Below are positions 1 to 64,000 of a stretch of 64,000 bases of DNA, piece after piece (position 1 is the first letter of the stretch; the number at the start of each line of letters is the position of its first letter). Both the position numbers and the translations under genes were made by a program. The stretch comes from Hoeflea sp. BAL378 (GTDB taxonomy: Bacteria > Pseudomonadota > Alphaproteobacteria > Rhizobiales > Rhizobiaceae): contig NZ_JRJG01000002.1 of assembly GCF_000759435.1 (NCBI RefSeq), positions 1 to 64,000 on the forward strand. Direction: 5' to 3'. The notes under the pieces are model-generated. The model made no database searches, was not told the origin of the DNA, and saw only the letters and a program-made list of their open reading frames with translations.

Positions 1-493
1 GGGTGTTGACGCCGACAGCCCTCACCATGCCCTTCGTCTTCAGGTCTGACAGGCAGCGGAACATCTCGTCATTGAGGAGGTCAGGCTTGAAGCCGTGCAA
101 CTGGAACACGTCTATGTAATCGCATTTCAGATTCTCGATCGATTTCTTGCAGGTGCGAAACAGCGCATCAGGCGAAAAATCAGAGTGATACAGGTCGTCA
201 TCGGCAACAGTCGGCGCGTAACCCACATTGCTGCCTGCCTTCGTTGACACGACAATCGAGTCCCGCGGAGCGATCCTCAGTATTTGCTCAATCGCGCGGC
301 CGAGCCGTGGCTCAGCGTTGAAATTCGAATAGTTGCTGCCGGTGTCGAAAAAGTTTACGCCGTGCTCGAACGCGGTCGTGATTATCTCAATGGCTTTGCC
401 GTCGGGAAAGCGCTTGTCACCCCAAAACCCGGAACAGCCCAGACCGATTTCGGAGACTTTGATGCCGGTCTTGCCAAGTTCTCTGTACTTCAT
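1..493 (-). CDS. Aldo/keto reductase, 5' part (cut by window edge)
   Basis: The ATG at 493 follows a GAGGGAG Shine-Dalgarno sequence, and the frame stays open to the window edge, giving 164 residues. The N-terminus is typical of AKR proteins (MKYRELGKTGIKVSEIGLG). The expected catalytic tetrad is in place: Asp50, Tyr55, Lys85 and His133 (QLH). Members reduce carbonyl substrates with NAD(P)H in the cytoplasm on a TIM barrel; the substrate cannot be told. Its base composition is less GC-rich than that of the phage structural genes. It sits beyond the phage terminator at 647-672, so it is either host flank or cargo inside a prophage that extends past the window. Confidence 0.9.
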   Translation of the reverse strand, partial: MKYRELGKTGIKVSEIGLGCSGFWGDKRFPDGKAIEIITTAFEHGVNFFDTGSNYSNFNAEPRLGRAIEQILRIAPRDSIVVSTKAGSNVGYAPTVADDDLYHSDFSPDALFRTCKKSIENLKCDYIDVFQLHGFKPDLLNDEMFRCLSDLKTKGMVRAVGVNT

Positions 494-582
494 GAGGCTC
501 CCTCTAATGAAGCGACTTCTAGCACAGATGCCGCAACTGGCAAGCGAAGGGCGGCACAAATAATTCGCGACATCGGAATACT

Positions 583-610
583 TTGACAGATGTGACTGGC
601 TCAATACACT
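583..610 (+). promoter_or_regulatory. Candidate sigma70-type promoter
   Basis: TTGACA at 583-588 and TACACT at 605-610 are separated by 16 bp. No plus-strand gene follows; a hairpin with a T-run lies about 40 nt downstream, so transcription would give a very short RNA. It could also be a chance match. Confidence 0.35.
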
Positions 611-646
611 CAGATTGCCGACGCGCGTCTATGAGCTGCAAAACCC

Positions 647-672
647 AGGCCCCGCCATCGAGCGGGCCTTTT
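647..672. terminator. Rho-independent terminator at end of the phage late operon
   Basis: AGGCCC(C)GC at 647-655 pairs with GCGGGCCT at 662-669 with one bulged C and a six-base loop. TTTT follows on the plus strand, and GGGTTTT follows on the minus strand. It lies just past the last leftward phage gene and probably stops late transcription in both directions. Confidence 0.6.
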
Positions 673-723
673 GCTTTGTCGGTTCGAGAAATCCGCTCCG
701 AAGGCGAACACTGGCGCCGCTCT

Positions 724-1014
724 TCAAACCTGCCTCATGTGCTCGGCGATCTTGTGCAGCGTCTCCTGGATATCGGTCTGGCGCTTGTCGGCGATCGTAT
801 CGGCCGAGGCTGCGATCTTCTCCACCGCCACCGCGATCCGCTCGAGACACCGCAACGTCTGTTCGGCATGGCGCGCGTCATGAAACTGCACGTCCTTGGT
901 GATCGCATGGTCCGGAGCCTGGCGCTTGGTGCGCACATATTGGCCAATGGCGGCGAGACCGAAGAGAGCGCCGGTCAGCACCGTCATGAGGAACTCAGGG
1001 GTTATCTGGTCCAT
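724..1014 (-). CDS. Small phage membrane protein of the lysis region
   Basis: The product is 96 residues, starting MDQITPEFLM, with one hydrophobic segment near the N-terminus (about residues 5-22) and then a charged helical tail likely to form a coiled coil (about 45-90). An upstream in-frame start at 1044 would add ten residues but overlap the preceding gene by 50 nt. It is the last gene of the lysis cassette. The topology, with one membrane anchor and a long soluble helix, suits an accessory holin or other lysis protein, but no family motif is recognised. Confidence 0.6.
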   Translation of the reverse strand: MDQITPEFLMTVLTGALFGLAAIGQYVRTKRQAPDHAITKDVQFHDARHAEQTLRCLERIAVAVEKIAASADTIADKRQTDIQETLHKIAEHMRQV

Positions 1015-1462
1015 TCGACGCTGCCCTTTTGTAGTGGTTGTCAATGATGGCGGCGTCGGTGATCGCCCGGATCACGTTGTAGGCATCGAGCATCAGCAGG
1101 ACCGGATAGACGGCCATGCCCGTTCCCCATATCTCGGCCTGCGCGAAGCCGAGAGTGATCTGGAACCAGAAGAAGCAGGAGATGAACGCGCCGGCGGCCC
1201 GCAAGTGCGGCGTCCTGCGCCAGGCGCCGTTGATCATCAGCACCAGCAGACGGCCGGTGCCTGCGAGAAAGCACACCAGCGCCAATGTCTCCTGGTCCAT
1301 GATGGCTTTGAGCGGCGCGTAATTGGCATTGGCCTGAAACAGCTCGGGACTGGCCGACAGCACGATCGACCAGTTGAGCAGCATCAGCGCCAGAGCCCAT
1401 TCCGAAGCCCGCACGGCGAAGGTCTGCCGGAACGACCGGGAGATGTGCAGGAAGTCCATCAT
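995..1462 (-). CDS. Multi-pass phage membrane protein
   Basis: The 155-residue product has about four hydrophobic segments (near residues 20-38, 58-77, 88-106 and 112-132) and a charged C-terminus. It starts inside the stop codon of the o-spanin gene (ATGA overlap), so the two are translationally coupled. Its place in the lysis cassette suggests a holin-associated role, but I do not recognise the family. The ends are well fixed by the overlaps on both sides. Confidence 0.7.
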   Translation of the reverse strand: MMDFLHISRSFRQTFAVRASEWALALMLLNWSIVLSASPELFQANANYAPLKAIMDQETLALVCFLAGTGRLLVLMINGAWRRTPHLRAAGAFISCFFWFQITLGFAQAEIWGTGMAVYPVLLMLDAYNVIRAITDAAIIDNHYKRAASNGPDNP

Positions 1463-1809
1463 TGCGCGATTCCCCCTCGCAACTCGTCATACCAGCCGGC
1501 GCATTCGCGGATCTGGCCGTTGGCGCGCGATAGGGCCCGGTCGGTCTTCACCAGCGCCGCGTCGAGCCTGTCGCCCTGAGCCACGCCGGACCGGTGCGTC
1601 GCTCGGCAGCCGTCGGGATAGGCGGGCAACGCCTTTCCGATCGCGCGCTCCTGGTCGGCCACGGCCAGCGCCGCGGGCACCTGGGCGGCGCTCGCCTCGG
1701 CGCGGGCCAGGCGCTCGAACCTATTTGGATCGCAGCCGGCCAAGAACATCAGCGTCAACAGCGCAATCACCAGCAACAGGGCGCGAAAGCAGATCTGCCA
1801 GGTCGTCAT
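1459..1809 (-). CDS. o-spanin, Rz1-like outer-membrane lipoprotein
   Basis: Starting at MTTWQICFR gives 116 residues with a short signal sequence and the lipobox FLAGC around residue 25. After cleavage the Cys would be lipidated and the protein anchored in the outer membrane. The 5' third overlaps the 3' end of the i-spanin gene in another frame, the arrangement known for Rz/Rz1 pairs. Known role: together with the i-spanin it fuses inner and outer membranes in the last step of lysis. A longer in-frame start at 1929 is possible but would bury the signal sequence. The ATGA overlap with the next gene supports coupling. Confidence 0.75.
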   Translation of the reverse strand: MTTWQICFRALLLVIALLTLMFLAGCDPNRFERLARAEASAAQVPAALAVADQERAIGKALPAYPDGCRATHRSGVAQGDRLDAALVKTDRALSRANGQIRECAGWYDELRGGIAQ

Positions 1810-2146
1810 TGAGGATCTCGTTTTCTGTCTGGATGGCGGCCAGGCGGGCCGCGAGGTTGATCCGGGCCGTGGCCTCCACCACCCGCCGCCGATCAGCCTC
1901 ACGGGCAGCTTCAGTGGAACGGGCGGCAATCCAGGCCTGGGCGTCGAGCTGCGTCTCGAGCGCCGCGATTTCGGCGCCGGCGACCATCTCCTTGACGCGC
2001 TCGTTGACGGCCTGGCGGATGCTGCTCGACTTGTCGAACTGCACCCACGCCAGCGCGCCGAGGAGGATGATCACCGGAATCGGGATGGTGAAGCCGAGGA
2101 TGCGCAGTGCGCCCTTCACCAGCGGTGTGGCGAGAAGCGCGCTCAT
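1721..2146 (-). CDS. i-spanin, Rz-like inner-membrane protein
   Basis: The 141-residue product has one N-terminal transmembrane segment (about residues 15-34) followed by a long charged helical region (about 38-125) rich in Ala, Glu and Arg, as expected for the periplasmic coiled coil of an i-spanin. It overlaps the lipoprotein gene downstream by 89 nt in a different frame and the holin-like gene upstream by ATGA. It should span the periplasm and bind the o-spanin to complete lysis. Sequence identity to lambda Rz is not evident; the call rests on topology and gene arrangement. Confidence 0.75.
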   Translation of the reverse strand: MSALLATPLVKGALRILGFTIPIPVIILLGALAWVQFDKSSSIRQAVNERVKEMVAGAEIAALETQLDAQAWIAARSTEAAREADRRRVVEATARINLAARLAAIQTENEILNDDLADLLSRPVAGDCAVDADVLGRLRSK

Positions 2147-2391
2147 GGCTGCGGCCCCTCTTCTTCATAGGCATTTGCGCCCATCGCCTGCATCACGTTC
2201 TTGTCGTCCCAGGTGGCGCTGAACACATAGGCGCCGATCACCGAGCCGGCGAGGAAGAAGCAGGCATTGGCGATCGCCGCGGCAAGGTTGCTGTCCTCGC
2301 CGCGCCAGATGAGCCAGATCACCATGCCGGCGCAGAACAGCAGGGTGCCGTGCACGATGCGGCGGCGGGCTTTCCAAGGCGGGCGGTTCAT
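2143..2391 (-). CDS. Holin-like protein with two membrane segments
   Basis: The 82-residue product starts MNRPPWKARR, with a basic N-terminus and two hydrophobic segments (about residues 13-30 and 37-56) joined by a short loop, then an acidic tail. This size and shape, and the place between endolysin and spanins, fit a class II holin that lets the endolysin reach the periplasm. The start shares one base with the endolysin stop codon (TGATG). Much longer upstream extensions of the same frame run antisense to the endolysin domain and are not used. Confidence 0.65.
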   Translation of the reverse strand: MNRPPWKARRRIVHGTLLFCAGMVIWLIWRGEDSNLAAAIANACFFLAGSVIGAYVFSATWDDKNVMQAMGANAYEEEGPQP

Positions 2392-3098
2392 CACAGCCTC
2401 GCCGCCTGGACATGCATCCAGTCGAAATCGCGCGCGCGACCGAGCGACACCCAGCCCTCGCGTGCCCAGGCATGCCAGAATGGCAGGGCGTCGGGATGCG
2501 ACAGGCGCGCTTGCGGGCGTTTCCAGCGGAGCTGATTGCGCTCCGGATCGAAGTCGATGGCAATGCCGTAGGCGTGCATCGAAAAGCGCGATCCGCCGCG
2601 CATGCGCCGCACATTGAGCGAGCCGCCGAACAGGTCGAGACCGAGGTCGCGGCGTTCCTTGTCCGAATAGGTCTCTGCAATCTCGGCGAAGGCCCGGCCG
2701 GCGCTGTCGATCACCCTGGTGTGCAGCGTGATGCGAGTCACGGTCTGGCTCTTGTCCCAAGCCAGCTTCATCGGGAACGGAAGCTCGAGCCGCCCCTGCG
2801 ACGTGCCGACCGGCCCGTAGAACCCCGCCACATCATCCTGGTGCGGCCACAGGAGGCCGCCGGCAGGAATGCCAGCCCCGGCGCTCGCCGGACGCTCCTG
2901 CTGGCCGGGTGCGTTGCTGGAGCTGCGCCGCAGCGCCTCCTCGGTCAAAGGGTCAACCTGGCCGGAAACGGGCAGGCCCTTGCCCCGCTGGAACGCCCTG
3001 AGCGCGGCGAGGGTCAGGTCGCCAATATCTCCATCGATCGGCCCGCAGGCATAGCCGTGCGCCGTCAGCCGGCTTTGCAGCCACTGTTCAAATGTCAT
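2391..3098 (-). CDS. Endolysin: peptidoglycan-binding domain plus M15 peptidase
   Basis: The 235-residue product starts MTFEQWLQSR. Residues 1-60 form a peptidoglycan-binding repeat (GPIDGDIGDLTLAALRAFQ). Residues 110-235 form a peptidase M15 domain with the zinc-binding pattern His175-x6-Asp182 (HAYGIAID) and His229 (DWMH). Known role of the family: cleavage of the peptide stem of peptidoglycan. There is no signal peptide, so export would need the neighbouring holin-like protein. An alternative start 16 residues upstream is less likely. Confidence 0.88.
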   Translation of the reverse strand: MTFEQWLQSRLTAHGYACGPIDGDIGDLTLAALRAFQRGKGLPVSGQVDPLTEEALRRSSSNAPGQQERPASAGAGIPAGGLLWPHQDDVAGFYGPVGTSQGRLELPFPMKLAWDKSQTVTRITLHTRVIDSAGRAFAEIAETYSDKERRDLGLDLFGGSLNVRRMRGGSRFSMHAYGIAIDFDPERNQLRWKRPQARLSHPDALPFWHAWAREGWVSLGRARDFDWMHVQAARL

Positions 3099-3154
3099 GG
3101 TGATGTCCTTATGTTTTGATCCGCGCCAACCAGGCGTCGAGTGCAACCTGTCTT

Positions 3155-5338
3155 TTAAACGCCGTTGAGAAAGCCGACCCAGTTGCTGCCATCGCCCTGG
3201 TTGATATAGAGCGAACTTCCCGCACCCGCGCCGGCCACAGTCCTGCGAACCATCGAGCCTGCCCGCGCCGCGAAGGAAGGCCCGTCCGTAACCTCCACGT
3301 CATTAACCGCCAGTTCCGATGTCGAACTCACCGGCACAACCGGAACATAAGTGGCGTTTCCGCCCACCACGTCTTTCATTCCGGAAAGGGCATTTCGCGA
3401 ACAGCTACCGTTCCCCGCGTCAAACTCTTTCAGGCCCACCAGAGTGATGTTTGTTCCCAAGCCCCCCGCGCATCTTGGCATGACTTGACTGACCCAGTTG
3501 TCGTTGCCATCAACCAGGGCCACCGCAATTTGCGTATCTGCAGATCCGGCGTTGAAGGCGACTTCATAGTTGACCCGTGCGACCTGACCGCCGTTCATGC
3601 GCCCCATATATACGCCGAAAGCGCCGGCTCCGCCTGTGTTGCGAACATTGATGTTGTCGATCTGCGGGCAAGTGCAGGCCGCGCCAGTCATTTCAACCGC
3701 GCCGCTTCCGTTCTTGATCTGGCCTTCAAAATTGACGTTGCAAATCTTCAGATGGCTATAGGCGACGGTCGCGTTAACACGAACCGCACGCGCCTGTCCG
3801 CTCATCACCGCCATAGTGACGCCATCAACGATGTTGCCATTCATCGCCGTGCTGGTCACGTTGATCAGATCCACGCCGATGACAGTCTGTCCGCTGATGC
3901 TGTCGCCGTGCCCCCGGATCGTGATGCCGCGAACTTGACAGTTGACCGGATCTCGCATCGAGACGGTAGCCGCGCAATCGCGTTCATCTGGCGAGACGGT
4001 TTCCTCGGTGTAATGCGTGATGTTTGAAACGATGTTGTTCGGCCCTGAGCAAGCAATCGGCCCATGACAGCGATGATAGGTGTTGCCGGTGATCAGGGCG
4101 CCCCCCGTATAGTTCGAATATTCACCGTGGTCCCACATACCCTCGTATGTATTTCCAGAAGAGATAAAAGAGCGGGTATTCGCTGGTCCGCTGCCATAGT
4201 TGGCAACACAAAGGCCAGTCGTGCAGTTGCGGATTTTGTTTCCCAGAACCTGAAAATTCCCAAGCGAGGCAGCGCTTCCGGCGTCCAGGAAGATGCCGAA
4301 ATGAAAAGTAGTAATCAACGGAAACGTGGGGCGCGGTTGGTTGCCGTTGATGTCGCAGCCCTGGATAAGCACATTGGTGATATCCTTGCAGCCAATGCCG
4401 ATCCGCCGGATGTTCAACATCTTCACGCCGATGGCGGTGAAGGTCTCGCCAGTCACCCAGATAACCCCATAGGCCGGCGTTCCCGAGCCCGTTGCCGGGT
4501 CCCATTCTTCCGGTCCGATGAAATTTCCGCCGCTCACCTTGTGACGGGCGCCCGTGATCTTGAGCGCCATGTAATCGGCAGTGTCATGGTTGATCACCGC
4601 ATCGTGGTGGATGTCCGTATGCACGCCATCCGCCGAACAGGTCGGGGCCGTCAGAAGATTCCACAGTCCATCGCCGACCGTGAGCGTTCCGCCACCCACG
4701 GCGGCAAGGTAATCATAGGCCATCTGCCAGGCGGCATAATGATCCGACGCGCCGGAGTAGCCGCCGCATTCCTCGAGCGAGACAATGCGCCCTTCCTTGG
4801 CATACCAGGTGCTGTTCGCGTTCTGGAATTTGAGCGCGTGAGAAGGTTCCGAAGCCTGCTTACGATAGTTGCCGCCGGATCCGGCAATGTAATTTGTATC
4901 GCGGTAGCCGATATCGTAGTATTCCGGGTCGACGTCAGGATTGTCGGCAATTGCCGCCGCGATCGTGGCAACCTTCAGTTGATCGCGGACCTCTCCAGTC
5001 GTTTGAGCCTTGAAGACAGCCGTTCCCGCCGCGCCGCCGCCGAGGTTGCCGAGCGCCTCGTCCGCGTCGTCGAGGTCTGCAAGATTGCTCGCAATGGCCA
5101 GTTTTCCACTCAGCGCGGCCAGCATGGTTGCCGCAAAATTTTCATCATCGCCCAGCGCCGCCGCCAGCTCGTTCAGTGTGTCGAGCGCGGCCGGCGCGCT
5201 GTCCGTCAGCATGGCTATGATCGAGTCGGCAATCTGCTGGGCGGTAACCTTCTTCGCCTCTCCGTCCCGTGACGCCGGAAACAGATCTGCCATCTCGATG
5301 CTTCCGACCGGCGGCAGTTCGTTGATTTCAATGTCCAT
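3155..5338 (-). CDS. Tail spike with parallel beta-helix
   Basis: The 727-residue product has an N-terminal part (1-110) that resembles tail-fibre attachment regions, rich in Ala and Asp (TAQQIADSIIAMLTD). The following 550 residues are Gly/Asn/Val-rich with evenly spaced short strands (for example NVLIQGCDINGN, ALITGNTYHRC), as in right-handed beta-helix spikes of the pectate-lyase fold. Many such spikes cut or bind surface polysaccharide, and this one probably decides host range. The substrate cannot be read from sequence. It lies between the tail-fibre gene and the endolysin. Confidence 0.75.
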   Translation of the reverse strand: MDIEINELPPVGSIEMADLFPASRDGEAKKVTAQQIADSIIAMLTDSAPAALDTLNELAAALGDDENFAATMLAALSGKLAIASNLADLDDADEALGNLGGGAAGTAVFKAQTTGEVRDQLKVATIAAAIADNPDVDPEYYDIGYRDTNYIAGSGGNYRKQASEPSHALKFQNANSTWYAKEGRIVSLEECGGYSGASDHYAAWQMAYDYLAAVGGGTLTVGDGLWNLLTAPTCSADGVHTDIHHDAVINHDTADYMALKITGARHKVSGGNFIGPEEWDPATGSGTPAYGVIWVTGETFTAIGVKMLNIRRIGIGCKDITNVLIQGCDINGNQPRPTFPLITTFHFGIFLDAGSAASLGNFQVLGNKIRNCTTGLCVANYGSGPANTRSFISSGNTYEGMWDHGEYSNYTGGALITGNTYHRCHGPIACSGPNNIVSNITHYTEETVSPDERDCAATVSMRDPVNCQVRGITIRGHGDSISGQTVIGVDLINVTSTAMNGNIVDGVTMAVMSGQARAVRVNATVAYSHLKICNVNFEGQIKNGSGAVEMTGAACTCPQIDNINVRNTGGAGAFGVYMGRMNGGQVARVNYEVAFNAGSADTQIAVALVDGNDNWVSQVMPRCAGGLGTNITLVGLKEFDAGNGSCSRNALSGMKDVVGGNATYVPVVPVSSTSELAVNDVEVTDGPSFAARAGSMVRRTVAGAGAGSSLYINQGDGSNWVGFLNGV

Positions 5339-5347
5339 GATCAGTCC

Positions 5348-6280
5348 TCAAGCAAAGGCGGTGATTTCGAGTGCGCCTGTCAATCCGACAGGAGCCGTAG
5401 GAGCGGTTTCGTTCCAGTTGGATGTCACCGTGGCGCCGGCTGAATACCGCGTGACCGCTCTTGCCGAGATGTTGTTGGAAAATTCCAGGGCGCCATAATT
5501 TCCCGTTGCGGTCGTGGACACGTGTCCGTGGAACGTGGCAACCGGCGTCCTCGACCAGTTCAGCGTTTCACTCCCTGTGAACGATGATGCCCACAGTGGA
5601 TCAAGCGCCGACGCCGCCCCGCTCTTCACCGCGGACACGATCAATCTGTTTGAGTTGACCAGATTCGTTATCGTGGCGATGTTGCTCGCGTTGGTCGCAA
5701 CCCGCGCCACCAGCATGTCGTCATAGGTGCTGTCGAAAAGGGTGTCGGTTTCGGCAAGACCGGCCGGATTGTAGCTGCCGTCTGCCAGGTCCTTGAGGAG
5801 GAACCCGTCGGTCGGATTCCACCGCAAATGATAGGTCTTGTTGGAGAGCGTCGTGAAGGTCCTGTCGTCCTCGATATAGCTGCTGGTTGAAACGGGATAG
5901 ATGCCGCGATGCTGGAAGTTGACCGACGTCGGCACCTGTACCGTGCCGGCCGCGGGGCTGGTGACGATCATCTTTCCGTCGGCGCTCAGGATCTCCGGGA
6001 AGATCGGCAGTCGCGCCCGCGCCTGGCTCACCAGCAGAAACTGCGACGTGTCGCCGCCGCCGGTCGCCGCCGCTATGGCTGCCTCGATGGCCTTGCGCAA
6101 CTGCTGCAGGTCGGTGTTCGACGGAGCCGCTGGACCAAAAAATTCGATGACATGATCGATCTCGCGCTGCGGATACTCGATGGCGCCGGCCGGCACGACC
6201 GAACCCTTCGTGCCTGCGCTGCGGTTGCCGTCCACATAGGCCGTGCCGGCGGCTTCGCCGGCGGGTGGAACATATTTCAT
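5348..6280 (-). CDS. Tail fibre protein
   Basis: The 310-residue product has an N-terminus typical of phage tail fibre or collar proteins: a short Pro-rich start followed by a REIDHVIEFFG-like region and a helical DLQQLRKAIEAAIAAA segment. The C-terminal half is rich in Thr, Ser and Asn with beta-strand character. It ends 10 bp before the spike gene and starts 17 bp after the DUF2313 gene, the normal place for a receptor-binding fibre in Mu- and P2-like tails. The exact fold is unknown. Confidence 0.65.
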   Translation of the reverse strand: MKYVPPAGEAAGTAYVDGNRSAGTKGSVVPAGAIEYPQREIDHVIEFFGPAAPSNTDLQQLRKAIEAAIAAATGGGDTSQFLLVSQARARLPIFPEILSADGKMIVTSPAAGTVQVPTSVNFQHRGIYPVSTSSYIEDDRTFTTLSNKTYHLRWNPTDGFLLKDLADGSYNPAGLAETDTLFDSTYDDMLVARVATNASNIATITNLVNSNRLIVSAVKSGAASALDPLWASSFTGSETLNWSRTPVATFHGHVSTTATGNYGALEFSNNISARAVTRYSAGATVTSNWNETAPTAPVGLTGALEITAFA

Positions 6281-6296
6281 GGGTTTCTCCGTTGGT

Positions 6297-7133
6297 TCAA
6301 AGCGATGAGGCGAACAGCCGCATGATCAGCGGGTGGCCATTTTCGGTCACGATTCGCGCCCCGGTTTCCGTCACTAGGAACGACGCAATCGGCTGCTCCG
6401 CGTAGTTGAAGATGACCGTGGTCCAGCCCGGCGAGATCCGCCGGATCTCGCACTCGAGCACGTCGTGGTCGAAACCCAGCAGCCGGTCTATGCCGGCTTC
6501 CCCGATGCCCGTCTCGAACTGCGTAAAAGGAGCATAGCGCACCAGCACCACCCATTGCCGTTCCAGCCCGGCAGCGGACAATTCTCCAAGCCCCAGGCAT
6601 GTGCTTTCGCCGGCAAGGAACGCGTCGGGCTCCTCGATCGCCACCACATAGCCGAGCCGCGCCGCGAGCCGGATCACGTCGGCGGGTGTGATCGTCGCCA
6701 GCCGCGCCACCCGCGCCCGCAGGATAGCCAGCCTGGCGTCGAGCGTCTGGCCTTCGCTTGAACAGTTCTCGGGTAGGCCGAAATCCCGTTCCCAATCTTC
6801 AAGACTATCCACCAGCGAGGCGGATCGGGATTCCTCCGTCAACCGCCACGCCTTGGCGTAGAGTTCGACGAAGGGCGAAAGCAGTGCCCTCGTCAGTCCC
6901 GCGATACGGCTCACCGTGGAAGGCGCCTCACCGTCAGGAGTGCCCCAGGCGGACCCTCGTGGCCAGAGCGAAAGGCCGGAAAACAGCAGGGATTCTACCA
7001 GCGGCGCCGACAACACGTCTCGCGGATCGATCACCGGATCAACGAAACTATCATCGGGGTCCACCCAGAACACGGGGCCGCGATCCGCCGCGTAGAAATC
7101 TGGCCAATCCCTGTTCACATGCCATGTGGACAT
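6297..7133 (-). CDS. Baseplate wedge protein, DUF2313/YmfQ (Mu gp48-like)
   Basis: The 278-residue product starts MSTWHVNRDW. The central part (about 60-160) carries the DUF2313 pattern: a PRGSAWG segment, then a long helix, then DWERDFGLPE and DARLAILRARV. Members sit next to the gpJ-type wedge protein in contractile tails. It begins 5 bp after the gpJ-like gene ends. The open frame continues upstream to 7403 but that stretch is antisense to gpJ. Confidence 0.8.
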   Translation of the reverse strand: MSTWHVNRDWPDFYAADRGPVFWVDPDDSFVDPVIDPRDVLSAPLVESLLFSGLSLWPRGSAWGTPDGEAPSTVSRIAGLTRALLSPFVELYAKAWRLTEESRSASLVDSLEDWERDFGLPENCSSEGQTLDARLAILRARVARLATITPADVIRLAARLGYVVAIEEPDAFLAGESTCLGLGELSAAGLERQWVVLVRYAPFTQFETGIGEAGIDRLLGFDHDVLECEIRRISPGWTTVIFNYAEQPIASFLVTETGARIVTENGHPLIMRLFASSL

Positions 7134-7137
7134 GATG

Positions 7138-8229
7138 CTAGACCCAGTTGATCGAGCCCAGCACGGGCAGTTCGCCGGGCTGGAACACTGGTGCGGATGT
7201 CGGCTCAACCAGAACGTGGCTGGCCTCGCCCGGTACCGTGGAAATGACCTCGGAAAGCCATGCCAGCGGCAGTGTGAACGGATCTTCCGGCAGTCCCGGG
7301 CGCACCCTTGTGTCGCCTCGGGTCGCATCGAAGAACGTCGTGAGCGCCGCTGTGACTGCAACACGGTTGGCGGACGTATCCGGAGCAAGCTGCACGGTGA
7401 CATCGACCGGCTTGGCAGTGGGCACGAGGGTGTAGTACCGGGCGCGCACCAGCCGAAGGCTCTCGATATAGACGTCGACCGTGGCCACGTCGGAGGGGGT
7501 GGGAATGCCGTTCACTCGACCTTCAACAAGGACCCAGACACCGACGGTTCCGAACCCGTTGGCGAAATTGGCCGCCCACGCACGTACCACGCCCGGAACC
7601 TCGAGCGCCCAGTTCTCGTAGTCTGGCAGGGTTCCGCCCTGCGGCGGGGCAGCCTTGCGCTTGAGCGCCCTCACGCGCAGGTCTTCGACGGTTTCGGTAT
7701 CGGCGCCGCCGCCAAGGCCGCCTCCCCCGACTGTCACGGTCTCGGGCATCGTCGGATAGAGCGCCGGGTCGGCCAGAAGAAGTTTCGCCTGGGAATCTCG
7801 GTTGGTAGCGATGCCGGCTGTTTCCGCCTGCACCTTCACACTGAAGCCGCCGCTCGCATTCGCGGTGAACGCCGAAGTTGTGACATAGGTGATTCCCCCC
7901 GAAATGAAGCGGACCCCCGCCGGATAGGTGGCATGCGGCGCAGCAATGCCGGCCACCTCGCCCGACGCGGCCGAGGCCGGCTTCTGAAGGATCCGATATT
8001 CCGCGGCATGTAGCCGGATGATCGGCGCGCTTGTGGCGGTCGTCAGGTAAAGCTGCTTGTAGATCCAGGCCAGCCGCAGCTCGTATTCATGGGCCAAAAG
8101 CGCCATCACCTTGCCGATGACGCGCAGCACATTCTGTTTCAGGCTTGCGTCGGTGCCCGGGAGATAGTGCCGCATGGCCCCCCGCACCGAGGCGGAGATC
8201 TCGTCAAGCGAGCGGATCGGAAATGCCAT
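7138..8229 (-). CDS. Baseplate J-like protein (Mu gp47-like)
   Basis: The 363-residue product matches the baseplate_J family in order and length: an N-terminal helical segment (NVLRVIGKVMALLAHEYELRLAWIYKQ), a beta-rich middle (VAGIAAPHATYPAGVRFISGG) and the characteristic ETVEDLRVRAL and LPDYENWALEVPGV segments. It forms the outer baseplate wedge of contractile tails and transmits the signal for sheath contraction. Its start overlaps the gp46-like gene by 26 nt. Confidence 0.9.
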   Translation of the reverse strand: MAFPIRSLDEISASVRGAMRHYLPGTDASLKQNVLRVIGKVMALLAHEYELRLAWIYKQLYLTTATSAPIIRLHAAEYRILQKPASAASGEVAGIAAPHATYPAGVRFISGGITYVTTSAFTANASGGFSVKVQAETAGIATNRDSQAKLLLADPALYPTMPETVTVGGGGLGGGADTETVEDLRVRALKRKAAPPQGGTLPDYENWALEVPGVVRAWAANFANGFGTVGVWVLVEGRVNGIPTPSDVATVDVYIESLRLVRARYYTLVPTAKPVDVTVQLAPDTSANRVAVTAALTTFFDATRGDTRVRPGLPEDPFTLPLAWLSEVISTVPGEASHVLVEPTSAPVFQPGELPVLGSINWV

Positions 8230-8734
8230 TCAACTGCTCCCATAGAACCGCGTATTTCTGGTCATGAACCTGCGCACCGTCGCGGCCATAGCCGGCGATG
8301 GAGAGCACAAGCCGCGCATTGGCTGGATCGGCTGCGGCCGCCACGTCGAACCGCGACACCGCGCCCTGGTCGATCAGGGTTTGCAGGGCTGCGCGGGCAT
8401 AATCGGACGCCAGGATCTCCACATCTGCTGTCAGCACCCGCCGCCGGAGCAGCCACAGCTTCGAGCCCAGCGCAGACTCGTCCGCGTCCCTGTCGAAACT
8501 GTCGCCCGGCCAGCCCCGGTTCACGTCGCCGTCGCGCAGTTCGGTCGGCTCTGCGCGGGCATCCGTCATCAGGCAGATCAGGATCGCGGTCGCCAAAGCC
8601 TGCGTCGCACGCAGCCCGCCCGGGTTGACCGGATCGTCGATCGGCGTTGTCACCAGATCGCCGACGCGCCCATCCCAGGCAAGGTCCGGATCGAGTAGCG
8701 GCTCTGCCGCCGGCGCCAGCGGGATGATCTTCAT
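8204..8734 (-). CDS. Baseplate wedge protein, phage GP46 family
   Basis: The 176-residue product matches the GP46 family: an N-terminal DPDLAWDG, a conserved ALATAILICLMTDARA stretch, then NRGWPGDSF and SKLWLLRR. In Mu this protein sits in the baseplate between gp45 and gp47; in T4 the equivalent is gp25-like. The ATGA overlap with the gp45-like gene upstream and the 26-nt overlap with the J-like gene downstream point to one translated block. Confidence 0.88.
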   Translation of the reverse strand: MKIIPLAPAAEPLLDPDLAWDGRVGDLVTTPIDDPVNPGGLRATQALATAILICLMTDARAEPTELRDGDVNRGWPGDSFDRDADESALGSKLWLLRRRVLTADVEILASDYARAALQTLIDQGAVSRFDVAAAADPANARLVLSIAGYGRDGAQVHDQKYAVLWEQLNGISDPLA

Positions 8735-9210
8735 GGCACGAAGACTCCCTCGGCCAGGTTGCTGGTCTGCAGGTGCCCGGCGCTGTCGACACTGTTCTGA
8801 GCCGAGACCGGCCGCGCTGCCGCTGGTCCGCCCAACCGCACAGTCCCTTCAAGAATGATTTCCGGCGCGACGATGTGCACCTTCGACGAGTGCACGAACC
8901 GCATCTGCCTCTGCACCACCGAGACGATGTTGCCGGTGTGATCGTAGATCGCTGTTCCGCCCAAATCGACAGATGGCCGCATGCTCGGATTCTCGCCCCC
9001 GAACAGATAGGCAGAATCGCGGTTGCCCCGCGCCGACATGGCCACGCCGATCCCGCCCTTGACAGGGTGGCTGGCAAACCCGTGCGGTTCGATCCGGTGA
9101 ACCCGCTCGAAGCTGTCGCCGGCAAAGCCCTTGCCGTTGATGAATTGTTGCCCCTCGCGGTGCTCGACCGTGCCGTCCAGTTCGAACCGGGTCAGGTGAC
9201 CATCAAACAT
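8731..9210 (-). CDS. Baseplate assembly protein, Mu gp45/gpV-like spike
   Basis: The 159-residue product has a short N-terminal strand region, a GGIGVAMSARGNRDSAYLFGGEN segment and a C-terminal beta-repeat (KVHIVAPEIILEG). This is the organisation of Mu gp45 and P2 gpV, a trimeric membrane-piercing spike at the tip of the tail tube. Its position between the gp44-like hub and GP46 agrees. The C-terminus (VFVP) is short and shows no obvious iron-binding HxH. Confidence 0.8.
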   Translation of the reverse strand: MFDGHLTRFELDGTVEHREGQQFINGKGFAGDSFERVHRIEPHGFASHPVKGGIGVAMSARGNRDSAYLFGGENPSMRPSVDLGGTAIYDHTGNIVSVVQRQMRFVHSSKVHIVAPEIILEGTVRLGGPAAARPVSAQNSVDSAGHLQTSNLAEGVFVP

Positions 9211-9213
9211 GCT

Positions 9214-10266
9214 TCACCCTTCCCGGTATTCGGCGGACACGGCGCTTGGCGCGCCCCATGCCGCGTTGGAGCTGCCGCGCGGATTGTCGCCGCCAAGCGC
9301 CCGTGGATCCTTGAGACTGAGCCGCGCCACGGTGCCGTCCGAACCGTCCTGCGACAGCGTCACGGAAGCGATCACCATGTCCTGGTTGATGCCGAGCCAG
9401 TCGTCGTCGACCTCGACCAGCCAGTTGGCTTTCCACAGGTTCCCGCCCTCGTCCCGGAAGCCCGGAACAACGACCTGGCAGGCCACACCCTCGCCGCTCG
9501 CACGCCGGGATTCCCACTTCGCCCGCGTCTTCAGTCTCTCCGAGGTGGCCTCGCCCTCGAACGGCACGATTAGCGGACGGCGTCTCCGGCTGGTGCCCTT
9601 GGCCTCGCCTTCGGGCCGCAACGCCGATGCGTTCACGCCGATCGAAGCCTGCCCGCGCACCTTGACGCTGGAAAAGCTGGTGGCGCCGGAAAGGCTGCCG
9701 CTGGCGCTTTCGATATTGAGCCCACGCTTGAGCGCGCCAGCGTGGCGGCCTTCCGGCTTGTCGGCCAGCACCAGCTTGCCTTCGGGATTGTCATGGATCA
9801 GCACCCCTTGCGCCCTGGCATCCGTTTCAAGCGTATCGAACAGCGTCTCGCCTGGGCGCACCTTGTGCACCGACTTCTTGATCGTCCTGGCCTTGACCTC
9901 GACCCCAACCCCGAGAACATCGAATTCCTTAGCGATGTCGCCTAGATCGGCATCGCGCTTGAGGCCGGTCGGGTGATCGATGGAGCACTCGGTGGCGTCG
10001 CAGGTCCGCGACACGAAGCTCACCGAATAGCTGCGGGCGTCCGTGTCGTGAGCGCCGCGCACGTCGCGCACATATCCTGTCCCCCAAACCTCCCCCGAGA
10101 CCGTGATGGTGGCCTCGTCATCGGGCGCACAGGGGATGCCGGCGCCCGTCCAGGCCACGTCGAACAGAGCCGTCCGGACCGCCTCTTCCGCCGATTGCTC
10201 GAGCGTTGCTGACTTGTGCGGGAGAGTCCGGCCATTGACCGAAAACACGATTACTTCGAGCGTCAC
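9214..10266 (-). CDS. Baseplate hub protein, Mu gpP (gp44)-like
   Basis: The 350-residue product starts at a GTG that overlaps the stop of the preceding gene (GTGA). It contains a KVRPGETLFDTLETDARAQG segment resembling the hub domain shared by gp44/gp27-type proteins. Known role: a trimeric hub that joins the tail tube to the baseplate and spike. Order gpN, gpP, gp45, gp46, gp47, gp48 is the same as in Mu. Confidence 0.82.
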   Translation of the reverse strand: MTLEVIVFSVNGRTLPHKSATLEQSAEEAVRTALFDVAWTGAGIPCAPDDEATITVSGEVWGTGYVRDVRGAHDTDARSYSVSFVSRTCDATECSIDHPTGLKRDADLGDIAKEFDVLGVGVEVKARTIKKSVHKVRPGETLFDTLETDARAQGVLIHDNPEGKLVLADKPEGRHAGALKRGLNIESASGSLSGATSFSSVKVRGQASIGVNASALRPEGEAKGTSRRRRPLIVPFEGEATSERLKTRAKWESRRASGEGVACQVVVPGFRDEGGNLWKANWLVEVDDDWLGINQDMVIASVTLSQDGSDGTVARLSLKDPRALGGDNPRGSSNAAWGAPSAVSAEYREG

Positions 10267-10853
10267 GGCGCCACCGCTTCAAACGCCACCGGCATCACCA
10301 GCGCCGTGGCGATGCGGTTGCGGTCGACCAGTTCCCCGGCCCGGCCGGCGTCGGCATACAGGTCATAGGCAAGCAGGGTCGAAGGCAGGGACAACCCGGT
10401 CTCTACCAGCACCGCCGGCGCCCGCTCCGCTGCCGTCCGCGAAAGATGAAGCGCCGCGATGCCGGCAAGCGAGACAAGCCACTCGATGGCTTCCGGTCCA
10501 TAAACCCCGGCTTGCTGATAGGTCGTCTCGGCCCTGGCGTTGATGGCGCTGCGCGCCGCCTGCGCATCCTGTCGCGAGGCATAGCTCGCCCGGCTCACGG
10601 CGAAGCAGGCCGCAACCAGGTCAGCCATGCGCCACAGGCCGCTCGCCTCCTGCACGCGGTCGAGCGCCGGCACGACCGCCCCCGCATCATCAGCCGCCTC
10701 GCCGATCAGCCGCGCCATTTCCAAAAGAGACACCAACCCGCTCGCGCCGCCCGCCTGCGCTGCCACCGCAAGCGCATCGAGGGCCGTCAGGTCATCGGTG
10801 TCGAGAATGAGTTCGCGCGCCAAGCCGCCGAGAATAATCACGATTCGGTCCAT
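10263..10853 (-). CDS. Tail protein, probable C-terminal half of a split Mu gpN
   Basis: The 196-residue product is mostly alpha-helical with a repeated Ala/Asp/Glu-rich pattern and no clear motif. It lies directly after the gene for the gpN N-terminal domain and before gpP, exactly where the helical C-terminal part of Mu gp43 (gpN) is encoded in a single gene. I infer it is the second half of that protein. It could also be an unrelated tail protein. Confidence 0.55.
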   Translation of the reverse strand: MDRIVIILGGLARELILDTDDLTALDALAVAAQAGGASGLVSLLEMARLIGEAADDAGAVVPALDRVQEASGLWRMADLVAACFAVSRASYASRQDAQAARSAINARAETTYQQAGVYGPEAIEWLVSLAGIAALHLSRTAAERAPAVLVETGLSLPSTLLAYDLYADAGRAGELVDRNRIATALVMPVAFEAVAP

Positions 10854-10865
10854 GCTAGTCTCCTC

Positions 10866-11333
10866 TCAGACGCCGGCCGCGATCAGCGCCGCCACCGTGG
10901 CGACGCCAGCGCTGAAGGCGGTGCGCAACTGGCCAAGCCCGCTTGCGGCGAATGAGGCGCGCCCCCCCGACCGGATGAACTCCAGCCGGTAGGCGACGAA
11001 GCCGTTCTGGTCCTTGCTGCGCGTGCGCGCGCAGGCGATGCAGTGCACGGCCTCGCCTGCGTCCATCGGCAGGATCAGCAAGGATGCGCCTGGCACGCCA
11101 CAGGCGCGCTCGAGCGCCAGCCCCGCGAAGTCGGCGGCATCGCCGGCCACATAAGCGTCAACAAAGATGCTCTTGGACCGCGCGCCCATGTCTTCGGTGA
11201 GGATGGTCTCGCCGCCCGAGATCTCGTGAACCACGACCCGGCGGCCAACCTCGGGAGATTCCGACTCCACCCAGAACGGCACGCCCCGGAAGGATGCCCG
11301 GCGCAATGTCTTTGCCCAGTCACGCATTGCCAT
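10866..11333 (-). CDS. gpN-type protein, DNA circularisation N-terminal domain
   Basis: The 155-residue product carries the family pattern: WAKTLRRASFRGVPFWVE, GRRVVVHE, then ILTEDMGARS and a hydrophobic VPGASLLILP region. In Mu this is the N-terminal part of gpN, historically called a circularisation protein, now placed in the baseplate/tail tip. The protein ends where the family domain ends, so the helical rest of gpN is supplied by the next gene. It lies 2 bp after the tape-measure gene. Confidence 0.82.
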   Translation of the reverse strand: MAMRDWAKTLRRASFRGVPFWVESESPEVGRRVVVHEISGGETILTEDMGARSKSIFVDAYVAGDAADFAGLALERACGVPGASLLILPMDAGEAVHCIACARTRSKDQNGFVAYRLEFIRSGGRASFAASGLGQLRTAFSAGVATVAALIAAGV

Positions 11334-11335
11334 GT

Positions 11336-13297
11336 CTATTGCGCCCCGACCCGTCCGGCGGACGGCATTGTCCGCCCGCGATTTCCGGAAACCGCCGGCG
11401 CTTGCGCGCCGCCAGAGGGTATCGCGCTTGTGGCCGCCCGGATCCTCGCTGCAGCAGCCTCACCGAAGGCCGCTCCGGCCTGGGCGGCTGTGGCATTGAT
11501 CTTCGCTGCCGCCGCATCTCCGAAGCCGTTGCCGGCTTCAGGCGCGGCCCTCGCGATGGCATCGGCCGCATCATCACCGCCTTTGGCCAGATCTGAACCG
11601 GACTCCGCGCCGGCCTGCTCAAGTCGGGAAAGCAAGCCCTGCAATTCGTTCACGCTCTGCTCCGGACGCGCGGACACTCCATCAGACGACTGGGCAACCA
11701 CAGGCGGAGCGCCGCGCAGCAGGCTGATCCCCTCGCGCCGCATATCGGTGTCGAGCGCCATACGCTCCGCGTCTCTGCGCTCGATTGCGATATCCACCGG
11801 GTCAGGCCTTGTCATCGGCAGGGGCACGGCTGCCCCGGTCTGCATTGATCCAGCCGCAGCGTACGTGACCCCGTCGCGCGTCGTCACCAACGGACCCGCC
11901 GCCGGCATCGACCGATCAGGAGCAGGCCCGTTGAGAACCGCCGTTCCCAACGCAGCATCACGCATCTCGCCATAGACCGAATAGGCGCCGATTATCTTGC
12001 GATCTTCCTCGCTCCGGTAACCGCCCCGCCAGGCCATCGAATCCTTTTCAGCGTCCGATGAAGTCACTCCCCACCCCGTGCGGGCCCACCATCCTTTGGC
12101 GGCGCCGTTCTGTTCAAGAGCCGAATTGATGGCAGCCGCGCGATCAAGGCCTCCAGACACATAGTCCATGGCCCCGGCAACCGGGGGAGCGATGGTTTCG
12201 CCAAGGCTGATCTTCAGCTTCTCCCAGGAATTGGCCATTCTGTCGATCGACGCCTGCTTGTCCTCGAGCACCCGCCGGAGATCGGCGTCGACCGTTCCAG
12301 CGGCGCTGCCGAGTTCTTTCAACAGTTCGGTAAACTCGCCCGTATTGTTCATCAGCGCGCGCATGCCGATCTGCATCTGCTTGTCCGTGAACAGCAAGGG
12401 CAGTTTCGACATATCGCCGTTGATGGCTTCCTTCGAGAGGCGGATAAAGGCCTCCAGCGTGTCCTCACCTGCTGCCTTCGCCCTTTCCATTTCCTCTCGG
12501 ATATCGATGCCGAACTGCTTGGCGAAGTTGTTCGAAACCGTCACCGAATTCATCTTTGAGATCACATCCATGAAGGATGTCGCGGCCTCGCCCGACGTGC
12601 CTGTCTCCATGCGAACGGTCTGCAGCGCCGCTGTCAGACGCTTGAGACCTTCCTCACCTTCGTAGCCGAGCGCGGCAAAGGCTGGCGCCAGCGACGGCAG
12701 TTCCGCCGCCATGTCGCGAAGCTCGAACTTCCCAGCCTTGCCGCCCATGGCCAGGATGTCGAATGCCTCTTGCATCCGGTCGCCGGCAATATTGAATGAT
12801 CCGGCTACCGCGTCCGCCGTCGTCGCCATCTGTCCAAAATCGGAGCCAGAGGCCTGGGCTGTCGCCGAAACCGAACGGATGAGCGCCATCGCTTCGCCGA
12901 GAGACTTGCCGGACGCAATCAGCGAATCCAGTCCGCCGACGATATTGTCCACGGGCGTGGCCGTGGCTTGAGCGATCTGATCAAGCTCGATGCGCACCTT
13001 TGCCATCTGTTCGCGGCTGGCATCGGCATTGATGCCGATTCTGGTCAGCGTCCTCTCCACCCGCGCGAAGTCCGTGACAGCGCGCTGGGCACCATAGGCA
13101 AGCGCGGCCGGCGCTGCATACCGCATCAGCGCGGCTGTGGCGGCATTCGAACTCCGGGCCACCAGGGCCTGCGTCTTGTTGAACGCGCTGGCCTTGTTGT
13201 TGACGTCCGCGAGCTTGGACCCCAACTGCCCGAAAGCCGCCATTGGGCCGAGCTTCGCCGACAGCCGGATGATGGCTTCGATAACTCGGTTGCTCAT
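11336..13297 (-). CDS. Tail tape measure protein
   Basis: The 653-residue product has a classic tape-measure beginning: a helical N-terminus, then segments typical of the TP901/Mu families (VTDFARVERTLTRIGINAD, EMATALIR-type repeats, GYEGEEGLKRLTAALQTV). The C-terminal 150 residues are very Ala-rich. It sets tail length and is extruded from the tube during DNA ejection. It is directly downstream of the frameshifted chaperone pair, as in nearly all long-tailed phages. At 653 residues it predicts a fairly short tail of roughly 100 nm if the usual length per residue applies. Confidence 0.9.
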   Translation of the reverse strand: MSNRVIEAIIRLSAKLGPMAAFGQLGSKLADVNNKASAFNKTQALVARSSNAATAALMRYAAPAALAYGAQRAVTDFARVERTLTRIGINADASREQMAKVRIELDQIAQATATPVDNIVGGLDSLIASGKSLGEAMALIRSVSATAQASGSDFGQMATTADAVAGSFNIAGDRMQEAFDILAMGGKAGKFELRDMAAELPSLAPAFAALGYEGEEGLKRLTAALQTVRMETGTSGEAATSFMDVISKMNSVTVSNNFAKQFGIDIREEMERAKAAGEDTLEAFIRLSKEAINGDMSKLPLLFTDKQMQIGMRALMNNTGEFTELLKELGSAAGTVDADLRRVLEDKQASIDRMANSWEKLKISLGETIAPPVAGAMDYVSGGLDRAAAINSALEQNGAAKGWWARTGWGVTSSDAEKDSMAWRGGYRSEEDRKIIGAYSVYGEMRDAALGTAVLNGPAPDRSMPAAGPLVTTRDGVTYAAAGSMQTGAAVPLPMTRPDPVDIAIERRDAERMALDTDMRREGISLLRGAPPVVAQSSDGVSARPEQSVNELQGLLSRLEQAGAESGSDLAKGGDDAADAIARAAPEAGNGFGDAAAAKINATAAQAGAAFGEAAAARIRAATSAIPSGGAQAPAVSGNRGRTMPSAGRVGAQ

Positions 13298-13733
13298 CGT
13301 TTCTTTCCGGCTTCAAGACCGCGCACGGCCCAGGACAGACATTGTGATGGCGTCATCGCCATCACGCTCTCGAACGAAAACCCGAACCTAAAGATCAGGA
13401 GGTCCGCGGCTTGCCGGGCAGCTTCGCCCGCGCCTGTGTAAAAAAATCGCTGATCGCCTCTTTCACGGCGATCGCGTCGGCGAGAGTGAGTTCGCCGAGG
13501 TCGCCGGCGTCGGGCAGCCCGTCGCCGCGCTTGAGCAGACGATCCCGGTACTTCCATATCCGGTCGTCGTGATGGAGCAACATCGTCCCGCCGTTGGGCG
13601 CGGGCTGATATTCGGCGATCTCTCCGATCTCTTCGAAATCCACCATCTTCGGCTCGCGGAAGGTGAGGCTGCTGAAACTCCGCCCGTGCGCCTCATACCC
13701 CTGCGACAACCGGACCGTCTTTTCGCCGGCCAT
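13294..13733 (-). CDS. Tail assembly chaperone, -1 frameshift fusion product
   Basis: Reading starts at 13733, follows the short chaperone frame for 98 codons, slips back one base on a run of seven T (13446-13440 on the minus strand) and continues for 48 codons to the stop at 13294. The total is 146 residues. The extension begins YTGAGEAARQ and ends AVRGLEAGKKR, overlapping the tape-measure start. Known precedent: lambda G/GT, P2 E/E' and Mu gp41/42, where the long form binds the tape measure. The slip is inferred from sequence. Confidence 0.75.
13395..13733 (-). CDS. Tail assembly chaperone, short form (gpE/gp41-like)
   Basis: The 112-residue product is a conserved tail assembly protein of Mu/P2 type, with an N-terminal strand region (VRLSQGYEAHGRSFSSLTFREP) and a helical C-terminus ending in SDFFTQARAKLPGK. 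It lies between the tail tube and tape-measure genes. It would coat the tape measure while the tube polymerises, in excess over the frameshifted long form. Confidence 0.85.
   Translation of the reverse strand: MAGEKTVRLSQGYEAHGRSFSSLTFREPKMVDFEEIGEIAEYQPAPNGGTMLLHHDDRIWKYRDRLLKRGDGLPDAGDLGELTLADAIAVKEAISDFFTQARAKLPGKPRTS
13440..13446 (-). promoter_or_regulatory. Slippery heptamer for programmed -1 frameshift
   Basis: On the minus strand GAT TTT TTT ACA contains the X XXY YYZ-type heptamer T TTT TTT in the zero frame (codons 96-98). Slipping by one base leads straight into an open frame of 48 codons. Seven consecutive T are rare in this GC-rich region. Confidence 0.75.
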
Positions 13734-13734
13734 C

Positions 13735-14106
13735 TCAGCCCTTCCTCACATAGGCTTCCGCGGCGCCCGACACGCCGGTGACCTCGCCGTTCATCCGGTT
13801 GCTGGACGGTTCGCCGACAAAAAAGGAGCGCGTGTAGTAGTGCGACACGCCCGTGTCGTCCTCGATGAAGGTCGCGTCGAAGCGATCGGCCTTCATCAGC
13901 GCCTCGAGATCATCGCCGCGATCGGCGAAGGAGATTTCAAAGGCGTATGGGGTGAGCGTCTCGACACGGTCGGTCGACCGGTCCTGGTTCACGATCGCCT
14001 CGATCGACCGGCCTGCGGTCTTGAGGTTGATGGTGCCGCGCAGCGAGAACGTCGCTCCGCTCGACAGACGGAAGCGGATCAGCCCGCCATAATCTTTGCC
14101 AGCCAT
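13735..14106 (-). CDS. Tail tube protein (Mu gpM-like)
   Basis: The 123-residue product matches the Mu gp40-type tube family in length and pattern: GGLIRFRLSSGATFSLRG near the N-terminus, then VETLTPYAFEISFADR and a C-terminal NGEVTGVSGAAEAYVR. It forms hexameric rings inside the sheath. It follows the sheath gene, separated by a hairpin-bearing 77-bp gap, and ends 1 bp before the chaperone start. Confidence 0.85.
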   Translation of the reverse strand: MAGKDYGGLIRFRLSSGATFSLRGTINLKTAGRSIEAIVNQDRSTDRVETLTPYAFEISFADRGDDLEALMKADRFDATFIEDDTGVSHYYTRSFFVGEPSSNRMNGEVTGVSGAAEAYVRKG

Positions 14107-14139
14107 GGGAAAGGTCCTTTTTTGGATGAGGATTCATGC

Positions 14140-14163
14140 GCGGCGCACGGAACTGTGCGCCGC
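14140..14163. other. Perfect hairpin between sheath and tube genes
   Basis: GCGGCGCAC at 14140-14148 and GTGCGCCGC at 14155-14163 form a nine-base stem with a six-base loop. No T-run follows on the minus strand, so it is probably an RNA stability or processing element that lets the tube protein be made in larger amounts, rather than a terminator. Confidence 0.5.
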
Positions 14164-14183
14164 CTGTGACCAGAGAGCCCGCC

Positions 14184-15665
14184 TCAGCGGAACTGCGAGT
14201 AGACCCGCGCCAGACCGGAGAAGATGTCGAGCGGGTTGGTGAAATCCATCGGGACCACGGCATCGACACGGTTGGGATTGTCGAGATTGCGCGTCACGAC
14301 CAGGTCACGCAACGCGGTCGCCGAGTTCTCGAGCACCCCGCGCAGCTCAAGCCCGACATAGGCGTGATAGCAGGTGGCCTCGATGTCCTTCGGCGTCGAG
14401 ACGGTGATCACGTTGCCCGGGTTGTCGTCGGCGATCACCTTGTTGGAATGCTCGAACGCCAGTTGCGCCAGGATGTAGCGCAGCGAATACATCAGCGCAT
14501 GCGGCTTCTGGATGTCGCGGAAGGTCGTGTCCGGAACGCCCGCGGTGGTGCGCGCATGGGTGACGATCTTGTCCACCGCCACCCGGCCATTGCCGTTGAC
14601 GCTCCACGACGACATCCCCGCCGCGAGAAAGGCATTGCGCGTGGCCAGGTCCGGCCAGTAGGCAGCCGCGCCGGGCGCGGAAATCCCTTCCACCACGAGC
14701 CCGGTCTGGTTGCGGTTGACATCGCCGGTCGAGCCACCGGCGAGCCATGGGGCCACGCGGCCGATCATCGCCGCGACCCACAGGTAGCCGGGCTCGGCGT
14801 GGAGGCCCGAAGTGAAGGTCGGCACGGCGCAGAGCTTCCAGGTGTCCTTGCCCTCGCCATAGGAGATCAGGTTCGCCTGGCTGTCGCGCTTCGGATAATA
14901 GGCGATGCCGAACTTCTGGTTGGCATAGCTCCACCGCCCGGAGACCTCCGAAAGCAGAGCGTCGTACCGCCCCACATTGGTGGCGTCGCCGAAGGCCGAG
15001 ATCAGGAACGACCAGTCGTCCTCCTCGATCGCCGCGTTGGCGCTCGACGTGTCGGGCGTACCGGCGCCCGCCGTGGCCTCTTCGATGGTGAGCACGCCGG
15101 TCAGGGCATTCGCCCCGTCGAGCACCGGCACGGTCACGCCGATCTCGGCCGCATAGGCGCCGGCATGGCGGGCCGTGATGGTCACCACATTCGTCGAGAC
15201 GGACGAAGTGTAGGGCAGTGCGTGTCCGGTCTGCGGATTGTCATAGGCATTGATCGCGGCATTGATCGCCGCCGCCACCGTCGCGGCGTTGTCGCCGGCG
15301 GCAATGGAGATGGAGACGAGTTCCCCCATGATGCTGATCACGCCGGTGCCGCCGCCCGCGGGCGGGCTGCCCACGGTGAGCGTGCGGATCTCGGCCGTGC
15401 CGGAAGCCGCGATAGAGACGATGAACAGCGGATGCGTCGGCGCGTTCTTGCGGAAAACGGTCACCATCTGCTCGAGCATCGAGCCCTTGCCGGCAAGCGC
15501 CCGGGCCTGGCTGCGGGTTGCGCAGGACGTCTTGACGTTGTCTGACATCGATCCGGCATCGGTCTTGTGGCCATAGATGACCACCGGCGCCAGATCTTCG
15601 AACTGGCCGCCGCTCTCGACCGAAAATGCGAACAGCGGCGCAACGAGGTTTGCGGGTACGCTCAT
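14184..15665 (-). CDS. Contractile tail sheath protein (Mu gpL-like)
   Basis: The 493-residue product matches the Mu-type sheath: an N-terminal VPANLVAPLFAFSVES, a GS(S)P-rich insertion domain (about 95-200), the central SFLISAFGDATNVGRYDALLSE region and a conserved C-terminal domain with RDLVVTRNLDNPNRVDA. It polymerises around the tube and contracts on infection. Its presence defines the phage as a myovirus. Confidence 0.92.
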   Translation of the reverse strand: MSVPANLVAPLFAFSVESGGQFEDLAPVVIYGHKTDAGSMSDNVKTSCATRSQARALAGKGSMLEQMVTVFRKNAPTHPLFIVSIAASGTAEIRTLTVGSPPAGGGTGVISIMGELVSISIAAGDNAATVAAAINAAINAYDNPQTGHALPYTSSVSTNVVTITARHAGAYAAEIGVTVPVLDGANALTGVLTIEEATAGAGTPDTSSANAAIEEDDWSFLISAFGDATNVGRYDALLSEVSGRWSYANQKFGIAYYPKRDSQANLISYGEGKDTWKLCAVPTFTSGLHAEPGYLWVAAMIGRVAPWLAGGSTGDVNRNQTGLVVEGISAPGAAAYWPDLATRNAFLAAGMSSWSVNGNGRVAVDKIVTHARTTAGVPDTTFRDIQKPHALMYSLRYILAQLAFEHSNKVIADDNPGNVITVSTPKDIEATCYHAYVGLELRGVLENSATALRDLVVTRNLDNPNRVDAVVPMDFTNPLDIFSGLARVYSQFR

Positions 15666-15886
15666 GTGCGTTTCTCCTTCTTGGATGCGGCAGGGTGCGC
15701 CGGTTTATCGGGGTGGGTTTCAGGTTCGGACGGTGTCGGCTGCACGGCCGGCTCCAGGGCGCCCTCCGCGATCAGCCGCGCGTAATAGCGGTTGGCCGGG
15801 TCGATCATCTTGCCGTTGAGCGGGAATGCTTCGCCTTCCGGGGTGCGCAGTTGCGGCGCGCCATCGGCGGGTTTGTGGAACTGCAT
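15662..15886 (-). CDS. DUF2635 protein (Mu gp38-like)
   Basis: The 74-residue product starts MQFHKPADG, followed by RTPEGEAFPLNG and NRYYARLIAEGAL, the DUF2635 pattern. The ATG at 15886 has GGAG eight bases upstream; a GTG three codons earlier overlaps the previous stop and is an alternative. Family members lie just before the sheath gene in Mu-like phages. Role unknown. Confidence 0.75.
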   Translation of the reverse strand: MQFHKPADGAPQLRTPEGEAFPLNGKMIDPANRYYARLIAEGALEPAVQPTPSEPETHPDKPAHPAASKKEKRT

Positions 15887-15891
15887 TGGGG

Positions 15892-16611
15892 TCACTCCAG
15901 TGTTGTGCCGGCTATGGGCCCGGCGCCGGGATCAAGCGATATTTCCTCGAGATCAGAGCGGGTCTCACCCGCCAGATGCGCGGCGAGAACCGAGAGCTTT
16001 GCCTTGGCGTAGGATCCGGATGGCAGGCTGTCGTAAAGCACCTTGATCCGCCCGGTGAGACCGGCCGCATCGCTCAGTTCATCGTCGGCGATCGTCAGGG
16101 TCATGCGCATGAATTCGCGCTGGAGGCGCAGGCCGATCTCCGGAACGACATGGCTCTGCTGTTCGATCTTGTCGCAATGCGTCACCACCCTGCGGAACAG
16201 ATAGCCACGCTCGGAATAGAGCAGCTCCTTGCGAACCTGCGCCATCAGCGCGGCAAGCACGAGACGGGCTTCCGGGTCGCTGCCTGCCACGGCGTCGACA
16301 TAGGCGCCGCCTTCTGCATCACCGGGCACCACTACGGCCAGTTCCCCGACAATCTCCAGTGTGGTCTGGCACTGATTGTCTTGGGCGTCTGCTGCTCCGC
16401 CACGGCTGTCAACCGTCGAATCCTCGGTGTAGAGAGCCAGCACCGGCGTGTAAGGCATATCGCCGGCCGCAACATCGTCGAGATCCGAAACGGTTGCCTG
16501 CCGGCTGTCGAAGACCATGGGCCCCGCGAGCGTCGGAAAGAGCGTGGTTGCCCCGCTCGGCCGAAGCACCTCCATCGCCGCAAGTCTTACCGCTTCGGCT
16601 GTCAGGGTCAT
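15892..16611 (-). CDS. Head-tail connection region protein
   Basis: The 239-residue product starts MTLTAEAVRL. The middle includes TPVLALYTEDST and a CQTTLEIVGELAVVV segment; the rest is helical. By position, between the capsid/connector genes and the DUF2635/sheath genes, it corresponds to the Mu gp37-type tail terminator or completion protein, but I do not see a decisive motif. The frame extends upstream to 16731 over the preceding gene, and that part is not used. Confidence 0.65.
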   Translation of the reverse strand: MTLTAEAVRLAAMEVLRPSGATTLFPTLAGPMVFDSRQATVSDLDDVAAGDMPYTPVLALYTEDSTVDSRGGAADAQDNQCQTTLEIVGELAVVVPGDAEGGAYVDAVAGSDPEARLVLAALMAQVRKELLYSERGYLFRRVVTHCDKIEQQSHVVPEIGLRLQREFMRMTLTIADDELSDAAGLTGRIKVLYDSLPSGSYAKAKLSVLAAHLAGETRSDLEEISLDPGAGPIAGTTLE

Positions 16612-17000
16612 GGCTTTGCCTTGTTGACGTAGAACACGCGCCGGGACGATCCGTCGCGATGAATGTCGGCAACATCGTAGGTCACGCTGTCGGCAACCAA
16701 ATGGTCGCCGCGCCTTGGCGCCCACGGCCACGTGCCGTCGTCATGAGCAGTGATCACCGCATCGAATGCCACATTGGCCTGGGCAGTCATGCCCGTTTGC
16801 GTGAATTGCTCGTTGCGAAGCGGCGGCGGATTGAATTCGAGCGAGCCCATGAACTCAAACCCTGCCCGCTCCGGGTCCGCTTCCCGCCGGTGATTGACGG
16901 TGGCCCCGTTCCTGCGCGGAACGGCCTGCACGTCCACAGTGTCGAAGAGCGCCGCCGCGTCGGTCTCGAGGCGGCGCTCCATGTCTGTCCAGGCGTTCAT
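16608..17000 (-). CDS. Small head-tail connector protein
   Basis: The 130-residue product has a helical start (MERRLETDAAALFDTV), then a beta-rich part (HRREADPERAGFEFMGSLEF, VTYDVADIHRDG). Length and place just after the capsid gene fit a lambda FII- or HK97 gp10-type connector or stopper. The start of the next gene overlaps its stop (ATGA). Family not certain. Confidence 0.65.
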   Translation of the reverse strand: MNAWTDMERRLETDAAALFDTVDVQAVPRRNGATVNHRREADPERAGFEFMGSLEFNPPPLRNEQFTQTGMTAQANVAFDAVITAHDDGTWPWAPRRGDHLVADSVTYDVADIHRDGSSRRVFYVNKAKP

Positions 17001-17010
17001 TGTCCTGGCG

Positions 17011-18051
17011 TCAGTTCGACGTCAGGATCTGGACGGCGCATTCCGGCTGCTTGTTGACCGCGAGCCGGTTGGTCTGCGACAGCATCTCCACGCCCTGGCC
17101 GTGCTTCAGCGGCTCGACCGAGATGTAGATCGTGTCCGCGTCCGGCGCCTGGTTGGTCAGGTCAATGTGGTAGACCGGCGCTTCGAAGGTGCGCATCATC
17201 GACTGGGTGCCGGTCGGATAGGCTGTGCCCGAATTGTCGGCGACATTCTTGGCCGTGGTGATAGCGCCCGAGGTCGAGCGCACCGGCAGGCCACCCTTGT
17301 ATTCGCGGAAGATGATGTCGCCGAACTCGAACGTCCGGCCCCAGTTGCCCGCGCGGCTTTCGCGGTTGAGCATCCGGTGCTCGCTGGAGTTCTGGGCATT
17401 GAGCCAGAACTTCTCGACCTTGGCATGGGTGATCAGCTTGTTGAAGAACAGCGAATCGACCACGGCCTCGACCCCGCTGGTCGTCTCGCCCTGCAGCTTG
17501 GTCATGATGTGGTCGACAACCGCTTCGCACTTGGCGCGCACATCGGTTTCCGCCGTGCCGAGCACGAAGTCCACCTCAGGCTTGGTGATGCCGAAGACAG
17601 TGTAGAGATTGTACAGCGTCGTTCCCTTGCCGTCCTTGATCAGGCCGTTGAGCGCGCCGAGCCTGATATACTCCAGCGTGATCGAATGATTCCGACGGAT
17701 GATGTCCAGCTTGCGGGCCGTCTCGCGGTCGACAGAGCGCTGGTCGACCTGGCCGTTGAACACCTGCAGCAGGCCGTCGACATCGCCGACCGAGATCTTT
17801 TCCAGATGAGGGAAATGCGGGATTTGCAGGATCACGCCGCCTTCTGCGACTTCGCCGCCCACACTGCCGGGCGATCCGGGCTGTTCGGCGGACAGGACGT
17901 GGATTTGGCCATTGCTGTAATCGACGCGCACATAGCGCGAGCCCAGCGTTTCGATGGGGAACAGCCCGAGCGAATTGATCAGGCCGAACTCGTTGGGCAG
18001 GCGGTTGACCTCCTGGGTCACATCCGCACTGGTGTAGGGAAAGTCGAACAT
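17011..18051 (-). CDS. Major capsid protein, lambda gpE family
   Basis: The 346-residue product starts MFDFPYTSADVTQEVNRLP. It carries gpE-family features: VDRETARKLDIIRRNHSITLE, an RESRAGNWGRTFEFGDIIF strand region, and a C-terminal YISVEPLKHGQGVEMLSQTN. Lambda gpE is 341 residues. It lies directly after the decoration protein gene, as D-E in lambda. The fold is expected to be HK97-like. The frame runs upstream to 18402 but that stretch is antisense to the decoration gene. Confidence 0.9.
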   Translation of the reverse strand: MFDFPYTSADVTQEVNRLPNEFGLINSLGLFPIETLGSRYVRVDYSNGQIHVLSAEQPGSPGSVGGEVAEGGVILQIPHFPHLEKISVGDVDGLLQVFNGQVDQRSVDRETARKLDIIRRNHSITLEYIRLGALNGLIKDGKGTTLYNLYTVFGITKPEVDFVLGTAETDVRAKCEAVVDHIMTKLQGETTSGVEAVVDSLFFNKLITHAKVEKFWLNAQNSSEHRMLNRESRAGNWGRTFEFGDIIFREYKGGLPVRSTSGAITTAKNVADNSGTAYPTGTQSMMRTFEAPVYHIDLTNQAPDADTIYISVEPLKHGQGVEMLSQTNRLAVNKQPECAVQILTSN

Positions 18052-18142
18052 GGAAAATCTCCTGGTGACGCGGGCCTCGCCTGCGCATGGTCGGATGGAT
18101 GGAAAAACCCGGCGCGGTTCCGACCGCGCCGAGTGGGGCGCG

Positions 18143-18841
18143 TCAGCGCTGGATGATTCCGAGCTTCTTGAGCATCTCGATGCCGATCGCCTTGTTGGCG
18201 GCGCTGATGCCGTCCGGCCAGGCAATTGCAGTGACCGACACGATGGCCGGACCGCGGTCGAGCGACAGGCCCTCGGCCGAAACGCCGTCGGCGGCCGTGG
18301 TGTCGCGCAGCGACAGGCCGGTGATGATGCCGGTGTCGTCGGCGGCGCCGGGCACCCAGGCAACGCGCTCGTTGGTGTCGGCGGCCTGGTCGATGGCGAC
18401 ATCGATCATGAAGGTATCACCCTCGGCAAAGTCCGTGCCGCCGCCGGCGATGGTGAACTTCACCTCCTTGGCGAAGGCCGTGCCGCCGGTTGCCGTGCCG
18501 ACGGCCTTGCCGTCCGGTCCCTCGACGCGGAACTTGGATGTGCCATCGGCCCCGCCGGTCGAGCAGGTCACGATGTAGCGGCCTTCCTTGACAGAAGAGG
18601 TGAAGGCAGGGTCAGCAAGGGTAAGCGTGCCGTTGCCGGTACCGCCGGCCGCCGCCGCGGCCGCAACTGCCACATTGGCAGCCGCGATCACGGTAGCGAG
18701 CGGCGTTCCCAACAAAACGATGCGAGCGGCGCCCGAACCCGCCTTGAGCGTGTAGGACTCGCGGCAGAACTGTGGATCATATTCCTGCTTGAGAAGCTGG
18801 CTCTCGCGCACCGGCGCGGTATGCGAATAATAGGGAAGCAT
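18143..18841 (-). CDS. Head decoration protein, gpD-like with inserted domain
   Basis: The 232-residue product has an N-terminal gpD-type start (PVRESQLLKQEYDP) and a C-terminal PDGISAANKAIGIEMLKKLGI typical of the HDPD family. Between them (about residues 65-150) lies an extra beta-rich segment with GNGTLTLADPAF, GRYIVTC and FAEGDTFMIDVA, a module also found in other phage structural proteins. Lambda gpD is only 110 residues. It would bind capsid three-fold axes and stabilise the expanded head; the insert probably projects outward. Confidence 0.85.
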   Translation of the reverse strand: MLPYYSHTAPVRESQLLKQEYDPQFCRESYTLKAGSGAARIVLLGTPLATVIAAANVAVAAAAAAGGTGNGTLTLADPAFTSSVKEGRYIVTCSTGGADGTSKFRVEGPDGKAVGTATGGTAFAKEVKFTIAGGGTDFAEGDTFMIDVAIDQAADTNERVAWVPGAADDTGIITGLSLRDTTAADGVSAEGLSLDRGPAIVSVTAIAWPDGISAANKAIGIEMLKKLGIIQR

Positions 18842-18906
18842 GAACGTCTCTCCTTCTGTCCCGCCTCATCAATGCAAGCGGGCGATGATGGGTGGGGGAC
18901 TTGGCG

Positions 18907-19272
18907 TCAGGCGCGGTTGCGCTCGACCCTCGCGGTGATGAGCTTGGACAGGCCGCTTTCGACGGGCTGCCCGCCGCCGGGGGTGGCGAGCCCGGCGCCA
19001 GCCGCGGCGCGGGACTTGTCATAGGCCGCGGGCGACGGCTCGGGTTCGGTGCTGGCCAAGGGCGCGGCGGCAAGGGCCGCCTTGACCTCGTCGACCGACA
19101 TTTCGGTGGAGGAATGCAGGTGCTGGGCCAGAGCTTCGCGGCCCTTGGCCTCGTCAAGCGCCATGATCGCTGCGTGGCGCTCGCGGTCCGCCTTCACGGC
19201 CTCGCGCGCCGCTGTGGCTGTGGCTGCGGTGATGTCGGCAGAGTTTGCATCCGCCTTGGTCTTGTCGGTCAT
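18907..19272 (-). CDS. Capsid scaffold, nested in the protease gene (Nu3-like)
   Basis: An in-frame ATG at 19272 is preceded by AAGGAG (19287-19282) at an ideal distance of nine bases. It would give a 121-residue protein, MTDKTKADAN to the shared C-terminus, that is Ala/Glu/Lys-rich and helical with no protease residues. This is the same layout as lambda C/Nu3, where the scaffold is translated from inside the protease gene. Inference from layout and the ribosome binding site. Confidence 0.65.
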   Translation of the reverse strand: MTDKTKADANSADITAATATAAREAVKADRERHAAIMALDEAKGREALAQHLHSSTEMSVDEVKAALAAAPLASTEPEPSPAAYDKSRAAAGAGLATPGGGQPVESGLSKLITARVERNRA

Positions 19273-19968
19273 GGTGGGGTTCTCCTTGTGGTGACCGGTG
19301 GGTGCCGGGGCGGATGCCGTCGGCGGCTTTCGGATCGCCTGTTTCAGGCTCCATCCATTGGCGCTGGCCACGGCGCGGAGCGTCTCCGGCGCATGGGCAT
19401 AAGCGCGATAGTCGAAGGCGGCGACAGCCGCGCCTTCGGTGTCGTTGGCGGCATCGGCAAAGCCCTGGGCGATCGCCTGTTCCGGCGTCATCCAGGTTTC
19501 GGCCTTCATGATCGCGCGGCATTCGTCAGCGGTCTTGCCGGACTTGGCGGCATAGACGCGGGAATAGGCAGTCGCCAGCGCCTCGAGCTGCTCGATCGTT
19601 TTCGTGTGATCCGCAGATGTTCCTGCCCCTTCGGTGAAGGGAAGCGCAGGGTCGTGTATCATCAGGATCGACCCGGCCGACATGGTCAGGGTTGCCCCGG
19701 CCATGGCGATCAGCGAAGCTGCAGAAGCTGCGATGCCGTCGACGATGACATTGGTCGTGCCGGTGCGGCGGGCCAGCAATGCATGGATTGCTGCCGCCTC
19801 GCTCGCGTATCCGCCACCCGAATTGATCACAACAGTAAGATCGGAGTCATCCTCGACGGATGCCAGAGCGATCAGGACCGCATCGTAGGTGAACCAACTG
19901 TCCAACCACCAGATTTCGCCGACAGCCCCGGAAAGCGTCAGCGTCTGACCGTCAAGAATGGCTGCCAT
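18907..19968 (-). CDS. Head maturation protease, ClpP/S49-like (gpC)
   Basis: The 353-residue product starts MAAILDGQTL. Residues 1-190 form a ClpP-like serine protease: VVINSGGGYASEAAAIHALL, the nucleophile Ser82 in GIAASAAS, and His105 in LMIHDPA. Residues 232-353 are the scaffold region, which also appears to be made separately. Known role: the protease is packed into the procapsid and cuts the scaffold and itself. The frame continues upstream to 20043, over the gpW-like gene, and that part is not used. Confidence 0.88.
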   Translation of the reverse strand: MAAILDGQTLTLSGAVGEIWWLDSWFTYDAVLIALASVEDDSDLTVVINSGGGYASEAAAIHALLARRTGTTNVIVDGIAASAASLIAMAGATLTMSAGSILMIHDPALPFTEGAGTSADHTKTIEQLEALATAYSRVYAAKSGKTADECRAIMKAETWMTPEQAIAQGFADAANDTEGAAVAAFDYRAYAHAPETLRAVASANGWSLKQAIRKPPTASAPAPTGHHKENPTMTDKTKADANSADITAATATAAREAVKADRERHAAIMALDEAKGREALAQHLHSSTEMSVDEVKAALAAAPLASTEPEPSPAAYDKSRAAAGAGLATPGGGQPVESGLSKLITARVERNRA

Positions 19969-19978
19969 GTCGATATCC

Positions 19979-20242
19979 TCAGAAGTGGAAGCTGGCAGCG
20001 CCGCGGCGCCGCTTGCCCGTTTTTGCGTCGCAGGCCGCAGCAAGGCGGCCCAGTTCGGCTTCGAGATCAGCCAGCGAAACGCTGGCGTAGCGCATCCGGC
20101 GCCGTGTCACGGGAGAGGCAATCTCGCCCTCCTCGACAGCTTCTCCGGCAAGGCGTTTCAGCTTCACCGCATAGAGCGCCTGGTACAGCGCGCACGGGTC
20201 GTCCATGTCGACGGTGGCGCCGTCGATCTTCACCGTCGCCAT
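19979..20242 (-). CDS. Head-tail joining protein, gpW-like
   Basis: The 87-residue product has the gpW shape: a first helix (DPCALYQALYAVKLKRLAG), a short hairpin (RRRMRYASVSLADLEAEL) leading into a second helix, and a basic C-terminus (KTGKRRRGAASF). Lambda gpW has 68 residues and is needed before tails can attach. It lies after the portal gene here, whereas in lambda it precedes it. Confidence 0.78.
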   Translation of the reverse strand: MATVKIDGATVDMDDPCALYQALYAVKLKRLAGEAVEEGEIASPVTRRRMRYASVSLADLEAELGRLAAACDAKTGKRRRGAASFHF

Positions 20243-20253
20243 GACAGGTCCCT

Positions 20254-21858
20254 TCAGGTGTTGCCTTGGACTTCGACCGGCTGCGCCGGAGCCGGCGCAT
20301 CGCGGTCATAGGGCGAGCGCATGCCGGCCTCGACATAGCGCTGGTGATCGGCGCTGCGTTCGTCGAACAGCTCGTCCGCGTCGATCCCCTTCAGTTCCGC
20401 CTCCCGCGGGATGCTCGACGTCCCGTTGGCTATCCGTTCGCTTGCGGCCTTCTCGGATTTCAGGTCGTCTGCCGTGGGCTTCTCCGGACCCTGCCATTGC
20501 GCCCAGTTGGCGGCGCTGCGGTTGGCGCGGTAATTCGCGAGCCCCCCGGGAAACGGAATCGCGCCTGTTTCGATCTTCTCGTCGAGCCACTGTTCGTAGA
20601 ATGTCTGGTACATCGGCGCGGCAACATGCTCGCGCCGGCGCATCACCACCGGCCAGATCGACGCATTCTCCATCCGCACCGACGAATATGTCGCGCTTGA
20701 ATGGTCCATCGTGTAGGCGCCATAGGTGACGCCGATCGCGCGCGCCATGTCGCGGTCGAGCGACTGGGTCAGCGGCAGGTAATTGTCGCCCGGCGCCTGC
20801 GCCTGACGAAACTGCAGGTCCTCGTCGGGCCCCAGAACCGGGATGCGCGCGCCGCCCGTCAGGCTGACGCCGCCCTCGGCCGCCCGGTCGAGCGTGCTGC
20901 CGAGATAGCCCAGCACATTGTCATAGATTGCCTTGCCCGATTCGCCACCGCTATCGGCCAGTTCCCGCAGCGATTCAATGGCTTCGGCCGCAGGCAGCTT
21001 CGAGGTCAGCACCGCTGCGAAGAACGTCTGCACGATCAGCGTCTGCAGCGTCGCCTCGCGCGCCACTTCGGTCTGGGCGTGCTGCTTGAGGATCGGCGTC
21101 AGTTGCGAGATGCCGCGCACGTCATCCGCGTCAAGCGGATCGAAGATGTGCATGACAACCGGTCGGCCGCTCGCATCAAAAGCCGGATAGCGCACCTTCG
21201 ACGGAAACCCGTTGCGCTTTTCCTCGAACAGATAGGCCTCGGCGCGGCTATTTTCGTCGTGATAGACGCCCTGGAACAACCGCTGCGCATCGTTGGTGTC
21301 CTGCACCAGCCGGGGCGGCGGCACCAGCAGCATCTTCGTACCTGTGCGGATGCCGTAGCGGGCGCGCTGACCGGCGTCGAAATGCGTGAGGATCCCGGTC
21401 GTCTCGCCGAATGCGATGTGCCACCGGAGCGAAATCGCCACCAGTTGCGGGATCGTGAACTTGCCGCGATGATCGCATTCACGCGGGTTCCAGGAGTCCC
21501 TCTTCCATTCGGCCTTGACCAGTTTGGACCATGCGACGGCTCGTTCCTTGCTCCATCCAAGCCGGTCATAGTCCGGGGTCGGCTTGAGGATCAGCTCGGA
21601 GCCCACAGTGTCGGCAATCACCTGGTCGACCGCGCCCTTGAGGCGGCCGGAGTTGTGAATGAAGTCGAGCGCCAGGGCCGCCGCGCGGCGCCAGGAGCGG
21701 CGGATCTCGTCGCGGCTTTCCGGTACAGGCGTCAGCCGGGCCGCAAGCACGCCCGACGGGCTGTCGCGCAGCATGCGCATCATCGGCCGGGCCACGGGGC
21801 CGGCGACGGCGTCGCGCGACTGCACTGAGCCTGCACGTGCAATCCTCGGAACCCGCAT
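20254..21858 (-). CDS. Portal protein, lambda gpB family
   Basis: Starting at MRVPRIARAG gives 534 residues, nearly the same as lambda gpB (533). Family features include RSWRRAAALALDFIHNSGRL, NPRECDHRGKFTI, a GTKMLLVPPPRLVQDTND stretch and the GDNYLPLTQSLDRDMARAIGVTYG region. It forms the dodecameric DNA channel of the head. The start overlaps the terminase stop by one base (TAATG) with AAGG just upstream; a start at 21876 is possible. Confidence 0.9.
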   Translation of the reverse strand: MRVPRIARAGSVQSRDAVAGPVARPMMRMLRDSPSGVLAARLTPVPESRDEIRRSWRRAAALALDFIHNSGRLKGAVDQVIADTVGSELILKPTPDYDRLGWSKERAVAWSKLVKAEWKRDSWNPRECDHRGKFTIPQLVAISLRWHIAFGETTGILTHFDAGQRARYGIRTGTKMLLVPPPRLVQDTNDAQRLFQGVYHDENSRAEAYLFEEKRNGFPSKVRYPAFDASGRPVVMHIFDPLDADDVRGISQLTPILKQHAQTEVAREATLQTLIVQTFFAAVLTSKLPAAEAIESLRELADSGGESGKAIYDNVLGYLGSTLDRAAEGGVSLTGGARIPVLGPDEDLQFRQAQAPGDNYLPLTQSLDRDMARAIGVTYGAYTMDHSSATYSSVRMENASIWPVVMRRREHVAAPMYQTFYEQWLDEKIETGAIPFPGGLANYRANRSAANWAQWQGPEKPTADDLKSEKAASERIANGTSSIPREAELKGIDADELFDERSADHQRYVEAGMRSPYDRDAPAPAQPVEVQGNT

Positions 21859-23867
21859 TACTTTCGCCTTTTCCATTTGGCCAGCACGTCGTCCGCCGGC
21901 GTTGTCTTCGAAGCCGCGCCCCGCGCAGGACCGGCGCTCGAGGCGTCCGGCTCGGCCCGTGAAGCGATCTGTTGCGACACCGGCGTGAACAGCGTCTGGG
22001 CTGCGGCTGGCGTCAGTTGCGCCCGCAGCGCCGCCCAGCCCGCGGGCGTCAGGCGCGAAAGGCCGAGATGCTCTGCCATGGCCATGGCGTAGATCCGCGC
22101 GTCGAGAAAGTGGTTGTCGCGCCGGATCTTCTTCCACTCCTCGACCAGGCGTCCGCGCACCATCTTCTGGTCGAAATATTCCGCCGTGATCTGGCGGAAG
22201 AATTCTTCGTTCCGCGCCTCGTTGAAGTGGCAGTAGCCTGCCGGGTCGGCCACTTCGCCCGAACGAAGCCCGAGCCGGTGCAGGTTTCCGTAGAACTCAC
22301 CCTTGAGCGACCATGTCCCGACCGGCCACAGCATGGTCGATCCGACACGCTTGCGCTTGCCGCCCTTGCGCACCGATGTCTTTTTCGGCAGCCCGATGGC
22401 GGCGACACCGCGGCCGTGCTTGCCTGCGATCGCGTAGGTGTCTGGCCGCTCCCGGCACCATTCCAGCACCTGTGTGGTCCGGTTGCCGTCGCCTGCGTCC
22501 ACCGCCATGGCGCCGGCCCTGCGCGTGTGCCCGTAGGCGTCCTGCCAATCGGTTTGGTAAAGCCGGTCAAGCTTCACCCACGCTCCGGCGTTCTTGTCGT
22601 CGGTTTCCCCTTCGAGAAACTCCGCATGCACCGACCAGCTTTGCCTGTCGGAGCCGAAGGCAGCAAACTCGACATAGATGCCGCTGTGCTGCACGTCGGC
22701 GCCGGCGACGAAGATCAGTCCGTCGGCCGGGATCACGCCGTCCGGATAATCCTCGCGGCGCTCCATCAGCCGCTGCCAGTCCGGCGCATTTCCCCGCAAC
22801 TGGTAGGGCAGCGCCAGCACCAGGTTGTGATAGTCTTTGGCCCCCGCCTCGCCGCGTTTCTCGGCCTTGAGCTTGTCCTCGGCGATATCCCCCAGGCTCA
22901 TCAACAGGCTCATGAAGGCGTCGACGTGAAAGCCGGGGTGCCTGTCGGGGCCGGTCTGGGTCGGCCGGTAAGCGCCCTCGCGGACAATCGAGACCCGTTC
23001 CGCTTCCGAAATCCAGTGCCCGCAGGACGGACAGACCATCACGCTCTTGTGCGGCTGCACCCGGTCGACATGGAAATGATCGTCGGACTGGACGAAGTGC
23101 TCCTTGCACTCGACGCATTCCACATACCAGAACCTCTGGTCGGACCGCTTGAACGACCGGTCAATGCGGCAATGGCCCGGATCGTCGCCGAGCGCATCGC
23201 CAGAATCGAGCTCGGGCGTCGACAGCTCGAAGATCTTGTAGCTCCGCTGCCTGCGGAACGCTGTGAAGCGGCCGAAGAACAGCGTCTCTGGATCCGCGCC
23301 ATTTGGCAGTTCGCCCCACTTCGAGACCTCGTCCTTGACCCCGAACCTGCAGGTTTTCATGGACAGGTCCATGACTGTGTTCGCATTGGCGAGCGAGATG
23401 TACCCGCCCGGAAACCGTTTCTCGTAGGTCGTCGAGTTGCGCCCCGACCGGCTGGTCACCGGCAGGATGATTTTCTTGTCCGTCTCGACCTGCCATGCGT
23501 CGATCAGCGGCTGCAGTTTCTGCCCGTTGATGTCCTGCAGCGCGTCGATCCCGGGCACCCCGTACAGGATGTTGTCCGGGCAGACCTCGGCGATGTAGAG
23601 GCACCACGAAAGTGCCAGGATCGACACGCCCGTCTGTTGCGCCTTGCGCACGGTGACCAGGTTGGCAGAGTGCTCCTGGCTGAGGCATTCGGCGATCTCG
23701 ACCAGATACGGCGCGTCCCTGGGCGACCAGAGTTCGCCTTTTCGTGGCCCATCGACCAGCACCACGTTCTCCGACAACCATTCGACGAAGGGCGTCGGCG
23801 GATGCGGCCGGATTGCTTCGGCCAGCCGCGACGCTACCAGCTTGAGCGCCCCAGGATGAACCGTCAC
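21858..23867 (-). CDS. Terminase large subunit, lambda gpA family
   Basis: The 669-residue product has the gpA ATPase core: the adenine/Walker A-like RKAQQTG at 74-80, the DEVSKWGELPNGADPETLF region around 175-195, and a CxxC...CxxC zinc-like pair (VECVECKEH, MVCPSCGHW). The C-terminal nuclease part holds conserved Asp residues (VAGADVQHSG, AVDAGDGNRT). It cuts and packages DNA with the small subunit; gpA-type enzymes usually act at cos sites. The GTG start overlaps the TerS stop (GTGA). Confidence 0.92.
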   Translation of the reverse strand: MTVHPGALKLVASRLAEAIRPHPPTPFVEWLSENVVLVDGPRKGELWSPRDAPYLVEIAECLSQEHSANLVTVRKAQQTGVSILALSWCLYIAEVCPDNILYGVPGIDALQDINGQKLQPLIDAWQVETDKKIILPVTSRSGRNSTTYEKRFPGGYISLANANTVMDLSMKTCRFGVKDEVSKWGELPNGADPETLFFGRFTAFRRQRSYKIFELSTPELDSGDALGDDPGHCRIDRSFKRSDQRFWYVECVECKEHFVQSDDHFHVDRVQPHKSVMVCPSCGHWISEAERVSIVREGAYRPTQTGPDRHPGFHVDAFMSLLMSLGDIAEDKLKAEKRGEAGAKDYHNLVLALPYQLRGNAPDWQRLMERREDYPDGVIPADGLIFVAGADVQHSGIYVEFAAFGSDRQSWSVHAEFLEGETDDKNAGAWVKLDRLYQTDWQDAYGHTRRAGAMAVDAGDGNRTTQVLEWCRERPDTYAIAGKHGRGVAAIGLPKKTSVRKGGKRKRVGSTMLWPVGTWSLKGEFYGNLHRLGLRSGEVADPAGYCHFNEARNEEFFRQITAEYFDQKMVRGRLVEEWKKIRRDNHFLDARIYAMAMAEHLGLSRLTPAGWAALRAQLTPAAAQTLFTPVSQQIASRAEPDASSAGPARGAASKTTPADDVLAKWKRRK

Positions 23868-24472
23868 TGCCCCGCCTCTTCGTCCTCGATCACGTCCTTC
23901 TCGGGCGCGGCAACGGCAATCTCGGCGTACCTTTTTGAGACCGCCAGATTGATCTGGTGAGCCACATCCCTCAGCGCGACCCGCAAGCCGTGAACGCCTT
24001 CCTTGGCAAACGGCCCCGCCAGGTCGTCGGCGTAATTTGGCAGCCTGGCGATAATCGCTTGGGTTTCGCGGCCCAGTATGTCCATCGCCTGCGCTTGCTG
24101 ATCCGCGCTGATCAGCCGTCCGCAGGCTTCGTCATGCTCGAGTTTCAGGCGGCTGTAGCGCAGCCATTCGTTGCGCCGGCGAGCCTCTTCGAAGCTGTCG
24201 GTTTCCGTCACGATGGACGGCGCTTCGTCACGCCTTGGCTTTTCCTCGGGCGGGACCGGCCTCGACGCCAGCACCTTGGCCGGGTTCTGGTACTTGTCGC
24301 GGTAGTGATCGATATGCCCTACCGACACCCGGGCGATCCGCCCTCGCCCGTCGCGCTCGACCGGGATCTCGTGCTTCTCGACCAGCTCGCGCACGGTCTT
24401 CGAAATTGCCTGCCGCGAAATCCCGTCACGCTCGGCAATCTCCGACAGCGTCATCATCACTGTCTCGACCAT
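23864..24472 (-). CDS. Terminase small subunit
   Basis: The product is 202 residues. Residues 5-65 form a winged helix-turn-helix (MTLSEIAERDGISRQAISKTVRELVEKH), followed by a basic linker and long helices. This resembles the Nu1/DUF1441 type that recognises the packaging site. Starts at 24457 and 24529 are also possible. It is followed by gpA with GTGA overlap. Direct repeats at 24522-24569 lie just upstream and could be its binding sites. Confidence 0.8.
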   Translation of the reverse strand: MVETVMMTLSEIAERDGISRQAISKTVRELVEKHEIPVERDGRGRIARVSVGHIDHYRDKYQNPAKVLASRPVPPEEKPRRDEAPSIVTETDSFEEARRRNEWLRYSRLKLEHDEACGRLISADQQAQAMDILGRETQAIIARLPNYADDLAGPFAKEGVHGLRVALRDVAHQINLAVSKRYAEIAVAAPEKDVIEDEEAGQ

Positions 24473-24521
24473 GACCACGCGCTCTTTCCTGATTCTATCC
24501 CTTGATCCCGGCAATCCGGCG

Positions 24522-24569
24522 ACTGACAACCTGACAACGCCCCATCAGCACCACTGACAACCTGACAAC
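24522..24569. repeat. Direct repeat upstream of the terminase genes, possible cosB-type sites
   Basis: ACTGACAACCTGACAAC occurs at 24522-24538 and 24553-24569, and each copy is itself two repeats of CTGACAAC. The repeats lie between the minor tail gene and the small-terminase gene, where lambda has cosN and the R sites of cosB. Link to packaging is inference. Confidence 0.5.
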
Positions 24570-24708
24570 CCAACCAAAACCTTTGCAAAACTGGCAGTTT
24601 TTCGGGGTCGTCCCGCCCCGCGGGGGTTGGATCGGGGATACGGTCCCTTTTTTTCCGGGGCGGTTGCCGCGGGGTTTGAGGCTTGTGTCGCACACTCATC
24701 GGGCGCGA

Positions 24709-25257
24709 TTAGCGCGCCGCGCGGTCGAGCAGGCGGCCCACTTCGTGGATCAGACGCTCTGCGATGTCGCGATCCATGATGGATTGCGCCAGCCTCTGGA
24801 ATTCTCCGTGCCGATCGGCACCCATGGCGTGAGCCGGGTTGGCTGCATAGAGTTCGCGGATCGGCGTGCGGCTCTTGCCCTCGCGGATCAGCACCGCGCG
24901 GCCGCCGGAATACTTCGATGCAGCGATGAACGCCCCCGCATAAGACCCGCGCCCCCGCACGCTCACGCCCTTCCGCGTCTGTCGCGGCCCGAGCTGCGCC
25001 AGCGATACCCAGCGAGATCGAAGCTTGATCTCCACATTCTGGGCTGTCAGCATCATCTGGGTGGCATCGCGGGTGAAGCGATAGGGCAGACCCGAATACT
25101 TGGCCGCCAGACGCGCCACCTGGGTGCGCGCCTTCTTGCCCACATGGTTGGTGGCCGAGCGAAACGCTTTCGCCTTGATGTCAGCCGGCAGCCGATGCAT
25201 CGCCGCGCCGAGCGCGCGAAAGTCGCTGGCATCGATCTTCACACCTGCCGTGCTCAC
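24709..25257 (-). CDS. Minor tail protein Z-like
   Basis: The 182-residue product starts at a GTG with GGAG eight bases upstream. It carries the features of lambda gpZ-type minor tail proteins: an N-terminal helical segment (DFRALGAAMHRLPADIKAKAFRSA), a GKKARTQVARLAAKYSGLP stretch and a C-terminal VLIREGKSRTPIRELYA. It lies upstream of the terminase genes, far from the tail module, and right after a terminator, so it may have its own promoter. In a Mu-type tail its role is unclear. Confidence 0.7.
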   Translation of the reverse strand: MSTAGVKIDASDFRALGAAMHRLPADIKAKAFRSATNHVGKKARTQVARLAAKYSGLPYRFTRDATQMMLTAQNVEIKLRSRWVSLAQLGPRQTRKGVSVRGRGSYAGAFIAASKYSGGRAVLIREGKSRTPIRELYAANPAHAMGADRHGEFQRLAQSIMDRDIAERLIHEVGRLLDRAAR

Positions 25258-25273
25258 GCCGCGATCTCCAATC

Positions 25274-25311
25274 AAAAAACCCGCCAGCCGGCGTGGAGGC
25301 CGGGGCGGGTT
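25274..25311 (-). terminator. Rho-independent terminator, minus strand
   Basis: On the minus strand ACCCGCC (25310-25304) pairs with GGCGGGT (25285-25279), with further GC pairing inside, and is followed by TTTTTT (25279-25274). It separates the replication block from the Z-like gene and the packaging genes. Confidence 0.8.
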
Positions 25312-25363
25312 GAACTTTTCCTTTTCAGGGTGAGAAGAGCTTTGTCAACTTTCCGTCGCATTG

Positions 25364-26176
25364 TCAAGATTTGAGCCTCAAGGCCATTTTTACCGAGGTT
25401 GGCGCGGCGAGCCCCGCCACCGCCTCCCACGGCGCCACAGTGGGCACTTCGGCGGTCAGCGCATGACCGGTCAGCCGCCCGGCCACTTCGGCCGCCACAT
25501 GGCGCACAGCCAGCGCCCAGACCGATCGGCGGAAGCGCTCCTCGGCAAGCCCCCCCACCTCATCGGACAGAACGAACTTCCGATAGGCCCCGGCCCTTGG
25601 CCGCCGGCTGCGATAATTGAACCCGTCGACCTCGCAGTCGAAGGCCACGCCCGATGAAGGATCGGTGCGCTGCTGCCTCATGAACCAGGCAGGCTGCCCA
25701 CCGCGCATCACCATGGTGCGCCCGGGCTCCTGCCCGCGCCAGTCGGGCTTGCGGCCCAGCACCGCGCGGGCGATCACCATGGTGCGGATCTCGCGGCCGG
25801 TAAGGGCCGCCAGCCGCAGCACACGCCGGCGCACGGCATCCGCCACCAGCCCGTCCTCATCCGCCCAGTCGCAGAAAGGCGACCAGTCCGGCCCGATCTC
25901 CACCGAGAGCCCGACCAGCCCGTCCACGGCGCGGCCGATCGTGAGCGCGTCCGGGTGCACATCGCCCTCGTCGAGATGGACCGCCACCACGCCATGGGCG
26001 TTGAGAGGCGCGTCGATCACCGTGCCGAGAATGCCGAAATCATAGACCATGCCCCAAGACGATGCGGCAGATGCCGTGTCACAGCCGGATACTGTCCGCT
26101 CCGCCTTGGGCAGTTCCTGCCTATAGGCCCATTCGAGACACTCGATTATGCCCGTCTGCTTTGTGGCCTCTGTCAT
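25364..26176 (-). CDS. Phage protein of unknown function
   Basis: The 270-residue product starts MTEATKQTGIIECLEWAYRQEL. There is no motif I can name. It is soluble, mixed alpha/beta, with VRRRVLRLAALTGREIRT and a DSSGVAFDCEVDGFNYR-like middle part. It lies between the iteron region (26198-26446) and the terminator at 25274, so it is probably expressed from a promoter inside the iteron region. The position suggests a link to replication or the early-late switch. The frame runs upstream into the repeats and is not used there. Confidence 0.65.
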   Translation of the reverse strand: MTEATKQTGIIECLEWAYRQELPKAERTVSGCDTASAASSWGMVYDFGILGTVIDAPLNAHGVVAVHLDEGDVHPDALTIGRAVDGLVGLSVEIGPDWSPFCDWADEDGLVADAVRRRVLRLAALTGREIRTMVIARAVLGRKPDWRGQEPGRTMVMRGGQPAWFMRQQRTDPSSGVAFDCEVDGFNYRSRRPRAGAYRKFVLSDEVGGLAEERFRRSVWALAVRHVAAEVAGRLTGHALTAEVPTVAPWEAVAGLAAPTSVKMALRLKS

Positions 26177-26197
26177 GCGCGTTTTCCTGTTTTGAGC

Positions 26198-26446
26198 GTT
26201 GCACCAGTTTTCACCAGTTTGCGATAGTTTAAGCGATAGTTTTTCTATATATATTTCAATGCTTTGCACCACTTGCACCAGTTTTTGACGCCTATACGCA
26301 TATGGTATTTTCTTCCCGCCGTTTTCTCCCATGCGTATAGGGGCGGCAAAACTGGTGCAGACTGGTGCAACCCATTGATTTCATTCCCCCAAACCCCCTT
26401 GGACAAGTATCGCGAACTGGTGCGCAACTGGTGCAAACTGGTGCAG
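26198..26446. repeat. Iteron array with central palindrome: candidate phage replication origin
   Basis: Nine copies or near-copies of ACTGGTGCA lie in an AT-rich gap. Four are in minus orientation on the left (26200, 26210, 26264 and 26273) and five in plus orientation on the right (26351, 26361, 26416, 26427 and 26437). Between the two sets is a perfect 11-bp inverted repeat, CCTATACGCAT at 26291-26301 and ATGCGTATAGG at 26331-26341. The block sits next to the helicase gene. It could equally be an operator region. Confidence 0.65.
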
Positions 26447-26454
26447 ATTTCACG

Positions 26455-28260
26455 CTAAATCGGCGGGATATCGTCCCAATGCCCGGGCGGAGAGCCGCCA
26501 GCGTCACCCTCGCCGCGCGGCACATTGACGAGCGAGATGCCAAGATAATAGTTGGTCCGCCCCTCCTCCCGCTCGAACTTGCGCTTCATGATCAGCCCGA
26601 AGCGGGTGAGCGATATCGGCTTGCCGCCCTGGTCCACAGTGTAGTTCACATAGGCGTGGTAGAAATCCTTGGCCGTGAGCCGCGCGCCCGCCTCGGGCCG
26701 CACGCAGGCCGCGCAGAAGGCGGCTGTCGGGTCCATCTCGTCGCGATAGTCCTGGGTGGCGCGCGCCACGGCTTCGGGGATCTCGAGCCCCTCCTCGAGG
26801 AACATGCGCACGCCCTCGACCATCCAGTTGAGGATGCCGGAGAACTCGGGCCGGAAATCGTCGAGCACCTCCTCGAAGTCCCGCTGTTCCTCGGGCTTCA
26901 ATTGCACCGGCCAGTGCACCACGCACATGCGTCGCCAGATGCCGTTGTCCATCCCGGTAATGCGCGGATAGCCGTTGCCGCTCATATGGGCGGTAAACAG
27001 CGGGTCGAAGTCGAAATAGCCCTGGTGCAGGTCGCGCGCGGTGATCGCCTCCCCGCCGGTGACTTCCTTGACCAGGTTCTCCTTCAGGTCCTCGCCCACC
27101 GGCAGCTCCTTCACCCGCAGGAATCGCCTTCCGTAGAGCCGGGCGATATCGGGCGAGGCCGAGCCTCCGGTGTTGCTCTCGCCGATGAAGGAGGTGGCGG
27201 GCAGCGTGACCGAGGCCGATCCCAGCAGCCGGCAAATCACCTCCATGGCGACCGATTTGCCGTTGGCGCCCGAGCCGTAGTGGAAGAACAGCTTCTGCAC
27301 CGTCACGCCAACGAGGCCGAGCGAGAAGGCGATCTGCACCAGCTTGCGCACCAGCGGGTCGGGCAGCATGCGTGCCAGGAACGCCTCCCATTTCGGGCAG
27401 GTCGCCGCCGCGTCATACTCCACCGGCACGAGCTGGGTGATCAGGTCGGCGCGCTGGTGGCCGTCGCGCACGTCGACCACGGCGCGGATCTCCTCCGCAT
27501 CCTCCTGGGCGTCCGATTGCGCCGGCACGATCACCGTTTCACGGCCGAACCTGATAGTGTGGTTGAGCGTGGCGAAGGAATAGCGATCGGCGTTGAAATC
27601 GTCCGGATCGCGCATGATGTGCGGCGCGGCGCAGGCCAGCATCGCGTTCATCTTGGCCAGGTTCTTGGAGCCGACCGCGAAGGATGCCCTGCTGGCGCGG
27701 CGCTTGGCCCACGCCTTTGCAGCATCCTCGGCGTGTCGTTTCGCCTTGATTTCGGCCTTGCCGAGCTGCTCATCCTCCTTTTCGAGGAAATGCCCGCCCG
27801 CATCTAGCGCCGCCAGTTCGTCCGGCGTTGGCGCAAGATGCTCGACCTCCATCATGATCAGGTCGCCGAGCTGCTGCGCCAGCGCCAGCGCCCGCGGGCC
27901 GCCATTGTCGGTGTCCCAGCTTGCCCCGGTCCACACCGCGTAAAACGGGCTCTTGGCCTTGGACTGGGTGACCACCAGCAGGTCTGATCCGAAATGTGCG
28001 AGCAGCCGCTTGGCGTTGTCGGTGTCGGAATGATCAAGGAGCGCGCAGGCCGCGATGACATCGCCGAGCGACGGCTTATCCGGCTCACGCTGATTTTCGC
28101 CCTTTCCCCTGCCGCTGTCTGGTTTTTTCCGGGTTGCACCAGTTCCACCAGCACGCGCAGAGCCCAAAGAGGGGTCCGGGGATTTGGCTGTCTCTGGAGG
28201 CGGTGCATGGCCCATGGCGTCAAGCTGGGCCTGCACGGCGGGCGGGATATGCTGGTTCAT
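26455..28260 (-). CDS. Phage replicative helicase, SF3/D5 type
   Basis: The 601-residue product starts MNQHIPPAVQ. The N-terminal 65 residues are disordered and charged; 70-280 match the D5 N-terminal region. The ATPase has Walker A GSGANGKS at 329-336 and a motif C-like FTAHMSGNGYPRI followed by GIWRRM, typical of SF3 helicases. Family role: unwinding at the origin. It overlaps the Dam-type gene by ATGA, and a primase is encoded two genes upstream. The iteron block begins directly after its stop. Confidence 0.88.
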   Translation of the reverse strand: MNQHIPPAVQAQLDAMGHAPPPETAKSPDPSLGSARAGGTGATRKKPDSGRGKGENQREPDKPSLGDVIAACALLDHSDTDNAKRLLAHFGSDLLVVTQSKAKSPFYAVWTGASWDTDNGGPRALALAQQLGDLIMMEVEHLAPTPDELAALDAGGHFLEKEDEQLGKAEIKAKRHAEDAAKAWAKRRASRASFAVGSKNLAKMNAMLACAAPHIMRDPDDFNADRYSFATLNHTIRFGRETVIVPAQSDAQEDAEEIRAVVDVRDGHQRADLITQLVPVEYDAAATCPKWEAFLARMLPDPLVRKLVQIAFSLGLVGVTVQKLFFHYGSGANGKSVAMEVICRLLGSASVTLPATSFIGESNTGGSASPDIARLYGRRFLRVKELPVGEDLKENLVKEVTGGEAITARDLHQGYFDFDPLFTAHMSGNGYPRITGMDNGIWRRMCVVHWPVQLKPEEQRDFEEVLDDFRPEFSGILNWMVEGVRMFLEEGLEIPEAVARATQDYRDEMDPTAAFCAACVRPEAGARLTAKDFYHAYVNYTVDQGGKPISLTRFGLIMKRKFEREEGRTNYYLGISLVNVPRGEGDAGGSPPGHWDDIPPI

Positions 28261-29144
28261 TGTGCCGCCTCCGCAAACAGGGGCGAGCCCGCGCCGCCGG
28301 CGCGCGCATCCAGACGCGCCGCACAGTGCGGGTTGATCCACAGCACTTCGGTGCGTTCCCGCGCCCCATCGGCCAGCGCCATGCGTTCGACACGCCGCCA
28401 GTCGGCCAGCGCATCGTCATAGAGCACGGAGGGATAACCGGAGAGCACCACCATGCCACTCAGGCTGCGCAGCGCCTCGAGCAGATCCATGTGATCTGCA
28501 ACGGTCATCTCATGCCGGTACTGGTGCTTGGGATCATGCGGATTCCGTCGATTGCGCGTTTCCGGCAGATATGGCGGATCGACATAATGCAGGGTCTCCC
28601 GGCTGTCGTGGCACGCCATCACCTGCCGTGCCGGCCGGCGCTCGATGATGACGCCGCGCAGACGCTCGACGATCGCTGGCAGGCCCGCCGGATAGTTCTC
28701 CCAGTCGCGCGCCGGCGTGGTGCCACTGCGCATCGAAGACGCCCGAAATCCGGTGGTCTTGTGGCCCCGGCCCATGTCCGAGTGAGCATTACTACCGAAC
28801 CCCATAAAGGAGCGCGCAATTAGCCTTCGCGCCCTCTCCACCGGCTCCTCGCAAATGTCCCAGACATGTTCAAACTCGCTGCGCGCGAAAGGCGTCAGCT
28901 CAAGCAGACACCTCAGGCGCTCTGCGGCGGCTTTATCGCGCAGGATGCGGAACAAATTGACCACTTCGTCATCGAGATCGTTGTAGATCTCGGCATAGGT
29001 GCGCTTCTTGCGCAACAGGACAGAGCCGGCGCCGCCATAAGGCTCGACATAGACCCGATGGCTGGGAAAGTGTCCAATGATCCAGGGTGCCAGCAGCCAC
29101 TTTCCGCCATGCCAGCGCAGAACGGGCCTTGATATTTCACTCAC
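28257..29144 (-). CDS. DNA N6-adenine methyltransferase, Dam/D12 class
   Basis: The 295-residue product starts at a GTG overlapping the primase stop. Motifs: RWHGGKW (10-16), SAM-binding YVEPYGGAGSVLL (32-44), NDLD (55-58) and catalytic DPPY (189-192). This is the D12 class of adenine methylases. The target could be GATC, but this cannot be told from sequence. In phages these enzymes protect the genome from restriction or time replication and packaging. Confidence 0.9.
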   Translation of the reverse strand: MSEISRPVLRWHGGKWLLAPWIIGHFPSHRVYVEPYGGAGSVLLRKKRTYAEIYNDLDDEVVNLFRILRDKAAAERLRCLLELTPFARSEFEHVWDICEEPVERARRLIARSFMGFGSNAHSDMGRGHKTTGFRASSMRSGTTPARDWENYPAGLPAIVERLRGVIIERRPARQVMACHDSRETLHYVDPPYLPETRNRRNPHDPKHQYRHEMTVADHMDLLEALRSLSGMVVLSGYPSVLYDDALADWRRVERMALADGARERTEVLWINPHCAARLDARAGGAGSPLFAEAAQ

Positions 29145-30499
29145 GCCGCATCACCCCTCATGCCTTCCAATATCGTCTCCGCCCAGTCCTGCCCCGCCGG
29201 CGGCCACAGCACCGGCACGCGGGCCTTGGGCGCCAGCAGCAGCGCGCGGGCCTGCGCCCGGGCCATCATGGTGGCCGTCCAGTAGGGTTCGGAATCGCCG
29301 TCGCCGAGCAGCACGAGCTCGGTGATGTGCGCAAGAACCGGGAAGCCCTCGTCGAGCCGCTCCGGGTCCGGATCAGGGCTTGGCAGCATCACCGGCCGGA
29401 CAGCGCCCGCGGCATTGACCGTGGTCTCAAGGGGATGTTTCCAGCGTCCGGTGCGGGCAGCCGCGCCCGCCAGGTTGCCGATGTCGCCGGCGGCGGCATA
29501 GAAGGTCGAGAGCGCCAGTTGGAAGTCCTCGCGCAGCTCCTTGCCCAGCCAGGCGCAGACATTCTCGCTGCCCTCGCCCACCACCCAGCGGCTGGCGCTC
29601 ATGTCGCCCGCGATCGGCAGCAGCCCGCCCTTCTTGGTGCCGCGCATCTTCTTGGTGGGCAGCCGCTCGTAATACCCGGCCGCCAGGTCCTCGGCCGAGG
29701 GCCATGCAGATGTCGGCGGGCCCGCCCGGTCCTCGCGCCCCGCCCCTGCGCCCGCCTTGGACAGGCCATAGAGCACCGGGCGCCGCTTCGGGGCGACGTC
29801 CATATCGATCCATGTCTGGTGGATCCCGATCATCTCGCCGGCGCCATCGACGAAGGGCAGCACGAGCGCCGGGCCACACCAGATGTCGCGAGGATTGCCG
29901 CGCTCGTCCTGGCCGTGCCAGTAGGTGAGTTTTCCGACGCACCGCGCCGGCTGCACCATCGCCCGGGCATCAACGGGCAGGCCGGAGCGGTTATAGAGAT
30001 ACTCCGCCGCAAAGGTGCCACTGATCCCCGGCTCCGCCGCCGCATAGATCCCCCGGCATTTTGCCAGCTCCTTCTCCCGGAACTCGCCGGAGGTCCTGTC
30101 GCGCTCCGTGGCTTTGCGCGCCGCGTCTTCCGCGCGGGCCTTTGCGTCCGCCTTCATCTCGGCCCGCCGCTCGTCGCTGATCTCTTCGGCCCCGTCGGGC
30201 ACATCCTCCCCGAGGGAAAGCGCGCAGGCCTCGAGGAATTCCGCCCGCCGTTTCAAATCGAGCCTTTTGGCGTGGGCGACAAGGCCGATGCCGTCGCGCC
30301 CGCCCGTGCCGCAGCCGCGGCAGTTCCAGGCGTTTTCCGCCGGGTGGATCGCAAAACGGTCGGTGCCGCCGCAGACCGGGCACGGCATCGACTGGTCACC
30401 GCGTTTCTTGGGGTCAAGCGGCAGCTTGAGCCGCAGCGCCGCCGCCTCCACCGTCACGTCCCGGGCCTTGGCGACGAAGTCGTCGATGATCTCGGTCAC
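29141..30499 (-). CDS. Phage primase with zinc ribbon and TOPRIM-like domain
   Basis: The 452-residue product has an N-terminal DnaG-type zinc ribbon, CPVCGGTDRF...WNCRGCG (about residues 40-65). A central region contains the TOPRIM-type WVVGEGSENVCAW around residue 305, where Glu of VxEGxE is expected. It makes RNA primers for phage replication with the helicase two genes downstream. GTG start, overlapping the methyltransferase stop. Confidence 0.87.
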   Translation of the reverse strand: MTEIIDDFVAKARDVTVEAAALRLKLPLDPKKRGDQSMPCPVCGGTDRFAIHPAENAWNCRGCGTGGRDGIGLVAHAKRLDLKRRAEFLEACALSLGEDVPDGAEEISDERRAEMKADAKARAEDAARKATERDRTSGEFREKELAKCRGIYAAAEPGISGTFAAEYLYNRSGLPVDARAMVQPARCVGKLTYWHGQDERGNPRDIWCGPALVLPFVDGAGEMIGIHQTWIDMDVAPKRRPVLYGLSKAGAGAGREDRAGPPTSAWPSAEDLAAGYYERLPTKKMRGTKKGGLLPIAGDMSASRWVVGEGSENVCAWLGKELREDFQLALSTFYAAAGDIGNLAGAAARTGRWKHPLETTVNAAGAVRPVMLPSPDPDPERLDEGFPVLAHITELVLLGDGDSEPYWTATMMARAQARALLLAPKARVPVLWPPAGQDWAETILEGMRGDAA

Positions 30500-32742
30500 T
30501 CGGCAGCCTCCGCAAACTCCGCCAGGTGCGGCACGTTCGCGCCCGCGATCGCTGCCGCCAGCGGCGGGCAGACGCTGTTGCCGGCGCGGCCCACCTGGTC
30601 GGATTGGGAGAACACCCGGCCCTCGAGGTCGCGGTCGATCCGGTAGCCGTGGGGGAACCCTTGCGCATTGAACAGCTCGCGCGGGATCAGCATCCTCATG
30701 CCGATGTCGACCATCACCAGCGTCACCATCCCTGCTTCGGTGGGCACGTCGATCGTGACGAACTCGCGCTCATCCCAGAAGCCATAGGCGCGCAGGAACG
30801 CCGCCACCTCGCGGGCGCGGGCATAGTGCTCCGGCCCGAAGGGCGGCGCGGCCAGCGCGGCGCTGGTCAGGCAGAACCGGTCCTTCGTGGTCACGGTGTG
30901 CAGCGGCTCGATGGCCTCCTGCCCGTCGCCGGTTCCGTAGTATTTCACCAGGGCGCCCGCCACGACGCCGGTCTTGTTGACATCTGCCGTCACCGCGCCG
31001 GTAGGCTCCCCGGCACCATGGCCAGTCGAAGCACCGAACTGTCGCGTCACATGCGCCGCAACCACGCCCTGCTGCGCGCCCGACGCGGTCACCGTCGAAA
31101 CCGGCTCGTCTGCCGCCCTTCCCGGGTTCACCCCGCCGATGCGGCGGATGTCGTTGTTGTGCTGGGCAACAAAGCCAGCAGCCGGCATGGCGGGGAAAAA
31201 CCGACACCCAAAATCTTGATCAATACTTGAGCCATCACTCACCGGGAGGCTTGTTGGATGTACAGTTTCAAATTTCGGCATATCACCTTGCGAGGTAAGG
31301 GGCTTGTTGGTCTCTTGGCGCTTGGCCTCATTGTTTTGGCGGCCATTTGTTGTGCCGCGTGAACTCGCCAGCGAGGCCGCCACGCAAGTCAGCCCGGCCC
31401 CGCCGGCGGTCACCGTGTGAGCCGGTTCATCGGCCCCCTGGAACGGCTTGCCAGCATTGCGCATTGTCATCAGGTGCGGCGCTACGACCGCGTTCTGGTC
31501 CTTGGTCGAGGCCGTCACCGTGTGCAGCGGGTCCTCGGGTGATCGAACCGAACCGCCCTGCTGGGCATAGGTCATCACCGGAGCCACCACCGCGTGGCGG
31601 TTCTCCGTCACCACGGTCTGCAGCGGATTGGCCGGGTCGGCGCTGCGGTCGTTGCCGCCGCCGCCCTCGCCGTAATAGGCATTGATCACGGGTGCCACCA
31701 CGCCCAGCGGCGCGGCCCCGCCCGGTCGCTTGTGAAAGCTGTTGGCCGTCACTGTCGGCGCGGGCGCATCCATGGCCGCGCCCGTCGCGCCGGCGTTGAA
31801 CCGGGTCAGCGACGGCGCGACCACCGCCTTCTCGCCGCGATTTGCGCAGGTCACCGTGCGCAGCGGATCGCCGATGTCCTCCAGCCGCGCCCCGTGTGTG
31901 AGGTTCACCAGGAACGGCCGCGACGCATCCAGCACGTAGCGCTTGATGCCCCGCGCCACCCGCGCCATTGTGTTGTCCGCCAACGGTCGCACCGCCCGGA
32001 GGCCATGGCGCGCGAGGATCTCGGCGCGGCTGTCGAAGATCGACGGACAGACAATGTCCCAGTCGATCACGTCATGCCCGGCCGTGAGCCACGGCTTGAG
32101 CCTGCCAGCCTTCACCGCCTCGCTTTTCGGGTCTCCATGCGTCGGTTTCGGCCAGACGATCGGCTTGCCATCGAAACGGATCAGGATGAACACCCGCTTG
32201 CGGATGGTCGGCGCGCCATAGTCGCAGCCTCGCATCTCCTTCAATTCGATCTTGCCGCCGAGCTGCTTGAGCTTCCTGCACCACGCCTTGAAGGTCTCGC
32301 CCTTCCGCTCCGGGTCCGGCATCAGCCCCTTGTCGGTGATCAGCAGCGGACCCCAGGTCTGGAATTCCTCCACGTTCTCGATCGCCACCACGTCGACCTT
32401 GCCGCCCGATCTCTGGATCCGCTCGATCCAGCCCGGGATGATCCACGCCAGATCGCGGATATTCCGCTGCACCGGCGCGCCGCCCTTGGCCTTGGAGAAG
32501 TGCTTGCAGTCGGGCGAAAACCACGCAAACCCGATATGGGCCCGGGCGAAATGGTCGAGCGGGTCGACCTGGTAGACGTTCTGGCACAGATGGATGCTGT
32601 CGGGATGGTTGACCGCATGCATCGCCACGGCCACCGGATCGTGGTTGATCGCGTAGTCCGGCGAGCGCCCGAGCGCCATCTCGATACCCGTCGAGGCCCC
32701 GCCGCCGCCCGCGAAACAGTCGATGATCAGCGGGCGGGTCAT
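30496..32742 (-). CDS. DNA cytosine-5 methyltransferase with repeated recognition segments
   Basis: The 748-residue product is about twice the usual length. It has motif I FAGGGGAS (10-17), the phage-type motif IV SPDC (76-79), ENV (122-124), a QRN... motif and C-terminal motifs IX-X (QVGRAGNSVCPP). Between them are eight copies of a PLxTVTA...VVAP unit (residues about 292-620), where normal enzymes have one before the recognition domain. An AT-rich stretch without repeats (about 31200-31365) interrupts them. Multispecific phage enzymes are known, so several DNA targets are plausible. Start chosen for AGAGG and the ATGA overlap. Confidence 0.88.
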   Translation of the reverse strand: MTRPLIIDCFAGGGGASTGIEMALGRSPDYAINHDPVAVAMHAVNHPDSIHLCQNVYQVDPLDHFARAHIGFAWFSPDCKHFSKAKGGAPVQRNIRDLAWIIPGWIERIQRSGGKVDVVAIENVEEFQTWGPLLITDKGLMPDPERKGETFKAWCRKLKQLGGKIELKEMRGCDYGAPTIRKRVFILIRFDGKPIVWPKPTHGDPKSEAVKAGRLKPWLTAGHDVIDWDIVCPSIFDSRAEILARHGLRAVRPLADNTMARVARGIKRYVLDASRPFLVNLTHGARLEDIGDPLRTVTCANRGEKAVVAPSLTRFNAGATGAAMDAPAPTVTANSFHKRPGGAAPLGVVAPVINAYYGEGGGGNDRSADPANPLQTVVTENRHAVVAPVMTYAQQGGSVRSPEDPLHTVTASTKDQNAVVAPHLMTMRNAGKPFQGADEPAHTVTAGGAGLTCVAASLASSRGTTNGRQNNEAKRQETNKPLTSQGDMPKFETVHPTSLPVSDGSSIDQDFGCRFFPAMPAAGFVAQHNNDIRRIGGVNPGRAADEPVSTVTASGAQQGVVAAHVTRQFGASTGHGAGEPTGAVTADVNKTGVVAGALVKYYGTGDGQEAIEPLHTVTTKDRFCLTSAALAAPPFGPEHYARAREVAAFLRAYGFWDEREFVTIDVPTEAGMVTLVMVDIGMRMLIPRELFNAQGFPHGYRIDRDLEGRVFSQSDQVGRAGNSVCPPLAAAIAGANVPHLAEFAEAAE

Positions 32743-33110
32743 GCGCTTGCCTCTGGCCATTTGATGTCCCAGCTCACGTCATACTCGATAGTCCGCTGCC
32801 GTTGCTCCTCCCCCAACTCATTCCCGAAATGTTCCACGTTTGGCCTGCCGTAACACGTTGTTTCCGTTGCATCCGTCATTGGCGGGATGTCGAAGTGGTC
32901 GAGTGGCAAGTCGAGCCAGCGGATCAGAGCATGGACCTTGGCCACGCCCACCACATGGCCGCCGCAGGCCATGGAAACATCCTTGCCGGTGACGGCCACG
33001 AGCGCTGCCAGCGCGCGCACGCTCAGGTTCTCGGCCCGCCGCTTTTGCTCAAGCGCGGCGGCGAAAGCGCGCCGGTCAAAGCCCGCCAGTTTCGGATTAT
33101 CCGACTGCAT
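32739..33110 (-). CDS. Small XRE-like DNA-binding protein
   Basis: The 123-residue product starts MQSDNPKLAG, with GGAGG eight bases upstream. Residues 12-70 (FAAALEQKRRAENLSVRALAALV...) look like an XRE-type helix-turn-helix, followed by DLPLDHFDIPP, which often follows such domains. The C-terminus is acidic. It may regulate early genes. The ATGA overlap with the cytosine methyltransferase suggests it is made with it and might control it. Confidence 0.6.
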   Translation of the reverse strand: MQSDNPKLAGFDRRAFAAALEQKRRAENLSVRALAALVAVTGKDVSMACGGHVVGVAKVHALIRWLDLPLDHFDIPPMTDATETTCYGRPNVEHFGNELGEEQRQRTIEYDVSWDIKWPEASA

Positions 33111-33372
33111 GTTCCTGCCCTCCATCATCCGTCAAATTCACGCCGTGGTCGGCAGGCGCCACGTCAAGCGCCGCCCACAGCCGCTGTCTGGTTTCCGCCC
33201 TGTGGAGCCGCCCGTTCCAGGCGCTGTCGAACGCCGCCGCCGTCACCTTCGCCGCCTTGCGCAGCCCGGCCCGGGCAGCCTTGATGTCGCGCGAGAGCCC
33301 GGTGTTGACCGCATGCAGGCAGCGCGCCTGCAGGAACAATCGCAGCATCAAGGGCGAGTACTCGGTTCTCAC
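33097..33372 (-). CDS. Small basic phage protein
   Basis: The 91-residue product starts at GTG, overlapping the previous stop (GTGA). It is rich in Arg and Ala with long helices (RLFLQARCLHAVNTGLSRDI, AARAGLRKAAKVT). Composition suggests nucleic-acid binding. Family not recognised. A longer frame up to 33720 is antisense-like and rejected. Confidence 0.5.
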   Translation of the reverse strand: MRTEYSPLMLRLFLQARCLHAVNTGLSRDIKAARAGLRKAAKVTAAAFDSAWNGRLHRAETRQRLWAALDVAPADHGVNLTDDGGQEHAVG

Positions 33373-33689
33373 TCCGCCGCCTCCCGCGCCGTGCTGGCGG
33401 CCTTGATGTCGTCGCTGGCCGCCACGCGCAGCCGTCCGGTGCGGATCAGCGTGTCGATCGCAAGATCGAGATCGAACACGCCCGGCATGGCCCGGACCCA
33501 GGCTTGGCGCTCGTGGGTGATGAAGGGAGTGCCCGGCCGCGTGCCGCGCAACTGATAGGCCGAGGTGATGCAGCGCACGTTTTCCATCACCGACGGATTG
33601 AGGCCGTTGGCGAGTGCCGCGCTGTGGCACCGGGCGAGATCCGGCGCGATGATGTAGAGCGGCCGCTCGAAGGGTTTCAGGCGCACCAT
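33369..33689 (-). CDS. Phage protein of unknown function
   Basis: The 106-residue product starts MVRLKPFERPLYIIAPDLARC. It is soluble and compact, with no recognised motif. Its start overlaps the upstream stop (TGATG) and its stop overlaps the next start (GTGA), so it is a true member of the coupled early operon. Confidence 0.6.
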   Translation of the reverse strand: MVRLKPFERPLYIIAPDLARCHSAALANGLNPSVMENVRCITSAYQLRGTRPGTPFITHERQAWVRAMPGVFDLDLAIDTLIRTGRLRVAASDDIKAASTAREAAE

Positions 33690-34639
33690 CACGCGTCCTC
33701 CCCTGTGTCTGGTGCATCATCGGCGAGCGTGTCGAGCACGGCGCGGCCGGCTGGTGTGATGGTGAGCGTCGCGCAGCGGCCGGCGCTGGCCTCGCGCGCC
33801 ACCAGCCCCTGGCGGATCACCAGGTCGAGATGATTGCGCGCGGTCTTGTCGATCAGCGCCGCGGCGGCGCTCACCGTGGTCACCGAGGCAGGAAAGCCCG
33901 CGCCGGGCGCAAAGCCGCCGTTCAGGCGCAGCCGATCGAGCACTGCCAGCATCCGCACAGCCTTGTGGTCGACCTGCGGGGGTACCCGCGGCGAAGCCGG
34001 GCCTGCAGACGACGGCCCCCTGTGCCCGGCCGGGGCGTCTCCGAAGCCAGCGTGGTCAAACCCCATCCGCTCGAGCCGCACGCGCCCCAATGCCGTCACC
34101 AGGATGCTGCCCGGCGTGGCGCCCAGCGGCGCGCGCCGGTCGATCAGCCCGGCGTCCTCAAGCCCGCGCACACGGTGGCGCGTGGCGTCGAGGCTCATCG
34201 CCATGCCGATCGACAACTGGTGCATCGACACGGAGAAGCGGGTGTCGAGCCCTGCCCCGCACTCGAAGGCGAGGCCCGCCACCAAGGCAAGCGCCCGGTC
34301 GAGATCGACGGCATTGAGCGCGTGGAACCGGCTCACCCGCGGCTGCGCCTGGCGCCCCCCGGGGGCGCGGTCGCTCCCACCCGGCGCTGCAAGCGGCTTC
34401 GGCTCGCTGCGCCGGATCCGGGCCATATCCGCCTCGGTGATGCCGCAAACCTCGGTCATGTCGGCGGCCGGATAGCCCCGCTCCACCATCATCGCGAGTG
34501 CTGCCTTGGCCTCGGCTAGCGGCAAGAGTTTGAAATGTGGGCCGATGGCGCGCGGCGTGCCGAATGCGTCCTGCCCGACAGGGCGGACCATGCGCGGGCG
34601 CACGCCGAATGTGCAGGTGACGGCGGAATCCTCGATCAT
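33689..34639 (-). CDS. Winged-helix phage regulatory protein
   Basis: The 316-residue product holds two likely DNA-binding segments: an N-terminal helical part (AEAKAALAMMVERGYPAADMTEVCGI) and a middle MarR-like winged helix (FSVSMHQLSIGMAMSLDATRHRVRGLEDAGLIDRR). A second similar unit lies at the C-terminus (TARNHLDLVIRQGLVARE). Pro/Gly-rich linkers separate them. It may be a regulator or an origin-binding protein of the early operon. Coupled by ATGA to the gene upstream. Confidence 0.6.
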   Translation of the reverse strand: MIEDSAVTCTFGVRPRMVRPVGQDAFGTPRAIGPHFKLLPLAEAKAALAMMVERGYPAADMTEVCGITEADMARIRRSEPKPLAAPGGSDRAPGGRQAQPRVSRFHALNAVDLDRALALVAGLAFECGAGLDTRFSVSMHQLSIGMAMSLDATRHRVRGLEDAGLIDRRAPLGATPGSILVTALGRVRLERMGFDHAGFGDAPAGHRGPSSAGPASPRVPPQVDHKAVRMLAVLDRLRLNGGFAPGAGFPASVTTVSAAAALIDKTARNHLDLVIRQGLVAREASAGRCATLTITPAGRAVLDTLADDAPDTGEDA

Positions 34640-34848
34640 CGCATCTTCTCCGGTGGGGCGGGGCGCAGGGCGCCGGTCTGTTCGCGCACCAGGTCGAGCA
34701 CCGAGGCCACGCGGCCCGGATGCACCGACACCGCCGCGCCGATCTCCTCATGGTCGAAGCCCGCCTGCCACAGGGCCACGATGGCCTCCTGCTTGATGGC
34801 GGGCGGAAACCCTGCCTTGGGCCTGCCGACATGCAGATGGATTGTCAT
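34636..34848 (-). CDS. Small helix-turn-helix protein (internal start)
   Basis: An ATG at 34848 with GGAGG seven bases upstream gives a 70-residue protein, MTIHLHVGRPKAG..., with a helix-turn-helix-like segment (ALWQAGFDHEEIGAAVSVHPGRV). The same frame is open further upstream to 35241, so this may also be the C-terminal part of a longer protein. The strong ribosome binding site favours separate translation. Confidence 0.55.
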   Translation of the reverse strand: MTIHLHVGRPKAGFPPAIKQEAIVALWQAGFDHEEIGAAVSVHPGRVASVLDLVREQTGALRPAPPEKMR

Positions 34849-35241
34849 GAGATCCTCCGTTCGCTGATCACCATGCCGCCGGAGGCGGCGAGCAGACTGG
34901 AACTTACTTGCGTGCTGGAGCCTTCCCCGTCTTGCGCGCCGGCGTTCGGCGCGGGCCCGATCCGCCCTCTCGGCCAGCTTCTCGCAATCCTCGAGCGACA
35001 GGCCGACGAGGTCGCCGGCGAGCCGGCGGTCGATGAAGGCCCATTCCAGCGCCGAGCGGTACTTGCGCGGCTCGAACCACTGGCCGATCACCCGCGCGCC
35101 CGGCGCCAGCCCCCGCACGCCCTCGACCGTGGTCACCACCGCCACCCAGGACGGCCGCACCTCGACGCCCAGCACGGCCGGGACGGCGCGGACGGGATGG
35201 TTGGTGACGATGGTGAGGCGGGGAGACTGGAGCGGGGTCAT
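34636..35241 (-). CDS. Phage protein, possible read-through fusion
   Basis: The frame from ATG 35241 (ATGA overlap with the methyltransferase stop) gives 201 residues. The first 110 (TIVTNHPVRAVPAVLGVEV..., ending in LSLEDCEKLAERADRARAERR) look like a small domain of their own. A +1 shift near 34920 would give a natural-looking end, KTGKAPARK and a stop. As written, the frame runs on into the helix-turn-helix protein. It may be a fusion, a frameshift or a sequencing error. Confidence 0.45.
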   Translation of the reverse strand: MTPLQSPRLTIVTNHPVRAVPAVLGVEVRPSWVAVVTTVEGVRGLAPGARVIGQWFEPRKYRSALEWAFIDRRLAGDLVGLSLEDCEKLAERADRARAERRRARRGRLQHASKFQSARRLRRHGDQRTEDLMTIHLHVGRPKAGFPPAIKQEAIVALWQAGFDHEEIGAAVSVHPGRVASVLDLVREQTGALRPAPPEKMR

Positions 35242-35936
35242 GGGTTGGCCTTCCGCCTGGCCGCGCGGCGCTTGGCCTCGCCAGGCGTCGCCAGCTCCAT
35301 GTCCACCGCGCGCGTGTATTTGGCTTGCATGCCGGGGCGGAGCCAGATCGGAGGCCGGGGAGCCATGCCGGCGATCCAAACCAACCAGACATAATCCGTT
35401 GCGCTTGACGCGTGTGGGTCCCAAGCCCCTTCTATCAAGGCCACCCGTTCTGCGAAGTGAACGACAAAAGTCGGCGGGGTCAGGCGATAGATCAGTTCGA
35501 AACGCTCCTGACCAGACAGCCAGCTCGAGCGCACGAAGAACGCCACCCCCATCCGCGCGATCGCACGCGCGCGATCGAAGAAAGCCGTCGCTATGTTGAA
35601 GGGCGGATTGCAGAAGACCCAGTCCGGCTGCACCCGCCCATCCGCCAAAAGCGTCTCGACCGTCTCGAAGGTGAAATCCCGGATCGGCGGGTCGATGCCC
35701 CAGTCGTGAACATCGGAGAAGTCGACAGCACCGAAGACCTCACTGAGCGGCAGCAGCATATGGCCACCACCGGCGCACGGATCGAGCGCACGCAACTCCG
35801 AGAATGAAACCCCGTCCTCCCTGCGCGGAAGAACCTCGTGCAACAACGCCCGCGTCGCCCAAGGCGGCGTCGGAAAATAGTCGAGGCTGTCGGCCGGGTG
35901 CTGGCGATCGTTCATGACCTTGGCGAGACCGCTCAT
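35238..35936 (-). CDS. DNA N6-adenine methyltransferase, NPPF type
   Basis: The 232-residue product starts MSGLAKVMND. It has DYFPTPPWATRALL, typical of phage adenine methylases, SAM-binding LDPCAGGGHMLLPL (51-64) and catalytic NPPF (110-113). It differs from the Dam-type enzyme at 28257-29144, so it probably modifies another sequence. Start overlaps the upstream stop (ATGA). Confidence 0.82.
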   Translation of the reverse strand: MSGLAKVMNDRQHPADSLDYFPTPPWATRALLHEVLPRREDGVSFSELRALDPCAGGGHMLLPLSEVFGAVDFSDVHDWGIDPPIRDFTFETVETLLADGRVQPDWVFCNPPFNIATAFFDRARAIARMGVAFFVRSSWLSGQERFELIYRLTPPTFVVHFAERVALIEGAWDPHASSATDYVWLVWIAGMAPRPPIWLRPGMQAKYTRAVDMELATPGEAKRRAARRKANP

Positions 35937-36241
35937 GTCGCACCGCTGGAAGATCCTCGGGACAGGCCCGAGGATGACGAGCCGAAAGATGGCGGCAAAA
36001 GAGCGAGCACCGAGGCCGGCACCTCCGCCCACCCCGCGTCATCCTCGGGCCTGCCCCGAGGATCTAACGCAGCCTGCCCACGACGAATGTCCACGCGACG
36101 AAACGGAATGCGACCCTCGACCGCGTCCCTTGCAAAGTGATTCTCCCAGCCGCTTGCAAGCATCCGCTCTATGGCTCTTCCCACCGGACCGAGGCGGCTA
36201 ACGGTCTTGCCGCAGGATTGCGCCTTGAGCACCGTCTGCAT
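35933..36241 (-). CDS. Small phage protein with repeat-derived C-terminus
   Basis: The 102-residue product starts MQTVLKAQSCGKTV. The first 58 residues look like a normal phage protein. The last 44 are encoded by an inserted palindromic element (35951-36065) and are Ser/Gly/Pro-rich (SFGSSSSGLSRGSSSG). The stop still overlaps the methyltransferase start by ATGA, so the frame has survived the insertion. Function unknown. Confidence 0.5.
   Translation of the reverse strand: MQTVLKAQSCGKTVSRLGPVGRAIERMLASGWENHFARDAVEGRIPFRRVDIRRGQAALDPRGRPEDDAGWAEVPASVLALLPPSFGSSSSGLSRGSSSGAT
35951..36065. repeat. Two inverted palindromes, RIME-like element
   Basis: Copy A (35953-35975) is ATCCTCGGG-ACAGG-CCCGAGGAT and copy B (36041-36063) is ATCCTCGGG-CCTGC-CCCGAGGAT. 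Each is flanked by CGTC and AGATC in opposite orientation. The whole is about 115 bp. This matches the intergenic palindromic repeats (CGTCATCCTCGGGC...) common in rhizobial chromosomes. Finding one inside a phage gene suggests a mobile unit. Confidence 0.65.
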
Positions 36242-36756
36242 CACGCGCCCTCCCCGCCGAATTTCAGCACCTGGCCGCCGCTGGCGCGGCCCTTGGCCAG
36301 CGCCATGTCAAGATTGGCCATGAGTTCGCGCAGCGGCGCGGTCTGGCGGGAGATCTTGTCGATCTCGGCGGGTGTCAGCCGGCCGTCGGCCAGCGCCTCG
36401 GCCACCGACACCGACAGCGCCCCCACCTGGCGCATCACCTCGGTGTTGCAGTGGAAGATCTCGCGCTCCAGGTCCGCGCACTTCGTCTCGCCGCCCTCCG
36501 GGCCGGCCAGCCGGTGGCCGTTGATCTCGGCCATGGCGGAGGTGACATAGGGCATGCCGCATTCCGCCTCGAGGATCAGCACCACATGCAGCGGCATCAG
36601 GTCGGGCGCGGTGCGGGTGTCCGCGAAGCGCCCCATCTGCGAGCCGCTGTAATTGGCGATAGACCCGGCGCGGTCGCCACCACCACAGCGCTGGACCAGA
36701 TCCTTCTGCGCTGCCTTGATCCGGCAATGGGCTTCAGTGGAGATCGTTGCTGACAT
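36241..36756 (-). CDS. Phage regulatory protein, CII-like
   Basis: The 171-residue product starts MSATISTEAHCRIKAAQKDL. The N-terminal 80 residues (DRAGSIANYSGSQMGRFAD, MPLHVVLILEAECG) match the phage CII/CP76-type regulators, which bind DNA through a helix-turn-helix and activate or repress early promoters. The C-terminal part is helical. Palindromes at 36798-36841 lie just upstream and could be its sites. Confidence 0.75.
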   Translation of the reverse strand: MSATISTEAHCRIKAAQKDLVQRCGGGDRAGSIANYSGSQMGRFADTRTAPDLMPLHVVLILEAECGMPYVTSAMAEINGHRLAGPEGGETKCADLEREIFHCNTEVMRQVGALSVSVAEALADGRLTPAEIDKISRQTAPLRELMANLDMALAKGRASGGQVLKFGGEGA

Positions 36757-36797
36757 GGCCTGTCCTCTTGTCCGCCCGCCTCACGCGAGCACAAAGC

Positions 36798-36841
36798 TTT
36801 CCCGCTCCGGGAAATCCCGGTTGCGTTTCCCGTGGTGGGAA
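36798..36841. promoter_or_regulatory. Two palindromes upstream of the CII-like gene
   Basis: TTTCCCG-CTC-CGGGAAA (36798-36814) is a perfect 7-3-7 palindrome. TTCCC-GTGGT-GGGAA (36827-36841) is a looser 5-5-5 one. Both lie in the 146-bp gap upstream of the CII-like gene and differ from the repressor operators at 38.0 and 39.7 kb. Candidate binding sites for the CII-like protein. Confidence 0.45.
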
Positions 36842-36902
36842 GTGGTCGAAACTGGTCAGATCATCGGGTCAGAAACGAAAGCCGATCCGATGATGAAGAC
36901 AT

Positions 36903-37568
36903 TCACCGCTGCAAGGCCAACGGAGCCGCCTCGTCTTGCATCCGTGCCCAGATACCGCAGCCCTGCACCGCAGCGGCGGATGCCAGAGGATCGCTTGCAC
37001 ACGGCGCGAACATCGGTTCAATTGCAACGTGGCGCGGCCACCGCGGACCAGGAGAAAACGGATGCCCATTCCCACCCCCGAGACCGAACTGGCGATGAAG
37101 GAAATCGAGGCAGGCCTGTTTCGTCAGGCGTTTGTGGAGCTTGCGCTTGCCTTCGCCCGGCGCGATCCCCGCGGCTTCGCCCTCGCCCGGCACGACGTCC
37201 ATGCGGCCCTTGGCAGCGTCGATGTCAAGAAGATCACGCCGCGCCCGCGCATAACGGGCAGCCGAGTGGATATCGAGCTCGTTCAGGAGCAAGGCCTCAG
37301 GCGCGCATTCGAGGCCTACGAGGAGGCGGTGCGCGAGATCGTCAAACGCGGAGGCTGACGCCAGCTTTTCCGCATCCATCTCGTCAAGCCAGTCCTGCAG
37401 ATAGGCCGGTGCGCTGCTTGCCGCCACATAGGCTCGCATGGCGCGCGCTGTCCGCAGCGCCCGCAGCGCCAGCCGCTTCCGCCGTGCCCGGTCGCGGTCC
37501 CGCCGGCTGTGACCGGTGGCAAAGGCGCACAGCGCATCGTCGATACGGCGGAGAAGTAAGCGGGCCAT
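36903..37568 (-). CDS. Hypothetical phage protein in the left early operon
   Basis: ATG 37568 has GGAGG at a good distance. The 221-residue product is basic and Ala/Arg-rich at the N-terminus (MARLLLRRIDDALCAFATGH), then helical. Strand and position fit the leftward operon between the Cro-like and CII-like genes. An ORF on the other strand (37062-37358) lies wholly inside it. Third-position GC is equally high in both, so which is real cannot be settled; the operon context favours this one, at least for its N-terminal half. Confidence 0.45.
   Translation of the reverse strand: MARLLLRRIDDALCAFATGHSRRDRDRARRKRLALRALRTARAMRAYVAASSAPAYLQDWLDEMDAEKLASASAFDDLAHRLLVGLECAPEALLLNELDIHSAARYARARRDLLDIDAAKGRMDVVPGEGEAAGIAPGEGKRKLHKRLTKQACLDFLHRQFGLGGGNGHPFSPGPRWPRHVAIEPMFAPCASDPLASAAAVQGCGIWARMQDEAAPLALQR
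37062..37358 (+). CDS. Possible small gene antisense to the left operon
   Basis: ATG 37062 follows AGGAG with seven bases between. The 98-residue product (MPIPTPETELAMKEIEAGLF...) is rich in charged helices, with codon use like its neighbours. It would be the only plus-strand gene left of the repressor and lies entirely within the opposite frame, so it may be a shadow. Confidence 0.35.
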   Translation: MPIPTPETELAMKEIEAGLFRQAFVELALAFARRDPRGFALARHDVHAALGSVDVKKITPRPRITGSRVDIELVQEQGLRRAFEAYEEAVREIVKRGG

Positions 37569-37726
37569 CTGGGTTCCTCCTTGAAATGCGGTTGCAGGGG
37601 GTCCGAAGGACCGCGCGAGACCCGTGGCTCGCGCCAGCGAACCTGCGAACTCCTGGGTATGGTGAGCCGCAGTCGAACGGCGGGATGGCCGCTTCCCCAC
37701 CCTGCGGTGAACTGTGGTCCGAGCGC

Positions 37727-38002
37727 TCATTCGGCAGCCTCTGGAATTGTGTGTTCCGCCTCGGCCGGTGCGGAGCCTGGCCGCGCCACGCCCTCGGGCC
37801 ATTCGGCGCCGTCGGGCCAATTATCGGACAGCCACTGCATGACGCGCTCAAAAGTGCCCGTGGCAATGTCGGAGCCAGTGCGGATGCGCTTCATCCGTCC
37901 GCCGCCATTAAGCAGACGGTCGGACAAGGTGCCCTCACCCACGCCTGTGGCGTCGACGAAGGCGTCGAAGGTGCGGATGAACTGTTCTCGCAGAGTGATC
38001 AT
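37727..38002 (-). CDS. Cro-like regulator
   Basis: The 91-residue product starts MITLREQFIRTFDAFVDATGV, followed by GEGTLSDRLLNGGGRMKRIRTG, a short helix-turn-helix. It is the first gene of the leftward operon and is divergent from the repressor, with operators between, which is the place of cro in lambdoid phages. The C-terminus is acidic and Pro/Ala-rich. Confidence 0.7.
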   Translation of the reverse strand: MITLREQFIRTFDAFVDATGVGEGTLSDRLLNGGGRMKRIRTGSDIATGTFERVMQWLSDNWPDGAEWPEGVARPGSAPAEAEHTIPEAAE

Positions 38003-38008
38003 GCGCGT

Positions 38009-38037
38009 AAATTGCGGAACTTATTCCGCATTGTCAA
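38009..38037 (-). promoter_or_regulatory. Leftward early promoter overlapped by an operator
   Basis: On the minus strand TTGACA (38037-38032) and CAATTT (38014-38009) are 17 bp apart, ahead of the Cro-like gene. The spacer is occupied by the perfect operator TGCGGAA-CTTA-TTCCGCA (38013-38030), so repressor binding would block RNA polymerase. Confidence 0.6.
38013..38030. promoter_or_regulatory. Repressor operator, perfect palindrome
   Basis: TGCGGAA-CTTA-TTCCGCA, a 7-4-7 palindrome in the divergent cro/repressor gap. It is the same sequence type as at 39712-39729. Confidence 0.7.
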
Positions 38038-38087
38038 CGGAAATATTTCAGAATGATTACCTGCGCAAATACGGCTAATATTCCGCA
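38038..38087. promoter_or_regulatory. Two weaker repressor operators
   Basis: CGGAA-ATAT-TTCAG (38038-38051) and CGGCT-AATA-TTCCG (38072-38085) keep one good half-site each and the four-base spacing. The second ends just before the repressor start codon at 38089 and could mediate autoregulation. Confidence 0.5.
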
Positions 38088-38088
38088 C

Positions 38089-38775
38089 ATGAAAAAGACC
38101 CTTCAGGACCGTGCCCGCGAGCGCCTTGCCGCACTCGGCCTTTCCCCCAGCGGAGCCAGCGAAAAAGCGGGGCTCAGCCGCGAGACACTGCCCAAGCTTC
38201 TCAAGAACCCGGACGCGATGCCGGGAGCAAGAACCCTTTCAAAGCTTGCGGGCGTCCTGGGCGTGACGGAGCAGTGGCTGCTTACAGGGACCGATGCGAA
38301 GGATGCCGTCCCGACACTGGAGGTGCGGCCCGCCACAGCGCCCGTTGCGCCCTCAAGGACAAGCATGCCGGCCGATATCGAAGTCTTGGGCACGGCGGCC
38401 GGCAGCTTGCTTTCTGGCGCGTTCCAGATTGAGGGCGTGATCGACTATGTGCGCCGCCCGCCGGCGCTCTCCGGCGCCCGAGACATCTACGCACTCTACA
38501 TCGAGGGCTCGTCAATGGAGCCCCGGTATTTTCCGGGGGATCTCGTTTACGTCAATCCGCACAAGCCGCCACGCATCGGCGACGTTGTGATCGTGCAGGA
38601 GATCAATGGCGACCCACATGCAATAACCGCATCGATCGGAGTGCTGCGGCGAAGGGGCGGCGGCGCAATCGTGCTGTCGAAGCACAATCCACCCGATTCG
38701 GAGATATCCATTCCGCACGAGAGGGTTGCGGCAATCCACAAGGTGTTGACCGTCAACGAACTGTATGGCGTTTAG
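38089..38775 (+). CDS. Phage repressor, XRE helix-turn-helix plus S24 domain
   Basis: Starting at MKKTLQDRAR gives 228 residues. Residues 5-65 form an XRE-type helix-turn-helix (GLSPSGASEKAGLSRETLPKLL). Residues 100-228 are LexA/CI-like, with the nucleophile Ser142 in EGSSMEP. The Lys that normally follows in a VKR-type motif is not seen; the matching stretch reads ITASIGVLRR. So RecA-stimulated self-cleavage may be lost. It keeps the prophage silent by binding the GCGGAA operators on both sides. Confidence 0.85.
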   Translation: MKKTLQDRARERLAALGLSPSGASEKAGLSRETLPKLLKNPDAMPGARTLSKLAGVLGVTEQWLLTGTDAKDAVPTLEVRPATAPVAPSRTSMPADIEVLGTAAGSLLSGAFQIEGVIDYVRRPPALSGARDIYALYIEGSSMEPRYFPGDLVYVNPHKPPRIGDVVIVQEINGDPHAITASIGVLRRRGGGAIVLSKHNPPDSEISIPHERVAAIHKVLTVNELYGV

Positions 38776-38804
38776 CCAGATTCAGGGCAAGCATCTGTCA
38801 CAAG

Positions 38805-39608
38805 CTATTGCATGCTCCACAGCTCATCGGAACTAAGGCCTGAGGTCTCAACGATTTTCGCGGCGACCGACTCGCAGCTGATATTCGCAATCTCAGCTTG
38901 AGCATCCACGGTTTCACCCGCCAAATGGAGCGCCGCCGTCTCAAGTATTGCCGGATCCACGCCCTTGAATTCAGTCAGTTCCGGGCGGATTCGATACTCT
39001 GGGCATTTCTTCTCAAGAGCAACCAGATAACCCAGGAAGACGGCCATATTGATGCCTGCAGTCACTGCTGTCGTGTCACCTTCATCGGCGCTTGCCGCTG
39101 CAGCTTCATCTTTCCGTTGAGTTGACAAGCACTTCAGAAGTTCATCCCCTGCCTTCGTGCTGCCCCGCGCCGTCAACAAGTGCGGCTTATTGCTTATTCC
39201 GTCCTGCACCGCAATTTGCGACCGGGCCGACTTCATAGCGGCGGAGAAAGCCGCCGCGTCCTTGGCGGCGAGGTCGAACTGCACGCCGGCGATATTGGGT
39301 CCAAATGCACCCGTCACGCCTTCGGCACCGAAAAGCACTTCACCGTCAAATGCGAACTTCCCAGCCGGCTTCATCGCCTTGAGCGCAGGATCGTATTCCC
39401 AACCCGCGATAGCGCGCACGTCGAGCCCGTTCCCCGCAGTATCGCAAGTGATGAATATTCCGGATCGCATGCTCGTCGAGTAATCCACCTCGACCTTCTC
39501 ACCGCCAGAAAAGGGATCGCTGGTTTTCTCGTAGGTCCACTGATCGAAGCCGGCATGTGCGGAGCCGCAACTCATAGCAAAAAGCGCAACAGCAACCCTT
39601 ACATTCAT
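38805..39608 (-). CDS. Secreted protein of unknown function, possible lysogenic-conversion gene
   Basis: Starting at MNVRVAVALF gives 267 residues with GAGGAGG upstream. The first 19 residues are a signal peptide (cleavage after AHA), so the mature protein is periplasmic or secreted. It has four or more Cys and a Gly/Ala/Asp-rich middle part, with no family I recognise. It is on the strand opposite to both flanking genes, between the repressor and the right operon promoter, a usual place for host-benefit genes expressed in lysogens. Confidence 0.7.
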   Translation of the reverse strand: MNVRVAVALFAMSCGSAHAGFDQWTYEKTSDPFSGGEKVEVDYSTSMRSGIFITCDTAGNGLDVRAIAGWEYDPALKAMKPAGKFAFDGEVLFGAEGVTGAFGPNIAGVQFDLAAKDAAAFSAAMKSARSQIAVQDGISNKPHLLTARGSTKAGDELLKCLSTQRKDEAAAASADEGDTTAVTAGINMAVFLGYLVALEKKCPEYRIRPELTEFKGVDPAILETAALHLAGETVDAQAEIANISCESVAAKIVETSGLSSDELWSMQ

Positions 39609-39711
39609 GAAAGCACCCTCCTCGCAGACATCTAACGAGTAGGTTGCAACTATTCTGCCCCACGTCAATTCAGAAGCGAAGCAGGCCGTGCGATGGCGCC
39701 GACCTGCGGCA

Positions 39712-39729
39712 AGCGGAATTGTTTCCGCT
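39712..39729. promoter_or_regulatory. Repressor operator, perfect palindrome (right side)
   Basis: AGCGGAA-TTGT-TTCCGCT is a perfect 7-4-7 palindrome with the same core as at 38013-38030. It lies just before the -35 element of the rightward promoter. Confidence 0.65.
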
Positions 39730-39736
39730 TTTTCTG

Positions 39737-39764
39737 TTGACACGGAACATTTTCCGCATATCTT
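39737..39764 (+). promoter_or_regulatory. Rightward early promoter with operator in the spacer
   Basis: TTGACA (39737-39742) and TATCTT (39759-39764) are 16 bp apart. The spacer holds CGGAA-CATT-TTCCG (39743-39756), so the repressor would cover the promoter. It should drive the plus-strand operon that starts at 39848 and ends with the integrase. Confidence 0.65.
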
Positions 39765-39847
39765 TGTCCGCGTCACCTCCCAGTGGCTTTGAACCTCCCC
39801 GCTTGCCGGGAGCGCGAATGCGCCCTGCTTCCTTCCGGAGACCGCCG

Positions 39848-40078
39848 ATGATCCGTTTTCACCCAAGGGAACCACAGCTCCAGTCCGCACCAGCCGCCTC
39901 CTGCCGCGACGCCCTGACAGGGCGCATGGCCAGCGACATGCGCGAGATGGCCTTTTCCGGGCAGACGGTGAGCCCGGAAACCCTGATCCAGCGCGGATGG
40001 ACCGCCGACACGGTCAAGCGCCTGTCGCCCGCCGCCATCACCCAGGCGCGGCGCGAGAGCGTGCGGAGGCTGTCATGA
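39848..40078 (+). CDS. Small phage protein, first gene of the right operon
   Basis: The 76-residue product starts MIRFHPREPQLQSAP. It contains RDALTGRMASDMREMAFSGQ and RGWTADTVKRLSPAAITQAR, a pattern seen in small phage early proteins that may bind DNA. No named family. The start was chosen because it lies downstream of the promoter at 39737; a longer frame to 39644 crosses the operators. ATGA overlap with the next gene. Confidence 0.6.
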   Translation: MIRFHPREPQLQSAPAASCRDALTGRMASDMREMAFSGQTVSPETLIQRGWTADTVKRLSPAAITQARRESVRRLS

Positions 40079-40233
40079 TCCCCGCCACGATCACGATCAT
40101 CGACGGCACGCGGCTGACCCAGGAGCGCGCTCGCGCCGCCCGCGGCACCGACGCCCCCGCGCTGGCGGCAGCGGCGGTCATCACCCTGTTCTGCATCGCG
40201 GCCGGCCTCGTCGCCATCTGCATGGGGTCGTGA
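40075..40233 (+). CDS. Small membrane protein
   Basis: The 52-residue product starts MIPATITIIDGTRLTQERAR and has one hydrophobic segment at the C-terminus (ALAAAAVITLFCIAAGLVAI). It is coupled to the gene before by ATGA and followed 1 bp later by the next. Role unknown. Confidence 0.55.
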   Translation: MIPATITIIDGTRLTQERARAARGTDAPALAAAAVITLFCIAAGLVAICMGS

Positions 40234-40234
40234 G

Positions 40235-40705
40235 ATGTTCATCTATCTCGATGATTTCGCCGACGAGATCGTGCCTTGCGATCCGGACCTCGATAGCTGG
40301 GCCAGGTGGCTGGCGCGCGGTGGGGACGAGGGCTGGCCCGTGGAAGTGCCCGCGGACGGGACGACCTTCAGCGCATCGACGCTCGAGCTGACCTGCTGGC
40401 GCGAATACACGCGCGGCGAGGACGGCGCATGGTCGCCCCCCGCTGGCGAACCCGAGCACGATTTCGCAGCGATCGTCGATGGCGAGGGCTGCGAGAACTG
40501 GTTTGTCGAGGACATTCTTTCGGGAACACGGGTTTCCGAAGGCATCCACGACTGGATGCAGAATGAAAGCGATCCTGACGGGGGCTATGACAGCGTCTGG
40601 GTGGTTTTCGGCAACCACAACAAAACCCCGCTGGTGGCAACCTACCACGCCGACGGCCCGCGCCTGACGCTGGCCGAGAAGGCCGCAGAAGGCGGTGCGT
40701 CATGA
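40235..40705 (+). CDS. Acidic phage protein of unknown function
   Basis: The 156-residue product starts MFIYLDDFADEIVPCDPDLD, is very acidic and rich in Trp (WARWLARGGDEGW). Acidic, Trp-rich small phage proteins are often DNA mimics or inhibitors of host enzymes, but I cannot show that here. Its last codons overlap the start of the HD-domain gene (ATGA). Confidence 0.65.
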   Translation: MFIYLDDFADEIVPCDPDLDSWARWLARGGDEGWPVEVPADGTTFSASTLELTCWREYTRGEDGAWSPPAGEPEHDFAAIVDGEGCENWFVEDILSGTRVSEGIHDWMQNESDPDGGYDSVWVVFGNHNKTPLVATYHADGPRLTLAEKAAEGGAS

Positions 40706-41445
40706 CCGCCATCCTCCGCCTTGCTCCCGAGCCCGTCTGGTCGTTCCGTCCGGATGGCTCGGTGCGCGATCTCGCAGCACCCGATCCTGCCGAAATCGAT
40801 TTCTACGCCATGGCAAACGCCCTGTCGAAGATCGCCCGCTTCAACGGGTCCAACCCCGGCGTGGCCTATTCGGTGGCGCAGCACTCGGTGATGGGCGCAG
40901 ACGCGATTCTCAACGAGACCGGCGACGCGAGGCTGGCGGCGCTGTTCCTGCTCCATGACGGCGAGGAGCATCTTGTCGGCGACAAGCCGACGCCGGCGCA
41001 GCGGCTGCTCAACGCGACTATCAGCGCCTCAACCCACACCGCAAGACGGTCTGCCCCTAAATTCATGACGATTACGCGGCAGCAGGCGGAGGAAGCCGGG
41101 GCTTTGGCGCACTTCTCATGGGACGCCATCAAATTTGCCTGGCGCGAAGCCGGATGGTTGGCCGCCGGCCTGATCCTGCCCAACGCCTTCGAGCAGGATC
41201 ATCTCAACGACTTCGACCGCCGCATGTGCAACGCCGAGATGGTGGCTCTGTTCGGCCCGTCCGCCCGGGCGCAGGCCATTCCCGTCGCCCACAAGCGCCC
41301 GCTCCGCCTCAAGGGCGGCATCAAGCCCTGGGCGGCGATGAAGGCCGAGGAGCGCTTCGTCGAGGCCGCCCAGCGGCTGATCGGCGAGGAGCGGATGCTC
41401 GAGCAACGCGCCCTTCACGCCGCCCACGTCGCCCTCACCTCCTGA
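40702..41445 (+). CDS. HD-domain phosphohydrolase
   Basis: The 247-residue product has the HD signature: SVAQHSVMGAD (His), then LFLLHDGEEHLVGD with the His-Asp pair, and a later Asp (DHLNDFDRRM). The pattern is like YfbR-type 5'-nucleotidases and other nucleotide hydrolases. A phage enzyme of this kind could adjust nucleotide pools or remove signalling nucleotides. It lies in the right operon before several small genes. Confidence 0.75.
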   Translation: MTAILRLAPEPVWSFRPDGSVRDLAAPDPAEIDFYAMANALSKIARFNGSNPGVAYSVAQHSVMGADAILNETGDARLAALFLLHDGEEHLVGDKPTPAQRLLNATISASTHTARRSAPKFMTITRQQAEEAGALAHFSWDAIKFAWREAGWLAAGLILPNAFEQDHLNDFDRRMCNAEMVALFGPSARAQAIPVAHKRPLRLKGGIKPWAAMKAEERFVEAAQRLIGEERMLEQRALHAAHVALTS

Positions 41446-41457
41446 AAGGACACACCA

Positions 41458-41720
41458 TGCACAGGCCCAACGGTCTCCGCCTCATTCTGTCGCTCGGCTC
41501 CGCTCTCGCTCGGCTGGCCGCGGTCGTGCCACTCGGGGCTCCGCTCCACAGCGCCGGCGAGAAGAAGCTCGAGCGCAAGTACGCCCGCCATACCCACAGG
41601 CCCAGGGGGCTGGGCTCGATCAAATACGGCGCCAAGCGCGCGCGCCCGCGCGGCGCGACCAGCACGCTCGCCAAGACCCGGCGGCTGCTTGCGAAGCAGC
41701 ACGCGGAGGGCCGGCTTTGA
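41458..41720 (+). CDS. Small very basic protein
   Basis: ATG 41458 lies about 15 bases after GAAAGGA. The 87-residue product is Arg/Lys-rich (KKLERKYARHTHRPRGLG, KRARPRGATSTLAKTRRL). It has a hydrophobic N-terminal segment (LRLILSLGSALARLAAVVPL) that could be a signal or anchor. Likely nucleic-acid or membrane binding. The longer frame from 41118 overlaps the HD gene and is not used. Confidence 0.45.
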
Positions 41721-41959
41721 GGATTGAGGACATCAGCAAGGCTGTGCCGTTTTCCGAGCGCCGCGCCGCGCTGAACACCATGCGGCGGCGCATCGTCGAG
41801 GAGCCGCTGCGCCTGGTGCTCGGCAAGGGCTCCGGAGAGATCGAGGTGGTGCTCTCCGACCAGGCCATGGCCCGCATCAAGCGCGAGGCAGCGAACCACC
41901 TTGGCGAGGCCATCACCGAGATCGACGCAAGCCTCGCCGCACTCGGCGTCGAGCTTTAA
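41717..41959 (+). CDS. Small phage protein
   Basis: The 80-residue product starts at a TTG that overlaps the previous stop (TTGA), with GGAGG seven bases upstream. Charged and helical, with RRAALNTMRRRIVEEPLRL and DQAMARIKREAANHLGEA. No known family. A later ATG (MRRRIVEEPL) is the alternative start. Confidence 0.5.
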   Translation: MRIEDISKAVPFSERRAALNTMRRRIVEEPLRLVLGKGSGEIEVVLSDQAMARIKREAANHLGEAITEIDASLAALGVEL

Positions 41960-41977
41960 CCCCGAAAGGAAATCCCC

Positions 41978-42328
41978 ATGCAGATCCGTGACGCCAGCAT
42001 CCTGATCGGTGCGCTCGAAGGCGGCGAACTGAACCAGTCCTTCTCCGCCGAGATGGCCAAGGTGCTCCAGGAGCTCCACACGCTTTCGACCGAGGACGTG
42101 AAGAAATCGCACAAGGGCGAGGTGAGCCTCACCATTTCGCTCGCCGCCGAAAACGGCACCGTGCAGATCTCGGCCGACATCAAGTCGAAGACGCCCAAGC
42201 GCCCGCGCGCCCGCACCTTCTACTGGATCACCGAACAGGGTGCGCTGTCGACCGAGCACCCCCAGCAGACCGACATGTTCTCCGGCCCGCGCGACACCAA
42301 GGCGCGGACGGCGGAGCCTGCCGTTTAA
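41978..42328 (+). CDS. Phage protein of unknown function
   Basis: The 116-residue product starts MQIRDASILIGALEGGELNQ, with an ATG preceded by GAAAGGA. Helical N-terminus (FSAEMAKVLQELHTLSTEDV), then two beta-strands (GEVSLTISLAAENGTVQI) and a short ARTFYWITEQG tail. It lies just before the DUF2303 gene, as similar small genes do in other prophages. Role unknown. Confidence 0.65.
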   Translation: MQIRDASILIGALEGGELNQSFSAEMAKVLQELHTLSTEDVKKSHKGEVSLTISLAAENGTVQISADIKSKTPKRPRARTFYWITEQGALSTEHPQQTDMFSGPRDTKARTAEPAV

Positions 42329-42352
42329 CCCCTCCCACTCCCGGAAAGGACC

Positions 42353-43306
42353 ATGACCATGGCCAAGACTGACATACCCATGCTCGAACCGGTCGCGATC
42401 GCCGACAGCATCGAGCAGATCGCCAAGCTGGCGCGCGAAGCCGCCGGCATCGACATCGTCACTCTCAACCTCGCGGTCAAGGGCTTGCCCGAGCGCGTGC
42501 CGATCGCCAGGCTGCACGGCGAGAGCCCGGAATTCGACAGCCTCAAGCAGCTGGCGGAGGAATGGCGGCTGTTCCCCGAGCGCAAGACCGGCACGGCGAT
42601 CGTCGACACGCTCACCTCCTTCATCGACCTCACCAGCCGCCACGCCACCGAAGACAGCGTGATCTTCGCCGGCACCGACTGGAAAGCGCCGTCGCTCACC
42701 GCCGTGATCGATTATCACTGCCTCAATTCCGGCGAAGGCTACGCCGGCAATCTCGGCCACCGCATCCACTACCCGTTTCCGCTGTCCGAACAGTGGAAGA
42801 TCTGGGTGGGGATGAACGGCAAGCCGATGGACCAGGGCGATTTCGCCGCCTTCATCGAGGACAACATTGCCGACCTCTCCTCGCCCGAGGCGCTGGAGGT
42901 GACCGATTACGAGGCCAAGTTCGCCACCACCATCGCCACGCCTTCGGCGCTGGTGACGCTGTCGCGCGGCCTTGCCGTGCATGTCTCTTCCAAGGCCAAA
43001 TCGGCCGTCACGCTGCAGTCCGGCGAGGGCGAGATCGTCTGGGACGAGGTGCACCAGGGCGCCGACGGCAACAGGCTCAAGGTGCCGGGCCTGTTCATGC
43101 TGCAGATTCCGCTGTTCCACATGGGCGAGACGCAGCGGGTGCCGGTGCGGCTGCGCTACCGCATGCGCGATGGCGCCGTCGTCTGGTTCTATCAGATCTG
43201 GCGGCCGGACGTGGCGGTGACCGAGAGGGTGACCGAGGACTTCGAGACCGCCGTCGAGAAGACCAGGCTGCCCGGCTACATCGGCAAGCCCGAAGCCACC
43301 CGCTGA
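42353..43306 (+). CDS. DUF2303 (YfdQ-like) protein
   Basis: The 317-residue product matches DUF2303 in length and layout: an N-terminal PVAIADSIEQIAKLAREA, a central HYPFPLSEQWKIWVGMNGKPM, an FAAFIEDNIADLSSPEA segment and a C-terminal FLMLQIPLFHMGE-like region with VRLRYRMRDG. Family members occur in many prophages near recombination and replication genes; the role is unknown. GGAAAGGA precedes the ATG. Confidence 0.82.
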   Translation: MTMAKTDIPMLEPVAIADSIEQIAKLAREAAGIDIVTLNLAVKGLPERVPIARLHGESPEFDSLKQLAEEWRLFPERKTGTAIVDTLTSFIDLTSRHATEDSVIFAGTDWKAPSLTAVIDYHCLNSGEGYAGNLGHRIHYPFPLSEQWKIWVGMNGKPMDQGDFAAFIEDNIADLSSPEALEVTDYEAKFATTIATPSALVTLSRGLAVHVSSKAKSAVTLQSGEGEIVWDEVHQGADGNRLKVPGLFMLQIPLFHMGETQRVPVRLRYRMRDGAVVWFYQIWRPDVAVTERVTEDFETAVEKTRLPGYIGKPEATR

Positions 43307-43374
43307 ACCGGCCCCTGCCCGGCGCGATCTCCCAAGCCGCGCCGGGCGACCCCTGATTTGAGAGGAAACTACCC

Positions 43375-43554
43375 ATGGACGACAAAGGCAGACTCCACAT
43401 CACTAACGCGGAAGGCAAAGAGACTTTCGTGGGCAATTCCTACGAGGAAACCGGCCTGCGCGAGCACGGCAACCGGCACGAGCGCCGCAAGGCGAAAGCC
43501 ATGCAGAAGGAGAACCTTCGTCTAGCAGCGCGAGGAGACCAATCGCGTGGATAA
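43375..43554 (+). CDS. Short phage protein (59 residues)
   Basis: ATG 43375, with GAGAGGAAA about nine bases upstream, opens a frame of 59 codons: MDDKGRLHITNAEGKETF, then a basic tail (HGNRHERRKAKAMQKE). Its stop lies eight bases inside the next gene. Similar small charged proteins are common in such operons. Unknown role. Confidence 0.5.
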   Translation: MDDKGRLHITNAEGKETFVGNSYEETGLREHGNRHERRKAKAMQKENLRLAARGDQSRG

Positions 43555-43786
43555 GTTTGCCGAGCAGGTCATCCTTTCGAAGACCCTGCCAGAGATCGCG
43601 AAAACCATCGAGAAGATGATTGCCGATGCCGGCCTGCCGCGACAGCCATGGAGCCTCTACACGTGGGGCGGGCAGCGCTGCCAATACATATCGAACACCG
43701 CTCGAGAAGATGCCCGCAAGGCCATGCGAGAGACCCTGGACAGATGGGACGAGCAACAAGACCCACCTCCGCACGAGTTCACTTGA
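43547..43786 (+). CDS. Small phage protein
   Basis: The 79-residue product starts at GTG 43547 with GAGGAG upstream. It begins MDKFAEQVILSKTLPEIAKTI and ends in an acidic Pro-rich tail. Contains a WSLYTWGGQRCQ stretch. No family recognised. It follows the 59-residue gene with an 8-nt overlap. Confidence 0.5.
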   Translation: MDKFAEQVILSKTLPEIAKTIEKMIADAGLPRQPWSLYTWGGQRCQYISNTAREDARKAMRETLDRWDEQQDPPPHEFT

Positions 43787-43801
43787 GACAGGAGATCCGA
43801 A

Positions 43802-43993
43802 ATGCCGATAAACAAACAGGACCCAGACCTCCCCTGCCCCAGCGCGTACCCGTGGAAGACGTGGCGCGCTGACAGTGGACGCGATGATCAGCGGAACATC
43901 ATCTGCGAGGACGTCGATTGCGTGATCGCCACCAACGTTCCCGAGGCCCAGGCACGCAACATCGTAACCAATCACAACGGCTACCCAGAATGA
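43802..43993 (+). CDS. Small phage protein
   Basis: The 63-residue product starts MPINKQDPDLPCPSAYPWKTW and has three Cys. Its end overlaps the sliding-clamp start codon by ATGA, so it is coupled to it. The stretch EDVDCVIATNVPEAQARNIV is typical of small phage proteins that carry a short alpha/beta unit. Unknown role. Confidence 0.5.
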   Translation: MPINKQDPDLPCPSAYPWKTWRADSGRDDQRNIICEDVDCVIATNVPEAQARNIVTNHNGYPE

Positions 43994-45135
43994 CCGCCCC
44001 CTTCACCCTCACCGCGCCGCGCGAGGCGCTGCTGGCTGCGGTACAGACGGCGTTCGGCGCCGTCGAGCGGCGCAACACGATTCCGGTGCTGGCCAACCTG
44101 CTGCTGGAGTCGTGCGAGACGGGCCTCACCGTGTCCGGCACCAATCTCGACGTGATGACCACGGTGGCGACCGGCCTCGGCTGCCAGCCGAAGGCGCATG
44201 CCGGCATCACCGTTCCGGCAGCGCTGACCCACGACATCCTGCGCAAGATCCCGCAGGGCTGCGAGGTGACGCTGGCCGAGGGCAAGAACGGCCAGATGAC
44301 GCTCACGGCCGGCCGCTCGCGCTTCCAGCTTTCCACCCTGCCCGCTGCCGACTGGCCGAAGCTCGAGGACAAGTCCGGCGCGCTCGAGACCCGGTTCTCC
44401 CTCACCGCCGCCCGCTTCGCCGCGATGCTGGCCGGCGTCGATTTCGCCATCTCCACCGAGGAGACGCGGTACTATCTCAACGGCGTCTACATGCACGAGC
44501 TGGGCGGCAGCCTGATCACGGTGGCGACCGACGGCCACCGCCTGGCGCGCGCCGTGCTGGCGGGCGTGGCGGATGCCGAGGGCATGCCCGGCGTGATCAT
44601 CCCCGCCAGGACCGTGGATCTCGTCTCCAAGGCGCTGGCGGCGGCGCCGAAGGACGCGGTGCTTGACATCGCGGTGAGCGAGAACCGGGTGACCTTCGAG
44701 ACCGGTGCGGTCCGCATCGCCTCCAAGCTGATCGACGGCACCTTTCCCGATTACCCAAGGGTCATCCCCGAGGGCGGCGCCAACCGCTGGCGCTTCGATG
44801 TGGCGGCGCTCGGCGAAGCCGTTGACCGCGTCTCCACCATCTCGTCCGAGCGCGGCCGCGCGGTGAAGATGGGCTGGGGCCGCGACACGCTCGACCTGAC
44901 GGTCGTCAACCCGGACGCCGGCGACGGCCGCGAGGACATGAGCGTCGAGGCCGAAGACGGCGAGGACGTGGAGATCGGCTTCAATGCCAAGTACCTGGCC
45001 CAGATGCTGGCCCACATGACCGGCCGCGCCACCGTGACCATGGCTGGCCCCGGCGCCCCCGCCCGCTTCGCGCCCGTGCACCAGGAGCACGAGGCGATCG
45101 AGATGACCTTTGTCCTGATGCCGATGAGGGTGTGA
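43990..45135 (+). CDS. dnaN: Phage-encoded DNA polymerase III beta subunit (sliding clamp)
   Basis: Starting at MTAPFTLTAPREALLAAV gives 381 residues. The three-domain clamp is recognisable: RRNTIPVLANLLLE (29-42), ATDGHRLARA (176-185, the DnaN signature) and a C-terminal FVLMPMRV that matches the usual VMPMRL end. It would encircle DNA and hold a polymerase. No phage DNA polymerase is seen in the window, so it probably recruits host Pol III or competes with the host clamp. Start overlaps the previous gene (ATGA). Confidence 0.88.
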   Translation: MTAPFTLTAPREALLAAVQTAFGAVERRNTIPVLANLLLESCETGLTVSGTNLDVMTTVATGLGCQPKAHAGITVPAALTHDILRKIPQGCEVTLAEGKNGQMTLTAGRSRFQLSTLPAADWPKLEDKSGALETRFSLTAARFAAMLAGVDFAISTEETRYYLNGVYMHELGGSLITVATDGHRLARAVLAGVADAEGMPGVIIPARTVDLVSKALAAAPKDAVLDIAVSENRVTFETGAVRIASKLIDGTFPDYPRVIPEGGANRWRFDVAALGEAVDRVSTISSERGRAVKMGWGRDTLDLTVVNPDAGDGREDMSVEAEDGEDVEIGFNAKYLAQMLAHMTGRATVTMAGPGAPARFAPVHQEHEAIEMTFVLMPMRV

Positions 45136-45137
45136 CC

Positions 45138-45497
45138 ATGACCCCGCTCTTGACACCGGCGAAGGCAGCGGCCTTTCTTTCGATATCGGTCGACACGCTC
45201 GCCGCGATCGTGGCGCGCGGAGATCTGCCCTACGTCGAGGTCGGCGCCGGCGACAGGCGGCCGCGCCGGCGGTTCGACCCGGCAGACCTTGAGGCCTATG
45301 TGGGAGAGCGCAAATGTCGATCTGGAAACGCCCGGGGCAAGACACATGGTCCTACGACTTCACGGTCCGGGGTCACAGATATTCAGGAAATACTGGCGCA
45401 ACGACGCGCCGCGAGGCGGAACGCACCGAAGCCCGGCTCAAGGACGAAGCCCGCACCGAAGCGCGGAAGCGCGCCGGACAGCCAGCGCAAGGCCTGA
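45138..45497 (+). CDS. Excisionase-like protein, helix-turn-helix 17 type
   Basis: The 119-residue product starts MTPLLTPAKAAAFLSISVDTL, a MerR/AlpA-type helix-turn-helix (residues 5-55) with a beta-wing ending in RFDPADLEAYV. The last 61 codons overlap the start of the integrase in another frame; they encode a basic tail (RRAARRNAPKPGSRTKPAPK). Expected to bind near the attachment site and steer the integrase to excision. GAGGG precedes the ATG. Confidence 0.75.
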   Translation: MTPLLTPAKAAAFLSISVDTLAAIVARGDLPYVEVGAGDRRPRRRFDPADLEAYVGERKCRSGNARGKTHGPTTSRSGVTDIQEILAQRRAARRNAPKPGSRTKPAPKRGSAPDSQRKA

Positions 45498-46408
45498 CGC
45501 TGGGCGCGGCCATCTCGCGCTACTGGCTCGAGGTGGGCGAGCACCACACGAACTCCGATTCCACCCTTTACGATCTCGCGTGGCTCGAGCGGCATTTCGG
45601 CAAGACCCGGCTACTGGCATCGGTGACTGACCAGGACGTGGCCGCCATGGTGGCCGCCCGTCGGGGCGACGGCATCTCGCCGGCCACGGTCAACCGCACC
45701 GCCACCGCCCGGCTGCGCGCCGTCATCACCCGCGCCCGCGACGTGTGGAAGGTGGAGGCGCCGCACATCACCTGGAAGAACCACATGCTGCGCGAGCGGC
45801 AGGAGGTGATGCGCGAGTTGTCCGCCGAAGAGGAGGCTGCTCTGTTTGCCCACCTCGCGCCCGGCTATGCCGAGCTCTGCCGCTTCTCGATGCTGTCGGG
45901 CTGTCGCTTGGCCGAATGCCTGGATCTCGAATGGCGGCTGATCGACTGGCATGGCGAGTATATCGTCATCACCGGCAAGGGCGAGAAGACCCGGCACGTC
46001 CCGCTGTCGTCGGCGCTGCGCGCCATGCTCTGGCCGCTGCCTCGCGCTCACGCGCGAGTCTTTACTCACCGGATCCGCCGCGGTTCGATCCACCACAAGC
46101 GCGGTGACATCGCCCCGGTGGAGGAGGAAGCGCTCAACAGCCACTTCGCGCGGGTGTGCAAGAAGGCCGGTGTGGTGAACTTCCGGTTTCACGATCTGCG
46201 CCACACCTTCGCCACCCGGTTCCTGCGCGCCACCGGCGATATGCGCGCCCTGCAGATCATCCTGGGCCACTCAAGCATCGAGACAACGATGCGCTACGCC
46301 CACGTCACAGCAGCCGATGCCAAGCGCCGGATGGATGCCATGGGCGCGGCCGAAATGCCCACGCGAAAGCCCACCGACGGCGAGGCCGGGCTGGCTAAAC
46401 ACAAATGA
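45314..46408 (+). CDS. int: Tyrosine-recombinase integrase
   Basis: The 364-residue product has a full catalytic set: Arg198 (SGCRLAE), Lys225 (GKGEKTRHVPLS), His293 and Arg296 (FHDLRHTF), His319 (LGHSS) and Tyr328 (TTMRYAH). An N-terminal arm-binding domain (1-55) and a core-binding SAM-like domain (60-160) precede. GGGAG lies seven bases before the ATG. It ends 29 bp from the tRNA-Pro fragment, the usual distance from an attachment site. Confidence 0.92.
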   Translation: MSIWKRPGQDTWSYDFTVRGHRYSGNTGATTRREAERTEARLKDEARTEARKRAGQPAQGLTLGAAISRYWLEVGEHHTNSDSTLYDLAWLERHFGKTRLLASVTDQDVAAMVAARRGDGISPATVNRTATARLRAVITRARDVWKVEAPHITWKNHMLRERQEVMRELSAEEEAALFAHLAPGYAELCRFSMLSGCRLAECLDLEWRLIDWHGEYIVITGKGEKTRHVPLSSALRAMLWPLPRAHARVFTHRIRRGSIHHKRGDIAPVEEEALNSHFARVCKKAGVVNFRFHDLRHTFATRFLRATGDMRALQIILGHSSIETTMRYAHVTAADAKRRMDAMGAAEMPTRKPTDGEAGLAKHK

Positions 46409-46842
46409 TTGTTGAGTAAATCGGATCAGGGGATACCGCCCCCCAGACAAGTGCGCTACCGGGCTGCGCTACGCTCCGACTGGGGAAGGCCTTAGAACAT
46501 CGGGATTTTGCGGGCAAGGGCAAAATGGCCGGAGCGGGATAAAAACCTAGGAAAGCGCGTTCCCCGCGCCTGCCGCCGTGACCCCTGCCCCGTCCGTCTC
46601 CGGTTGCGGCGCGGGACGCAGACGTCCGCGCCTGTCTCGGTTTCCACCGCATTTGCGATGAAAGCCTTGCACCCGTCCAGAAACATCGCAAAGCAGACAT
46701 ATGAGGCTATTTTAGCAACAAATTGTTTAGCCATAGAACCTAGTCTGAATCCGACATCTTCGGGGCCGCCGTGACGAGAGACTACACTGCAAGAATGGTC
46801 GTCATCAGCGGTAGCGACTGCAGCAGGAAAAGGTTTTCATCG
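46409..46842. other. Gap with attachment junction and upstream region of the tadG-like gene
   Basis: These 434 bases hold the truncated tRNA (46438-46478) and then no gene I can support. The part 46690-46740 is AT-rich and probably carries the promoter of the next gene. Short open frames here have no recognisable product. Confidence 0.5.
46438..46478 (-). pseudogene. Truncated tRNA-Pro(GGG), 5' part; right attachment site
   Basis: On the minus strand, reading from 46478, the sequence is CGGAGCGTAGCGCAGCCCGG, then TAGCGCACTTGTCTGGGGGGC. This equals the acceptor 5' strand, D arm and anticodon arm of a bacterial tRNA-Pro with anticodon GGG. The match stops in the 3' side of the anticodon stem at 46438 and no T-arm or acceptor 3' strand follows. 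The integrase gene ends 29 bp away, so this is the junction of phage and host DNA. Confidence 0.8.
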
Positions 46843-48501
46843 ATGGGCAGGCTCAATCACATCCTTACCGACACCTCAGGCAATTTCGGAATGGCTTTCG
46901 CCATTCTCGCGGTGCCGGCCATGCTCGCGGGCGGATTGGCCGTGGATTATGTCGGCTTGAGCGTGCAGAGGAGCGAACTGCAGAACGCGGCGGATGCCGC
47001 GGTGCTGGCGGTCGCCGGCGAAGGCAAGATCACCCAGGACAAAGCGCTTGCGATAGCGCAGCAGACCGTCGCCGGCAATTACGGCTTCAGCGCCGCCCAG
47101 GTCAGCGTCAGCATGACGAATGGCGTGGCGGCAGTCCAGGCCGGCATCGACGTGCCGCTCGTGTTCGGCGGCTTCATGGGCAGGAAGAGCATGCCGGTGA
47201 ACGTCGACGCGGAAGCGACCGTCGCCTACACCAAATACGAAATCGCGCTGGTGCTCGACACCACCGGCTCCATGGCGGGCGGCAAGCTGGTTTCGCTGCA
47301 GAACGCGGTGATCGGCCTTGTCACCGACATGGCGGCTCTGGGCCTCGAGAAAGAACAGTTGAAATTCGCGCTGGTGCCCTATGCCGGCTTCGTCAATGTC
47401 GGCGCCGACCACGGCCCCGAGATCAACGGCGCGGGAAAGGTGACGAAAGCGGCGGCGCGCTGGCTTGACCAGGATGCGGAAGCGCCGATCCCGCAATCGG
47501 ACCTGCCCCCGGGCTTCAGCCGCTTCGCCATGTTCAAGCATCTTGGCGTCAAGTGGCCGGGATGCGTCGAAACACGCGTGCCGAACGGAAAGAAGCACTA
47601 CGATGTCAGCGACATCGCGCCCGACGCGGCGGACAAGCAGTCGCTCTTCGTTCCCTTCTTCGCGCCCGACGAGCCGGACGACCCCTGGTCCTACCCGAAT
47701 TCCTACCTGCCGGATGCCGGGGTGCCCATCGCCGGCAAGGGCAAGGGCGCCAAATCCGGCGCTGACAACGGCGAGGACGCGTCGGATCCCTCGGTCCAAC
47801 GCCTCGAGCGCTACGGCAAAACCGGCACTTACAAGAAGCCGAAAAATGCCGAGGACGCCATGGCCCTGGTCATGAAGTGGAGCAAGCCCAAGCCCGATTT
47901 CTCGCCGTCCAAGTTCTATTCCAACAAATCCGACCCGAAAGGGCCCGGCTTCGGCTGCGAGATCGAGCCGGTGGTGCCGCTGACCACTGATTTCGCGACG
48001 GTCACGTCGACGGTGAAGAAGCTCAAGGCCAACGGCTCGACCAACATGCTCGAAGGGGTGATGTGGGGCTGGCGGGCGCTGTCGAGCCGCGAGCCGTTCT
48101 CCGATGGCGCCGATGAGAGCGACAGTTCGGTGGAGAAGATCATGATCTTCCTGACGGACGGGCAGAATTCCTTCGGCAACCTGAACAACGATCTGGGCTC
48201 GGGTTACACCAGCATGGGCTATCTGGTGGACGGGCGGCTGGACAACCTGACCTCGGCCTCCACCGGCCAGACCAACGACGCCCTCGACAGCAAGACGCTC
48301 TCCGCCTGCACCAACGCCAAGAAGGACGGCATCGAGATCTACACGATCCGGCTCGAGGAGCCCGATGTCAGCACCGGCACCCTGCTAGCGGAATGCGCCA
48401 CGACAAAGGCCCATTTCTTCGATGCGCCGTCGCGAACCCAGCTTGCGCCGATCTTCGAAACCATCAGGAAGGGTGTGGTGAAGCTGCGGCTGACATCCTG
48501 A
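46843..48501 (+). CDS. TadG-like protein with von Willebrand A domain
   Basis: Starting at MGRLNHILTDTSGNFGMAFA gives 552 residues. The N-terminus is the TadE/G-type membrane anchor (LAVPAMLAGGLAVDYV). Residues 133-320 and the C-terminal part form a vWA domain with the metal site DTTGSM (139-144) and a later FLTDGQNSFG. It belongs to the Flp pilus accessory proteins, but no other tad gene is near. GTG and ATG starts further upstream (46771, 46795) lack a ribosome binding site. Confidence 0.8.
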   Translation: MGRLNHILTDTSGNFGMAFAILAVPAMLAGGLAVDYVGLSVQRSELQNAADAAVLAVAGEGKITQDKALAIAQQTVAGNYGFSAAQVSVSMTNGVAAVQAGIDVPLVFGGFMGRKSMPVNVDAEATVAYTKYEIALVLDTTGSMAGGKLVSLQNAVIGLVTDMAALGLEKEQLKFALVPYAGFVNVGADHGPEINGAGKVTKAAARWLDQDAEAPIPQSDLPPGFSRFAMFKHLGVKWPGCVETRVPNGKKHYDVSDIAPDAADKQSLFVPFFAPDEPDDPWSYPNSYLPDAGVPIAGKGKGAKSGADNGEDASDPSVQRLERYGKTGTYKKPKNAEDAMALVMKWSKPKPDFSPSKFYSNKSDPKGPGFGCEIEPVVPLTTDFATVTSTVKKLKANGSTNMLEGVMWGWRALSSREPFSDGADESDSSVEKIMIFLTDGQNSFGNLNNDLGSGYTSMGYLVDGRLDNLTSASTGQTNDALDSKTLSACTNAKKDGIEIYTIRLEEPDVSTGTLLAECATTKAHFFDAPSRTQLAPIFETIRKGVVKLRLTS

Positions 48502-48549
48502 TCCTCGTCCAAGTGCCCTGCGCCTGCCATCACGTCAGCCTCGCCAAAA

Positions 48550-48576
48550 CGGCCCCGGGAAGATCTCCCGGGGCCG
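48550..48576. terminator. Bidirectional terminator
   Basis: CGGCCCCGGGA (48550-48560) and TCCCGGGGCCG (48566-48576) form a perfect 11-bp stem. TTTT follows on the minus strand and a weak T-run on the plus strand. It separates the convergent tadG-like and GNAT-side genes. Confidence 0.65.
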
Positions 48577-48649
48577 CTTGAAAAAACCGGACAGGCGCGC
48601 CGCGAACGGTGGCGTCAACCCTTGCGCCCGCCCGGCAAACCGCAGGTCG

Positions 48650-48919
48650 TTAGGCTTCCCCGGCGGTTTTCGAGTTCAGAAGGACGACATTGTCGCTCCG
48701 TTCCGAAAACGCGAGTTTCATTTTCAGTCTCAACAACGCGTCAAGGCTGGTTTCGTTTCCATTGGAAGGTTCCTCGCCCTCCCAGTCGAGCGCCGTCTGC
48801 AGCACCGCCATGTTGATGAGGTTGCTCAGATCGCCCAGCTTGAGACGATCCGCCTCCTCCCTGCAGGTCACAAGGGTACGAATGATCCACGCATAGGAGG
48901 TTGCGTCGGCTGAATGCAT
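48650..48919 (-). CDS. Small conserved-looking protein downstream of the GNAT gene
   Basis: The 89-residue product starts MHSADATSYAWIIRTLVTCREEADRLKL. It is helical (NLINMAVLQTALDWEGEE), soluble, and lies 12 bp after the acetyltransferase gene on the same strand, so the two are probably co-transcribed. No family recognised. Confidence 0.6.
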   Translation of the reverse strand: MHSADATSYAWIIRTLVTCREEADRLKLGDLSNLINMAVLQTALDWEGEEPSNGNETSLDALLRLKMKLAFSERSDNVVLLNSKTAGEA

Positions 48920-48931
48920 GATGGACGCCTT

Positions 48932-50152
48932 TCAGATCTGCGGACTGGGAAGATGCGCCTGCCGCGCGGCCGACAGTTCGAGCGGCCCGGGCACATGCCA
49001 GGCGCCTTCCGGCCGGATCAGGCGGTAGGGATCGTCCCTCAACGACAACGCGGTCGGCGAGGGCTCGATCGTGTCGAGCATTTCGACGAAGACATGGTCG
49101 GAGAAGGCAAAGGGCGCGCCGTTTTCCTTGAGCTTGAAGCCGAAATGCTGCCAGAAGGGCAGATAGTCCTCGCGGGCATGGCCATAGAGGCGGCTGTAGC
49201 CCTTTTCCCTGCACAGGGCGACGCTGGCGCGGACCAGCTCGAAGGCGGTCCGCGACTTGCGGAATTCCTTGCGCACGGCGAGCCGTTCCAGCTTGGCGAA
49301 CTCGCCAAAGAACCGCAGCCGCATGCAGCCCGCAGGTTCGTTGTCGATCAGCGCCAGAAGATGGGTCGCCGCCAGATCGTTGCCGTCGAACTCCTCGTCA
49401 TAGGGGCAGGCCTGTTCGCCGATATAGACCGCCGAACGGACGGCGGCCACGCGCATCATGTCGTCGAAGCCGTTGACGACGCGGATGCCGGTCGGGCGGA
49501 TCACCGGATCATGGGTGGCGTAGCTCGGCAGGCGCTCGCGCAGCGTCTTCGGCCGGCGCGGGATCATGTAGAAATCCTCGAGGAAACGGCCTTCGTGCCA
49601 GACGCCGTGCTCGAACCCGCGGCGCACCATGGCGCGGTGACCGCGGAGGGTGAGCGAGGTGGAGATGACGTCGGCCTCGGCGTAATGGGGGGAATCGAAC
49701 CGGTCCATGACGCGGTTGATGCCGGCCGCCAGCACGCCCGGCGTGAAGCTGGCCCAGACATAGATGGCGGCCGGGCGCTCGTGCTGGCTGACGAGATAGT
49801 CGGTCTGCGGGTCGAGCAGGTTCAGCGTGCCGTCGAGCAGCGCCGAACGTCCCGCCTCGTTGAGCAGGAGCGCCGACATGAAGCCCTCGGGCCGGGAGCG
49901 GCCGCGTCGCGCGAACAGCCAGATCGCGTCGGGGTTCTTCTCGCCCACGCGAATGACGGTCTCGGGCGTGGCCAGGCGGCCGATCACCCTGCCGGCGGCC
50001 TCGAGCAGCCGCGGCACGTCTGCGGGATCGAGCCGGTTGGTGACGGTGACCAGCGCGGCGGCGCGGTGCATGCGTTCGGCCTCCAGGGCCGCTTCCGCGG
50101 TCAACCCGCTTGCATTTGCAGGTAAAAAACTATTTTGTGGTGTGGCAGACAT
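48932..50152 (-). CDS. GNAT-fold acyl/acetyltransferase
   Basis: Starting at MSATPQNSFLPANASGL gives 406 residues. The C-terminal part (about 245-375) is a GNAT domain (AGCMRLRFFGEFAKLERLAVRKEFR, then a YSRLYGHAREDYLPFWQHFGF motif). The N-terminal 230 residues have no clear family. This two-part protein occurs next to the LysR gene in Rhizobiales. The substrate is unknown; an N-acyl transfer role is possible. Divergent from the LysR gene, with a 90-bp gap. Confidence 0.75.
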   Translation of the reverse strand: MSATPQNSFLPANASGLTAEAALEAERMHRAAALVTVTNRLDPADVPRLLEAAGRVIGRLATPETVIRVGEKNPDAIWLFARRGRSRPEGFMSALLLNEAGRSALLDGTLNLLDPQTDYLVSQHERPAAIYVWASFTPGVLAAGINRVMDRFDSPHYAEADVISTSLTLRGHRAMVRRGFEHGVWHEGRFLEDFYMIPRRPKTLRERLPSYATHDPVIRPTGIRVVNGFDDMMRVAAVRSAVYIGEQACPYDEEFDGNDLAATHLLALIDNEPAGCMRLRFFGEFAKLERLAVRKEFRKSRTAFELVRASVALCREKGYSRLYGHAREDYLPFWQHFGFKLKENGAPFAFSDHVFVEMLDTIEPSPTALSLRDDPYRLIRPEGAWHVPGPLELSAARQAHLPSPQI

Positions 50153-50241
50153 GGTTGCAGCCCCCTTATTTAGCTTGAGGGAAGCGTAGCCGGGTTCCGG
50201 CGGTTTGACTTTGGCAAATAGTGTTACAGAGAGTTCCACCC

Positions 50242-51240
50242 ATGGAACACCAATGGCGCAACGCCGATTGGAACAGCATCCGGGTTTTCCTCGCCGTAGC
50301 GAGGCTCTACAGCTTCCGCAAGGCGGCTGAGGAGCTGGGCATTTCCGTCAACACCGCACGCCGGACGATTTCCCGGCTCGAGGACCAGCTCGGCTACCCG
50401 CTGCTCTACCGCGAATCCGAAGGCGCCCGGCTGACCGACGAGGGCCGCCGGGTGGTGCTCGCCGCGCGCGATGTGGAAAGCTCGGTGTCGGACATGTGGC
50501 GCGTGGCGGCGCTGGCCGAGCGCGAGGCCAGCGGCCCGATCCGGCTCGCCATCACCGAGGGGCTGGGGTCCTTCTGGCTGACCCCGCGCATCGTCGACTA
50601 CATCAACGAGACCGGCGCGCAGAACCGGATCGAACTGCAATGCGCCATGCGTTCGGTCGACGTGCTGCGCATGGAAGCCGACATCTCGGTGCAGCTCGAA
50701 AAGCCCAACAGGCCCGAGCTCATCGTCAAGCGGCTCGGCTACCTGCATCTCAAACCCTTCGCCAGCCTGAGCTATCTCGAGAAATTCGGCCGCCCGAAGA
50801 CCGTCGCCGACATGGTCAACCACCGCGTGGTCGAACAGCAGACCGATCAGCTCCGGGGCTATGAACTCGACAAGATCTTCGGCCCGCAGATCGCCGACCG
50901 CATGGTGCGGATGAAGACCAATTTCTCCTCCGCGCATTACTGGGCGATCGCCAAGGGCGCAGGCATCGGGCTGATGCCGAGCTACGCTCGCGCCATCGGC
51001 GGCGATGTCGAGCACATCGATCTGGGCTTCGATTTCCGGGTCGACATCTGGCTCGCGACCCATCCCGAAGTCGCCAAGAGCGCCAGGCACCGCGCGTTCA
51101 TCGACTTTCTCACCGACAGTTTCGACGAGCGGAAGTTCCCGTGGTTCGGACCGGACTCGCTGTCACCGGAAGAGATCGAGGAACGGTTTTCGCGCAAGGA
51201 TCTCCAATCCTATTTCGAGGGGTTCACAGCACGCTCATGA
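50242..51240 (+). CDS. LysR-type transcriptional regulator
   Basis: The 332-residue product has an N-terminal winged helix (NSIRVFLAVARLYSFRKAAEELGISVNTARRTISRLE, residues 10-65) and a substrate-binding domain that starts SGPIRLAITEGLGS. It probably controls the divergent GNAT gene, a layout typical of LysR regulators. The C-terminus is longer than average (SPEEIEERFSRKDLQSYFEGF). A start seven codons upstream is possible. Confidence 0.88.
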   Translation: MEHQWRNADWNSIRVFLAVARLYSFRKAAEELGISVNTARRTISRLEDQLGYPLLYRESEGARLTDEGRRVVLAARDVESSVSDMWRVAALAEREASGPIRLAITEGLGSFWLTPRIVDYINETGAQNRIELQCAMRSVDVLRMEADISVQLEKPNRPELIVKRLGYLHLKPFASLSYLEKFGRPKTVADMVNHRVVEQQTDQLRGYELDKIFGPQIADRMVRMKTNFSSAHYWAIAKGAGIGLMPSYARAIGGDVEHIDLGFDFRVDIWLATHPEVAKSARHRAFIDFLTDSFDERKFPWFGPDSLSPEEIEERFSRKDLQSYFEGFTARS

Positions 51241-51440
51241 CAACGCGCCGTCGCTCGCCCCCTCCCCCCGAAATCGTCACGCTGGAAACGCAGAACGAGC
51301 TCGACCGTCTCGCCATGGTGATGATGCAGCTCGACATGGCGCTGGCGCTCGCCCGCGAGAAACGCCTGATCGAGGTCGAGGCGCATCTCGAAGCCGCCCT
51401 CGAGGAAGCCCGCAGCGTGCGCCAGTCGCTGCTCAACTAG
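51237..51440 (+). CDS. Small coiled-coil protein
   Basis: The 67-residue product starts MTTRRRSPPPPEIVTLETQN and is otherwise one long amphipathic helix (DMALALAREKRLIEVEAHLEAALEEARSV). Its ATG overlaps the LysR stop (ATGA), so the two are co-translated. Function unknown. Confidence 0.6.
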   Translation: MTTRRRSPPPPEIVTLETQNELDRLAMVMMQLDMALALAREKRLIEVEAHLEAALEEARSVRQSLLN

Positions 51441-51494
51441 GCCGCTCCGCCTTGTCGACCGGAGCCCCGATCCGGCGCACGATCCCGGTCGCGG

Positions 51495-52052
51495 TCAGCG
51501 GACCTGGTCGAGCAACCGCTTGCATTCGAGCAGGTCGTAGAGTGCTTCCTGGAGAAGCGCGCGGTCGTCGCGCGAAAGCCCGCCCACGGCCGGTCCGATG
51601 GCGCCGTCGGACGCCTCGTGATCGGGCTTGCCGCCCTCGCCTCCAAGGCCGAAGAAACGACGGGTGGACGGCCGCCGCGCCTTGCCCACCAACTGGTCGT
51701 CGTCCATGGCGGGCGGCGCCGGCTGCGGCGCCGGCTTGTCCTCGGCCATGCCCGCCGACAGGGCCTCGACAGCGGCCATGTCTCCGGCGCCGATGGCGAT
51801 GACGAACTTGTTGCCGTTCTGCTTGAGAAGCTTCTGCACGCCCTTGATCGTGTAGCCCTGGTCATAGAGAAGATTGCGGATGCCCTTGAGCAGATCGATG
51901 TCGTCGGGCCGGTAATAACGCCGGCCGCCACCGCGCTTCATCGGCTTGATCTGGGTGAAGCGGGTTTCCCAGAAGCGCAGCACATGCTGCGGCAGGTCGA
52001 GGTCGTCGGCCACTTCCGATATCGTCCGGAACGCGTCAGGGCTCTTGTCCAA
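51495..52052 (-). CDS. MerR-family regulator
   Basis: The 185-residue product starts at TTG ([21 protein letters not shown]), with the MerR winged helix ([35 protein letters not shown], residues 20-75). A variable acidic linker and a C-terminal helix ([21 protein letters not shown]) follow. This gene sits downstream of ihfA in many Alphaproteobacteria. No Cys pattern for metal sensing is seen. A regulatory target is not known. Confidence 0.85.
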
Positions 52053-52308
52053 TGTCCCACTCCGTCCTTGTCAGCGCCGCACGACAGGCTTTGCGCGCAC
52101 CAGATGTTCTCTTCCCAGCCCGACCGGCCCGACGGCTTTGCAAACCGTCACCAAAGCCAGGGCATTGCGAATCGCCGCCGATGGCGCCGATGCCGTTTCC
52201 ATTTCAGGGGCTTGCGGACGAAAGATCAAGTGCGGCGGAAGGCGATTGCGGATGCCGGCCCGGTTTTCCAATGGAGACACACGTGGCGGGACCCGCCGTG
52301 GCGCCTGC

Positions 52309-52638
52309 TCAGGGCTTGGCTTTGCCCTTCACCTTGCGGCTGACATGGCCCTTGAGGACCCGGTTCTTGAGCACGTTGGAGGCCTTGAAGGTCATCACCC
52401 GGCGCGGGCTGATCGGCACTTCCTCGCCGGTCTTCGGGTTGCGGCCGATCCGCTCTTTTTTCTCGCGCACCTGAAAGGTTGCGAAGGAGGAAAGCTTGAC
52501 GCTGTCGCCGCGGACAATGGCGCAACACACTTCATCGATGACCATTTCGACAAGCTCTGCGGACTCGGTTCGCGAAAGCCCCACCTTGCGGAACACCGCT
52601 TCTGCGAGATCAGCCCTGGTGATCGTTTTGCCGCTCAT
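52309..52638 (-). CDS. ihfA: Integration host factor alpha subunit
   Basis: Starting at [20 protein letters not shown] gives 109 residues. The HU/IHF fold is clear: [50 protein letters not shown] and the Pro-containing DNA-intercalating arm in [11 protein letters not shown] bends DNA, and phage integrases of this kind generally need it. The gene lies in the usual fabH-ihfA-merR order. Confidence 0.93.
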
Positions 52639-52805
52639 AATTCCCAACCAGACTGGTCAGCTTCCCCGCCGCCCGTAAATGAATTGTATTAACTTTATGG
52701 ATCATGCCGCTCAACGTCAAGCAACTCCATGGCGTGGCAGTGTATTGCTCCGCAAATGGCGAAAAAGGCCTGTGTGGGGGTTAATGTTCCGTTTGCAGGC
52801 CTGTC

Positions 52806-53777
52806 TCACCAGCGCAAAAGCACCGATCCCCAGGTGAAGCCGCCGCCCATGGCCTCGAGCAGGACGAGGTCGCCCGGCTTGATCCTGCCGTCCGCCGCGG
52901 CTTCGGCAAGCGCCAGCGGGATCGACGCGGCGGAGGTGTTGCCGTGATGGTCGACGGTGATGACCACCTTGGAGTCATCAATGCCGAGCTTGCGCGCCGA
53001 GGCGTCGATGATCCGCTTGTTGGCCTGGTGGGGAACGAACCAGTCGATGTCGGCCGAGCCGAGCCCGGTGGCGGCGTAGGCCGCCTCGATCACGTCGGTG
53101 ATCATGCCGACGGCATGCTTGAAAACTTCCCGCCCTTCCATGCGCAGGTGCCCGACCGTGCCCGTGGTCGAGGGGCCGCCATCGACATAGAGCTTCTCGC
53201 GGTGGGCGCCGTCGGAGCGCAGATGCGCCGTCAGGATGCCGCGGTCGGCCATCGTGCCCTGGCCTTCCTCGGCCTCGAGCACGACCGCGCCGGCGCCGTC
53301 GCCGAACAGCACGCAGGTGGTGCGGTCGCTCCAGTCGAGGATGCGCGAGAAGGTTTCCGCGCCGATGACCAGCACCCGGCGGGCCATGCCGGTCCGGATA
53401 TAGGTGTCGGCGGTGGTCATGGCGAAGACGAAGCCCGAGCAGACGGCCTGCAGGTCGAAGGCCGCGCCATGGTGCATGCCGAGCCGGTTCTGGATGTTGA
53501 CCGCGGTCGCCGGGAAGGTGTTGTCGGGCGTCGAGGTGGCGCAGATGATGAGATCGATATCGGCCGGCGTCATGTTGGCGCGGGCGAGCGCAGCGCGCGC
53601 GGCCATTTCGCCGAGCGAGGCGGTGGTTTCGCCCTCGCCTGCGATGTGGCGCTGGCGGATGCCGGTGCGCTGCACGATCCAGTCGTCGCTGGTTTCGACC
53701 ACGCCTTCCAGATCAATGTTTTTCATGATGCGCTCGGGGAGATGAGCCCCGAAACCACGGACTACTGAACGGATCAT
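52806..53777 (-). CDS. fabH: Beta-ketoacyl-ACP synthase III
   Basis: The 323-residue product has the catalytic triad Cys113 (LQAVCSGF), His250 (VPHQANKR) and Asn280 ([10 protein letters not shown]). It condenses acetyl-CoA with malonyl-ACP to start fatty-acid synthesis in the cytoplasm. It lies 9 bp after plsX and before ihfA, as in most Rhizobiales. Confidence 0.96.
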
Positions 53778-53786
53778 TCTGACATC

Positions 53787-54845
53787 CTAGCTGGAAGAGC
53801 TGTCCACGGCGGGAACGGAAAGCGATGCCCGGCGCGTGTGATAGAGATTGAGGTCGTGTTCGATCTTGGCCTTGAGGCCATTGCGGACCATGTCGTAGCC
53901 GACATCCACCGCCGCGGCGAAGCCCTCGACATCGGCGCCGCCATGGCTCTTGATGACGATACCGTTCAATCCGAGAAACACGCCGCCATTGACCTTGCCC
54001 GGATCCATCTTCTCCCGCAGCAGGTCGAAGGCGCCCTTGGCGAAGACATAGCCGATGCGGGCCATCAGGGTCCGCGACATCGCGGCCCGCAGATAGCCGG
54101 CGATCTGGCGGGCGGTGCCCTCGGCGGTCTTGAGGGCGACATTGCCGACGAAGCCCTCGGTGACGACGACATCGACGGTGCCCTTGCCCAGATCGTCGCC
54201 CTCGACGAAGCCGTAATAGTCGAAACTCGGCATCGCCGCCTCGCGGATCAGGCGGCCGGCCTCCTTGACCTCCTCCTGGCCCTTGATCTCCTCGACGCCG
54301 ATATTGAGCAGCCCTACGGTAGGCTTGTCGATCTCGAACAGGGCGCGCGCCATGGCGGCCCCCATCATGGTGAAATCGATGAGCTGCTGCGCGTCGGCGC
54401 CGATCGTGGCGCCGACATCGAGCACGATGCTTTCGCCGCGCGCGGTGGGCCAGATGGCGGCAATCGCCGGCCTGTCGATATTGGCCATGGTGCGCAGGCA
54501 GAACCGCGACATCGCCATCAGCGCGCCGGTGTTGCCGGCCGAGACGCAGACGTCGGCCTCGCCGGTCTTGACCGCCTCGATGGCGCGCCACATCGACGAG
54601 CGGTAGCGCCCATGCCGGAGCGCCTGGCTCGGCTTGTCGTCCATGCTGACGGCGATCTCGCAGGGAACGAAGGTCGACGCCTGGCGAAGGGCGGGGAACC
54701 GCTCCAGCACGGCAAGGCTTTCGGCTTCCAGGCCGAACAGGGTGAAACGGATGTCCGGGTGGCGCTCCAACGCCTTGGCGACACCGGGTACGACCACCTT
54801 GGGGCCATGATCGCCCCCCATCAGATCAACCGCTATCCTAATCAC
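53787..54845 (-). CDS. plsX: Phosphate acyltransferase PlsX
   Basis: The 352-residue product starts at GTG and has the family N-terminus [14 protein letters not shown]. Further blocks [25 protein letters not shown] and ANALKTAEG-like [10 protein letters not shown] are present. It makes acyl-phosphate from acyl-ACP for phospholipid synthesis. It forms a unit with fabH (9-bp gap). Confidence 0.95.
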
Positions 54846-54941
54846 GCCCCGTCCTTAATCCTCGGCTCTTCGGGCCGAATTTGTGGGCAGAAAATACCCG
54901 TTTTCGATCCGGGCACAACTGCTTTGTCGCCGCACAGGCCG

Positions 54942-55505
54942 CTAACTGGCGGAATCATCTCGCTTCAGGCCATGCAAAACGGCAAAAGGTGACGGTTTTT
55001 TGTCCGTTTCCGGGTCGCTTTCGATCCGGTCGGAAAACTCGACCCCCGGTTTACGCGGATAGGGATCGATCGCAAGGGCCGCGAACTCGGCCGCCGCCGC
55101 GCCGACGTCGATCGAATCGCCGGAAAACGTCTCGGGCGCGTCCGGCCCCTCCGGATCGAGGAACATCTCGGCGCTGCCGTCATGGGCGCGTTTGGCGAGC
55201 CGCGAGTTCTCGGGAAGGTAAAGCGCCTCGAAGTCCTCCTCGATCTGCTGGGCGACCGGTTCGAGCGTGACGACGCAGTCCTGCTCGATGGACACGCTGA
55301 CATGCCCCTTCACCCGCACCCCGTCGCGCTTCCAGCGCCCCAGCACGATCTCGGACTCGAAGGAGCGCACGTCGCGCACGCCCCATTGCGCCGCGAGCCG
55401 CGCCAGGTCGGCGGGATCGGCGGAAATGCGGACCGTGAACGGGTTGGCCGAGATGTGGCCGACCTTGACCGGATAGGAGAATTCGTCGTCACCTGGGTGC
55501 GTCAT
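54942..55505 (-). CDS. DUF177 (YceD-like) protein
   Basis: The 187-residue product carries the DUF177 pattern: VRSFESEIVLGRWKRDGVRV, VSIEQDCVVTLEPVAQQIEEDF and the C-terminal IDVGAAAAEFAALAIDPYPRKPG. The family is linked to 23S rRNA accumulation in bacteria. It overlaps the upstream chaperone gene by 17 nt and precedes plsX in the usual order, although rpmF does not lie between them here. Confidence 0.88.
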   Translation of the reverse strand: MTHPGDDEFSYPVKVGHISANPFTVRISADPADLARLAAQWGVRDVRSFESEIVLGRWKRDGVRVKGHVSVSIEQDCVVTLEPVAQQIEEDFEALYLPENSRLAKRAHDGSAEMFLDPEGPDAPETFSGDSIDVGAAAAEFAALAIDPYPRKPGVEFSDRIESDPETDKKPSPFAVLHGLKRDDSAS

Positions 55506-56055
55506 GGTCTGACCTCTCTAAATCAACGGCGGGGAACACCAGCCGGCCGGCGGCCAGCGCTTCCTCTTCCACGGCCTCGAGCTGCCGCGCGGTCCGCGCC
55601 ATCCAGGCGGCCAGCGGCTGCATCGAGGGCGCGTCGCCGGGCGCATCGGGATGGATGTTGCGGCGCAGGGCCGCAGCCAGGCCAACCTCGTCGCCGGCAT
55701 CGAGTGCGTCGCCATAGGATTTGGCGCGGCCGTAGAACATGCGGGCGAATTTTTTCATACGCTTGGGCACGCCCACGTCGCCCACGCCCAGTTCGCGGAT
55801 CGAATGGTCGACATCCTCGAAAAAGGCGTCGACGATCTCCTGGGCAATTCCCTGCGCCGCCGGGCCAGACCCGCTGGTCCGGCGCAAATACAGCAGCAGA
55901 TGCACCGATATCATCTCGAACCGGCCCATGACCGTGTCGGGCACATCCATGGAACGGTAGAAGGCCGGAGACCGCGCAGCCGCGGTAAGATGTTCATATT
56001 GCAGCCCAACCAGAGCCTGATTGGCTTTTTTTCGCTTGAACAGGTTCCAGATCAT
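55489..56055 (-). CDS. Ubiquinol-cytochrome c chaperone (CBP3/UQCC1-like)
   Basis: The 188-residue product starts MIWNLFKRKKANQALVGLQY. The family block GRFEMISVHLLLYLRR, then QEIVDAFFEDVDHSIRELGVGD and KRMKKFARMFYGR, is well kept. It helps assemble the cytochrome bc1 complex. It is upstream of DUF177 and divergent from the lipoprotein gene. Confidence 0.9.
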   Translation of the reverse strand: MIWNLFKRKKANQALVGLQYEHLTAAARSPAFYRSMDVPDTVMGRFEMISVHLLLYLRRTSGSGPAAQGIAQEIVDAFFEDVDHSIRELGVGDVGVPKRMKKFARMFYGRAKSYGDALDAGDEVGLAAALRRNIHPDAPGDAPSMQPLAAWMARTARQLEAVEEEALAAGRLVFPAVDLERSDHDAPR

Positions 56056-56191
56056 GAAATTGCCTTCAATGGCCGTTGGATATCATCGCGACTGCGGGAG
56101 ACTGGGATGTTGCATCCGTGCGGAAGCTGGTTTACCGAATGAAACGCAAAACGCAATGGCTGCGGCAGGTAAGCACGCTCGCCAAAGGGAG

Positions 56192-56698
56192 ATGTCGTTG
56201 ACGATAAGAGATTTCAAGGCAACCGGACGGAGCTTGCGTCTCGGAGCCGCAGTTGCGGTCGTCTCCATGATCGCGCTCAGCGGCTGCTCGACCAGCGAAG
56301 TGTTCAACCAGGGCTACGTGGTCGACCAGACCGCGCTGGATCTGACCCCCGTCGGCTCGAGCCGCGAACAGGTGCTCTTGTCGCTCGGCACCCCGTCGAC
56401 CACGGCGACCTTCGACAATGAAGTCTTTTACTACGTCTCGCAGAAACGCGTGCGCGCCGCCAATTTCATGAAGCCGAGACTGGTCGAGCAGTCGGTGCTT
56501 GCGGTCTATTTCGACGAGGACGACACGGTCAAGCAGATTGCCAACTACACGCTGAAGGACGGCAGGGTGTTCGACATGATTTCCCGGACCACGCCGACCG
56601 GCGGTCTCGACCAGTCCTTCCTGGCCCAGGTCTTGTCCGGCGCGGGAAGCCAGGAAGGCACCGGCGCCGCGGTCGCCCGCTCGATCTTCGGCGGATAA
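56192..56698 (+). CDS. bamE: Outer-membrane assembly lipoprotein, BamE/OmlA-like
   Basis: The 168-residue product has a signal sequence with lipobox ALSGC (Cys about 32) and a BamE (SmpA/OmlA) domain: QVLLSLGTPSTTATFDNEVFYYVSQK and VLAVYFDEDDTVKQI. It belongs to the beta-barrel assembly machinery of the outer membrane. The ribosome binding site AAAGGGAG lies very close to the ATG, so a TTG two codons later could be used instead. Confidence 0.88.
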   Translation: MSLTIRDFKATGRSLRLGAAVAVVSMIALSGCSTSEVFNQGYVVDQTALDLTPVGSSREQVLLSLGTPSTTATFDNEVFYYVSQKRVRAANFMKPRLVEQSVLAVYFDEDDTVKQIANYTLKDGRVFDMISRTTPTGGLDQSFLAQVLSGAGSQEGTGAAVARSIFGG

Positions 56699-56717
56699 GA
56701 CCCGCTCCTTCGTCCGG

Positions 56718-57479
56718 TCAGGACCGCGCAATCTGCTCCATCAGCCGCTGATAGGGCCCGGTGCCGATGGCGCCGGGCGGGCGGTAGGGATTGGAGAAGG
56801 CGAAGATAAAGAACAGGATGAGGCCGGTGAAGGCGCCGAACAGGGCGATCAGGGCCAGGTTGTGCCGCGTCACCGGGTAGGAATAATAGGCCAGCGCAAT
56901 CACCACCACGCCCGCCAGCGCCGCAAACCAGAAGATGCCGTTGAGCGTGTTCTCGGCATGGTTCTCGCGTTTGACCCGGGTTTCCGAGACCAGATGGATG
57001 CGGTCGAGCATGTGGGCGCGCAGGCTCTCCTGGCGCTTGCCTGACGGCTCGAGATTGAGGATGGCCTCGTAGGCCTTGTCCCACTCCCCCCAGGCCGGGC
57101 CGAACAGGCGGCGCTCCGTGCCGAGGTGATCCCATTCCCTGGTCACGACCAGGTCGAGATAGGCGTTGACCGGGTCCTGGACCTGCGACGCCGTCTCTGC
57201 GTCGAACCGCCGCGCATCGAAATAGACATCGGCCAGGGCGTTGGCCTCGATGGTGCTGTCGATCTTGAGCAACTGGTACTCCACCATCTCCTGCGCGAAG
57301 ACCAGCGCCAAGATCAGGCCGTGCAGCGCCGAGACCCGGAAGATCACCGACCCCGCCAGATCCTTGGTCGGCGGCTCCGGATCGCCGCCGGCGAGCCAGC
57401 GCGCCGCCAGATAGCAGAGGACCGTCAGCAGCGCGGTGCCGACGATGAAACCGGTGCCTTCCAGCATGGCCGTGATCAT
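56718..57479 (-). CDS. DUF4239 membrane protein
   Basis: Starting at MITAMLEGTGFIVGTALL gives 253 residues, with GGAGG seven bases upstream. It has an N-terminal transmembrane segment, another near 50-70 and two or three at the C-terminus (about 175-240). The central soluble part holds VYFDARRFDAETASQVQDPVNAYL. This is the DUF4239 layout, distantly like bestrophin channels. Function unknown. Confidence 0.75.
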   Translation of the reverse strand: MITAMLEGTGFIVGTALLTVLCYLAARWLAGGDPEPPTKDLAGSVIFRVSALHGLILALVFAQEMVEYQLLKIDSTIEANALADVYFDARRFDAETASQVQDPVNAYLDLVVTREWDHLGTERRLFGPAWGEWDKAYEAILNLEPSGKRQESLRAHMLDRIHLVSETRVKRENHAENTLNGIFWFAALAGVVVIALAYYSYPVTRHNLALIALFGAFTGLILFFIFAFSNPYRPPGAIGTGPYQRLMEQIARS

Positions 57480-57530
57480 TGCGACGCCTCCGCCCGGGTC
57501 CCTCTCCAAGGTCTCGACCATAGACGCAAA

Positions 57531-57564
57531 AAAGCCCCGCGGAAACTCATCTCCGCGGGGCTTT
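57531..57564. terminator. Strong bidirectional rho-independent terminator
   Basis: AAAGCCCCGCGGA (57531-57543) and TCCGCGGGGCTTT (57552-57564) form a perfect 13-bp stem with an eight-base loop; TTTTTT follows on the minus strand. It ends hppA transcription. Confidence 0.88.
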
Positions 57565-57592
57565 CGATGTGGGCCTTGACGCCCTGTCCGGC

Positions 57593-59746
57593 TTAGTGCG
57601 CGAGCACGGCCAGCAGCAGGAGGGCCACGATGTTGGTGATCTTGATGGCCGGGTTGACGGCCGGGCCGGCGGTGTCCTTGTAGGGATCGCCGACGGTGTC
57701 GCCGGTCACCGACGCCTTGTGCGCGTCGGAGCCCTTGACGTGCTTGACGCCGTCCTTGTCGATGAAGCCGTCCTCGAAGGACTTCTTGGCGTTGTCCCAG
57801 GCGCCGCCGCCCGAGGTCATCGAGATGGCGACGAACAGGCCGTTGACGATCACGCCCAGCAGCGAGGCGCCAAGCGCCGCGAAGGCCGAGGCCTTGGAGC
57901 CGGAGATCAGCAGGACGCCGAAGTAGACGAACAGCGGAGCCAGAACCGGCAGCAGCGACGGCACGATCATTTCGCGGATCGCGGCCTTGGTCAGGATGTC
58001 CACGGCGCGGCCGTAGTCAGGTTTCTCTGTGCCCGCCATGATGCCGGGCTTGGCCTTGAACTGGGCGCGCACTTCTTCGACGATCGAGCCTGCGGCCCGC
58101 CCCACGGCTGTCATGGCGATGCCGCCAAACAGGTAGGGGATGAGGCCGCCGAAGATCAGGCCGGCAACCACGTAGGGGTTGGACAGATCGAACGAGATCT
58201 CGCCCATGTCCTTGAAGTAAGGATAGAGGGTCGAGCCTTCGGCGTTTGCCCGGGCGGCAAAGAACTTCAGGTCGTTCGAATAGGCCGCAAACAGCACCAG
58301 CGCGCCGAGACCGGCGGAGCCGATGGCGTAGCCCTTGGTGACGGCCTTGGTGGTGTTGCCGACCGCGTCGAGCGCGTCGGTGGCCTGGCGGACTTCCGGG
58401 GGAAGACCCGACATTTCGGCGATGCCGCCGGCGTTGTCGGTGACCGGGCCGAAGGCGTCGAGCGCCACGATCATGCCGGCGATGCCGAGCATGGCGGTGA
58501 CGGCGATGCCGGTGCCGAACAGGCCTGCGAGCTGGTAGGTGGAGATGATGCCGCCAACGATGACGATCGCCGGCAGGGCCGTCGATTCCAGCGACACGGC
58601 GAGACCCTGGATCACGTTGGTGCCGTGACCGGTGACCGAGGCCTGGGCGATCGAGTTCACCGGGCGCTTGTTGGTGCCGGTGTAGTACTCGGTGATCACC
58701 ACGATGAGCGCGGTGACGATCAGGCCGATGATGCCGCAGGTGAACAGCGCGGTGCCGGTGATCGACATGCCTTCGATGACGGCGATCTCGCCCCAACCGA
58801 TGGTCAGCGAGGTGGCGCCGCCCAGACCGATGATCGACAGCAGGCCGGTGACGATCAGGCCCTTGTAGAGAGCGCCCATGATCGAGCCGTTCTGGCCGAG
58901 CTTGACGAAGAAGGTGCCGACGATCGAGGTGATGATCGAGGCGCCGCAGATGGCCAGCGGATAGAGCATGGCCGAACCGAGGACGTCCGTGCCGCCGAAG
59001 AAGATGGCCGCGAGAACCATGGTGGCGACGACGGTCACCGCGTAGGTTTCGAACAGGTCGGCCGCCATGCCGGCGCAGTCGCCGACATTGTCGCCGACGT
59101 TGTCGGCGATCGTGGCCGGGTTGCGCGGGTCGTCTTCCGGAATGCCGGCTTCGACCTTGCCCACGAGGTCGCCGCCCACGTCGGCGCCCTTGGTGAAGAT
59201 GCCGCCGCCGAGACGGGCGAAGATGGAGATCAGCGATGCGCCGAAGCCGAGGGCGACGAGAGCGTCAATGACCTGACGGCTGTCGGAGGCCAGCGCCATC
59301 GGGCCGGTGAGAACCCAGTAGTAGACCGCGACGCCGAGCAGCGCGAGGCCGGCCACCAGCATGCCGGTGATGGCGCCCGCCTTGAAGGCGATGTCGAGGC
59401 CGGAGGCGAGATTGACCGCGGAGGCCTGGGCCGTGCGCACATTGGCGCGGACCGACACGTGCATCCCGATGTAACCGGCGGCGCCGGAAAGCACCGCGCC
59501 GATCAGGAAGCCGATCGCGGCGGTGGCGCCGAGCAAGAGCCAGGTGATGACGAAAACGACCGCACCGACAAGGGCGATGGTTGTGTACTGACGGTTCAGG
59601 TAGGCCTGAGCACCCTCACGAATATAGCCGGCGATCTCCTGCATGCGTGCGTTGCCCTGATCGGCAGCCATCACTGAGCTTGTGGCCCAGATGGCGTAGA
59701 CAACGGACAGCAATCCACAGGCGATCACAGCAAAAAGAATTGTCAT
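57593..59746 (-). CDS. hppA: Membrane-bound proton-translocating pyrophosphatase, K+-independent type
   Basis: The 717-residue product has about 16 membrane segments and the pyrophosphate-binding signatures [20 protein letters not shown] (181-200) and [19 protein letters not shown] (215-233). Lys467 and Thr470 in GNTTKAVT mark the K+-independent subtype, known from family studies. It pumps protons using pyrophosphate hydrolysis. GGAGG lies before the ATG. It is a single-gene unit with its own terminator. Confidence 0.96.
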
Positions 59747-59989
59747 GCTGATTTCCCTCCAATGTGACCGGAATCAGAGGATGTCCCCCCGGCCAAGTAC
59801 CCTTGCGGCGAAAGGAGCCCGAACCACATGCCCACACCCCCTGCCGCATCGCGGCGGATGATTGCGACACGGGCGGGTCAACGTCAAGAGCAGAGGCTGC
59901 CTTATTGCCCGGGCACGGCCAATAAGCGCTGGGAAACATGGGGAAACAACGGATTTGGAACCGTGTCCGGAACAGCCTAGCCTAAAGTC

Positions 59990-61231
59990 CTAGGGGAAGG
60001 ACCGGCGGCGTTCCCACAGCACCTGGGTGCCCAGAACCAGCAGGCAGAACGCCGCCACCGGCCAGAACAGGCTGTTGAGCGCGTCCCAGCCCCAGGCGTT
60101 GAGCACCTTGCCCGACATCAGCGAGGAGAAGGCGACGATGCCGAACAGGGTGACATCGTGGAAGCCCTGCACCTTGTTCTTCTCCGACGGCCGGTAGGTC
60201 GAGGTGACCATGGTGGTGGCGCCGATGAAGCCGAAGTTCCAGCCGATGCCGAGGAGAACCAGCGCCAGCCAGAAGTTCCACAGTTCCAGACCCATATGGG
60301 CGACCACGGCGCAGCCGAGCAGGATGAAAAGGCCGGTCGCGGTGATGGTGTCGCGGCCGAAGCGGGCGATCAGCTTGCCGGTGAAGAAGCTCGGCGCGAA
60401 CATCGCCATCACATGCCACTGGATGCCGAGCGTGGCCAGTTCCGGGGAGAAGCCGCAGCCGACCATGGCGAGCGGCGCGCCAGTCATCATGAAGGTCATC
60501 AGCGCGTAGGAGCCGACGCCGCACACCATCGCCGTGATGAAGCGCGGCTGGCGGATGATCGCGGTCAAGGGCCGCGCCGGCGTCTCGTCATGGCCGTGGT
60601 CGCCGGGCCGGGTGTCGTTGGGAATGCGCAGGAACCACAGGATGCCCATGGTGATCAGCGCCAAGGGCAGCAGCGCCAGGAAGGAGCCGGCAAACATCAC
60701 CGGCGCGAACAGTTCGCGCGTGAAGATCACCGTCTGCGGCCCGATGATGGCGGCGAAGACGCCGCCGGCGAGCACCCATGAAATCGCCTGCGCCTTGAAA
60801 TTGGTGGGCGAGCCGTCGGCGGCGGCGAAGCGGTACTGCTGCACGAAGGAGCCGCCCAGGCCGATGAAGGCCATGCCGAAGGCGAACAGCCAGAATTCGT
60901 GCCGGAACAGGGCGATGGCGGCGATGATTCCGCCGAGCGCGGTCATGACCATGCCCGAGAGGAAGCCATGGCGGCGGCCGACCTGGCGCATCAGCCAGGC
61001 AGCGGGCAGCGCGCCGATGGCGACGCCGAGATTGAAGCCGGTGACCGGGGCGGTGGCGAGCGACTTGTCCGCGCCCAGAAGATAGAAGCCGGCGAGACCG
61101 CCCATGGAAATGGCGATCGGGGCCGCCGCGCCGCCAAAGGCCTGCGACGCCGACAGCAGGAGCGCGTTGCGGCGCGCCAGGTTCTCGGCGTCGGTCGTGC
61201 CGTTCAGTCCGACCCGGTCGAGAAACGTCAT
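59990..61231 (-). CDS. MFS transporter
   Basis: The 413-residue product has 12 predicted membrane segments and the MFS loop motif between helices 2 and 3 (AAWLMRQVGRRHGFLSG). Cargo unknown; it looks like the rhizobial exporters with a LLPLALITMGILWFLR middle. It lies 6 bp after nusB on the same strand, probably in one operon with ribH and nusB, although the function is not obviously related. Confidence 0.85.
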   Translation of the reverse strand: MTFLDRVGLNGTTDAENLARRNALLLSASQAFGGAAAPIAISMGGLAGFYLLGADKSLATAPVTGFNLGVAIGALPAAWLMRQVGRRHGFLSGMVMTALGGIIAAIALFRHEFWLFAFGMAFIGLGGSFVQQYRFAAADGSPTNFKAQAISWVLAGGVFAAIIGPQTVIFTRELFAPVMFAGSFLALLPLALITMGILWFLRIPNDTRPGDHGHDETPARPLTAIIRQPRFITAMVCGVGSYALMTFMMTGAPLAMVGCGFSPELATLGIQWHVMAMFAPSFFTGKLIARFGRDTITATGLFILLGCAVVAHMGLELWNFWLALVLLGIGWNFGFIGATTMVTSTYRPSEKNKVQGFHDVTLFGIVAFSSLMSGKVLNAWGWDALNSLFWPVAAFCLLVLGTQVLWERRRSFP

Positions 61232-61236
61232 CGCCG

Positions 61237-61749
61237 TCAGTCCTTGCCGGGCTTCGGATCGCCGCGATAATTGCGCGCCAGCCGGTCGAGAACGGCGTTG
61301 ACGATCCTGGGCTCGTCCTCTTCGAAAAAGGCGCGCGCCACGTCGACATATTCATTGACGATCACGGCCACGGGCACATCCTTCTTGGCCCAGAGCTCCC
61401 AGGCCCCTGCCCTGAGGATCGCCCTCAGCGTGGTGTCGAGCCGCGACAGCGGCCAGTCCTCGGTGAGGCTGGCGCGGATCGCCGGGTCGAGCGTCCGCTG
61501 GTTCTCGACCACGCCCGAGACGACGGCGCGGAACCAAGCCGCGTCGGCGGGACGGTACTGCTCGCCGTCGATCTCGCCGCCCAGCCGGTGGGCTTCGTAT
61601 TCGGCGACGATCTCGAGCACGCCGGCGCCGCCGATGTCCATCTGGTAGAGCGCCTGCACCGCGGCCAGGCGGGCGGCGCCGCGCTGGTTGGCGGCTTTGA
61701 CTTCCGGCGTGGCGGACGGCGTTGGGGTGTTTTCAGGAACCACGATCAA
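61237..61749 (-). CDS. nusB: Transcription antitermination factor NusB
   Basis: The 170-residue product carries the NusB fold: [37 protein letters not shown] and [14 protein letters not shown]. It works with NusE in rRNA antitermination. The TTG start overlaps the ribH stop (TTGA); GTG two codons later is an alternative. ribH-nusB order is standard. Confidence 0.93.
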
Positions 61750-62201
61750 CCCGCCAGATTGTCTTTCAGCGCGATCATCGTCAGCGCCGCGCGCGCGGCG
61801 AAGCCGCCCTTGTCGAGCTTGTCCTTCTTGACCCGTTCCCAGGCCTGCTCGGCGGTCTCTGTGGTCATGATGCCATTGCCGACGGCCAGCGATTCCGACA
61901 CCGACAGCGTCATCAGGCCACGCGCGGATTCGTTGCAGACGATCTCGAAGTGATAGGTCTCGCCGCGAATGACGACGCCGAGCGCGACGAAGCCGTCATA
62001 TTCGGTCCCGCCCTCGTCCATCGCGTCGAGCGCCATGGCGATGGCGGGCGGAATTTCCAGCGCGCCGGGGACGGTGACCACGTCGTAGCTGGCGCCGGCG
62101 GCGTCGAGCGCCGAGGTGGCGCCATCGAGCAGCGCGTCGGCCATGTCGTCGTAGAACCGGGCTTCGACAATCAACAGATGCGGGGACTTGGTCTTCGCCA
62201 T
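61746..62201 (-). CDS. ribH: 6,7-dimethyl-8-ribityllumazine synthase
   Basis: Starting at [20 protein letters not shown] gives 151 residues. Conserved blocks VPGALEIP (44-51), [14 protein letters not shown] with catalytic His84, and [14 protein letters not shown] are present. It makes the lumazine precursor of riboflavin. It is followed by nusB, as in most Alphaproteobacteria. The frame upstream to 62318 is not used. Confidence 0.95.
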
Positions 62202-62461
62202 GACGGCTTTCCTTCTTGCGGGCCGCGGGGGCGCGCCTCGAGGGCTCCAGAACGGAACCGGACATTGGATCGGATCAGAGCGGCGGTCAAACCACTTTGT
62301 CCGCCGCTTGGCAAGCACAAATGGCCGCGGGCCCGCCGGCCGGGGATTTTTGTTGTCCGGGACAGCCGGCGCGGCTTGGCGGTCGCCCGTCGGCGAAAGG
62401 ATCCGAGGCTTGCGTAGCGCCCCGCTTTTCGCCCGGGCGCGACTCCGTTACACACGCTGCC

Positions 62462-63175
62462 ATGAGCACATCCAGGCCCAAGGAAACCGACCTCTATCCG
62501 CCCGTCAAGGCGCTGCTGGAAAGCCAGGGCTACACGGTCAAGGGCGAGATCGGCGCGGCCGACATCGTCGCGGTCCGCGACGGCGACGATCCCGTGGTGG
62601 TGGAGCTCAAGACCGGGTTTTCTCTGTCGCTGTTTCACCAGGGCATCGAGCGGCAGGCGATCACCGACGCGGTCTACATCGCCGTGCCGCGCGGCGCAGG
62701 ACGGATCTTCCAGAGGGCGATCTCAGCCAACACCGCGCTGTGCCGGCGGCTGGGGCTGGGCCTGATGACGGTGCGGCTCAAGGACGGGCTGGTGGAGGTG
62801 CACGCCGACCCTGCCCCGTACAAGCCGCGCAAATCGCCGATCCGCAAGACGAGGCTCCTGCGCGAGTTCCTGAAGCGCACCGGCGATCCCAATTCCGGCG
62901 GGGCGACGCGGCGCGGCCTGATGACCGCCTACCGCCAGGACGCGCTGCGCTGCGCCCGCATCCTTTTCGAGCTCGGACCGACCAAGGCGGCGCAGGTGTC
63001 GAAACTCTCGGGCGTCGAGAAGGCCCGGGCGCTGATGGCCGACAATCACTATGGCTGGTTCGAACGCGTCGCGCCCGGCATCTACGCGCTGTGTCCCAAG
63101 GGCGCCGAGGCGCTGGCGCTGCTGGGCGACCCGGATGCCGGCGCCGCGCCGCCGGTTTCCGGCGATCCCGCCTGA
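62462..63175 (+). CDS. DUF2161 protein, PD-(D/E)XK nuclease-like
   Basis: The 237-residue product starts MSTSRPKETDLYPPVKALLE. It has GAADIVAVRDGDDPVVVELKTG, where D...ELK resembles the PD-(D/E)XK nuclease core, and a C-terminal winged-helix region (TKAAQVSKLSGVEKARALMADNHYGWFERV). These are DUF2161 features. Activity has not been shown as far as I know. Divergent from ribH. Confidence 0.82.
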   Translation: MSTSRPKETDLYPPVKALLESQGYTVKGEIGAADIVAVRDGDDPVVVELKTGFSLSLFHQGIERQAITDAVYIAVPRGAGRIFQRAISANTALCRRLGLGLMTVRLKDGLVEVHADPAPYKPRKSPIRKTRLLREFLKRTGDPNSGGATRRGLMTAYRQDALRCARILFELGPTKAAQVSKLSGVEKARALMADNHYGWFERVAPGIYALCPKGAEALALLGDPDAGAAPPVSGDPA

Positions 63176-63320
63176 CCGGCCCGGCGCCGCGAGCATTCCT
63201 CCCCGCCCGCGCAAGGCGCGGCAAATGCGGGCGCTGGCGGCGGAGTGCGCCGATCTTTACCGTTGATTAACCATAATTGCCGATGCTCGCCGCCTGACAC
63301 CTCTCGCCCGGGGCCCCGGC

Positions 63321-64000
63321 ATGCGCCAGCCATCATCCTCCGTCTCCGGATCACCGGGCCGTTTCGCGTGGTCGCCGCTGCAATCGAGCCTGGAGCTCGC
63401 CCGCCCGGACATCCTGTCGCAGGGCATCATCCGCGGCGCGGCGATCCTGCTGTCGGCGCTCGGCCTGGCATTGATGCTGATTTCGCTGCAGCCCTTCGTC
63501 GGCACCAGCATGATCAGCGAATCCGGCGTAAGCGAAGGCAGTGCGATCAACCAGTTCGGCTTTCTGGCGGCGGGACTGGTCTTTGCGGTCTCAATGCTGT
63601 GCCTGACGAACCGCAAGGTGCTGCTCAGCCTGCTCACGCCGGGCTTCCTGCTGCTGGCGCTGGTGCTTGCCTACAACATCGCCGTCTCGCCCGCCCCGGC
63701 GCCGGTGTTCCGGGCGGTGGTGCTGACCGCCATCGGCATGCTGATCGCCTTCTCGTCGATCGTACTGCCGCGGGGCGAAAGGGACTTCCGCACCGCCCTG
63801 ATCATCGCCACGCTGGCGACGCTGGCCTTGTCCTATGGCGGCCTGATCGTCTTTCCGAACCTCGCCACCCATGGCTACGACGCCTACGAGCCGCAGCATT
63901 CCGGGCTGTGGCGCGGCCATTTCAGCCACAAGAACATCGCCGGCCCGGTGATGTGCGTCATCGCCATCTTCGGCATCTACCTGATGCGGTCGGGCCAGCG
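63321..64000 (+). CDS. O-antigen ligase/ExoQ-type membrane protein, partial
   Basis: The frame opens at ATG 63321 and continues past the window end (226 codons seen). The visible part has about five membrane segments and the family motif GLWRGHFSHKNIAG in the first large loop, where the Wzy/WaaL and ExoQ proteins have HKN. These proteins polymerise or ligate surface polysaccharides in the inner membrane. Partial, so the subtype is open. Confidence 0.82.
   Translation, partial: MRQPSSSVSGSPGRFAWSPLQSSLELARPDILSQGIIRGAAILLSALGLALMLISLQPFVGTSMISESGVSEGSAINQFGFLAAGLVFAVSMLCLTNRKVLLSLLTPGFLLLALVLAYNIAVSPAPAPVFRAVVLTAIGMLIAFSSIVLPRGERDFRTALIIATLATLALSYGGLIVFPNLATHGYDAYEPQHSGLWRGHFSHKNIAGPVMCVIAIFGIYLMRSGQ

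Follow-up and report, generated by a model that had tools for sequence, protein, structure and literature searches.

A two-sided array of short repeats beside an SF3/D5 helicase gene as the probable replication origin of a Hoeflea prophage

For a few animal viruses and for elements such as P4 and SaPI, it is known in detail how an SF3 helicase locates its origin and opens it. The window analyzed here, a stretch of 64,000 nucleotides of Hoeflea sp. BAL378 DNA, contains at positions 26198-26446 an array of short repeats that adjoins the gene of a prophage-encoded SF3 helicase, and raises the question of what this array does and which protein reads it. The original prediction was a likely phage origin. 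That view is supported by a link between the repeated word and the helicase, by a P4-like fold in the helicase, and by the recurrence of the array beside the helicase gene in other phages. From these comparisons, it appears highly probable (roughly 85%) that the array serves this prophage as its replication origin, and that the adjacent SF3/D5 helicase binds it by its C-terminal winged helix.

As had been predicted, nine copies of a ACTGGTGCA-type word (zero or one mismatch) lie in two blocks of opposite orientation, four on the minus strand at 26200-26282 and five on the plus strand at 26351-26445. Three further sites with the same spacing, overlooked earlier, carry a second word of the ACTATCGC type; two of them are on the minus strand (26221-26228 and 26233-26240), and one, AGTATCGC, is on the plus strand (26406-26413). 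Together, the two words form a dyad of 12 sites, with six minus-strand sites at 26201-26282 and six plus-strand sites at 26351-26444, arranged as 4+2 on the left and 2+4 on the right (4-2/2-4 below) with a centre at 26316-26323. The elements of the array are as follows.

26201-26240, minus strand: outer-left quartet of words (26201-26208, ACTGGTGC; 26211-26218, ACTGGTGA; 26221-26228, ACTATCGC; 26233-26240, ACTATCGC)
26240-26259, no strand assigned: AT-rich stretch, by its sequence a candidate unwinding element
26254-26266, plus strand: IHF-like site TTTCAATGCTTTG, one mismatch to WATCAANNNNTTR, mirroring 26368-26380
26266-26282, minus strand: inner-left pair of words (26266-26273, AGTGGTGC; 26275-26282, ACTGGTGC)
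26291-26301, plus strand: left arm of a perfect 11-bp inverted repeat kept only in close relatives
26331-26341, minus strand: right arm of the inverted repeat, whose centre is at 26316
26351-26368, plus strand: inner-right pair of words (26351-26358 and 26361-26368, both ACTGGTGC)
26368-26380, minus strand: exact IHF-like site AATCAATGGGTTG, abutting the inner-right pair
26386-26398, minus strand: G-rich element GGGGGTTTGGGGG, recognized by sequence
26406-26444, plus strand: outer-right quartet of words (26406-26413, AGTATCGC; 26416-26423, 26427-26434, and 26437-26444, all ACTGGTGC)

The centres calculated for the mirror pairs are 26322-26323 for the four outer pairs and 26316.5-26317 for the two inner ones, and the two IHF-like sites mirror each other around 26317. 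The repeats are not due to chance: the most frequent 8-mer occurs nine times in 26191-26450, compared to a maximum of five times in 300 dinucleotide shuffles. When pairs of one word spaced by 9-12 bp were counted on both strands (the array score), the array had the single top score (5; the runner-up had 4) among 981 overlapping 260-bp stretches of the window. Matches to the paired word, with up to three mismatches, were confined to the array in the whole genome. An array-like score at 58.9-59.0 kb was produced by loose, irregular GC-rich repeats only.

The array directly follows the helicase gene, and a primase gene lies two genes upstream of the latter, both as originally described; ten bases separate the nearest array site from the helicase stop codon (26455). 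The gene order on the minus strand is primase, adenine methyltransferase, helicase, array, p9306, neck/tail-completion protein, small terminase, and large terminase, the last being assigned by reading of the open reading frame after the small terminase.

29141-30499, minus strand: primase with a zinc-ribbon domain
28257-29144, minus strand: adenine methyltransferase
26455-28266, minus strand: SF3/D5 helicase, 603 amino acids, the proposed initiator
26509-26739, minus strand: C-terminal winged helix of the helicase (residues 510-586), like the P4 origin-binding domain
25364-26176, minus strand: p9306 gene (PHROG 9306, unknown function), the next gene past the array
24709-25275, minus strand: neck/tail-completion protein
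23864-24529, minus strand: small terminase, 1.7 kb downstream of the array

Related loci were collected by helicase and p9306 searches of viral contigs and genomes. The 259 regions found downstream of the helicase were reduced to 178 distinct ones by identity of the first 300 bases, a procedure that leaves near-identical regions in the set; one of them (L004) is the window's own phage (100% identical) and is not an independent row. The set comprised 103 close-family regions, 42 in which p9306 is accompanied by a second helicase type, and 33 distant ones that lack p9306. A simple repeat count proved too noisy in GC-rich coding DNA, ranking the downstream stretch strictly first in only 62 of 103, 28 of 42, and 4 of 33 regions. 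The stricter spaced-pair statistic was therefore used, and it did so in 78 of 103, 31 of 42, and 10 of 33 regions. According to the original prediction, the origin reading would fall if close relatives that keep the helicase lacked the array, which most of them do not. Just downstream of the helicase, an array score of at least 3 was reached by 86 of the 103 close-family regions, by 33 of the 42 of the second type, and by 12 of the 33 distant ones, compared to 92 of 5375 background stretches taken from these loci (17, 9, and 21 regions of the three classes, respectively, were below this score). Six of seven isolated phages had their best score (3 to 6) in the array-holding stretch: Rhizobium RR1-A, where the array lies two genes past the helicase and not directly after it, Paracoccus Pthi1, Rhodobacter RcapNL, Aurantimonas AmM-1, cyanophage Pan4, and Lacticaseibacillus C4.1. 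In the seventh, a Listeria phage, the best score was not in the expected stretch.

The layout of the array recurs as well. Sites were counted in the 92 of 103 close-family regions with at least seven sites, and 73 of these arrays could be placed in a layout. The arrangement 4-2/2-4 was the commonest (18 of 73), followed by 3-2/2-4 (11) and 5-2/2-4 (8), and 467 of 706 spacings between neighbours were 9-12 bp. Six was the commonest number of sites per side (29 of 92 on the left, 36 of 92 on the right) and 12 the commonest total (24 of 92), while exactly 6+6 was obtained by automatic counting in 15 of 92 arrays. The window phage itself was counted automatically as 5+4 by its main word, and becomes 6+6 only when the second word is added. 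Compared to gap-shuffled positions, a mean of 61% versus 47% of the sites were mirrored; individually, only 29 of 125 arrays reached a value of 0.05 or less, and exactly one strand change was present in 42 of 125. Opposed blocks, which had been regarded as unusual for iterons, are usual beside this SF3/D5 helicase family, and both orientations are also present in the crr element of P4.

The earlier picture of an array centred on a palindrome holds in part: the perfect inverted repeat 26291-26301/26331-26341 is present and the opposed blocks around it recur widely, but the palindrome is kept in close relatives only. It is retained in L117 and also in L005, in which both arms are altered together, is weaker in L043, and is degenerate in L017. 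No perfect repeat of equal length was found in nine more distant arrays, a count made with no chance baseline; among these, L007 has a different 11-bp repeat with a mismatch. The sites at 26254-26266 and 26368-26380 are called IHF-like by comparison with the IHF consensus WATCAANNNNTTR. Exact IHF-like matches are present in 32 of the 103 close-family regions, in 6 of the 42 of the second type, and in 3 of the 33 distant ones, versus 89 of 5375 background stretches. The G-rich pattern GGGGN2-4GGG is found in 91 of 103, 19 of 42, and 5 of 33 regions of the same classes, versus 719 of 3848 background stretches. Elsewhere in the window, at 52354-52626, there is a match to ihfA (IHF alpha, TIGR00987, 130 bits, above the cut-off).

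The helicase contains a D5_N domain (PF08706, E 2.2e-11), matches PHROG primase/helicase families, and is encoded by the one D5_N gene of the whole genome. Its fold matches are to the D5 family (7ola, 8hwd, and 8apl), and the whole protein was superimposed by VIA-align on the SaPI5 primase-helicase 7ola with a Z of 14.3. In the AlphaFold model, the ATPase part is weak (pLDDT below 50 for residues 352-446), while the C-terminal domain is better (block means of 75-91 over residues 511-580). Residues 510-586 were aligned by VIA-align with the phage P4 origin-binding domain (1ka8_A; Z 8.4, rmsd 2.6, 75 aligned residues, 23% identity); RFX DNA-binding domains tie with 1ka8 here (Z 8.5-8.8), the fold being common to both. 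The N-terminus of the helicase had been proposed as the binder. The fold of the P4 origin-binding domain was found at the other end of the protein instead, and by these models the array would be expected to be bound by the helicase C-terminus, not by its N-terminus.

The words that make up the array vary from locus to locus (ACTGGTGC, ACTATCGC, ACTGTCGC, AATGGTGC, ACTATCCA, ACCCTCGC, ACTGGTCA, AGGGACGC, AGGGAGGC, and more), with 23 different 9-base consensus words in 58 clusters, and one can ask which of the neighbouring genes they follow. Correlations were calculated for 120 of the 178 regions (p9306 score of at least 150, helicase open reading frame of at least 480 amino acids, at least six sites, L214 and L257 excluded). 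With p9306 held constant, similarity of words was correlated with similarity of the helicase winged helix (partial r 0.546, a value reached in 0 of 200 permutations). When it was the winged helix that was held constant, similarity of words was not correlated with that of p9306 (r -0.022, reached in 170 of 200 permutations); controlling for the ATPase part instead gave r 0.035 for p9306 (17 of 200 permutations). The winged helix contributed beyond the ATPase part (partial r 0.239) and the ATPase part beyond the winged helix (0.093), each with 0 of 200 permutations; in all these figures the rows are mutually related, and the permutations leave the kinship in. A word was common to 218 of 621 pairs of loci with a similar helicase (at least 55% identical) and a dissimilar p9306 (below 40%), but to 0 of 324 pairs in which p9306 was at least 55% and the helicase below 45% identical. 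In L193, L194, L196, L198, and L201, p9306 is 52-57% identical to that of the window (58-67% in local tblastn matches) and the helicase only 32-34%; the word there is of the AGGGAGG type, not ACTGGTGC. The results suggest that a change of word tends to accompany a change of helicase, not one of p9306 or the terminase. Since the array and the helicase gene adjoin, linkage could account for part of the correlation; the sole control for linkage is p9306, which adjoins the array on the other side.

In the window (26221-26240 and 26406-26413) and in L006-L024 and their relatives, the mixture of words depends on the position in the array. Of 17 arrays that are not dominated by GGTG words, 15 have a ACTGGTGC-like copy at the innermost-left place (the exceptions are L006 and L058), and all 10 GGTG-dominated arrays keep at least one ATCG copy in the outer-right cluster.

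An initiator helicase with iterons downstream of its gene is of a kind already known, the P4/SaPI type of origin, and the window has three features of this class: a D5_N SF3 helicase, a C-terminal winged helix, and an iteron array directly 3' of the gene. The winged helix of the P4 alpha protein is described as binding the origin repeats, and its primase as residing in the same protein as the helicase (PMC4234260). In the P4 record, crr lies 45 nt past the alpha stop codon and has ten annotated type-1 repeats in both orientations (++ -- + per 120-bp unit); crr is required, and a second element 4.5 kb away is annotated as the origin. Common to P4 and the window are an SF3 helicase with a C-terminal winged-helix origin-binding domain, as judged from the fold match to 1ka8, and 8-bp words, many about 10 bp apart and in both orientations, just past the helicase gene. 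Unlike P4, with its two separate elements, the window has a single compact dyad of 12 sites, which uses another word and includes IHF-like sites, and its primase is encoded by a gene of its own. A second cis element with the repeat of the first, as in P4 proper, is not seen here, the paired word being present in the array only. SaPI Rep is reported to recognize, by its C-terminal domain and apparently as two hexamers, iterons directly downstream of its own gene, and the isolated C-terminal domain of SCCmec Cch2 to bind its repeats (PMC7581432). By that description, an origin directly 3' of the helicase gene, short iterons, and a C-terminal recognition domain are shared with the window, as is the 7ola fold in the case of SaPI5; the SaPI and SCCmec elements differ in their hosts, and Cch2 has, as described, only three iterons. 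The initiator of the archaeal plasmid pRN1 likewise is described as having an SF3 helicase and a C-terminal winged helix, with an essential origin region directly downstream (PMC4234260); according to the same source, that origin differs in being a 100-bp stem-loop without iterons. A further non-coding phage element acting as an origin, which confers phage resistance when present in many copies, is that of Streptococcus phage Sfi21, as summarized in a citing paper.

The P4 precedent also provides an alternative, in which the array is a helicase-bound control element like crr, needed in cis, and replication starts elsewhere in the phage genome. The same location, both orientations, and the separate annotated P4 origin 4.5 kb off speak for it, but a genome search with the paired word (up to three mismatches) gave no site outside the array, none of the other stretches among the 981 of the window equals its score, and the array itself contains an AT-rich stretch and IHF-like sites; we consider a control element of this kind unlikely. 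Two more readings differ in the protein that would bind. If the small terminase, encoded 1.7 kb downstream, recognized the array, it would be a cos or pac packaging site. Terminase genes do follow the array, the centre of the array is G-rich in many relatives, and in RcapNL (L269, 40169-40489; L274, 1-138) the cohesive ends are annotated within the outer-right part of the equivalent array, so that cos and the array are neighbours in that phage. The array is not inherited with the terminase, however. The same word is found beside large terminases that are only 23-26% identical (L025, a fragment, and L038 versus L007, L013, L014, and L015), no match to the small terminase was obtained for 22 of 36 loci (a few of these loci stop short of its place), and the word follows the helicase. 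A packaging site is thus barely credible.

The other reading, an operator or enhancer bound by the p9306 protein and controlling p9306 and the late genes, was the main alternative of the original prediction, according to which the left part of the array might hold the promoter of the 25364-26176 gene. No sigma-70-like promoter was found inside the array. The array does lie just upstream of p9306, and the helicase and p9306 occur together in 215 of 263 loci, a count that is not deduplicated and includes many loci fetched with p9306 as the query. The word, on the other hand, is not inherited with p9306, as seen from both the partial correlations and the absence of common words in the 324 swap pairs, and arrays are present where p9306 was not detected at E 1e-5 (L155 and L162, and with less certainty L110 and L185, where a diverged p9306 is possible, since their relatives L108 and L116 match weakly). 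The p9306 protein, for which a confident model was obtained (pLDDT 83.8), had no fold match in the PDB (best E 0.71) and no match to a DNA-binding family or fold. We regard an operator of this kind as very improbable. Both the packaging site and the p9306 operator are disfavoured because the terminase and p9306 are exchanged independently of the word, while an origin bound by the helicase best explains why the word follows the helicase, why the helicase C-terminus is P4-like, and why relatives keep the array. The GC skew, suggested earlier as a check, shows no switch at 26.3 kb, which says little for a prophage.

At an origin bound by the helicase, the helicase subunits would bind the words via their C-terminal winged helices, six per side and in opposite orientation, and an IHF-like protein might help to bend the DNA. 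Two head-to-head hexamers could then assemble over the dyad centre, and the rings would melt the AT-rich stretch and move apart, giving bidirectional replication. Strands would be started by the separate phage primase and extended by host enzymes. Two opposed hexamers are the simplest model in view of what is described for P4 alpha, SaPI Rep, and Cch2, and of the position of P4 crr.

If the winged helix reads the word, the specificity might be traced to individual residues. The words of the close family are mostly in one register, AC(T/C)N(G/T)(T/C)(G/C/A), and the analysis was started from 77 rows that had a helicase of 450 amino acids or more and a word in this common register with a score of at least 3.4. 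Mutual information with the word, calculated for the 68 rows with p9306 (58 after clustering), was on average highest in the winged helix; the top 20 columns by corrected score were distributed between the ATPase part (9), the winged helix (6), the N-terminal part (3), and p9306 (2). Residue 571 of the helicase, which the model places in the loop joining the two wing strands, is small (G, A, or T) in 20 of the 21 rows whose word has G at position 5 (the exception, L111, has V) and in 7 of the 56 whose word has T at this position. On a tree built without the winged helix, position 5 changed five times; among four supported independent pairs, residue and position changed the same way in one to three, depending on the pairing, and never in opposite ways. 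At residue 568, 39 of the 45 rows with G at word position 7 have an acidic amino acid, as do 4 of the other 32; six supported independent pairs gave one or two same-way changes and no opposite ones. Both residues were picked post hoc, after looking at the data, and no significance can be claimed for the code, because the supported independent pairs are too few. The covariation of residues 568 and 571 with the word is suggestive of a candidate recognition code.

The recurrent layout near 4-2/2-4, the switching of words, and the candidate recognition residues may be new. In the open-licence literature, to the extent that the texts were accessible, no description of a common scheme near 4-2/2-4 with changing words across many phages was found, which is not proof of absence. 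A wider reading of the sequence comparisons, which we offer tentatively and with some doubt, is that a large group of phages shares an origin blueprint of 6+6 sites (4-2/2-4), one site per subunit of a double hexamer, in which only the word changes, together with the helicase and via a wing code in which residue 571 reads position 5 and residue 568 reads position 7. The helicase and array would then form an exchangeable replication cassette, with a word predictable from the protein sequence and defining phage incompatibility groups, and mixed arrays such as the one in the window (nine GGTG and three ATCG words) would have been caught midway in a switch. Dozens of putative natural origins on a similar scheme (73 placed, 18 exactly 4-2/2-4) are at hand, each with its word beside its presumed reader. 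Because so many differ in the word beside their own helicase, whether the number of sites equals the number of subunits, and which residues set the specificity, become directly testable questions, and natural co-variation of word and helicase offers a way to learn how such helicases recognize their start sites. It would also allow phage origins to be located computationally from the helicase gene, and provide a basis for predicting mutual interference of phages in replication.

Several minor observations concern the neighbouring genes. p9306 sits between the array and the late genes in many of these phages. It is only weakly recognizable (score 88) in L049 (5993-6658) and L120 (5993-6658), where the helicase is present and the array has six sites, and has no BLAST match in L012, from the same contig as L049, where the helicase is present and the array recognizable. 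At 21858-24529 and in the relatives, terminase subunits have been swapped for unrecognizable or about 25%-identical ones, the replication block being otherwise conserved. Finally, a C5 DNA methyltransferase of 754 amino acids (30496-32760) has, by eye, internal repeats of the EPLHTVT...VVAP type between its conserved parts, which are perhaps several target-recognition units.
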